Positions 1 through 35,273 of a stretch of 35,273 nt of DNA are shown in pieces. Each line of letters starts with the position of its first letter. The first letter of the stretch is position 1. The DNA is taken from positions 1 through 35,273 of the forward strand of contig CAMPBI010000004.1 in assembly GCA_946637545.1 (NCBI GenBank), read 5' to 3'. This DNA comes from an uncultured Clostridia bacterium (lineage in GTDB: Bacteria; Bacillota; Clostridia; Oscillospirales; Acutalibacteraceae). The translations under genes and the position numbers were made by a program. Below the pieces are notes generated by a model that saw only the letters and a program-made list of their open reading frames with translations, did not search any database and had not been told where the DNA came from.

Positions 1-852
1 CCGAAGGGCGAGGTTAAGCAGAGAATTGTGCTTGTAGGTCACTCCGACAGCCAGTTTGAATGGCCGATTAACTACTATCTCGGCGGACTTCAGGCTAAAC
101 TTTTTGTTGAAATCCCCGCAGTAATCGGACTTGTTATTCAGACAGTTTTTGCACTTATCTGCATTTTTGCAGGCGAAAAGGGCGGCGTTGGCGACTTTGC
201 AAACGCAGGTCTGTTCTTCAAAATTTTCTTTATCGTAAGTATTATTTTCATCCCGTTTGAAATTTCGTTCATCTTCTTCCAGAGCTGGACAAAATCAGTT
301 CCCGGCGCGTCCGACAACCTTTCGGGCTGCTATGTCGGAATCGGCACACTCAAGGCTATGCGCGAGGCAGGCGTTGACCTTGAGCAGACAGAGCTTATGG
401 TTATCTGCTCGGGTTCAGAGGAGGCAGGACTCCGCGGCGCAAAGGCTTACGCAAAAAGGCATCAGAAGGAGCTCAAGGACATTCCTTCAATCTGTATCGG
501 ACTTGACACCTTCAGAGACCTTGAGGATATGGCTGTTTATGACAGGGACCTTTCAGGCACGCTTCAGCACGACTGGGGTGTAAAAAATCTTGTTAAAAAC
601 GCTGCTGCTAACTGCGGATATGACCTCAAGTTTGAATCAATCTATATCGGCGCTTGCGACGCTGCCGCATTTGAGCAGCAGGGCATTCCGTCAACAGGCT
701 TTGCGGCTATGAATCCCGACCCGCCGAGATACTATCATACACGACTTGACAATCCCGAAAATCTTCGTCCCGAGGCTATCGCAGCAGGTATCGAGATTAT
801 GATTGAAACAGTTTGTATGTACGACAAGGAAGGACTTCCGAAAAAAGCATAA
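1..852 (+). CDS. M28-family zinc (amino)peptidase, 5' truncated by window edge, with an inserted hydrophobic (TM-like) segment
   Basis: Frame is open from base 1 (PKGEVKQRIVLVGHSDSQFEW...). M28-like motifs: GHSD, GASDNLSG, GSEEAGLRG, and a late H (YYHTRLDN). Confidence 0.8.
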   Translation, partial: PKGEVKQRIVLVGHSDSQFEWPINYYLGGLQAKLFVEIPAVIGLVIQTVFALICIFAGEKGGVGDFANAGLFFKIFFIVSIIFIPFEISFIFFQSWTKSVPGASDNLSGCYVGIGTLKAMREAGVDLEQTELMVICSGSEEAGLRGAKAYAKRHQKELKDIPSICIGLDTFRDLEDMAVYDRDLSGTLQHDWGVKNLVKNAAANCGYDLKFESIYIGACDAAAFEQQGIPSTGFAAMNPDPPRYYHTRLDNPENLRPEAIAAGIEIMIETVCMYDKEGLPKKA

Positions 853-864
853 AACGCATAATAA

Positions 865-893
865 AAACACCTTGCAGATGCAAGGTGTTTTTT
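865..893. terminator. Rho-independent terminator, likely bidirectional (M28 peptidase and GH130)
   Basis: AAACACCTTGCA-GA-TGCAAGGTGTTT hairpin followed by a T run. Confidence 0.85.
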
Positions 894-894
894 G

Positions 895-1845
895 TTATTT
901 AATTAAATCGTGTTCTTTGATGTAGTTCACAACTTCGTCTACTGTGGTGAAAGCAAGTGCTACTGTGGTGTCTGCTGCGCCATAGTAGATTGCAATTTTG
1001 CCGCTTTCGGAATCGGCAAGAGCAGAGCACGGGAACACTACATTCGGCACGTCGCCGACTGTTTCGTACAGCTCGTGCGGAGCAAGCAAAAAGCTGTCTG
1101 CTCTGTGGAGCACCTTCCACGGCTCGTCCTTATCAAGAATTGCAGCGCCCATACTGTAAGTAAAGCCGTTGCAGCTTGTGAGCACGCCGTGATAAAACAT
1201 CAGCCAACCCTCGTCAATTTCAATCGGTGTAGGACCTGCGCCGATTTTTGTTTTTTCCCAGAACTGCTCGGGCTTCATAACAAATCTGTACTTGCCCCAG
1301 TATTCAAGGTCCTTGCTGCGCTCGATAAAAATGTCGCCGTACGGTGTGTGACCTCTGTCGCACGGACGAACAAGCAGCATAAATTCGCCGTTAATCTTTT
1401 TCGGGAAAAGCACGCCGTTTCGTGCAACGGGATAAGTTGCGTCCTCGAACTGCTCCCAGGTTTTGAAATCCTCTGTTGCGGCAATGCCGATTGTGGTGCC
1501 GTTAGGTGTAAGGTTAACCCATGAGAGATAATACTTACCCTCGATTTCGCAAAGGCGCGGGTCGTAGCCGTTAAAAATCACCTTGTCGTCAAGCTCCCAG
1601 TGAATCGCGTCCTTGCTGAATCCCGTTACAATATTGTGGTATCTTGTAACGTCGTCAACGCGGAATACGCCTGCAAATCCGTCGCCGTACGGAACAATCG
1701 CCGAATTAAAAATACTGTTTGCCCTGAAAAGATTATCCCTTGTGATAATCGGGTTTGCGTCGTATCGCCAAACGGGATACCTGTAACCCTCGGGCTTGTC
1801 CTGCCACGGAATGTTCGGAATTGCGTTTCCTATAATTTTTGCCAT
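895..1845 (-). CDS. GH130 family glycoside phosphorylase/hydrolase (mannoside phosphorylase-like)
   Basis: 316 aa, five-bladed-propeller style sequence (NSAIVPYGDGFAGVFRVDD, GYDPRLCEIEGKYYLSW, IGAGPTPIEIDEGWLMFYHGV, YYGAADTTVALAFTTVDEVVNYI). No signal peptide. Confidence 0.85.
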   Translation of the reverse strand: MAKIIGNAIPNIPWQDKPEGYRYPVWRYDANPIITRDNLFRANSIFNSAIVPYGDGFAGVFRVDDVTRYHNIVTGFSKDAIHWELDDKVIFNGYDPRLCEIEGKYYLSWVNLTPNGTTIGIAATEDFKTWEQFEDATYPVARNGVLFPKKINGEFMLLVRPCDRGHTPYGDIFIERSKDLEYWGKYRFVMKPEQFWEKTKIGAGPTPIEIDEGWLMFYHGVLTSCNGFTYSMGAAILDKDEPWKVLHRADSFLLAPHELYETVGDVPNVVFPCSALADSESGKIAIYYGAADTTVALAFTTVDEVVNYIKEHDLIK

Positions 1846-1861
1846 ATTTATACCTCCCAGG

Positions 1862-3325
1862 TTAGTTTGTCAACTTTATTCTTACAGTGTTTTCGCCCGC
1901 AGGTGTTTTGACACTGATAAGGCTTGCGCCGCTGTCGTATTTTTCGATAACGGAAAAATCACTGTCCGTGCCGAACGGCTTGTGAACATAAATAATACTT
2001 TCGCCCTCGCTGTCAGCTTTGAAAGTCAGCGAAAACTCGTTGTTTGCTCTGTCGAGCCCGTAACTGACTATTTCGCCTGCAACCGCAACGGGATGTGTTC
2101 TTGAGAGCATATTCATAAGCGGCGCGTCGAGGTCGTCGCCGTGGTAATCCCAGTACATCTGACCCCAGTGCATCTCGTCAAAGAAGTCAAGCAGCTCGTT
2201 TGCATGACCGAACCACGAGGTGTCGGTGTTGTCGCTGCAGCCGCCCCACTCACCCACAATGACGGGCACCTGAAGGCGAAGCTGCGTGTTGCGCATTTCG
2301 CCGAAAAAGGCTTTTACGCGGCTTGAATTTGCATACTGATAAAGCGGAGTGTCAACCGAAAAGTCATAGGCGTGCGGTCCGAAGCACTGATTTTTCTCGC
2401 GCTTGCCGTTCACACTGATGGGCGACGCCGACTGCTTAACACCGCTGTTGCAGATATAGCTTTGCTCCATCATAACAATACCGTTATCCGTAATTTCACG
2501 GATTGCGGCAGTAGTCTTGTTAAGAAACGGAGTATATTTTTCCTGGTCAAACTTTGTTTCAATAGCGTCAATGCGATAAACGGCGTCCCTGATAACATCG
2601 CCGCCGATACAGTCGAGCATATTTCTTGTATCACGCTTCAGGGCAGATTTGAGCAGTCTGCGGCGGTCAACCTTTTTGTTGAAAGCCACCGTTTTTGCCA
2701 CGCCGCCAACGAGGCGAGCAATCATTTTTTTGCTGTAAGAGCCGGGGAAAGGCTCGTTCATAAGGTCAAATCCGAACAGCGCAGGGCTGTCGCCATAGCG
2801 CTTTGCAAGCATCTGCCAAAGGTCGCAGTATCTGTCCTGCAAGCCCTTGCCGCAAACGGGTGTGTTGTTCCAGAAATTGTCAAACGAATTGCGCACCCAC
2901 TTGCCCATAAGATAACCGTCCGCCCAAACAAAAATCGGCATTCTCGGCTTTGCGCCGTCGGTAATAACCGCCCACTCGGGAGCGCCGTCGCCAACGCTTT
3001 TGCCGCCGTTGCCCGAGTACAAATCCTGGTGCATATCAAGCAAAATATAAACGCCGTATTTTTCGGCAAGTTCAAAGATTTTGTCAATTGATTTAAGATA
3101 ACTTTCGTTATACTGCTCCATTTGCGGCTCAAGATTCTGCCAGGTAATTGCAAGGCGGATAATGTCAAAGCCGCGTGCTCTGTACTTTTTGAAGAATTCC
3201 TCGTCAAGCTTGTAGCGGAATTCAGTTTGGTCGCGCAGCTTGTCGTCAATATTCATACCGTTCAGAATCCTTGTTCTGCCCTGCGAGTCCACAAAACGCA
3301 TTTTGCTGCTGATGATTTTTTCCAT
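1862..3325 (-). CDS. GH5-like glycoside hydrolase, cytosolic (no signal peptide)
   Basis: LDMHQDLYSGNGG...DGAPEW, LMNEPFP (acid/base Glu), VIVGEWGG (nucleophile Glu). 16 nt upstream of GH130 on the same strand. Confidence 0.8.
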   Translation of the reverse strand: MEKIISSKMRFVDSQGRTRILNGMNIDDKLRDQTEFRYKLDEEFFKKYRARGFDIIRLAITWQNLEPQMEQYNESYLKSIDKIFELAEKYGVYILLDMHQDLYSGNGGKSVGDGAPEWAVITDGAKPRMPIFVWADGYLMGKWVRNSFDNFWNNTPVCGKGLQDRYCDLWQMLAKRYGDSPALFGFDLMNEPFPGSYSKKMIARLVGGVAKTVAFNKKVDRRRLLKSALKRDTRNMLDCIGGDVIRDAVYRIDAIETKFDQEKYTPFLNKTTAAIREITDNGIVMMEQSYICNSGVKQSASPISVNGKREKNQCFGPHAYDFSVDTPLYQYANSSRVKAFFGEMRNTQLRLQVPVIVGEWGGCSDNTDTSWFGHANELLDFFDEMHWGQMYWDYHGDDLDAPLMNMLSRTHPVAVAGEIVSYGLDRANNEFSLTFKADSEGESIIYVHKPFGTDSDFSVIEKYDSGASLISVKTPAGENTVRIKLTN

Positions 3326-3348
3326 AAATTACTCCTCAAAACTGAAAA

Positions 3349-3387
3349 AAGACAGTTCGTACAACTTGATTATATACGAACTGTCTT
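3349..3387 (-). promoter_or_regulatory. Perfect 13-bp inverted repeat with a -10 box in its loop; candidate operator and terminator
   Basis: AAGACAGTTCGTA (3349-3361) and TACGAACTGTCTT (3375-3387). Minus strand continues into T residues. Confidence 0.7.
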
Positions 3388-3397
3388 ATTATTTCAA
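3369..3397 (-). promoter_or_regulatory. Sigma-A-type promoter for the GH5-GH130 operon
   Basis: Minus strand TTGAAA (3392-3397), 17-nt spacer, TATAAT (3369-3374). Confidence 0.7.
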
Positions 3398-3402
3398 CAG
3401 AT

Positions 3403-4719
3403 TTATTCAGTTATTTTAAACAGCGCTGCGCCGTGCGGTGCAACAGTTGCGGTAAGCGTGTTTTTCACAGCGCCTGAATTTTCGCCCTGCCATATGTCAA
3501 ACGCATTGTACGCCGTGTCGGGCATAAGTATTTGCGCAAGGTCAAATCTGATTTTCCGCTGCTTTGAGTCTGTATTGAAAAGCGCCACATACTTGCAGCC
3601 TCTGCCGTTTGCCGCCCACACAATTTTGCCCTTGCCGTTCTTTTCATCGCGAACAATCTCGCGCGCGCCGTAAGAATTTTGATTCATATTCATATACTCG
3701 GCGTTTGTCAGAAGCGAAAGGGTAAAATCATCGTTTTCGGGCAGATTTCCGCCAATCATAAGCGGACTTCTGAAAATTCCCCAGAGCGTCATAAGCGTGT
3801 AGTGCTCGGGCTTGGTGAACTGGCTCATACGGTTGTTCGGTCCGTAGTAGGTGCTGTTCTTGGCAATTCTGCCGATAGGCAGCATATCGCAGTCCGGAAA
3901 ATTGCCGGGTGCAGTTACACCCTCCCAGGTTTTGCAGCGGTCAAACATATCGTAAAGCTTGTCCCACCTGTCCCAGAAATCGCCTGTCATACGCCACATA
4001 TTTGCGTTTTTGCAAAGGTGGTCAGCCTTGTCGATAAGGGCAGGTCCGGGCGAAAGAGAAAGCACAATTTCTCTGCCGCAGGAGTCAATTGCGTTGCGGA
4101 GCATTTCAATTTCGTAATCCGCGGTGTACGGATTGTCCCAGCGGCGAAACTCTGTAACGGCAATGTCGTCGCACTTGATAAAATCAACGCCCCACTCGGC
4201 GTACATATTGATGATTGAGTTGTAATACTGCTGCGCGTCGGCATTATTTTTTACGCCGTACATATCGGTGTTCCACGAGCAGACGGAAAAGTGGTGCGCT
4301 ATGTCGCGGCAGGTGGCGTTGCTGCCGAGAATTTTGCAGTTTTGCGCCACTGCCTGACGCGGAACGCCACGCATAATATGAATTCCGAACTTGAGCCCGA
4401 GCGAATGCACATAATCGGCAATTTCAGTAAATCCCTTGCCGCCCTTTGCGCTGGGAAAACGGTTTGGCGCAGGCAAAAGTCTGCCGTATGCGTCCATTTC
4501 AAGCTCGGTAAAATTATTGTAGTCATTGCTGCAGGCATTCGGCTCGTACCACTGAATGTCGCACACAACATACTCCCAGCCGTACTGCTTTAAATGCTTT
4601 GCCATATAGTCGGCATTTTCGCGAAGCTGCTGTTCGTTTACCGCGGCACCGAAGCAGTCCCAGCTGTTCCATCCAAGCGGCGGCTTTTTTGCCCATTTTC
4701 TGAAATTTTCCATATGCAT
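3403..4719 (-). CDS. GH27-like alpha-galactosidase, cytosolic
   Basis: KKPPLGWNSWDCFGAAVNE, YVVCDIQWYEP, VDFIKCDDIAV, WRMTGDFWDRW; GH27/clan D signature. Confidence 0.82.
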   Translation of the reverse strand: MHMENFRKWAKKPPLGWNSWDCFGAAVNEQQLRENADYMAKHLKQYGWEYVVCDIQWYEPNACSNDYNNFTELEMDAYGRLLPAPNRFPSAKGGKGFTEIADYVHSLGLKFGIHIMRGVPRQAVAQNCKILGSNATCRDIAHHFSVCSWNTDMYGVKNNADAQQYYNSIINMYAEWGVDFIKCDDIAVTEFRRWDNPYTADYEIEMLRNAIDSCGREIVLSLSPGPALIDKADHLCKNANMWRMTGDFWDRWDKLYDMFDRCKTWEGVTAPGNFPDCDMLPIGRIAKNSTYYGPNNRMSQFTKPEHYTLMTLWGIFRSPLMIGGNLPENDDFTLSLLTNAEYMNMNQNSYGAREIVRDEKNGKGKIVWAANGRGCKYVALFNTDSKQRKIRFDLAQILMPDTAYNAFDIWQGENSGAVKNTLTATVAPHGAALFKITE

Positions 4720-4744
4720 ACCTCTGCAGATTTTAATGCATTTA

Positions 4745-4773
4745 TTTTACCACATATGAAAGTGAATGTCTAC
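4745..4773 (-). promoter_or_regulatory. Putative promoter for GH27
   Basis: Minus strand TAGACA (4768-4773), 17-nt spacer, TAAAAT (4745-4750). Confidence 0.5.
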
Positions 4774-4781
4774 ATATTTTA

Positions 4782-6542
4782 CTACGATGCCTCCTGCTCC
4801 CCGTTTTGCTGCAAATTCGCCAGTTTAATCAGCATCGCAAGGCGGTAGCCCGCCGCAACGCAGGGCAAGGGATTAAAAATCGGCAAGGTATCGTTAACGC
4901 TGATGACGGAATCAAACGCCGTCATTTCCTCCTCGATGTTTTCGGTGGTAAAAAGAACAACCTTTGCGCCGATTGTGCGAAGTCGCGAAAGATAGATTTC
5001 GCACTGGGGTGACCTGTCCTTGCCTGTAACAAAAGCAAGCACTGCCGCGTTTTCAAGCATTCCTTTAGGATAATTCACAAGCTCCGAAATATTGACAGCG
5101 GCACAGTTAACGGCTGCGAGTGCACGCATTTTGTCAGCAGTTTCGAGCGCTGCAGAAAAATCGGTTGAAACCGCGCAGGTAAAAACATTTTCGCTTTGAA
5201 AAATCAGTTTAAGCGCACCTGCAAAGGCTGTATTTTCCTTGATTGCAGATGCAATTTTGCCCGACATCATCTCTGCCATTTTGAGCGCAACGTTCAGATA
5301 AATATCGGTAACAACGCTGTCAAGAACGCCGATGTAAAGCGCAAAAAGCGAGAGCGTCATACTGCTGTAAATGAACGAACGCAGCGACACTCCGTCGGTG
5401 TAATCGCAATTGTACGACACTGTTTTGTCACACAAAAATGACAAGGAGGAAATTTTACTTCCCGTCACCGCAAGAGTTTTTGCGCCTGCCGCTTTTGCAC
5501 GGCGTATGCAGTTAAGCACGCTGTCTGTTTCGCCGCGGTGTGAAACTGCAATCACAAGTGTGTTTTTGTCAAGCACGCAGCGCGAGAACATAAACTCACC
5601 CGCAGGATATGAAGCTGACGGAATATCCGTAAGCGTTTCAAGCAGACAGCAGGCGTAAACGGCGGCGTGATATGACGAACCCTCTCCCACAAGAATTATG
5701 CGAGTCATTTTTTCAACGCTGCGCTTTGACATTTTAAGCGAGTCAAAACAAATTTTTGAGTTGGTGATAAATTCCGAATACACCTCGCGTGCCGCCTGTG
5801 AGCAGCCGTGAATTTCGTCAGTGAGCAGAGTTTTGCTCCCGATAAAAAATCTGCCCGTAACAGGTGTGAGGCTCTTCTTTATTTTTTTGCCTTTTGAATC
5901 AAAAAAGACTGTTTTGTCCGTGCGCAGTTTAACCGTTTCGCCCTTGGTTAAAACGGCGTATCGCTCAAAGCCCGCCAAGGCTGAAAGCTCGCTTGACACA
6001 CAGCAGCCGCTTTCGCTTACGCCGACAAAAAGGCAGTTGTTTCCTGCGTTTGCGTAGAGTGCGTTTTCATCCTTTTGAATGAACGCAAACGACGGCGCGC
6101 CCGACAGCGCAGCAGATATTTTTGCACAGAGCTCCGTTTTGCTTTCAATATGCGTTATGCAAAGGCACGCCAGCAGCAAATCGTCGTCAGTGTAAACGGG
6201 AAACGGCGTTCGTGTCCACTGCTTGAGATTATTAAAATTACGGATTTCGCCGTCGCAGGCGGCGGCGTAAAGCTGGTTTGACGCAGGCACGGCGGACGAC
6301 GCGCCGCGGCATCGCATCTGCAGTGCCGTTTTTGCGATTCCGCAATTTCCCGAGGGTGCAAATTCACGGCAGCTGTCAGCAAGTTCATCAATGCCTCCAA
6401 GAGTTTTGACTGAAACAAATCCGCTTTTGTCGCACACTGTAATTCCGTTTACCTCGCCTCCCCTGTGCTGCATCATTTTAAGTCCGTCGAGCAATACTTT
6501 TTGAGGCTTTTCCCTGCCGATATATGCAAAAATTCCACTCAT
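4782..6542 (-). CDS. GlmS-like protein (degenerate Ntn-glutaminase domain plus two SIS domains); predicted pseudoenzyme
   Basis: MSGIFAYIGREKPQKVLLDGLKMMQHRG aligns with GlmS MCGIVGYIG...LLDGLKRLEYRG. SIS motifs GEGSSYHAA and SHRGETDSVL. Catalytic motifs are altered (see findings). Confidence 0.8.
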   Translation of the reverse strand: MSGIFAYIGREKPQKVLLDGLKMMQHRGGEVNGITVCDKSGFVSVKTLGGIDELADSCREFAPSGNCGIAKTALQMRCRGASSAVPASNQLYAAACDGEIRNFNNLKQWTRTPFPVYTDDDLLLACLCITHIESKTELCAKISAALSGAPSFAFIQKDENALYANAGNNCLFVGVSESGCCVSSELSALAGFERYAVLTKGETVKLRTDKTVFFDSKGKKIKKSLTPVTGRFFIGSKTLLTDEIHGCSQAAREVYSEFITNSKICFDSLKMSKRSVEKMTRIILVGEGSSYHAAVYACCLLETLTDIPSASYPAGEFMFSRCVLDKNTLVIAVSHRGETDSVLNCIRRAKAAGAKTLAVTGSKISSLSFLCDKTVSYNCDYTDGVSLRSFIYSSMTLSLFALYIGVLDSVVTDIYLNVALKMAEMMSGKIASAIKENTAFAGALKLIFQSENVFTCAVSTDFSAALETADKMRALAAVNCAAVNISELVNYPKGMLENAAVLAFVTGKDRSPQCEIYLSRLRTIGAKVVLFTTENIEEEMTAFDSVISVNDTLPIFNPLPCVAAGYRLAMLIKLANLQQNGEQEAS

Positions 6543-8663
6543 TTAATTCACCTGATTCCTTTCAAGTCTGGCAAAAATTATACTCATATCGTCGTGCTTT
6601 TTCCCCTCAAATTCACGAAGCGCTCTTGTCAGAACAGCGTCGGCAGTTTCCTGCACCCCAAGACCGCCGAGCGAGTTAAGCGTGCCCTCGACCCACTCCT
6701 TGCCAAGGTCGCCGATTCCGTCGCTCATCAGCGCAACACAGTCGTCGCAGCCGATAACGGCAGTGCGTTTTGCAAACTCAACGCCACGCAGAATTCCGGC
6801 AGGCATAGAAGTCAATTCGCATTTTGTAATGCGGTTGTTTTTGATAATATAGCTTGCAGGCGCGCCTGCCTTGTAGATTTCGCATTTACCCGTGTACAAA
6901 TCAATATTCACAATATCGAGCGTGGCAAGACTTTCGTCGTTACTCTTAACAAGCAGAGCACAGTTAACAACCTTGAGTGCAATGTCAAAGCCAAAGCCTG
7001 CGCTGATAAGCTTTGAAATAAGTCCGGCGCCCATTGCGCCGTCAAGCGCGGCACGCGAGCCCTTGCCCATACCGTCGCTGATAATCAGAATACAGTGCCC
7101 CTTGCCGTCGTTGATTACTTTAACAGTGTCACCGCACAAGTCGCCCTCGGCACTGTGCTGCGCAAAGCCGACGGACAGACGAAAATTCGGACGCTCAAAA
7201 TAGGCAATCATTGTTTCCGTTTTAAAATTAGTAGAGCGCGGCGAATCAAAATATCTGCCCAGAATTTTGCCGATTTCCTCGGTCAGCCGCCCATCGTTTG
7301 CCGCACTGTAATCGCCGTCGGTAAGAATTTCAACGCGTATTCGCCCGAACTTGTCCTCGATTACGGAAATATTCGATGGAAAAATATCAAAATCACCGAG
7401 CAGCCGCCGTATTTTTGCCGCCGCAGCAGTGTCAAAGATTTCGGACTCGTCAAATTCAAACGCCAAATCCTCGAGCATATCCGCAATTGAAAAAAACTGG
7501 TCGGACGCAACCATACGAATCTGGTTTGTTTTTTCAAGCACTATTTCGCGGCGTATGTACTCCTCCTCGGTGAGCATTTCGCGGTCATAGTCGTTCTTTT
7601 TGCGCGTAAGGTCGTTTATACGCTCGCGCACGGTGTCCACGCTTTCGCTGATTGCCGCCATTGCCGATGACGCAAAGCGCAGCTTGAGCACAAGGTTCTG
7701 CCGCAACGAGCCGTCCGGCGCCTCATTTTCGGAGGTGACAAAGGTCTGCTCTATTTTTGCACCGATTTTTGGAGGAATAAGCGCAAAGGCGGTTGCGGCG
7801 ATTACCGCCTCAAGAAACAGCGGCAGTGAAAAATCACCGTTTTCCGCAGCGGCGAAAAAGCCGACAGAGCACAGAAAACTGATACCCGAGGAAAACGGTG
7901 ATATCCCCCGAAACAAAAGCGCAACAAGCGCTGAAAACGACAGCGCGCCGACAATGAACAATGCTCCCGAGCCTGAAATAGAAAGTGAAAAGCCAAGCGT
8001 GAGTGCCAGGATAAGCGCCCTTCTGTCGCCCGCATAGCGAACGGCGCACAAAATGAGCAGCATTGCCACTGCACGCGCAGGGCACACCCCGCCTATATTA
8101 AGCGATGACAAATTCATCAGTATAATGCCGAGCGAAATTACTATGCAACTCACATCGGACAGCGGCAATGCGCGAAGACGCAGCCGCTTGTAATTTGCAT
8201 TAATACTGCGGTAAAAGAAATAAGTGCCGCCTGAGCAGAGCACTGCCTCGCTTGCAACAAGCACGTAGTCGCCAAAGCTGCTGCCAAGATTAAGACAGAG
8301 CACCGTGCCGCTTGCAAAATCTGACAGAAACGCCACCGTCATAACAAACGCAGGGCGGTGATAAAGTTCAAAAGCGGCTGCGGCAAGAGCGCCGATTAAA
8401 GCCATACTGATGCCTGCAAGATACCTTGCAGACGCGGCGTTTACTCCGCCAATCAGTGTGCCTGCAAACGCTCCTGCCGCGGCGAAAGGAAAGTACCGTT
8501 TTGGCGATGCTGCAGTGAGCGAAATCCCAAAGGGTGTTACGTCGCCGATAACCCTGCCGAAGCTGAGGGCAAGTCCTGCTGCAAAATATGCCGCGCAAAG
8601 CAGATAGTATCCGGATTTTAATTCTCCCCTTTTCCTCTTTAAAATCCTCTGTTTTAACGCCAT
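6543..8663 (-). CDS. spoIIE: Stage II sporulation protein E (SpoIIE), multi-TM PP2C phosphatase
   Basis: N-terminal multi-TM region, C-terminal PP2C (ILIISDGMGKGSRAA, MSDGIGDL, KKHDDMSIIFARL). Start chosen at MALKQRIL, which has GAGGA upstream, rather than the longer ORF start at 8717. Confidence 0.88.
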   Translation of the reverse strand: MALKQRILKRKRGELKSGYYLLCAAYFAAGLALSFGRVIGDVTPFGISLTAASPKRYFPFAAAGAFAGTLIGGVNAASARYLAGISMALIGALAAAAFELYHRPAFVMTVAFLSDFASGTVLCLNLGSSFGDYVLVASEAVLCSGGTYFFYRSINANYKRLRLRALPLSDVSCIVISLGIILMNLSSLNIGGVCPARAVAMLLILCAVRYAGDRRALILALTLGFSLSISGSGALFIVGALSFSALVALLFRGISPFSSGISFLCSVGFFAAAENGDFSLPLFLEAVIAATAFALIPPKIGAKIEQTFVTSENEAPDGSLRQNLVLKLRFASSAMAAISESVDTVRERINDLTRKKNDYDREMLTEEEYIRREIVLEKTNQIRMVASDQFFSIADMLEDLAFEFDESEIFDTAAAAKIRRLLGDFDIFPSNISVIEDKFGRIRVEILTDGDYSAANDGRLTEEIGKILGRYFDSPRSTNFKTETMIAYFERPNFRLSVGFAQHSAEGDLCGDTVKVINDGKGHCILIISDGMGKGSRAALDGAMGAGLISKLISAGFGFDIALKVVNCALLVKSNDESLATLDIVNIDLYTGKCEIYKAGAPASYIIKNNRITKCELTSMPAGILRGVEFAKRTAVIGCDDCVALMSDGIGDLGKEWVEGTLNSLGGLGVQETADAVLTRALREFEGKKHDDMSIIFARLERNQVN

Positions 8664-8753
8664 TTTTGTGTCCTCATTTTTATAATTCGATTTGATTATA
8701 TATAACGAGATACGCAAAATATGTCTTAATGTGTAGCAGAATTCAAATCTTAC

Positions 8754-8782
8754 TTGTATAGCGCAAAGAGATATGATATAAT
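8754..8782 (+). promoter_or_regulatory. Putative promoter for GH3
   Basis: TTGTAT (8754-8759), 17-nt spacer, TATAAT (8777-8782). Confidence 0.6.
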
Positions 8783-8811
8783 TGTTTTATATTATTAAAT
8801 AAGGTGATAGT

Positions 8812-11238
8812 ATGGGACTTATGGACAAGCTAAAAAGTAAAATCAGTGAAACTGTTTCAAGCGTTTCATCGCTGTCGCAGGTTTCGGCGGCAGAGGCTGA
8901 AAGCGCAGGCACAATTACAGACGAAATGAAACGCCTTTGCAGAAAAGCTGCTGCAGAGGGCACTGTGCTAATCAAAAATGACGGCACGCTTCCGCTCAAG
9001 GAAGGCACCGTTGTTTCGCTCTTCTCACGCGTTCAGTACGACTGGTTTTTTGTCGGCTACGGTTCGGGCGGAGATGTGAACTGCCCCGAGAAAGTCAATC
9101 TTGTTGACGGAATCAGAAACTGCGACAAGCTTGAACTCAACGAAAATCTCGCAGAGGTTTACGCAAAATGGATTAAAAATAATCCGGTAAATCAGGGCGT
9201 TTGGGGCACTTGGCCATACTGTCATAAGGAAATGCCTCTTGATGTAATCACCCTTCAATCCACAAAGGGCGCAAGCGACACTGCTGTTGTGTCAATCGGC
9301 AGAGCCGCAGGCGAGGACAGAGACAGCGCATACGAGAACGGCTGCTATCTGCTTAACAATGCTGAAATCGCTATGCTTGATGTTGTTACCTCAAATTTTG
9401 ACAAGGTTATTGTTCTGCTTAACACAGGCGGAATTATTGATATGTCGTGGATGAAAAAATACGGCGACAAAATTTCGGCAGTGCTTTATGTTTTTCAGGG
9501 CGGTATGGAAAGCGGAAACGCAGTTGCCGACGTGCTTTGCGGCAAGGTTAACCCGAGCGGCAGACTTACCGACACGATTGCAAAAAGTTACTTTGACTAT
9601 CCGTCGAGCGACAATTTTGGCGGCAGGAGCGTAAACAATTACGAGGAAGATATTTTTGTTGGCTACCGCTATTTTGAAAGCTTTGACAAAAACAATGTTG
9701 TTTATCCGTTCGGCTATGGCTTGAGCTACACCGATTTTGATATTAAGTACATAGATACTGAAGCGTTTGACGACGGTTTTGAAATAACTGCAAAGGTTAC
9801 AAACATCGGCGAAAGAAGCGGCAGACAGGTTGTTCAGCTTTACGCCGAAAAGCCTTGCGGAAAACTCGGAAATCCGTCACGCGAGCTTGTTGCCTTTGCA
9901 AAAACAAAAGACCTCGCCACACAGGAAAGCGAGGAGGTTAAGCTCTGGGTTGACGCGTATCAGCTGACATCCTTTGACGACTGCGGCTCAACAAATCACG
10001 CAGGCGCTTATGTTGCCGAAGAGGGCGAATACAATTTCTATCTCGGTGAAAATGTACGCGAAGCGCAAAAGGTATTTTCGTATTATCAGGAAGAAACCGA
10101 GGTGTTCGTTCAGCACCGCCAGGCTGCTGCTCCGCAGGAGCATTTTGAGGTGCTGCACGCCGAAATCGTCGACGGCAAAAAAGTGCTTCGCAAAAAGGCT
10201 GTTGCAAAGCAAAAGTACGACCTCGGCTCACGAATCAACAACAATCTGCCCGAGGATATTGAAATAACAGGCGACAAGGGTCTCAAGTTAATTGACGTTA
10301 AAGACGGCAAATGCACGATGGAGGAATTTGTTGCGCAGCTCAGTCTTGACGAGCTTGAGGCGATTACACGCGGCGACTACAGGATGGACAGTCCGCTGGG
10401 CGCAAAGGGTAATGCTGCCGTTTACGGCGGTGTGCTTGAATCACTGCGCGACAAGGGAATTCCGCCTGTTACCACAACCGACGGTCCGTCGGGCATACGC
10501 CTTGCAGCATACTGCTCGCTTATTCCGATAGGCACTCTGCTCGCCTGCACGTTTGACGTTGAACTCACGCAGGAGCTTCACGCTGAACTCGGTGCGGAAA
10601 TGAAGGACAGAGGCTCGGATGTTTTGCTCGGTCCCGGAATGAATATTCACCGCAATCCGCTTTGCGGAAGAAACTTTGAATATTACAGCGAGGACCCGTA
10701 TCTTACAGGTAAAATTGCCGCGGCAGCAGTAAAGGGTATTCAGAGCCAAGGCGTTTCTGCCTGCCCGAAGCACTATGCCTGCAATAATCAGGAAATGCGC
10801 CGAAACAAAAACGACAGCCGCCTTTCCGAAAGAGCGCTGCGTGAGATTTATCTGAAGGGCTACGAAATCTGTATAAAAGAGGCAAAGCCGCTCAATATTA
10901 TGACCTCGTACAACAGAATCAACGGCGTTTACGGTCACTACAACTACGACCTTTGCACAACGATTCTGCGCGGCGAATGGGGTTACGAGGGCAACGTTAT
11001 GACTGACTGGTGGCTGATGAGTGAAAAGAGCCCCGAAAACCCTGCAGTCAAGGACCAGGCGTACCGCGTCAGAGCGCAGGTTGACCTGTTTATGCCCGGC
11101 GGCTCAAGGACAACAAACGGCAAGCCCGACGGCACGCTGCTGTCATCGCTTGGCAAGCCCTTCGGAATTACAGTAGGCGAAATTCAGCGCAGCGCGATGA
11201 ACATACTCCGCAGTGTAATTGAAATTAAATTTAAATAA
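8812..11238 (+). CDS. GH3 family beta-glucosidase-like enzyme with inverted domain order
   Basis: N-terminal half RKAAAEGTVLIKNDGTLPL, YPFGYGLSYTDF and an FnIII-like region; C-terminal half GPSGIR, KHYACNNQE, NVMTDWW (nucleophile Asp). Confidence 0.88.
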   Translation: MGLMDKLKSKISETVSSVSSLSQVSAAEAESAGTITDEMKRLCRKAAAEGTVLIKNDGTLPLKEGTVVSLFSRVQYDWFFVGYGSGGDVNCPEKVNLVDGIRNCDKLELNENLAEVYAKWIKNNPVNQGVWGTWPYCHKEMPLDVITLQSTKGASDTAVVSIGRAAGEDRDSAYENGCYLLNNAEIAMLDVVTSNFDKVIVLLNTGGIIDMSWMKKYGDKISAVLYVFQGGMESGNAVADVLCGKVNPSGRLTDTIAKSYFDYPSSDNFGGRSVNNYEEDIFVGYRYFESFDKNNVVYPFGYGLSYTDFDIKYIDTEAFDDGFEITAKVTNIGERSGRQVVQLYAEKPCGKLGNPSRELVAFAKTKDLATQESEEVKLWVDAYQLTSFDDCGSTNHAGAYVAEEGEYNFYLGENVREAQKVFSYYQEETEVFVQHRQAAAPQEHFEVLHAEIVDGKKVLRKKAVAKQKYDLGSRINNNLPEDIEITGDKGLKLIDVKDGKCTMEEFVAQLSLDELEAITRGDYRMDSPLGAKGNAAVYGGVLESLRDKGIPPVTTTDGPSGIRLAAYCSLIPIGTLLACTFDVELTQELHAELGAEMKDRGSDVLLGPGMNIHRNPLCGRNFEYYSEDPYLTGKIAAAAVKGIQSQGVSACPKHYACNNQEMRRNKNDSRLSERALREIYLKGYEICIKEAKPLNIMTSYNRINGVYGHYNYDLCTTILRGEWGYEGNVMTDWWLMSEKSPENPAVKDQAYRVRAQVDLFMPGGSRTTNGKPDGTLLSSLGKPFGITVGEIQRSAMNILRSVIEIKFK

Positions 11239-11242
11239 AACA

Positions 11243-11274
11243 AAAATCCCGAAAGCTCGAGGCTTTCGGGATTT
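11243..11274. terminator. Bidirectional terminator between GH3 and LCP
   Basis: AAATCCCGAAAGC-TCGAG-GCTTTCGGGATTT. Confidence 0.85.
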
Positions 11275-11294
11275 ATTATGCGCTAATGCGCTTT

Positions 11295-12635
11295 TTAATC
11301 AATTTGTGTGTAGAACACATCAAGAACGGTCTGCATCAGGAAATCCTCGTCGGGATAAAACTCGGCGTGGACAACGCCTGCATAATCGGGATTAGGGTCA
11401 AGCGAGCCCTTCATTTCGCCCTTGAGTGTGATGCCGTCAAAGTCGCGGATGTTCTTTTGCAGGAGCATTGACGCCATATAGGTGGCGTTTGACAGTGTAA
11501 GATTTGTTTTGGAATAATTCTTTGATGTGTTGTAAAGCTTTGACACCGTTGAAAAGTCACGCACAACTGCAGGCAGAGCCTGTGTGGTGTACGCCCTGAC
11601 ATACTGAACCTGCCTGTCAGTACGGTTGAGCGACGCTTCAACACTGTCGGTATCACGGCGACGTACATATACCTCCGCCATATCTCCCTTGAGCGTTACG
11701 GGGTCACCCACACTGATTCCGTAATCGGGAAAAGGATAAAGCGAATTTGGAATTTCAACTCCGCCGATTGCGTCGTTGAGCGGAGCGATACCGTCGAGGT
11801 CAAGCACAAAGTATTTCTGAATCGGAACATTATTAAGTATTCTGCTTATTGCGTCGACTGTGTTCTGACAGCTGAGCGTGTCGCCGTCGGCATAAGCGTA
11901 CGCCAGACAAAGCTGCGTTTGCTTGCTTCCGAGCAGCAATCCTGTGTCCGCGCTGTACATATCAACATCGACCATTGTGTCACGCGGGATTGCAATAACC
12001 TTTGTTTTGCCCGTTTCAACATCAACGGCAACAACTATATCGGCATCGGCTGCGCCGACAAAGTCGGTGTTGTCCGAGGTTTCAAGCTGGCGCTGGTCAA
12101 CGCCGATGAATGCGAGCGAAACGATGTTTTCGTTATACTTATACTTATGTCCGCCGTACTCGATGATTTCCTCGTACTTTGTGTCCTCGGTAACTGTGGG
12201 CATAATGTCCTTTTTGCCCTGGTAGCGCAAAACAAGAAATGTGCCGAGCACCGTGCCGATTGCAAGAAGCAGAATCAAAAGAATGATTATTGCAACCTTG
12301 AGCGCCGCGGGCAGTTTTTTCTTTTTCTTTTTGCTGCTTGACGACGAATGATGGTGCGAGCCCGAATGTCTGTGGCTTGAAGAGTGGCTGTGATGATGGT
12401 GGTGATGATGGTGGTGCTGTACTTGCTCCGCCTTTTCACGTTCTGCCTCTGCCACAGCGTCCTGATAATTCCGTATGTCCTCTTTCAGTTCGGTGTATTC
12501 GTCCGCCTTTGGCTCTGCTTGCGGCAGCTCAATTTCAGTTTCTTTAATTTCAAAATCTGCGCCGCTATTGCCTATGCTATTTAAAATGTCGTCATTGCCC
12601 ATTCCCGAAAGATTGGGGTCAATTCGTCTGTTCAT
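11295..12635 (-). CDS. LytR-CpsA-Psr (LCP) family cell-wall glycopolymer ligase/attenuator with His/Ser/Lys-rich N-terminal cytoplasmic region
   Basis: Single TM (LPAALKVAIIILLILLLAIGTVLGTFLVL), IAIPRDTMVDV, AIGGVEI, YVRRRDTDSVEASLNRTDRQVQYVRA. Confidence 0.88.
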   Translation of the reverse strand: MNRRIDPNLSGMGNDDILNSIGNSGADFEIKETEIELPQAEPKADEYTELKEDIRNYQDAVAEAEREKAEQVQHHHHHHHHHSHSSSHRHSGSHHHSSSSSKKKKKKLPAALKVAIIILLILLLAIGTVLGTFLVLRYQGKKDIMPTVTEDTKYEEIIEYGGHKYKYNENIVSLAFIGVDQRQLETSDNTDFVGAADADIVVAVDVETGKTKVIAIPRDTMVDVDMYSADTGLLLGSKQTQLCLAYAYADGDTLSCQNTVDAISRILNNVPIQKYFVLDLDGIAPLNDAIGGVEIPNSLYPFPDYGISVGDPVTLKGDMAEVYVRRRDTDSVEASLNRTDRQVQYVRAYTTQALPAVVRDFSTVSKLYNTSKNYSKTNLTLSNATYMASMLLQKNIRDFDGITLKGEMKGSLDPNPDYAGVVHAEFYPDEDFLMQTVLDVFYTQID

Positions 12636-13422
12636 CCTTAATTAACACTCCGCATACTAAATATCTGTTGCTTCTCTGATTTGTGAAGCAGGTTGACAGC
12701 ACAACAATATTATCGTTTGTTGTGAGCTGTCTGCCAAGTGGGGTCCTAACATTTTTATTATTCGTTTCAGGCGACTGAATCATCTCAAGAAATTCGGCAT
12801 AAACCTGCGTGTCGTTAAAATCAAAGCAGTTGAGAAGATGCCTGTCGTCAAACTTGAACGCCGACACAATCTGATAAGTCAGCTTGCGGTGCGGCATATA
12901 AATATAAAATTTGTCGTGCTTTTTGAAAAAATCGGACGATTCAAAATTGTGCAGCGTGGTGAACATTGTGTCGCCGTAGCCGTTATGCCCGTAAAGCACT
13001 GTAACGCGGTCAGAAAAGGTGGCAGTGTTTCCAAGTTCCGTATATACCGCGCCGCTTGCGCTCCAGTTTTTTGTATACGCATCATGCTTCAGGTAAAAAT
13101 AATCGTCGCTTTCGTGCTGCAAAACGGGATAGTCAACCTTTGTGCCGGGAACTTTCAGCCAGGCAAAAATATCATTGTTCTTTGCTTTAAGCGATTTGAA
13201 GTCAATCGGATTATTCGCCAGCTTTTCATCAACTACCTGTGTTGTTGCTGCAATGCTCGACGCAACCTCGTCACTTTGTTGCGCGCTGTACTGTCCGTAA
13301 AGATAGTAGCCAAGGTATACTGACCCTGCAATTACGAGCAGAATAATCAAAATAAGGATAATTATTCTACCCTTTTTTCTGCCGTCCTCTTCTTCATTTG
13401 CTCTTTTAATTTCGTCACTCAT
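12619..13422 (-). CDS. Class B sortase
   Basis: N-terminal TM; LKVPGTKVDYPVLQ, VTVLYGHNGYGD (His), VVLSTCF (Cys), NRYLVCGVL (Arg). Overlaps the LCP start by 17 nt. Confidence 0.87.
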   Translation of the reverse strand: MSDEIKRANEEEDGRKKGRIIILILIILLVIAGSVYLGYYLYGQYSAQQSDEVASSIAATTQVVDEKLANNPIDFKSLKAKNNDIFAWLKVPGTKVDYPVLQHESDDYFYLKHDAYTKNWSASGAVYTELGNTATFSDRVTVLYGHNGYGDTMFTTLHNFESSDFFKKHDKFYIYMPHRKLTYQIVSAFKFDDRHLLNCFDFNDTQVYAEFLEMIQSPETNNKNVRTPLGRQLTTNDNIVVLSTCFTNQRSNRYLVCGVLIKDEQTN

Positions 13423-13442
13423 TTAATCGCCTCTCCGTGCGA

Positions 13443-13703
13443 AACAAAAAAGCCCGTACTTATCCCCACTTGTTATAAGGAGGTTACGCCTCAATAATCA
13501 ACTCTTTTGCACTATTAGTTCGTTAAAATTAGCGGCAAGGCGCCAAGCCTTGCCGCTAATTTATGCCTGATACTTGCACAAAATACTTGATTTTTAGGTG
13601 TCAAAGCAGTTTAAGTTGTTTGCTTTTATTCAGATTGGTGAAATCGGGCAACTTAAACCGTGACCTCCTTGTGATAAGTGTGGCAAACGTGCTTTTTATT
13701 GCG
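13443..13703. repeat. Long imperfect terminal inverted repeat enclosing two further hairpins (MITE-like element or structured RNA)
   Basis: Arm CACTTGTTATAAGGAGGTTACG (about 13468-13488) against the reverse complement of the right arm, CACTTATCACAAGGAGGTCACG: 18/22 match. Similarity extends outward through AAAAAGCxCGT. Confidence 0.55.
13526..13562. terminator. Strong hairpin, possible terminator
   Basis: AAATTAGCGGCAAGGC-GCCAA-GCCTTGCCGCTAATTT, 16-bp perfect stem. Minus strand continues TTTTAACG. Confidence 0.55.
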
Positions 13704-13708
13704 CTAAA

Positions 13709-14197
13709 TTAGTCTTCGCTCTTTTTTCTGAGAGCTGCAAGCACTGCCACGCCTGCACCTGCAACTGCAACAGCCGTTGCTGTAGCTGCGCCGGTCTTTG
13801 GTGACTTACGGTCATCGTTGGACTTTTTCTTCTTTGTTGTCGTTTCCTTAACAATAGCATTTGCGGTAACATCACCGTCGTAATCGTTGATAAGCTGAAT
13901 TGTTATGGAATTGTCGTCCTCTGAAATGATGATGTAATCTTCGCCTTCGGTCATTCCGGGGAACTCCCAGCCCTCAAGCTCACCGTCGCCTGTGTAGGTG
14001 AAGGTAATCTTTGTCGGGTCCTGAGGATCCTTTTCGTAGATAACCTCAGTGGTTTCGTTACCGTTAACCTCAACGTTGATTTTATTTGACTTGGTTGTGC
14101 TTTCAGGGCTTAATACAGCAGCAGATGCCGAAACAGCAACTGCAGAAACTGAAATAAGCATAACAAGCGAAAGAATGATTGAAATAACTTTTTTCAT
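13709..14197 (-). CDS. Secreted cell-wall-anchored small protein with SPKTG sorting signal (putative sortase B substrate)
   Basis: Signal peptide MKKVISIILSLVMLISVSAVAVSASA. C-terminus SPKTG-AATATAVAVAGAGVAVLAAL-RKKSED. ATG at 14197 preceded by GAGGTG. Confidence 0.8.
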   Translation of the reverse strand: MKKVISIILSLVMLISVSAVAVSASAAVLSPESTTKSNKINVEVNGNETTEVIYEKDPQDPTKITFTYTGDGELEGWEFPGMTEGEDYIIISEDDNSITIQLINDYDGDVTANAIVKETTTKKKKSNDDRKSPKTGAATATAVAVAGAGVAVLAALRKKSED

Positions 14198-14248
14198 TTT
14201 AAACACCTCTAATGTAATACAGACATTTATATCATTATAATCAAATAG

Positions 14249-14277
14249 ATTATATCACGATAAATCTTTTTTGTAAA
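14249..14277 (-). promoter_or_regulatory. Putative promoter for the SPKTG surface protein
   Basis: Minus strand TTTACA, 17-nt spacer, TATAAT. Confidence 0.6.
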
Positions 14278-14357
14278 GGGTTTTTAAAAAAATTTATAAT
14301 TAGTAAAATCCTGGCAAAATGTTGTATATCCACAGAGTGAATGACGCTATATCAAGG

Positions 14358-16214
14358 CTATGAAAGCTGTGCCTTGCCCGTACAGAGTTCGTAATACCTG
14401 CCCTTTTGCTCAAGAAGCGCCGCGTGGTCACCGCGTTCAATGATTTCGCCGTGCTCGAGCACCATAATGGCGTTTGAATTACGGACAGTCGAAAGGCGGT
14501 GAGCAATTACAAACACCGTTCTGCCAATCATCAGTCTGTCCATACCGTGCTCGATGTGCGCTTCGGTTCGCGTGTCGACTGACGAGGTCGCCTCGTCAAG
14601 AATCATAACGGGCGGGTCTGCAACAGCGGCTCTGGCAATTGCGAGAAGCTGGCGCTGTCCCTGCGAAAGATTTGCGCCGTCGCCCGTAATTTCAGTATTG
14701 TAGCCGTCGGGAAGATGGCGAATAAACGAGTGCGCTGACGCAAGCTTTGATGCGGCTATGCACTCTTCATCCGTGGCGTCAAGTCTGCCGTAGCGGATGT
14801 TGTCCATAATTGTGCCCGTGAAAAGATGCGTATCCTGCAAAACCATTGCAAGAGAACGGCGCAGGTCGCTCTTTTTGATTCGCTTGATGTCGATTCCGTC
14901 ATAGGTGATTGCACCCTGCTGAATATCGTAAAAGCGGTTAATCAGATTTGTGATTGTAGTTTTTCCTGCACCCGTTGAGCCGACAAACGCAATTTTCTGC
15001 GCAGGTTTTGCGTAAAGGTTGATGTCGCGCAGAACGACCTTGTCCTCGACATACGAGAAGGTAACGTCGTCAAACACGACCTTGCCCTCGACGGGAATCC
15101 TGTTTTCACCGTCAATCCAGAACCATTTTTTGCCCTCGTCAGTTTTGATTTCCTCAAGAGTTACAGTTCCCTCGTCAACCTCCGGTGCGGTGTCCATTAT
15201 TTCGAACACACGCTCCGCACCTGCAAGCGCAGAAAAGATGTTGTTCATCTGATTCATAATCTGATTAATCGGCTGTGTGAACTGTCTTGAGTAGCCGAGA
15301 AACGCAAAGAACGTACCTATGTCAAGCATTTCAGGTGCCATCAAAACGAGCATTCCGCCGACGAGAGTTACAGTAGCATACGACGCATTGTTAATACCGG
15401 TTGAACAAGGTCCCATAATGCCGGAATAGAAATTAGCCTTTGTGGCAACGGTGCGGTAATCGTCGTTGAGCGAATCAAAGTCGCCCTTCGCAATTTCCTC
15501 GTGGTTAAAGACCTTGACGACCTTCATACCCTCCATCGTTTCCTCAATATTGCCGTTCATTTTGCCGAGCGCCGCCTGCTGCGCCTTGTAATATTTGCGC
15601 GTTTTTTTGGCGATAAAGATTGAGTTTGCAACCATTATCAGCAGAAAAATCAGCGCCACAAGGAAAAGCTGCCACTTGAGGTAAATCATCATTACAATGA
15701 TGCTGACAAAGCTGAAAACCGACGAAACGAGCTGAACAATTGTCTGCTCGAGCATCATCTGGATGTTGTCGACATCGTTTGTAAAACGGCTCATAACCTC
15801 GCCGTGAGTCTGCGCGTCAAAGAATTTCAGCGGCAGCGTCTGAAGGTGGTCAAACAGGTCTTTTCGGATGATATTTGTGGTTTTATATGCGATGCGCACC
15901 ATAATTTTTGCCTGAATAAAGCTGAACAGCGACGCACCGACATAGAATGACGAAACGATAATTAAATTTTTAATCAGCAGCTTTACGCCGACGGTTGAAA
16001 AGTTGTTCGCTTTGATAGAATCGGCAACGTCGTTGAGAATCGGCTTGAGCCAGTACGACGCGCCCATCTGGCAAAGCGTGCCGAGAATCAGCATTAAGAG
16101 TACAACAATCAGAAAATACTTGCTTCTTCCGATGTATTCCACAATTCTCAAAAGGGTTTTCTTGGTATCCTTCGGCTTAACAACGCCGGGATTTCTTCCT
16201 CCCATAGGCGGCAT
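14358..16214 (-). CDS. ABC exporter half-transporter (TM-NBD), canonical catalytic NBD
   Basis: Walker A GSTGAGKTT, signature LSQGQRQ, Walker B MILDEATSSVD, H-loop IAHRLST. Confidence 0.92.
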   Translation of the reverse strand: MPPMGGRNPGVVKPKDTKKTLLRIVEYIGRSKYFLIVVLLMLILGTLCQMGASYWLKPILNDVADSIKANNFSTVGVKLLIKNLIIVSSFYVGASLFSFIQAKIMVRIAYKTTNIIRKDLFDHLQTLPLKFFDAQTHGEVMSRFTNDVDNIQMMLEQTIVQLVSSVFSFVSIIVMMIYLKWQLFLVALIFLLIMVANSIFIAKKTRKYYKAQQAALGKMNGNIEETMEGMKVVKVFNHEEIAKGDFDSLNDDYRTVATKANFYSGIMGPCSTGINNASYATVTLVGGMLVLMAPEMLDIGTFFAFLGYSRQFTQPINQIMNQMNNIFSALAGAERVFEIMDTAPEVDEGTVTLEEIKTDEGKKWFWIDGENRIPVEGKVVFDDVTFSYVEDKVVLRDINLYAKPAQKIAFVGSTGAGKTTITNLINRFYDIQQGAITYDGIDIKRIKKSDLRRSLAMVLQDTHLFTGTIMDNIRYGRLDATDEECIAASKLASAHSFIRHLPDGYNTEITGDGANLSQGQRQLLAIARAAVADPPVMILDEATSSVDTRTEAHIEHGMDRLMIGRTVFVIAHRLSTVRNSNAIMVLEHGEIIERGDHAALLEQKGRYYELCTGKAQLS

Positions 16215-17953
16215 TATTCAAGCACCCCCTTCTGCTGTGTTTCGTAGATTTCGTGATAAATTTTGCTGGACTGCATAAGCTCGGCGTGACTGCCGACAGA
16301 CTCAATTTTGCCGTCGTCAAGAACGATTATTGCGTCCGCGTCCTGCACCGACGAAATCCGCTGTGCGATAATGATAACAGTAGTGTCCTTGAGCTTGGTG
16401 TAAAAGCTCTCGCGGATTTTTGCCTCCGTCGCAGTGTCGACTGCGGAGGTTGAATCGTCGAGAATGAGGATTTTGGGCTGCTTAATCATAGCGCGGGCAA
16501 TACAAATGCGCTGCTTCTGTCCGCCCGAAAGGTTGAGTCCTCCCTGCGAAAGGTCGGTGTCGTAGCCGTCGGGCTGCGCTATAATAAAATCGTGCGCCTG
16601 CGCAGCCTTGCAGGCAGCGATGATTTCCTCGTCCGTAGCGTCATTCTTGCCCCAACGGACGTTTTCCTTGATTGTACCCGAAAACAGCACGTTTTTCTGA
16701 AGCACTACGCCCACAGTGTCGCGCAGTGCAGTGAGGTCATAGTCGCGCACATCAACGCCGTCAACAAGGACTGCGCCATCTGTGACATCGTAAAGTCGCG
16801 GGATAAGATTCACAAGGCTCGACTTGCCGCAGCCTGTTGAGCCGATTATTCCGATAATGCTGCCTGCGTCCGCCCTGAACGAAATATTTTCAAGCACGCT
16901 GTCGCCCTCGTGATATCCAAAGCTGACATTTTTGAACTCAATTTCACCCTTCGGTGAATCGGGTACAAACGGATTTTCGGGATTTGTGATGTCAATTTCA
17001 GTGTCGAGAACCTCAACAACACGGTCACCGCACGCTTTTGCACGGGTAATCTGCAGCATCAGAATTGACACCATCATAATATTCATAAGCACCTGGATTA
17101 TGTACGATGCAAGAACGGAAATCTGACCGACGTCCATATTGCCTGCTGCAGCGCTCTTTGCGCCGCTGTAATAGATAAAAACGATTACAATATTCATCAG
17201 CAGCATCATAATGGGCATAACGGTTACAACAAGTCCTGCTGCCTTTGCGCCCTGTGCTGCAAGCTCATCTGATGCAGAGTGGAATTTTTCCTTTTCCCTG
17301 TCCTCGCGCACATAAGCCTTGACCACGCGTATGCCGATAAGGTTTTCCTGCACGACGCGGTTGACGTTGTCGATTTTTTTCTGCATTTTCTGAAACATCG
17401 GAAAACCGAATTTGAGCACAACTGCAACAATCGCAATGATAATCGGCAGCATTACAACAAGAATCAGCGAAATTTTTGCGTTGATTGTAAACGCAAAGAA
17501 CGCCGAAACTATAAGCAGCGCAGGGGCGCGAACAAGAATTCGCAGCACCATCATAAGCGTGTTTTGCAGCATTGTGACGTCGTTTGTCATTCGTGTTGTA
17601 AGCGACGAGGTCGAAAACGAGTCAATATTCTTGAACGAAAAAGCGCTGATTTTTTCGTACATATGCTGACGCAGTCTGTACGAAAAGCGCTGACTAACCA
17701 CCGACGACGCTTTCATCGTGATAAGTCCGCCGGCAAGTCCGACAAGCGCCATTGCAAACATCAGCGCGCCTATCAAAAGCACATATGATGTTACCTTTTC
17801 GCCCGACTGTGACGCAGACTGCACCCTGTTGTAAACACTGTTTGCAATTGACGGCAGCGACATTTCGCATATTGCCTCAATAATCATACCTGCGGCACTT
17901 GCGGCACAAAGCCACCACATACCCTTTAAATATTTTGAAAGTTTTTTAATCAT
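16214..17953 (-). CDS. ABC exporter half-transporter (TM-NBD), degenerate Walker B
   Basis: Walker A GSTGCGKSS, signature LSGGQKQR, Walker B ILILDDSTSAVD, IAQRISS. TAATG overlap with the downstream partner. Confidence 0.92.
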   Translation of the reverse strand: MIKKLSKYLKGMWWLCAASAAGMIIEAICEMSLPSIANSVYNRVQSASQSGEKVTSYVLLIGALMFAMALVGLAGGLITMKASSVVSQRFSYRLRQHMYEKISAFSFKNIDSFSTSSLTTRMTNDVTMLQNTLMMVLRILVRAPALLIVSAFFAFTINAKISLILVVMLPIIIAIVAVVLKFGFPMFQKMQKKIDNVNRVVQENLIGIRVVKAYVREDREKEKFHSASDELAAQGAKAAGLVVTVMPIMMLLMNIVIVFIYYSGAKSAAAGNMDVGQISVLASYIIQVLMNIMMVSILMLQITRAKACGDRVVEVLDTEIDITNPENPFVPDSPKGEIEFKNVSFGYHEGDSVLENISFRADAGSIIGIIGSTGCGKSSLVNLIPRLYDVTDGAVLVDGVDVRDYDLTALRDTVGVVLQKNVLFSGTIKENVRWGKNDATDEEIIAACKAAQAHDFIIAQPDGYDTDLSQGGLNLSGGQKQRICIARAMIKQPKILILDDSTSAVDTATEAKIRESFYTKLKDTTVIIIAQRISSVQDADAIIVLDDGKIESVGSHAELMQSSKIYHEIYETQQKGVLE

Positions 17954-17979
17954 AATTAACTCCGCAAAAAATTATATAT

Positions 17980-18024
17980 TAGTTGATTTAGTATTATATC
18001 ACAAAGTATTTTGTTATTCAACTA
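17980..18024. promoter_or_regulatory. Putative promoter with flanking inverted half-sites upstream of the ABC exporter genes
   Basis: Minus strand TAGTTGAATAACAAAATACTTTGTGATATAATACTAAATCAACTA: TTGAAT-17-TATAAT bracketed by TAGTTGA/TCAACTA. Confidence 0.55.
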
Positions 18025-18045
18025 CATTTGATGTGTAAAAAATTA

Positions 18046-18074
18046 TTGATAAATTCTGTGTTTTATGCTAAAAT
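18046..18074 (+). promoter_or_regulatory. Putative promoter for rsmA
   Basis: TTGATA, 17-nt spacer, TAAAAT with extended TGC. Confidence 0.6.
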
Positions 18075-18109
18075 ATTTATTTATTGAAACAGCGAACGGA
18101 AATAGAAAA

Positions 18110-18967
18110 ATGTCGTACAACTTATGTGACTACAACACGGTAAACAGAATACTGAAAAAATACGGCTTCACTTTTTCAAAGGCAATGGGTCAGAATTTTT
18201 TGATTGACGACTCGGTGTGCCCTGCTATGGCAGAGGAGCTCGGCGCTGACGACGGCACCGCAGTTATTGAGATTGGCCCCGGAATCGGAGTGCTGACCAA
18301 AGAGCTTTGCCGCGTTGCAGGAAAGGTGATTGCAATTGAGCTTGACAAGCGACTCTATCCCGTGCTTGACGAAACGCTCGCGGAGTTTGACAACTTTGAA
18401 CTCGTTTGCGGCGACGTTATGAAAATTGACATCAAAGCGCTGATTGATGAAAAACTGAAGGGCTTTGAGCATATCAAGGTTTGTGCAAATCTGCCGTACT
18501 ACATCACCTCGCCCGTTATTATGCAACTGCTCGAGAGCGAGGCGCCGATTGAAGAAATCGTTGTTATGGTACAAAAAGAGGCGGCTGAACGCCTTTGTGC
18601 CGAAATGGGCACCCGAAAAGCAGGCGCTGTAACGGCAGCCGTAAATTATTACGGCGCCGCCGAGGTACTGTTTGAGGTCGGACGCGAAAGCTTTATGCCC
18701 TCGCCGAAGGTTGACAGCGCAGTTATAAGAATATCGCTGACGGCAGGCAGAGGCTATGAAATCCGCGACAAAAAGCTGTTTTTCTCGCTTGTGCGTGCGG
18801 CGTTTTCACAGCGCAGAAAAACGCTTGTAAATTCTGTTTCATCCTCGCTTTCAATCCCGAAAGACAAAATAACTGACGCACTTGTTTCGCTCGGAATATC
18901 CGAGACCGTTCGTGCGGAAAAAATGACTATGGAGGATTTTGCGGCTCTCGCAGACAAACTGCTTTAG
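18110..18967 (+). CDS. rsmA: 16S rRNA (adenine1518/1519-N6)-dimethyltransferase
   Basis: SKAMGQNFLIDD, VIEIGPGIGVLTKEL, VCANLPYYITSPVI, FMPSPKVDSAVI. Start placed at MSYNLCDYN; the ORF-track start is 18065. Confidence 0.93.
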   Translation: MSYNLCDYNTVNRILKKYGFTFSKAMGQNFLIDDSVCPAMAEELGADDGTAVIEIGPGIGVLTKELCRVAGKVIAIELDKRLYPVLDETLAEFDNFELVCGDVMKIDIKALIDEKLKGFEHIKVCANLPYYITSPVIMQLLESEAPIEEIVVMVQKEAAERLCAEMGTRKAGAVTAAVNYYGAAEVLFEVGRESFMPSPKVDSAVIRISLTAGRGYEIRDKKLFFSLVRAAFSQRRKTLVNSVSSSLSIPKDKITDALVSLGISETVRAEKMTMEDFAALADKLL

Positions 18968-18982
18968 CCCACAGGTCAAAAT

Positions 18983-20398
18983 ATGGCGCAAAAGGACAAC
19001 ACACTGATTTTCAGCACATACAAAATTCCGAAAGCCGTTGCGGCGCTTGCTCTGCCGAGTATGCTCGGAATGCTGATAAATATAATATACAACCTTGCTG
19101 ACACCTTTTTTGTAGGTCAGACAGGTAATGCAAATCAGGTTTCGGCAGTATCGCTGTCGATGCCGCTGTTTTTGCTTTTCATCGCACTGGGCAACCTGTT
19201 CGGAGTCGGCGGCTGCGCGTTTGTCAGCCGTTCGCTCGGCGAGGGTAAGCGCGATATAATCAAAACAATTTCCGCCTTTTGCATTTACGGCGGAATTATG
19301 GCGAGCGTTGTGCTCGGCGGCGCATTCTTGCTGTTCAGAAAACCGCTGCTGTACTTTATCGGCGCGTCAGACGCGAGCATAGGCTTTGCGTGCGACTATC
19401 TGAAATGGATTGCGCTTGGCGCACCGTTTATTGTTACGTCAATCACCGTCGGCAATCTTATCCGCGGCGAGGGCGCTGCAAAGGCGTCAGTTACGGGTAT
19501 GGTAATCGGTCAGCTTGCAAATATCGTGCTTGACCCGATATTTATTCTTGGCGCAGGCGACAAATTATTCTTTTTTAATCTGCCGTTCGGGTTTAATATG
19601 GGTGTTGCGGGCGCTGCAATAGCAACGGTGCTCGGCAATATCATCAGCGTGCTGTATTTTCTCGCTTACTTCCTTTCGGGCAGGTCGATTCTGTCAATCA
19701 CGCCAAAGCGCTTTTCGGCAAAAAACGGAATTGCAAAGGGAGTTATCAATGTCGGTATGCCGGCTTCGCTCAACAATCTTTTGATGAGCGTATCAAATAT
19801 TGTAATCAATATGTTTTTGTCGCACTATGGCGACACCGCCGTTGCCGCAATGGGCGTTGCTATGAAGGCAAATATGCTCGTGGTTATGCTGCAGCTGGGT
19901 CTTGCGCAGGGTATTCAGCCGCTTGTCGGCTACTGCTACGGCGCAAAGAATTATGACAGAATGAAAAACAGCATACGCTTTTCAATGCTGTGCAACATAA
20001 TTATCGGCACAGTGATGACGGTGATTTATATTTTCTTCAGGCGCGATGTAATCAGTATGTTCATCGACAACGCCGAGGTTATCGACTACGGCACCAAAAT
20101 GCTCACCGCGCTGATGAGCTCGGGACCGCTGATTGGTGTGATGTTCATAATCAACTTTTCGTTCCAGGGTATGGGCAAGGGCTTTCAGTCGCTGCTGCTC
20201 GCTGTCGGACGGCAGGGACTTATTTACCTTCCGCTGCTGTTCATTATGGACAGACTCATCGGACTTGAAGGAATTATCTGGGCACAGCCTGCCGCAGACT
20301 ATGTGTGCATAGTTATGAGTGTAATTATGCTGGCGGCGCTCGTCAGAAAACTCGAAAAATCTCAAGGCAATTTAAAGGAAAATCACAATGAGGCTTAA
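18983..20398 (+). CDS. MATE family efflux transporter
   Basis: 12-TM pattern; ALPSMLGMLINIIYNLADTFFVGQTGN, FGVGGCAFVSRSLGEGK, QPLVGYCYGAKNYDR. Confidence 0.92.
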   Translation: MAQKDNTLIFSTYKIPKAVAALALPSMLGMLINIIYNLADTFFVGQTGNANQVSAVSLSMPLFLLFIALGNLFGVGGCAFVSRSLGEGKRDIIKTISAFCIYGGIMASVVLGGAFLLFRKPLLYFIGASDASIGFACDYLKWIALGAPFIVTSITVGNLIRGEGAAKASVTGMVIGQLANIVLDPIFILGAGDKLFFFNLPFGFNMGVAGAAIATVLGNIISVLYFLAYFLSGRSILSITPKRFSAKNGIAKGVINVGMPASLNNLLMSVSNIVINMFLSHYGDTAVAAMGVAMKANMLVVMLQLGLAQGIQPLVGYCYGAKNYDRMKNSIRFSMLCNIIIGTVMTVIYIFFRRDVISMFIDNAEVIDYGTKMLTALMSSGPLIGVMFIINFSFQGMGKGFQSLLLAVGRQGLIYLPLLFIMDRLIGLEGIIWAQPAADYVCIVMSVIMLAALVRKLEKSQGNLKENHNEA

Positions 20399-20969
20399 GG
20401 AACTCAAGGACAAGGACATAAAAAAGCTCAGCGAAATTCTTGCTCCAAAGCTGACAGAGCACAAGCTTTTTAAATTTATGTGCCCAAGCAGCAGCGAACG
20501 CGCGGAGTTCATTGAAGCGTATTTTAAATACAATATTCCGCGCTGGCTTGAACGCCACGACTATATACTGACAGATGAAAACTTTGATGTTTTGATTGTG
20601 CTTGCAAGTCCTCGCCGTTCATCGCACAAGTTCAGCGGCAAGGGCGCAAAAAGGATGAAAAAATTCCGCACCGCACCGTCAATGTTCTTTTACAGGGGCA
20701 ATCTTTCGTATATAACGCACCTTATCGCGCCGCGGAACAAACGCCTGAAGGTTATGACGATTTTTTGCGACAAGGCATATTGCGACAAGGCGCTTGAGCT
20801 TGTTGACGAGGCTGTTGCACTGTCGTACAAATATGATTTTAATCTGATGTACGACTCGCTCACACGCCGCCTTGTTGAGCGAATGGAAGAAAAGGATTTT
20901 GTTGTGGTCTATCAAAAAATGTTTGCACAAACAGGCTTTGTGCAAACGCTTATGATGCTTAATAAATAA
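20388..20969 (+). CDS. Hypothetical protein, possibly GNAT-like
   Basis: 193 aa, overlaps the MATE 3' end by 11 nt. Weak resemblance to N-acetyltransferase N-termini; no clear acetyl-CoA loop. Confidence 0.6.
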   Translation: MRLKELKDKDIKKLSEILAPKLTEHKLFKFMCPSSSERAEFIEAYFKYNIPRWLERHDYILTDENFDVLIVLASPRRSSHKFSGKGAKRMKKFRTAPSMFFYRGNLSYITHLIAPRNKRLKVMTIFCDKAYCDKALELVDEAVALSYKYDFNLMYDSLTRRLVERMEEKDFVVVYQKMFAQTGFVQTLMMLNK

Positions 20970-20971
20970 TT

Positions 20972-20998
20972 AAAAGCCTTCCCGTCGGGAAGGCTTTC
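20972..20998. terminator. Bidirectional terminator
   Basis: AAAGCCTTCCCG-T-CGGGAAGGCTTT. Confidence 0.85.
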
Positions 20999-21001
20999 GT
21001 T

Positions 21002-22879
21002 TTATACCATAAGGTCTGCGATGCTGTCGGCAAGCTCTGTCGGATTATCAACAGTTAGTCCTGCGATTAGTCGCGCCTGGTTGTAAAGGATTTTTGTGTA
21101 CTTTTTGAGCGTTTCGTCGTCTGCAGTTGCGAGTTTGTCTGCAATCGGGTGTGACGAGCTGATTTCAAGCACGAGCTGCGCCTTCATCATCTGCGCGTCT
21201 GCTCCCGGCATCTGCGAAAGCACCTTTGCCATTTCAAGACTTACATAACCTTCGGCGGCAAGCGATACAGCGTGAGTGCCGAGCTTGTTTGTGAGTTTGA
21301 CTGCCGTGACTTCGTCGCCGAGCAGATCCTTCATTTTGCAGAGCCATTCCTTTGAATCCTCGTTTTTCTTTTGCATAGCCTCTTTTTCGGCGTCTGTCGA
21401 GAGGTCAAAATCGTCCTTCAGAATATTCGCAAAGTGCTTGCCGTCGTACTCCATAAGCATCTGAATTGCAAATTCGTCAACATCGTCGGTGAAGTAGAGC
21501 ACCTCAAAGCCCTTTTCTTTTACTGCCTCGCACTGCGGGAGGAGAGCAATTTTGTCATCGCTGTCGCCGCAGGCATAATAGATTGTATCCTGCGAGTCAG
21601 CCATGCGGTCACGGTACTCTTTGAGCGTTGTGTAGCCGCCGTTTGACGACTTGAACAGAAGCAAATCCTTGAGTCCGTCCTTGTTCATACCGTAGTCGGC
21701 ATAAACGCCCCACTTAATCTGAACGCCAAAGGTTTTCCAGATTTCTTCGTACTTTTCGCGCTCATTGCGAAGGAGCTTTGTGAGTTCGGATTTAATCTTT
21801 TTATCAATCGCCTTTGCAATAATTTTAAGCTGGCGGTCATGCTGAAGAATTTCACGCGAGATGTTGAGCGACAAATCGGCGCTGTCAACAAGTCCCTTGA
21901 CAAAGCTGAAATAATCAGGCAGAAGGTCTGCGCACTTGTCCATAATCAGCACGCCGTTTGAATAGAGCTGAAGCCCCTTTTCGTACTCTTTTGAGTAAAA
22001 GTCGAACGGTGCGTTTTTGGGCACAAACATAAGAGCGTCAAAGGTCGCCTGTCCCTCGGTCTTGGAGTGAATAACAAGAGCCGGGTCAGTGTAATCATAA
22101 AACTTCTGCTTATAAAATTCGTTATATTCCTCGTCCTTGATTTCGCTCTTGCTCTTGCGCCACAGCGGAACACGGGAGTTGAGAATTTCGTCGTTCACCT
22201 CGGTAATTGTTTCGCCTTCGTTGTCGGGGTCCGGCACCTGCGAGGTCATTTCCATAACAATCGGGTAGCGGATATAGTCGCTGTATTTTTTGACGAGTTC
22301 CTGAATTTTGTACTGCTCAAGATACTGGTCATAATCCTCGTCGTCGGCATTCTCTTTGATGTGCAGCGTAATCACCGTGCCCACGGTGTCCTTTTCGCAC
22401 GGCTCAACGGTGTAGCCGTCAGCACCTTCGCTTACCCACTTTGCAGCCTCATTGCTGCCGAGCGCCTTTGACACGACCTCGACCTTGTCGGCAACCATAA
22501 ACGATGAATAAAAGCCAACGCCGAACTGACCGATAACCTCGATGTTGTCCATATTTTCGTCGCCTTCATTTTCATTTTTGAAATTGAGCGAGTCGGACTT
22601 TGCGATTGTGCCGAGATTCTTTTCAAGCTCGTCGGCAGTCATACCGATTCCGTTGTCGGTAATTGTAATCGTGCGGGCGTCTTTGTCAAGGTCGATACGG
22701 ATTTCGAGCTTGTCGGTGTTGATGCTCGTATCGGTAAGCGACTTGAAATAAAGCTTGTCCGTGGCGTCGCTCGCGTTTGAAATAAGCTCGCGAAGGAAAA
22801 TTTCCTTGTGTGTGTAGATAGAATTTATCATCATATCAAGGAGTTTTTTTGATTCTGCTTTAAACTGTTTCTTTCTCAA
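21002..22879 (-). CDS. htpG: HSP90-family chaperone HtpG
   Basis: KQFKAESKKLLDMMINSIYTHKEIFLRELISNASDATDKL. TTG start at 22879 preceded by GAAGGTG; the upstream ATG at 22963 lies upstream of the promoter -10. Confidence 0.93.
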   Translation of the reverse strand: MRKKQFKAESKKLLDMMINSIYTHKEIFLRELISNASDATDKLYFKSLTDTSINTDKLEIRIDLDKDARTITITDNGIGMTADELEKNLGTIAKSDSLNFKNENEGDENMDNIEVIGQFGVGFYSSFMVADKVEVVSKALGSNEAAKWVSEGADGYTVEPCEKDTVGTVITLHIKENADDEDYDQYLEQYKIQELVKKYSDYIRYPIVMEMTSQVPDPDNEGETITEVNDEILNSRVPLWRKSKSEIKDEEYNEFYKQKFYDYTDPALVIHSKTEGQATFDALMFVPKNAPFDFYSKEYEKGLQLYSNGVLIMDKCADLLPDYFSFVKGLVDSADLSLNISREILQHDRQLKIIAKAIDKKIKSELTKLLRNEREKYEEIWKTFGVQIKWGVYADYGMNKDGLKDLLLFKSSNGGYTTLKEYRDRMADSQDTIYYACGDSDDKIALLPQCEAVKEKGFEVLYFTDDVDEFAIQMLMEYDGKHFANILKDDFDLSTDAEKEAMQKKNEDSKEWLCKMKDLLGDEVTAVKLTNKLGTHAVSLAAEGYVSLEMAKVLSQMPGADAQMMKAQLVLEISSSHPIADKLATADDETLKKYTKILYNQARLIAGLTVDNPTELADSIADLMV

Positions 22880-22911
22880 AATAATCACCTTCAATAAATA
22901 TTTTTGCAAAA

Positions 22912-22938
22912 TTAGCACTCTCGCTATTTGAGTGCTAA
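22912..22938. promoter_or_regulatory. CIRCE element (HrcA operator)
   Basis: TTAGCACTC-TCGCTATTT-GAGTGCTAA, exact match to the CIRCE consensus TTAGCACTC-N9-GAGTGCTAA. Confidence 0.95.
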
Positions 22939-22942
22939 ATAT

Positions 22943-22970
22943 ATTATAGTCTTTATTTTCCATTTGTCAA
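22943..22970 (-). promoter_or_regulatory. htpG sigma-A promoter
   Basis: Minus strand TTGACA (22965-22970), 16-nt spacer, TATAAT (22943-22948), immediately upstream of CIRCE. Confidence 0.85.
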
Positions 22971-22982
22971 TAGTATTGTTTA

Positions 22983-23011
22983 TTGAAATTGTGCCAAATA
23001 TATGTTATATT
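22983..23011 (+). promoter_or_regulatory. Putative promoter for the GT2 gene
   Basis: TTGAAA, 17-nt spacer, TATATT. Confidence 0.6.
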
Positions 23012-23040
23012 GTAATTAATTCTAAAAAGGATGATAAAAA

Positions 23041-23982
23041 ATGGATTTGTCACTTGTAATTCCCTGCTACAACGAGCAGGACAATGTTGAAGCTTTTTTT
23101 CGCGAAAGCGAAAAAGTATTTGACCTATCCGGAATAAAATACGAATACATTTTTGTGAACGACGGCAGCAGCGACAAAACGCAGGAAAAGCTGACGGCGC
23201 TTTTTGAGTCGAACACTGACAAAAATATCAGCGTGATTAATTTTTCACGCAATTTCGGCAAAGAGAGCGCAATTTATGCAGGGCTGCAAAACGCCGTCGG
23301 AAATCACATCTGTATAATTGACGCCGACCTGCAGCAGCGCCCCGAAACAGCGCTCGAGATGTACAGATTCATCACCGCAAACCGCGACTTTGACTGCGTG
23401 TGTGCATATCAGAGCGTGCGAAACGAGGGCAAATTAATCAGCGCCGCAAAATCGGCGTTTTACAAAATTATGAATATGCTTGTTGAAACGGAGTTCAAAA
23501 ACGGCGCAAGCGATTTCAGGGTGTTTAACACAAAGGTGCGCGACGCTATTCTTTCACTCGGCGAGTATCACCGCTTTTCAAAGGGCATTTTCAGCTGGGT
23601 AGGCTTTAACGTTCACTATATGGAATACAGAGCTGACGAGCGCAATTCGGGTGAAACAAAATGGAGCCTTGGCAAATTGATAAAATACGCCGTGTCGGGC
23701 ATTGTGGCATTTTCAACCGCACCGCTGAAAATGGCAATTTACATCGGCTCGGGCGCGACGGTTGTTTCACTGATATATCTGATTGTGACCGTAATACGAA
23801 AGCTGACCTCGCACATCAACGTTGACGGTTTTACGCAGCTTGTAATACTGATAACCTTCTTTGCGGGAATTACGCTGTTTACGCTTGGAATAATCGGCGA
23901 ATACATCGCAAAAATCTATCAGCAAGTTAAAAACCGCCCCATCTACATCGCAAAGGATGTTCTAAAACGTAACGACAGATAG
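23041..23982 (+). CDS. GT2 family glycosyltransferase (DPM1/GtrB-like polyprenyl-phosphate glycosyltransferase) with two C-terminal TM helices
   Basis: LVIPCYNEQDNVEAFF, YEYIFVNDGSSDKT, NFSRNFGKESAIYAGL, IIDADLQQRPE, RNSGETKWSLGKLIKYA. Confidence 0.9.
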   Translation: MDLSLVIPCYNEQDNVEAFFRESEKVFDLSGIKYEYIFVNDGSSDKTQEKLTALFESNTDKNISVINFSRNFGKESAIYAGLQNAVGNHICIIDADLQQRPETALEMYRFITANRDFDCVCAYQSVRNEGKLISAAKSAFYKIMNMLVETEFKNGASDFRVFNTKVRDAILSLGEYHRFSKGIFSWVGFNVHYMEYRADERNSGETKWSLGKLIKYAVSGIVAFSTAPLKMAIYIGSGATVVSLIYLIVTVIRKLTSHINVDGFTQLVILITFFAGITLFTLGIIGEYIAKIYQQVKNRPIYIAKDVLKRNDR

Positions 23983-23993
23983 TTTGCAATTCG

Positions 23994-24104
23994 AATTATA
24001 AATGATGAATGATAAATTGCGGGTGCTCGCCGCACGGGCATTATAGTTTGTTTGAGCGCAGCGAGTAACCAAAATTCATAATTCATAATTCATCACTCAT
24101 AATT
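23994..24104. repeat. MITE-like small palindromic element
   Basis: AATTATAAATGATGAATGATAAATT at the left; AATTATGAGTGATGAATTATGAATTATGAATT (reverse complement) at the right; GC-rich core between. Confidence 0.5.
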
Positions 24105-24107
24105 ATT

Positions 24108-24135
24108 AAAGGCTGACGCTTATGCGTCAGCCTTT
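24108..24135. terminator. Terminator hairpin overlapping the 3' end of the HAD gene
   Basis: AAAGGCTGACGC-TTAT-GCGTCAGCCTTT, 12-bp stem; the stop codon of the minus-strand gene is in the loop. Confidence 0.75.
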
Positions 24136-24602
24136 TCATTCATTTCAATAACATATTCAGCGGCTTCGCGCACAGCGCCTTCGCCGCCTTTTTTATTAAG
24201 AATAACGTCAACCTTCGGCTGAATCTGCTTCATAGCGTCGTTCGGGCAGAAGGTCAGACCGACAAGGTCCATCATCTTAAGGTCGTTGATGTCGTCGCCG
24301 AGGTACGCCACCTCGCTGTAATCAATGCCTGTGCGCTCGAGAATTTCTGCAAGCACCTCGGGCTTATTTTTTGCGCCCTGATGGAATTCGTCAATCTTGA
24401 GCTTTGTCGCACGGCGTTCAAGCAGGGGCGTGTTTTCGCTACTGATGATACCGGTAAGAACGCCGCTGTTTCGCAACATTTCAAAGCCCATACCGTCGCG
24501 CGCGTTAAACTTTTTCCACTCGTTGCCGAGATTGTCATAATACATACCGCCGTCGGTCATACAACCGTCGCAATCGGTAATAAACAACTTGATTTTAGCC
24601 AT
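24120..24602 (-). CDS. KdsC-like HAD phosphatase (candidate nonulosonate-9-phosphate phosphatase)
   Basis: LFITDCDGCMTDGGMYY, NARDGMGFEMLRNSGV, GIISSENTPLLERRA, VAYLGDDINDLKMM. Confidence 0.85.
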   Translation of the reverse strand: MAKIKLFITDCDGCMTDGGMYYDNLGNEWKKFNARDGMGFEMLRNSGVLTGIISSENTPLLERRATKLKIDEFHQGAKNKPEVLAEILERTGIDYSEVAYLGDDINDLKMMDLVGLTFCPNDAMKQIQPKVDVILNKKGGEGAVREAAEYVIEMNEKADA

Positions 24603-24604
24603 AA

Positions 24605-25288
24605 TTAACCCTGTTTTGCATTAAGCAGATTTTCAATAATAATCCAGTCGGACGGCTCGTCAATTTCAAAATAAGTTTCCTCGGGCATAACTACTGCACC
24701 GATTTTGCCTGAAATTCTGTTACCGGTGTCGAGAAGTCGCTCCTTTGACGTGATGTAAAACGCGCCGTTTTCAACAAGATAGCCGTCGAACTCCTGGCGT
24801 CTCGGGCGGTGAAAATGGTCGTAGTTTGCGGATTTTACGCCGCCGCTGCCATCCTCTTCCCAGATGAAACGCTTTTGCTCAACGAGTGAGATAATACTGT
24901 CATAGTCGCCGTATTTGTCAAAGCCCTGCTGAATATCGTCTGCTGTCAGCAGCGGACTTGTCGCCTGAACAAGAACGATATTTTCAAAGTCGTAATTGTT
25001 TGCAAACTCGAGCATTGCAGATTCTGTTGACGCTGTGTCGTTTGCAGTTTCGGCGCTGCGCGAGATAACCTCGACCTTTTCGCAGCCTTCGCCGCTGTAT
25101 GTGGAGGCAACCTCCCTGATTCTGTCCGAATCAGTCGAAACGTAAACCTTGTCGATTGACTTGCACTTTGCGGCAGCCTCGATTGTCCATAGAACAAGAG
25201 GCTTGCCTGCGATTGGCTTGATGTTTTTAAACGGGATGGACTTGCTTCCGCCCCTTACGGGGATGAAAGCGACATTTTTGTTTGCCAT
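24605..25288 (-). CDS. neuA: CMP-nonulosonate cytidylyltransferase (NeuA-like)
   Basis: AFIPVRGGSKSIPFKNIKPIAGKPLVLWTIEAA, VYVSTDSDRI, VLVQATSPL. Confidence 0.85.
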   Translation of the reverse strand: MANKNVAFIPVRGGSKSIPFKNIKPIAGKPLVLWTIEAAAKCKSIDKVYVSTDSDRIREVASTYSGEGCEKVEVISRSAETANDTASTESAMLEFANNYDFENIVLVQATSPLLTADDIQQGFDKYGDYDSIISLVEQKRFIWEEDGSGGVKSANYDHFHRPRRQEFDGYLVENGAFYITSKERLLDTGNRISGKIGAVVMPEETYFEIDEPSDWIIIENLLNAKQG

Positions 25289-25301
25289 TTTAGTCTCCTT
25301 A

Positions 25302-26165
25302 TTACCACTTTAACTTCTTTCTCTGAACTTCCTCGATGTCGAGAACCTCTACCTGCTTGTAGGTGAGAGCCTCGTGAACAGCATTGAGGTCACGAACGAG
25401 CTTGCGAAGTCCTTCAGGCTCAAGAGATGCAGCGTGGTCTGTACCCTTCCAGGTTCTGTCAAGAGTGTAATGTCTTTCAACAGTTGTTGCGCCGAGAGTG
25501 TAAGCGGCAACATCAACAGCGATACCGAGATGGTGACCCGAGAAGCCGATTTCCTTAACTCTGTCGCCGTATTTTTCCTGAAGGTTGCAGATTTCAAGCA
25601 GGCAAACGTCCTTGAAAGGTACGGGATAACCCGATGTGCAGTTGTAAAGAACGAGGTCCTTGTTTCTGCCCTTTCTTTCAAAGAGCTCAACGATGTCGTC
25701 AGTCTCTTTGCCTGTTGTCATACCTGTTGAAATATGGATTTCGCCGTCATAATTGTCGCAAAGCCACTCGAGCATTTCGAGGTTGGTGTTGCAGGCAGAC
25801 GGAATCTTGATAAGCTCGGGCTTGAGGTCGGCAATCTCCTGTGCGGAAACCATATCCCACACCGATGTGCTCCATACAATGCCGATGCTTTCGCAGTATT
25901 CCTTGAGCTCTCTGTTCTGCTCTTTTGTGAATTCAAGAGCCTCTCTGTGCTCTCTGTAGGTGTGACCGTAAGCGTTAATCGGATTCGGATGAGGTGCGTT
26001 GTAAAGCTCCGGATATCTTTCAACCCAAGTAGGAATATGGCGCTTCTGGAACTTAACGACGTCTGCGTTGCAGTAATTTTTTGCAACGTCAATAAGCTTT
26101 TTGGCAATTTCCATATCGCCCTTATGGTTGCATCCGATTTCGGCAATAACTCTTGGTTTTTTCAT
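25302..26165 (-). CDS. neuB: NeuB-like nonulosonic acid (9-phosphate) synthase lacking a C-terminal SAF domain
   Basis: VIAEIGCNHKGDMEIAKKLID, VVKFQKR, CTSGYPVPFKDV, GFSGHHLGIAVDVAA, ERHYTLDRTWKGTDHAASLEPEGL. Start at MKKPRV, preceded by GGAGAT. Confidence 0.87.
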   Translation of the reverse strand: MKKPRVIAEIGCNHKGDMEIAKKLIDVAKNYCNADVVKFQKRHIPTWVERYPELYNAPHPNPINAYGHTYREHREALEFTKEQNRELKEYCESIGIVWSTSVWDMVSAQEIADLKPELIKIPSACNTNLEMLEWLCDNYDGEIHISTGMTTGKETDDIVELFERKGRNKDLVLYNCTSGYPVPFKDVCLLEICNLQEKYGDRVKEIGFSGHHLGIAVDVAAYTLGATTVERHYTLDRTWKGTDHAASLEPEGLRKLVRDLNAVHEALTYKQVEVLDIEEVQRKKLKW

Positions 26166-26178
26166 AAATTTATCTCCT

Positions 26179-29100
26179 TTAGTTAATTTCATTTAACTTA
26201 TTATTAGCATAATTATACTCTATTTCCACTTTATTTGTAAATACATTTTTTACAAATAATTTGAAAACGCCGTCTGCAAGAGCAGGTTTTTCAATGTACT
26301 CCTTGTATTCCTCGCGCGCTTTTTCATATTCTTCGCGTTCGTTGAGCACTTTCATACGGTAGTAAACGGTGAGCGGGTCGCGCTTGAGAATCGAAAAATC
26401 AATGAGCATTAGCTCGGAATACTTTTTGTTTTCGTACAGATATTTGAGCAGCGACATACGCCTTGCGTTTGCAACAAACGGCTTGAGATAGTCATAAAGT
26501 CGCTTTTCTCTGACAAGGTCCGTCTTGCCGTTTTTGCCCACGATGAAGGTCAGATAATTTGCAATGTGCTCAATCGCCTTTTGCTGTCTGCCTGTTTTGA
26601 GGCAGTGCAGCGCGGCATAGTATTCATAAGCCTCCTTCGCCTCGATGTTGTCCATAGGATACTTTTCGATTTCGGAGAACCTGTGGTTTTTATAGAGCCA
26701 GTCAAAATAGTAGTCGAGTAGGATTTTGTCCTCTTCGGTCTTTTTGATGTTCTCGGGGTCGGTGAAAAAGTCGTGCTGAATTTCGGCAAATTTCTTTTCA
26801 ACAAGCGGCGCTATGTCCGTTTTGTCGCCAACCTTGAGGTTGTCCATAATAGCGGTGCATTCGGACAAATCAAGCATATTGCCCATACAGCGATTGATGT
26901 AGCCGTACTCCTGCATAAGCGTGTTGAATTTGACAAAGTTTTCCTTCCACGCAAGATACTTTTTATCCTTAAGATTGTAAAGCTTTGCGGTGTCGAGATA
27001 GTTTTCAAAATCCTGATAGCCGAGCTCAAAGAAGCCTGCATAGCGCTTGTCGGGGATAATAAGCTTGTCGTAAACCATTTCAAAAATGTCCACGATGTGA
27101 GGCGAGCAGGGCTCGTCGTTGTTGACAAATTCACGCTTTTTGAAATCCTCGTCAACGTAACTGAATTCGAGCGGCTTGTCCATAACATCTCTGAAATCAA
27201 CAAGCACTCCACTGCCTGCAAGCTCGTCATAAGCGTCGCGGACGCGGTTTGTTCTGATGTCGAAAACATCGTCCGAATCAAATCCGCCGATAAGCATAAG
27301 CGGCATATTCATCGCCATCGCGTCAATAAATGCGGTGCTCCACATTGTAATCAGCGCGTCGTAGTCGCCGAGAATGTCCTCAAGAATATAGTTTTCGTTA
27401 ATCAGCACCAGATTTTCGGGCACGCGGTCAAAGTAGTTGTAAAGATGCTCCGAAACGGTGTGAATACTCTTGACAGAATTGTCAAGCAGGTAACGCGGCT
27501 TGATGTGAATTTCCTTGTCCGGATTAGTTTCAGCCATATTTATGAGCAAATCCGCAAGCTGCTTTTTACCCTTGTCGCCGCAGGGGTATGCGCCCTGCTC
27601 GATGAAAAGAATCTTTTTGATTTCGTCGTTTGAAATAACCTTTTTGCGATTTTCAACGAGCGAGTCGTACTGCGGATTACCTGCCGCAATCATATTGTAG
27701 CGCAGGTAGTTTGCCGCAAATTCCCTGAACTTGTTTTCGCCGATTGTGATAACAGCGTCGCTTTCAACACGCATTGTAATTGACGAAAACAGAGTTGAAA
27801 AGGTGTAAATAAACAGTCCGCGCTTGTTGATTTCGCGGTAAAGGCGTGCGAATCTGCGGAACTTAATCGGCGACGAAACAACAAAATCGTATTCGCCGAG
27901 CGATTTGTAATCAAAGCTGTTGATTGAAATAATGTTCGGATTGCCTGCGAACATAAGATTGTTGACCTCGTCGTCAACATCTCTGATTAAAATTTTGTAC
28001 AGATGTCCGCGCTTTTCAAGCTCCTTGAGAAGATTGACGAACACATAATTTGTCGAATCGTAGCAGGCAATGAACAGGATTTTAAGCGGCATATTCATAT
28101 TTCTGATATGCTGCTGAATATTGTCGACCTTGCTGTCAACACGGCGGATTTCCACACGGCTGTCGTCAAAGGTGTCGGTGATTTTGCCGCCGTCGTCAAG
28201 CAGGACAATCTTTTTGTAGCCCGCCTTGCAAAGCTCCGCAACAAGCGACTTTGAGTAAAATTCGGTATCGACAAAAATTGTCTGCTCGCTGTCCGTCTGT
28301 GTTTCGAGCATTTTTCTGTACACAGGCTGTCCTGCGCTGAAATTCACAATCTCGTCAAACTTGCAAAAGCCGAGGTTTCGTCTGTACTCACGGTCATAGA
28401 TGTCAACCGCGTTTTCGCCGAACAGTTTTTTGTTTACAGCCTCGCTGAAGGTGTACATAGTCGGCGGCATATGGGTGAGATAACGGATGCCCTTGCAGGC
28501 GTTATCAAAAATCATTTTCTGCTTTTCGTAGTAGTTGCCAAAAAGGAAAACGTTGTATTTTTCGGTGTCGATGCTTTCAAGATATTCCTTTACGGTCTTT
28601 GCAAGCGGACCCTTGCCCATCTCGTTTCCGACGTGAACAAGAATACTTTTTTTGTCGGATTTCGGCTGATAAAGCGTTTCGGGCTTTTTGCCGCCGAAAA
28701 TTATGTCAACAACGCGCTTTGTTGAGCCGCCGTCGTCCTTGTAAGCAAATTTTTTAAGAAACTTGCTGTATTTTTCGTCGTAGCTGTACTCGCCCCTGTT
28801 GATATCCTCAAGGCTTTTAACGACCTCCTGCTCGGTGTCGCAAAGTCTGCCGGGAACCTCGTCAAGCGGGAATAAAAATCCGCGCTCGCCCTCGTACTGC
28901 TCCCTGTCGTAAGTGAAGAAAATAATCGGTCTTTTTGTGCAGAGGTAGTCAAAGAAAACTGACGAATAGTCGGTGATGAGCACGTCTGCCGCTGCAAGCA
29001 CCTTGTTGGTTTCAAAATCGTCAAACAAAAACAGGTCGGTGATGTTTTTATTATCCTTGAAATACGCAATCAGATTGCTGTGAGCCTTGAAAAACATCAC

Positions 29101-29916
29101 ATAGTTTTCGGGCATATTGTCAACGATATGCTCAATGTAGCCGCATATTTCGTCAGAGTTGTCGATGTGCTTTTTAGCATACGACATCTCGCTGCGGAAG
29201 GTCGGAGCATAGAGAATTATCTTTTTGCCGTCAAGCGACGCGCCCGTTTTTTCTTCAAGGCGTTTAATCATTTCTGCCCTGTCGGTGTTTGCAACAAGGT
29301 CAATTCGCGGATAGCCCTCTTCAATAATATTGCCGCGAAACGCATCTCTGACATCGTAATGGTCCATCAGAATGTCGGTTGTATAGCGGTTTGGCATAAC
29401 AAGATAATCGGCGCAAAGGAAGTTGCGCTGTGCGCTCATAATCGGGCGGCGGTTTGCAGTTTTGTCAAACTTGCCGAGTCCTTTGAGCGGCGTACCGTGC
29501 CAGGTATTGATGTAAATCTGGTCGTCCTTTTTGATGTAATACGACGGGAACGCCGCATTATTCACAAGATACTGCGCTGTGCAAAGCGCCTTGAGCGCCT
29601 CGTTTGAGCCGTCCATAACAAAACGCACTCTGTCGTGGTGGGCATACTTTGCAACATCGGGGTATTCAAGAATAGACTTGTCCTTGATAATCCAGATGTG
29701 CTTGAGGTGCGAATACTCGGGATTTTCCATAAGATGAAGAAAAATTGCATACGGATTTCCCGCAAGAATCTTGTTAGCATAAGCCTGATACAAAACAGTA
29801 TTCGGCTCAACCTTGCACTCCTTGTAATAGTTGATATATGTGACCTTTTTCGGCTTGTCGACAAAATTCTGATTAACAAACTTTTTGCCTTTTTTCACCA
29901 AACTCTTTTTGTCCAT
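26179..29916 (-). CDS. Multidomain protein: N-terminal TagF-like (CDP-glycerol) polyol-phosphate transferase, central GT-B-like domain, C-terminal helical region
   Basis: Residues 1 to ~410: INTWHGTPLKGLG, IIEEGYPRIDLV, ILYAPTFRSEM, LITDYSSVFFDYL. Central: KILFIACYDSTNYVFVNLLKELEKRGH, IHIKPRYLLDNSV. C-terminal helical repeats. Confidence 0.85.
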   Translation of the reverse strand: MDKKSLVKKGKKFVNQNFVDKPKKVTYINYYKECKVEPNTVLYQAYANKILAGNPYAIFLHLMENPEYSHLKHIWIIKDKSILEYPDVAKYAHHDRVRFVMDGSNEALKALCTAQYLVNNAAFPSYYIKKDDQIYINTWHGTPLKGLGKFDKTANRRPIMSAQRNFLCADYLVMPNRYTTDILMDHYDVRDAFRGNIIEEGYPRIDLVANTDRAEMIKRLEEKTGASLDGKKIILYAPTFRSEMSYAKKHIDNSDEICGYIEHIVDNMPENYVMFFKAHSNLIAYFKDNKNITDLFLFDDFETNKVLAAADVLITDYSSVFFDYLCTKRPIIFFTYDREQYEGERGFLFPLDEVPGRLCDTEQEVVKSLEDINRGEYSYDEKYSKFLKKFAYKDDGGSTKRVVDIIFGGKKPETLYQPKSDKKSILVHVGNEMGKGPLAKTVKEYLESIDTEKYNVFLFGNYYEKQKMIFDNACKGIRYLTHMPPTMYTFSEAVNKKLFGENAVDIYDREYRRNLGFCKFDEIVNFSAGQPVYRKMLETQTDSEQTIFVDTEFYSKSLVAELCKAGYKKIVLLDDGGKITDTFDDSRVEIRRVDSKVDNIQQHIRNMNMPLKILFIACYDSTNYVFVNLLKELEKRGHLYKILIRDVDDEVNNLMFAGNPNIISINSFDYKSLGEYDFVVSSPIKFRRFARLYREINKRGLFIYTFSTLFSSITMRVESDAVITIGENKFREFAANYLRYNMIAAGNPQYDSLVENRKKVISNDEIKKILFIEQGAYPCGDKGKKQLADLLINMAETNPDKEIHIKPRYLLDNSVKSIHTVSEHLYNYFDRVPENLVLINENYILEDILGDYDALITMWSTAFIDAMAMNMPLMLIGGFDSDDVFDIRTNRVRDAYDELAGSGVLVDFRDVMDKPLEFSYVDEDFKKREFVNNDEPCSPHIVDIFEMVYDKLIIPDKRYAGFFELGYQDFENYLDTAKLYNLKDKKYLAWKENFVKFNTLMQEYGYINRCMGNMLDLSECTAIMDNLKVGDKTDIAPLVEKKFAEIQHDFFTDPENIKKTEEDKILLDYYFDWLYKNHRFSEIEKYPMDNIEAKEAYEYYAALHCLKTGRQQKAIEHIANYLTFIVGKNGKTDLVREKRLYDYLKPFVANARRMSLLKYLYENKKYSELMLIDFSILKRDPLTVYYRMKVLNEREEYEKAREEYKEYIEKPALADGVFKLFVKNVFTNKVEIEYNYANNKLNEIN

Positions 29917-29933
29917 TCGGGTTTCTCCTCTGG

Positions 29934-31178
29934 TTATTTAATCAATCTCTGTGCGACGCGTCTGCTGGCGTTGCCGTCGTCGAGATAATTGAATTTGTCG
30001 TTGAATTTTTTGTATACCTCGCCGTACTCAAAGTCGTTCGACAGCTTTTTAACGGCGTCAATCAGCGAGTTTTCGTCCTGCACAATCGGTCCGGGCAGCT
30101 CGGCAAGGTCAATGTAAAAGCCGCGCATCTCGTTTTTATACAGCTCAAAATCGTACATAAAGTAAACTATCGGGCGTTTCAAAATTGCATAGTCAAAGAA
30201 AACTGACGAGTAGTCGGTAATCAGCAAGTCCGAAACGATGTAAAGCTCGTTGATGTCGTCAAGCGAGGATACATTGTAAATAAAGCCCTCATACTTGTCA
30301 AAGTTAAAAGTGTTTGAAATAAAATAGTGTGCTCTGAATAAAATTACATACTCGTCGCCGAGCTCTCGCTGAAGGTGGTCAAAGTCAACCTCTGTTTTGT
30401 ACACATAGCCCGTGCCGACCTGATGCTGATTGTCGCGCCAGGTGGGAGCATAAAGGATAACCTTTTTGTCCCCGGGCAAACCGAGCTCTGACTTAATGCG
30501 AGTCACATCGTCATCTGTGTAGTTGATGAGAAAATCGTTTCGCGGATAGCCCTCTTCAACTATTATATCCTCTTTGCCAAGGTCTTTAAGCGCAAAGGCA
30601 GAAATAAATTTTTCGCTCGCGAATGCCGAAGGCGAAAGAAAATAGGTGAACTTTTTAGCGTCGATAATATATTTTTTGTTCTGCTCGTCGAGCGTGTAAA
30701 TTTCGTTATTCGAGCGCTCAATATCCAAACCGAGCCTTTTGAGCGGAGTGCCGTGCCAGGTCTGAATGAAAATCTGATTTTTGCTCGGGTATCTGTGCAC
30801 TGCGGCGCGGTGGTTGCACACCCAGTATTTTGCCGTGGCAAACGCAATTTCGCAGTCCTTTGACGCCTGCTTTACAATTGTGGTGTTGCGGTTTTTAAGC
30901 AAAAAGTCATAGTTCTGCGGATTGACAAAGGTCCACACAAATTTGTAGTCCTTGTAATCGTCGCAGTTTACCATATACTCATAAATTGCGCGGGGCGAGT
31001 CGGCGTACTTTTTGCCCGTAAAGCACGAAAAGACAATGAGCTTGTCGTCAATTCCTCTGCCAAGTCCGCGCAGCTTGTAACGCCACAGGCGAAAAAGGTA
31101 AACTGCTTTTCTGATGAATTTTCGCAAAAACAGGCTTTTCTTTGAAATGCCCGTAAGTAGTGTTCTGAACTTTTTCAT
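29934..31178 (-). CDS. TagF-like CDP-glycerol:polyglycerophosphate transferase
   Basis: FIQTWHGTPLKRLGLDIERSN, VEEGYPRNDFLI, VILYAPTWRDNQ, DLLITDYSSVFFDYAILKRPIVYFMYD, LPGPIV. Confidence 0.9.
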   Translation of the reverse strand: MKKFRTLLTGISKKSLFLRKFIRKAVYLFRLWRYKLRGLGRGIDDKLIVFSCFTGKKYADSPRAIYEYMVNCDDYKDYKFVWTFVNPQNYDFLLKNRNTTIVKQASKDCEIAFATAKYWVCNHRAAVHRYPSKNQIFIQTWHGTPLKRLGLDIERSNNEIYTLDEQNKKYIIDAKKFTYFLSPSAFASEKFISAFALKDLGKEDIIVEEGYPRNDFLINYTDDDVTRIKSELGLPGDKKVILYAPTWRDNQHQVGTGYVYKTEVDFDHLQRELGDEYVILFRAHYFISNTFNFDKYEGFIYNVSSLDDINELYIVSDLLITDYSSVFFDYAILKRPIVYFMYDFELYKNEMRGFYIDLAELPGPIVQDENSLIDAVKKLSNDFEYGEVYKKFNDKFNYLDDGNASRRVAQRLIK

Positions 31179-31210
31179 TATACTATCCCAAAATAAATTA
31201 TTTTCATAAT

Positions 31211-31239
31211 ATTATATCATTAATCACCATTAGTTGCAA
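31211..31239 (-). promoter_or_regulatory. Putative promoter for the five-gene teichoic/NulO operon
   Basis: Minus strand TTGCAA (31234-31239), 17-nt spacer, TATAAT (31211-31216). Confidence 0.65.
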
Positions 31240-31288
31240 TATATATTTTTATACACAATATATAGTGTTTTGTCGCGTTTTTCGCAAA

Positions 31289-31316
31289 GAAAAAACGGTC
31301 GGACCTGCCGACCGTA
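31289..31316 (-). terminator. Rho-independent terminator of the alpha/beta hydrolase gene
   Basis: Minus strand ACGGTCGG-CAGGT-CCGACCGT followed by TTTTTT. Confidence 0.85.
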
Positions 31317-31321
31317 AGGGA

Positions 31322-32506
31322 TTATTTTGTTTTGACCTTTTTTGCCGCCGTCCATTTGCCGTAGTATTTTACGCCGCCGAGCGTGCGGTAAGTTCTGACG
31401 CGGACATAGTAAACTTTTTTCGCCTTCAGCTTTTTAACTGTTTTTGAGGTTGTTGCCGACTTTGCAACAAGAACGGCTTTTGTGGTCTTTTTGGTGAATT
31501 TTTTGCTTGTGGAATACTGCACCTGATAGCCCGTCACGCCGCCTGTTTTTGTCCACACGGCTTTAAAGCTCTTTTTGCCCGGGGTGACCTTTGACAGCTT
31601 TGTGTTTTTGAGATAGATTTTTCTTTTGAAATCCTGCCACTCGGTGTTCGTTTTGAGCTCGGGCGATTTGCCTACAAAAGCCTTGCCTGCCGCAGTGTTG
31701 CCCTGGAGCTTGTAGTCGAACCACGCAATCATATACGGGTGGGTCTGATAGATGCTGTCGGCGTGCTCAACGCCCTTTTTCCTTGCGACGAAAACATCGT
31801 TTTTAATCTTTGATTTTGCGGGCAGAATGCTTGTTTCAAGCGGACAGATGAAGGCGTTGTCCGTTGCGCCCGTTCCCGCAAGAATAAGCGTGGGGAGCGA
31901 CACAAGCGACGCGTCGTAAGGGCAGTTCTGAAGCGGTGACGCCGCAAGCTCCGGAGTGGGCAGCGAGCAGGCGTAAATTGCCTTGTAGTGCTTAAGATTT
32001 GCGTAATTGCCCTTGCTCGCCATATTCAGCGAACAGGTCGCGCCCTGCGAATGTCCTGCAAGTCCGACCTTGTCGATATTTACCTTTTTGTAAAGGCGGT
32101 GATTCTTGTCGCTGTTAAAGCCGATAAGAGCCGTCATTCCCGCGTCCATACTTGCGCCCGTGCCTGTGTTCTGGTCGGTATTTGTAACGCAGATAAAGCC
32201 GTAGGACGACGCTTTTTTAAGATACACCTCGGTTTCGGGCGTTTTTTCATAGTTTGAGCCCGTGCCGTTGCAGTACAGAATAACCGGGCGAGCCGAGAGC
32301 TTTGCAATATCCGACGGGTACCACACCTTGTAGGTGAAATCGTTGTCCTCAACCGTAAAGGTAAAGCTGCTCACCTTGTGAGCGCCCGACTTTGAATACT
32401 TATCCCACACGGGTGTGGTGCTTTTTGCAAACGCAAAAAACGGAACAACCGTTGCCGTAAATGCCATAACAAGTGCCATAGCAAGTGACAGTGCTTTCTT
32501 TTTCAT
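31322..32506 (-). CDS. Secreted alpha/beta hydrolase (chlorophyllase/PET-hydrolase-like fold) with C-terminal FnIII-like basic domain
   Basis: Signal peptide MKKKALSLAMALVMAFTATVVPFFAFA; VILYCNGTGSNYEKT; GLAGHSQGATCS nucleophile elbow; GYQVQYSTSKKFTKK...YYVRVRTYRTLGGVKYYGKWTAAKKVK. Confidence 0.8.
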   Translation of the reverse strand: MKKKALSLAMALVMAFTATVVPFFAFAKSTTPVWDKYSKSGAHKVSSFTFTVEDNDFTYKVWYPSDIAKLSARPVILYCNGTGSNYEKTPETEVYLKKASSYGFICVTNTDQNTGTGASMDAGMTALIGFNSDKNHRLYKKVNIDKVGLAGHSQGATCSLNMASKGNYANLKHYKAIYACSLPTPELAASPLQNCPYDASLVSLPTLILAGTGATDNAFICPLETSILPAKSKIKNDVFVARKKGVEHADSIYQTHPYMIAWFDYKLQGNTAAGKAFVGKSPELKTNTEWQDFKRKIYLKNTKLSKVTPGKKSFKAVWTKTGGVTGYQVQYSTSKKFTKKTTKAVLVAKSATTSKTVKKLKAKKVYYVRVRTYRTLGGVKYYGKWTAAKKVKTK

Positions 32507-32590
32507 ATAAAACTCCCCTTTTGTATAAAATGTTTCTGTCCCCATTGTAACGCATATTGATAAAAAAATAAAGCCCTATTTTAAAAAATT

Positions 32591-32614
32591 AAGGGAGACT
32601 GACGTCCCCCTTTT
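32591..32614 (-). terminator. Terminator of the glyS-DUF975 operon
   Basis: Minus strand AAGGGGGAC-GTCA-GTCTCCCTT (one G-U pair) followed by AATTTTTT. Confidence 0.7.
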
Positions 32615-32619
32615 GTTTG

Positions 32620-33759
32620 CTATTCTGTTTCGTCAAAATTCTGTGTTTCGCCAAAATTTTGCGGCGGTATTTCTGTCTGCTGCGGCTGCGGTGCAGGCGG
32701 CTCATAATACTGCGGCTGCGGCGGAGTATACGGCTCTGTATACGCCTGCGGCTGCTGAATTACGGGCTGAAAATATGTCTGCGCCGTCTGCGGATATGCA
32801 GCGTTTGCGTTATACGCGTTATAATTCTGTGCGCCGTACGGATTGTAGGCAGCCGCCTTTTGCGCTATGCTCATATAATCGTACTGCGTAACCGCATTTT
32901 CCTGAAATGCTCTGATTCTGAAATTCTCATAGTACAGCGCAATCGTGGTGTTGTAATACGGTCCGACATAAATACCTGCAATTCCGAAAGTTACAGCTAC
33001 AAGTAAAAACCATCCGAGGAACGACAAGTCAAGAACAAAAAGCTCCCACTTGTGACCCTTGGTAATCTTATCCGATGTACGCATAGCGTCGGAAAACGAG
33101 ATTTCGGGGTTTTCCATCATAATGAAATGCGTAAATCTCCACTTGTACGAAAATACTACGCCCGGAATAATCAGCAGCAGATAAAGAAGCGAAAGCAAAA
33201 TACTTTTAACAAGAGTAAGAAGCAGCTTTTGCCAGTAATTTTTGTCAAACGCATTTTTGAAAACATAGCTGAATTCTTTGTCGAGCTCCATATTGTTGCC
33301 GTGCACAAGTTCACGGTACATACCCGAAAGCGTTACCCTAAGCGGCGCACACACAAGGCGTATCAAGCCGATAATAATTGCAATCAGTCCGAGGATAGCC
33401 ATTGCGGTTATCAGAAATACGATGTCGTCGTCCGGGAAAAAGCTCTTTGCCAGCGTGATTTTTCCGCCAAAGTCGTTGAAGTGACCCCAGTCGGGCTCCT
33501 CGTCTTCCTCAATTCCGAAATCGTTTTCAAAATCCTTGCCGAACTCGTCGTCAAAGCTGTCAAAATAATCCTCAACCCTGTCGCCGAAAAGAGATGTCGA
33601 ATCGTTGCCGAAATGCTGAATCAGATTTGTAATCGGAGTTTCAGGATTGCTTGCCCCTGCAATAATGCCGACAACAAATGTGATTAAAAACAGCTTTAAC
33701 ACATTATTTCTGATTAAATCCTTTGCCTGTTCTTTTACAAGCTGTCTGTTGATATTCAT
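32620..33759 (-). CDS. DUF975-family membrane protein with low-complexity Pro/Gln/Tyr-rich C-terminal tail
   Basis: Multiple TM segments; GVVFSYKWRFTHFIMMENPEISFSDAMRTSDKITKGHKWELFVLDLSFLGW; tail PQPQYYEPPAPQPQQ. Confidence 0.8.
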   Translation of the reverse strand: MNINRQLVKEQAKDLIRNNVLKLFLITFVVGIIAGASNPETPITNLIQHFGNDSTSLFGDRVEDYFDSFDDEFGKDFENDFGIEEDEEPDWGHFNDFGGKITLAKSFFPDDDIVFLITAMAILGLIAIIIGLIRLVCAPLRVTLSGMYRELVHGNNMELDKEFSYVFKNAFDKNYWQKLLLTLVKSILLSLLYLLLIIPGVVFSYKWRFTHFIMMENPEISFSDAMRTSDKITKGHKWELFVLDLSFLGWFLLVAVTFGIAGIYVGPYYNTTIALYYENFRIRAFQENAVTQYDYMSIAQKAAAYNPYGAQNYNAYNANAAYPQTAQTYFQPVIQQPQAYTEPYTPPQPQYYEPPAPQPQQTEIPPQNFGETQNFDETE

Positions 33760-33771
33760 AAAATCAGTCCT

Positions 33772-35154
33772 TTAAAACTCGAGTTTTTCTGCGATAAACG
33801 CCTCAAGGTCTGCAATCGGGAGTCTTACCTGCTCCATAGTGTCGCGGTCACGGACTGTTACGCAGCCGTCCTCAAGCGACTCAAAGTCGTAAGTGATGCA
33901 GTAAGGTGTGCCGATTTCGTCCTGACGGCGATAGCGCTTGCCGATTGAGCCTGCGTCGTCGTAGTCAACATTGAATTTCTTTGAGAGTGCTTCAAACACC
34001 TCTTCAGCCTGCTCGTTCAGCTTCTTTGAAAGCGGAAGAACTGCTGCCTTGAACGGTGCAAGCGCGGGGTGAAAATGCATTACTACGCGGCTGTCGTTCT
34101 TTTCGGCGTCGATAACCTCCTCGTCATAAGCCTCGCAGAGAACTGCAAGGAAGAGTCTTTCAACACCGAGCGACGGCTCAATAACATAAGGAATATATTT
34201 TTTGCCTGTTGCCTGGTCAAAATATTCAAGATTTTTGCCCGAAACATTGATGTGCTGCGTGAGGTCGTAATTTGTTCTGTCGGCAATTCCCCACAGCTCG
34301 CCCCAGCCGAACGGGAACATATACTCAAAGTCGGTAGTTGCCTTTGAATAGAACGAAAGCTCCTCGGGGTCGTGGTCGCGAAGGCGAAGGTTTTCCTCGC
34401 TGATGCCGAGCGAGTACAGCCAGTCGCGGCAAAAGCCTCTCCAGTAAGCGAACCACTCAAGGTCGGTGTCGGGCTCGCAGAAGAATTCAAGCTCCATCTG
34501 CTCAAACTCGCGAACGCGGAAGATAAATTTGCCGGGCGTGATTTCGTTACGGAACGACTTGCCTATCTGCGCAACGCCGAACGGAATCTTTTTTCTGGTG
34601 GTGCGCTGAATGTTTGCAAAGTTTACAAAAATACCCTGCGCAGTTTCGGGACGAAGATAAATTTCGTCCTTCGTGTCCTCGGTAACGCCCTGGAAGGTTT
34701 TGAACATCAGATTAAACTGACGAATATCGGTAAAATTAGTTTTGCCGCAGTTCGGACAAGGAATATTGTGCTCTTTGATATAAGCGCTCATTTCCTCATT
34801 TGACCAGCCTGCAACATTTGTGCCGTCAAAATTCTCAATAAGGTCGTCGGCACGGTGGCGTGTTTTGCAGTCGCAGCAGTCCATAAGCGGGTCAGAGAAT
34901 CCGCCAAGGTGTCCCGATGCAATCCAGGTCTGCGGATTCATAAGAATTGCCGAGTCAAGACCTACATTGTACTTGTTTTCCTGAATGAACTTTCTGCGCC
35001 ACGCAGATTTGATATTAGTTTTAAGCTCAACGCCGAGCGGACCGTAATCCCAGGTGTTTGCAAGTCCGCCGTATATCTCGGAACCGGGATATACAAAGCC
35101 TCTGCCCTTGCAGAGCGCCACAATCTGGTCGAGCGATTTTTCAGTATTTTTCAT
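33772..35154 (-). CDS. glyS: Glycyl-tRNA synthetase, single-chain alpha2 type
   Basis: [70 protein letters not shown]. Confidence 0.95.
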
Positions 35155-35185
35155 ATGTGTTGTACCTCCATATACAATTAGGGCT

Positions 35186-35214
35186 ATTATACTATTAAAT
35201 TAATGAATAGTCAA
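35186..35214 (-). promoter_or_regulatory. Putative promoter for glyS
   Basis: Minus strand TTGACT, 17-nt spacer, TATAAT, about 30 nt upstream of ATG. Confidence 0.7.
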
Positions 35215-35238
35215 TAATGATAGATTATTAATTTTAGC

Positions 35239-35273
35239 AAAAAGGTGCTGTCTGACAGACAGCACCTTTTTTA
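35239..35273. terminator. Rho-independent terminator at window edge
   Basis: AAAAAGGTGCTGTC-TGACA-GACAGCACCTTTTTT. Confidence 0.85.

Follow-up and report, generated by a model that had tools for sequence, protein, structure and literature searches.

A Clostridia protein joining a TagF-type glycerophosphotransferase to a NeuE-family domain is a probable bifunctional glycopolymer synthase

The stretch of DNA analyzed here, called the window, comprises 35,273 nucleotides of a contig from an uncultured Clostridia bacterium of the family Acutalibacteraceae. The first-pass annotation had placed a 1245-aa protein at positions 26179-29916; an open reading frame (ORF) of that length does exist, but its strand had to be corrected to minus, as the plus-strand frame at these positions contains many stops. 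The encoded protein has four parts, i.e., a TagF-type domain, a Rossmann-like lobe, a DUF6716 domain and a helical tail, which are entered below under their gene, together with the other features of the locus.

31211..31239, minus strand: candidate operon promoter, TTGCAA-17-TATAAT with an extended -10 (consensus match only)
29934..31178, minus strand: stand-alone TagF/TarF-type glycerophosphotransferase, 414 aa (PF04464, 368 bits)
26179..29916, minus strand: ORF of the 1245-aa fusion protein, kept at full length in genomes L006 and L007
28696..29814, minus strand: TagF-type (CDP-glycerol) glycerophosphotransferase domain, residues 35-407 (PF04464, E 7e-81)
28087..28692, minus strand: residues 409-610, one Rossmann-like lobe similar to the N-lobe of CgaT, the galactosyltransferase of Cps3D
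27058..28086, minus strand: residues 611-953, putative CMP-ulosonate transferase domain of the NeuE family (DUF6716; PF20471)
26182..27057, minus strand: helical, weakly TPR-like tail, residues 954-1245 (helices in the AF2 model)
25302..26165, minus strand: NeuB-type nonulosonate (9-phosphate) synthase, 287 aa counted from the start used in L006/L007 (PF03102, E 1e-66)
24605..25288, minus strand: NeuA-type CMP-nonulosonate synthetase, 227 aa (PF02348)
24120..24602, minus strand: KdsC-type HAD phosphatase, with a Kdn-9-phosphate phosphatase as the closest curated model
24108..24135, strand not given: hairpin with a 12-bp stem where the operon ends, a candidate terminator (consensus match only)

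The fusion gene lies 17 bp downstream of the separate TagF-type gene and, as had been claimed earlier, directly before a neuB-neuA-HAD set, whose products were identified as NeuB, NeuA and a HAD phosphatase. The full-length fusion was also found, in the identical five-gene order, in L006 and L007, and comparison of the window with these two genomes gave dN values of 0.08 to 0.37 against dS values above 1.1 in all four segments of the protein. The two additional full-length fusions, with dN far below dS, rule out an assembly artefact or a chance fusion. A terminator-like hairpin belonging to the upstream gene was observed at 31295-31315.

Residues 35-407 cover the PF04464 profile in full, and every motif of the complete TagF-like catalytic signature that had been reported for this region was recovered (WHGTPLK at residue 139, EGYPR at 200, YAPT at 236 and DYSS at 316); the second His of the domain is found in KAHS, where it aligns with that of RMHY in TagF. 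By phmmer, the domain matched Cps3D (PDB 8qoy) with an E value of 7e-73, the similarity spanning residues 26-547 of the window protein, and Staphylococcus epidermidis TagF (3l7i) with an E value of 4e-40. The same genome encodes the CDP-glycerol synthetase TagD/GCT on contig C86, scoring 188.4 bits with TIGR01518 against an equivalog cut-off of 165.4. By these sequence criteria, the N-terminal TagF domain is intact and is a predicted glycerol-phosphate (GroP) transferase using CDP-glycerol. The product of the stand-alone gene scored 317 bits with the TarF model NF041712, under the equivalog cut-off of 550, and is a candidate primer or linker enzyme.

The region that follows had been described as one GT-B-like domain and a helical C-terminal segment. 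The latter is borne out by helices in the AF2 model of the tail at residues 954-1245 (pLDDT 50-77), whose best TPR match, to TPR_14, reached an E value of only 0.067. The former is in fact a single Rossmann-like lobe at residues 409-610 followed by a complete, transferase-sized domain at 611-953. Aligned with hhalign, the lobe resembles a Cps3D fragment over 105 columns (probability 81%, E 1.3e-5), its score of 38.7 comparing with at most 21.7 in 40 shuffles; phmmer with the lobe by itself gave no significant match. No C-lobe of a CgaT-type transferase comes after residue 610, where the NeuE-like domain starts, and the identity of the lobe across the three genomes is 54 to 62%, versus 82 to 85% for the TagF domain. 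We therefore dropped the lobe, which is fast evolving and lacks a following C-lobe, as a second active glycosyltransferase. Both lobe and tail drift, the tail being the fastest evolving of the four segments; the NeuE-like domain, by contrast, is conserved to the same degree as TagF, as would be expected if both were active.

Residues 611-953 alone matched the DUF6716 "putative glycosyltransferase" model PF20471 with 44.2 bits against a cut-off of 27, which agrees with the GT-B-style C-lobe noticed by the first-pass annotation. E. coli NeuE matched the same model with 56.6 bits, and it is through this family model, not through gene context, that the link to NeuE was made. Profile alignments extend the relationship: a profile of window-type domains aligned with alphaproteobacterial DUF6716, a set reached through a plasmid match, over 305 columns (E 2.5e-20), and the DUF6716 family profile aligned with E. 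coli NeuE over 323 columns, i.e., the whole domain length (E 9e-15). Among 14 control genomes, DUF6716 was detected only in E. coli, where the gene concerned is neuE, flanked by neuC and neuS in the K1 capsule cluster. E. coli K1 NeuE is thus a member of DUF6716, which gives the central domain of the window protein a name.

Residues conserved in the domain, in its own numbering, include Q164, KPR at 196-198 and an ITxxST motif at 246-251. Known GT-B sialyltransferases of families GT38, GT52 and GT80 carry D/E-D/E-G and HP motifs (PMC2169525); both are absent from the window domain, which has KPR at 196-198. Also without counterpart in the window domain is the C-terminal segment of NeuE after its residue ~330, a polyisoprenoid-recognition or membrane-anchor segment (PMC2408645). 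In profile comparison, the nucleotide-binding lobe was weakly similar to two beta-Kdo transferases, KpsC (E 2e-5) and KpsS (E 1e-4); in Pfam, the match to their family PF05159 was below the cut-off (E 0.008) and not full length. No significant match to nucleotide-diphosphate-sugar (NDP-sugar) glycosyltransferase families was detected in Pfam, NCBIfam or the PDB, where profile searches with the domain gave nothing below an E value of 0.9. Structure models built from an alignment of three sequences had a pLDDT of 48 for residues 411-1245 and 42 for residues 611-953, and Foldseek with the former, low-confidence model returned only matches to GT-B enzymes at a TM score of about 0.1.

The gene neighborhoods of DUF6716 relatives bear on the donor. 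CMP-ulosonate genes lie near all 10 of the confident DUF6716 loci examined, including those of E. coli, the alphaproteobacteria and the actinomycete Nonomuraea, whose DUF6716-type locus is near a NeuA-NeuB fusion, so that homologues do not routinely occur apart from such genes (confident loci named: L006, L007, L018, L025-L030, L011 and E. coli). As controls, 31 TagF loci were taken from the order to which the window's bacterium belongs, and none of them had NeuB or KdsA nearby; Fisher's test of 9/9 versus 0/31 loci gave a p value of ~4e-9, the loci not being fully independent. At L011, from another family of this order, the domain sits beside a cytidylyltransferase, KdsA and KdsD, a set of the CMP-Kdo type, and the common denominator was therefore widened to CMP-ulosonate (NulO or Kdo). 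The earlier proposal of a central transferase using CMP-activated nonulosonic acid (CMP-NulO) is thus upheld in kind, with the domain placed in the NeuE family and the donor class broadened; for the window protein, a CMP-NulO transferase is a well-supported prediction. Our scan of viral contigs and phages detected no relative.

The supply genes of the window itself suggest which sugar is used. NeuB matched the sialic acid synthetase 6ncs in the PDB (E 1e-26) and carries no SAF domain; NeuA matched PpNeuA (9t4z, E 3e-50) and CMAS (1qwj, E 3e-35), with Kdo-type KdsB scoring far worse. The HAD phosphatase scored 164.4 bits with the Kdn-9-phosphate phosphatase model NF058599, just under the cut-off of 180, and 152 bits with TIGR01670, above the subfamily cut-off. 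Epimerases of the NeuC type (PF02350) and the AGE type (PF07221) were not found in this genome, which is 92% complete, so their absence is not final. Because no such epimerase was found and the phosphatase is closest to Kdn-9-phosphate phosphatase, the sugar is most likely Kdn, which would be derived from mannose-6-phosphate.

We propose that the fusion protein is probably a bifunctional synthase of a glycopolymer of the cell surface, adding GroP and a sugar derived from CMP-NulO to the same growing chain. NeuB would make NulO-9-phosphate, the HAD enzyme would remove the phosphate, and NeuA would activate the NulO with CMP; the TagF domain would transfer glycerol-phosphate from CDP-glycerol, and the NeuE-family domain would transfer the NulO, most likely Kdn, from CMP-NulO. 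The separate upstream TagF most likely makes an oligo(glycerol-phosphate) primer, and the likeliest product would be a polymer in which GroP and NulO alternate or are mixed, functionally resembling teichoic acid but containing a sugar of the sialic acid type. That both domains serve the same polymer, as had been suggested at the outset, is supported by the fusion, the operon and the Cps3D-type architecture. Our searches of the open-access literature found neither a demonstration of transferase activity of NeuE nor a report of a TagF-NeuE fusion.

As to architecture, the protein parallels a Cps3D-type TagF/GT-B/TPR capsule polymerase whose sugar transferase has been exchanged. Cps3D (TagF, GT-B, TPR) alternates GroP and Gal (PMC5974469, PMC11666461), and Cps3D/Cps7D of Actinobacillus pleuropneumoniae share with the window protein a TagF-like domain, a second transferase and a helical module. 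The second transferase is of the NeuE family in the window protein, whereas it is a UDP-Gal transferase in Cps3D/Cps7D, and the window protein keeps only an N-lobe-like piece of the Cps3D-type CgaT, not the complete galactosyltransferase domain; unlike Cps3D/Cps7D, it has its helical module at the C terminus, and its host is a Gram-positive, Oscillospiraceae-like bacterium. E. coli K1 NeuE aligns over the whole length of the domain and likewise adjoins neuB/neuA genes, but it is a separate protein that has its C-terminal anchor and works beside a polysialyltransferase, whereas the domain in the window forms one chain with TagF, has no anchor and has no NeuS nearby.

Further parallels exist. 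Neisseria meningitidis W/Y polymerases, which combine a second transferase with a CMP-sialic acid transferase in one polypeptide to make an alternating polymer (cited in PMC11666461), are alike in concept rather than by structural comparison; they have a hexose partner in place of GroP and a sialyltransferase of a different family. The likeness to KpsC/KpsS is weak and concerns the nucleotide-binding lobe. Streptomyces teichulosonic acids are also Gram-positive wall polymers with Kdn in the repeat (Gal-Kdn), but they are described as phosphate-free (PMC11481543) and no TagF fusion was seen there.

Our tentative choice for the mode of synthesis, which may well prove wrong, is a single-chain alternating copolymerase that would use CDP-glycerol and CMP-nonulosonate, probably CMP-Kdn, by turns to build GroP-NulO repeats of a wall or capsule polymer in a Gram-positive bacterium of gut or rumen type, with NeuE as a CMP-ulosonate transferase family. 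We infer the catalysis by the NeuE-like domain and the order of addition; strict alternation, which the first-pass annotation had also suggested, is plausible but unproven, and priming or side-chain addition also fit. In an unlikely alternative, the NeuE-like domain would place a single NulO residue, or a few, on a chain end or a lipid-linked primer, so that the NulO is a linker or cap rather than a repeat unit, and the TagF domain would then build or extend unmixed poly(GroP), unless the two steps run in the reverse order. A priming role in polysialic acid synthesis has been suggested for K1 NeuE as a putative sialyltransferase (PMC5517516), a single transition transferase is believed to operate in K1 and K5 (PMC11666461), and the second, separate TagF enzyme of the operon recalls the CpsA/TarF-type primers in App3/7 and WTA. 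However, a three-gene CMP-NulO supply would be costly for one linker residue per chain, fused domains alternate in Cps3D-type enzymes, and no long-chain polymerase other than the TagF-type genes is seen in the window.

Alternating synthesis also has to be weighed against side-chain decoration, which we consider distinctly improbable, in which the TagF domain would make poly(GroP) and the NeuE-like domain would attach NulO to the glycerols, much as TarM does with GlcNAc. A fused backbone maker and decorator would be conserved together just as well, and residues 409-610 might serve to hold the backbone; on the other side, decorators of WTA are usually separate enzymes, and Cps3D, the nearest architecture, puts its sugar into the backbone (PMC5974469). 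Very unlikely is a non-catalytic role, after Steenbergen and Vimr, in which the NeuE-like domain would be a scaffold coupling the TagF polymerase to export or the membrane. NeuE was found in an in vivo study not to be obligatory for making polysialic acid, its defect is suppressed by NeuS overexpression, and a structural or export role has been proposed for it (PMC2408645); the missing sialyltransferase motifs would agree with this. Against a scaffold, the anchor segment is missing too, the KPR and ITxxST motifs are kept across the DUF6716 family, the domain is conserved as strongly as the catalytic TagF domain, and CMP-sugar supply genes accompany the family even where no polysialyltransferase is adjacent. 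Least probable of all is a UDP- or GDP-sugar donor, with the NeuB-NeuA-HAD genes serving an enzyme elsewhere: GT-B folds are permissive and Foldseek, run on the poor model, gave weak and unreliable matches to NDP-sugar enzymes, but that class gave no significant family match and the association with CMP-ulosonate genes holds across phyla.

For decades, the capsule protein NeuE of E. coli K1 has had no agreed function, being viewed either as a primer transferase or as an export scaffold. Its domain, fused here to a TagF polymerase and located elsewhere beside a Kdo-type pathway without NeuS, offers a non-pathogen system for examining a catalytic role of NeuE, and an alternating copolymerase, if true, would show NeuE to be a CMP-ulosonate transferase family. 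The fusion would also widen the donors of Cps3D-type polymerases to CMP-ulosonates, and it leads one to expect a sugar of the sialic acid type on the surface of an anaerobic Gram-positive bacterium, as part of its polymer; there, sugars of this kind could influence how the cell meets hosts, phages and sialidases. Litschko et al. left open the role of homologues of TagF-like fusion polymerases in Gram-positive wall polymers (PMC5974469), and the window protein is a concrete candidate for such a role.

Among the remaining candidate relatives, the weak genome matches L032, L034 and L108 proved to be cross-matches to TagF proteins or unrelated glycosyltransferases, and L010 is instead a surface protein of the leucine-rich-repeat type.

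The 1245-aa open reading frame of the first-pass annotation (26179-29916) is genuine and lies on the minus strand. Its proposed place directly ahead of neuB-neuA-HAD is borne out by gene order, the TagF-DUF6716 fusion that it encodes being gene 2 of a compact cluster read right to left:

31178-29934 (-), TagF/TarF-type enzyme, gene 1
29916-26179 (-), fusion, gene 2, 17 bp after gene 1
26165-25302 (-), NeuB, gene 3, ~13 bp after the fusion, from the start conserved in L006 and L007
25288-24605 (-), NeuA, gene 4
24602-24120 (-), HAD, gene 5
31239-31211, promoter-like site, by consensus match only
31315-31295, hairpin, by consensus match only
24108-24135, hairpin, by consensus match only

Two other assemblies with the full-length fusion, L006 ('uncultured Clostridiales RUG741') and L007 ('Oscillospiraceae SIG610'), keep the order of all five genes and, to one side of them, have the same GT2 and htpG neighbours. 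The central domain was absent from the four other same-genus genomes searched, so its distribution is patchy. Immediately upstream of the operon, here (31322-32545) and in L007 (6519-7751), lies a gene whose product is putatively secreted, carries an Fn3-like repeat at its C-terminus and looks like an alpha/beta hydrolase; in L007 it is preceded by a second TagF-type gene.

Fusion residues 35-407 form a full PF04464 domain (E 7e-81) whose closest solved relatives are Cps3D and TagF, and all TagF-domain motifs are present, confirming the complete catalytic signature noted earlier. Residues 409-610 gave no significant match by phmmer alone; hhalign matches them to the Cps3D galactosyltransferase, in its N-terminal lobe (E 1.3e-5, score 38.7, against a maximum of 21.7 in 40 shuffles), with a common stretch of roughly YxREyRRnLGxxxFD. 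Residues 611-953 are DUF6716 (PF20471), and 954-1245 are predicted helical, with marginal TPR similarity. Among the three genomes, identity is 82-85% in TagF and 77-87% in DUF6716, against 54-62% in the 409-610 lobe and 55-65% in the tail, and dN is well below dS in all segments (dS being saturated). We infer that such a pattern would be expected of two functional catalytic domains held by a looser scaffold. A similar single Rossmann lobe joins two TagF domains in a 1140-aa paralogue of the same genome (contig C39, L101:5-3427).

Among 14 control genomes, E. coli alone scored for DUF6716. The E. coli type strain, presumably that genome, has DUF6716 annotated at 805507-806655 in the order neuD-neuB-neuA-neuC-DUF6716-neuS (neuD, neuA and neuS named from product and order); lying between neuC and neuS, it occupies the NeuE position. 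NeuE scores 56.6 bits against the DUF6716 model. It aligns over 323 columns (E 9e-15) with a family profile from which it had been left out, and the alphaproteobacterial DUF6716 profile matches that of the window type over 305 columns (E 2.5e-20). By these alignments, the fusion's domain is assigned to the NeuE family; direct comparison with NeuE gives just 21% identity over 140 residues, so the link runs via the family. With E. coli K1 NeuE (L112:10508-11656; NZ_CP033092.2 805507-806655) a member, the name NeuE family can stand for the entire Pfam entry.

CMP-ulosonate genes lie inside the fetched stretch at every confident DUF6716 locus: the window and its two relatives, E. coli, Maritalea (neuA, a GT42-type sialyltransferase, AGE epimerase and neuB), Pseudorhodobacter, Tritonibacter, Marinovum, G125 (from a different family within the same order) and, as BLAST of neighbouring genes showed, Rhizobium, Sinorhizobium and Nonomuraea. 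Weaker matches (L031, L035, L036, L038, L039, L107 and L109) are likewise near such genes. Of 31 control loci with a TagF domain, taken from other genomes in the order, none had NeuB or KdsA, and two showed weak NeuA-type matches and no more. The comparison (9/9 versus 0/31) gives p ~4e-9, for loci that are not fully independent, sets that differ in taxa and control stretches several of which end at contig ends. In G125 the domain has an MptE/DUF115-type domain rather than TagF as its fusion partner; next come genes for a cytidylyltransferase, KdsA (402 bits; cut-off 314) and a KpsF/KdsD isomerase. From these contexts, the control loci and the family's weak similarity to KpsC and KpsS, we read the donor class as CMP-ulosonate, with a nonulosonic acid (NulO) in this operon. 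As suggested, the domain co-occurs with neuA or other CMP-ulosonate genes; the CMP-NulO donor first proposed is well supported for this operon, and the donor class widens to CMP-ulosonates across loci, the G125 genes being of Kdo type.

On a Rhizobium plasmid (L028:8001-13993), two distinct genes of DUF6716 type lie close to neuA and neuB, which suggests two successive NulO transfers. The G125 locus (L011:9332-14452), in a Firmicute, encodes the NeuE-like domain joined to a helical segment and the MptE/DUF115-type domain; the genes after it make this a Kdo-type pathway within a Gram-positive surface polysaccharide cluster. A complete kdsA/kdsB/kdsC/kdsD-like set lies ~5 kb from the weak match in G463, of the same phylum (L039:1392-4512). 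G916, a same-family genome, has a cytidylyltransferase (L033:11695-12366) that shares 50% identity with the G125 enzyme; beside it are a gene of aldolase type and a fusion containing a TagF domain, but no DUF6716, possibly another CMP-sugar-acid pathway.

The genome can make CDP-glycerol (TagD is present), and no other CMP-NulO-using enzyme was found in the window. That the TagF and NeuE-type domains serve one polymer is argued by their fusion, by the additional stand-alone TagF gene and by the shared operon. Cps3D and Cps7D, with TagF, GT-B and TPR modules, alternate glycerol-phosphate and Gal (PMC5974469; PMC11666461); by this analogy, alternation of glycerol-phosphate and NulO is the leading reading. 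Of the alternating copolymerase originally envisaged, the single polymer is supported and alternation is plausible. The NeuE-type domain may instead prime the polymer, or decorate it. The NeuE literature is divided: NeuE is a 'putative sialyltransferase' for priming (PMC5517516) and, according to Andreishcheva and Vann as quoted in PMC2169525, is needed when synthesis starts de novo, versus not obligatory and perhaps structural (PMC2408645). About 11 kb from the operon, and with no link to it, an LCP-family (LytR-CpsA-Psr) ligase gene lies beside a sortase gene (11295-13422); these candidate wall-attachment enzymes are consistent with wall anchoring.

The operon NeuA is of the sialic acid rather than Kdo type, NeuB has no SAF domain and finds its closest relatives among sialic acid synthases, and HAD is nearest to Kdn-9-P phosphatase, scoring slightly below the cut-off. 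Neither UDP-GlcNAc 2-epimerase nor AGE epimerase was found in the genome (92% complete). On these grounds Kdn from mannose-6-phosphate is our best guess for the sugar, favored by a modest degree. A mannan-use cluster at 895-4719, with genes for a GH130 mannooligosaccharide phosphorylase, GH5 and an alpha-galactosidase, could supply mannose phosphate, from which Kdn is presumed to be made.
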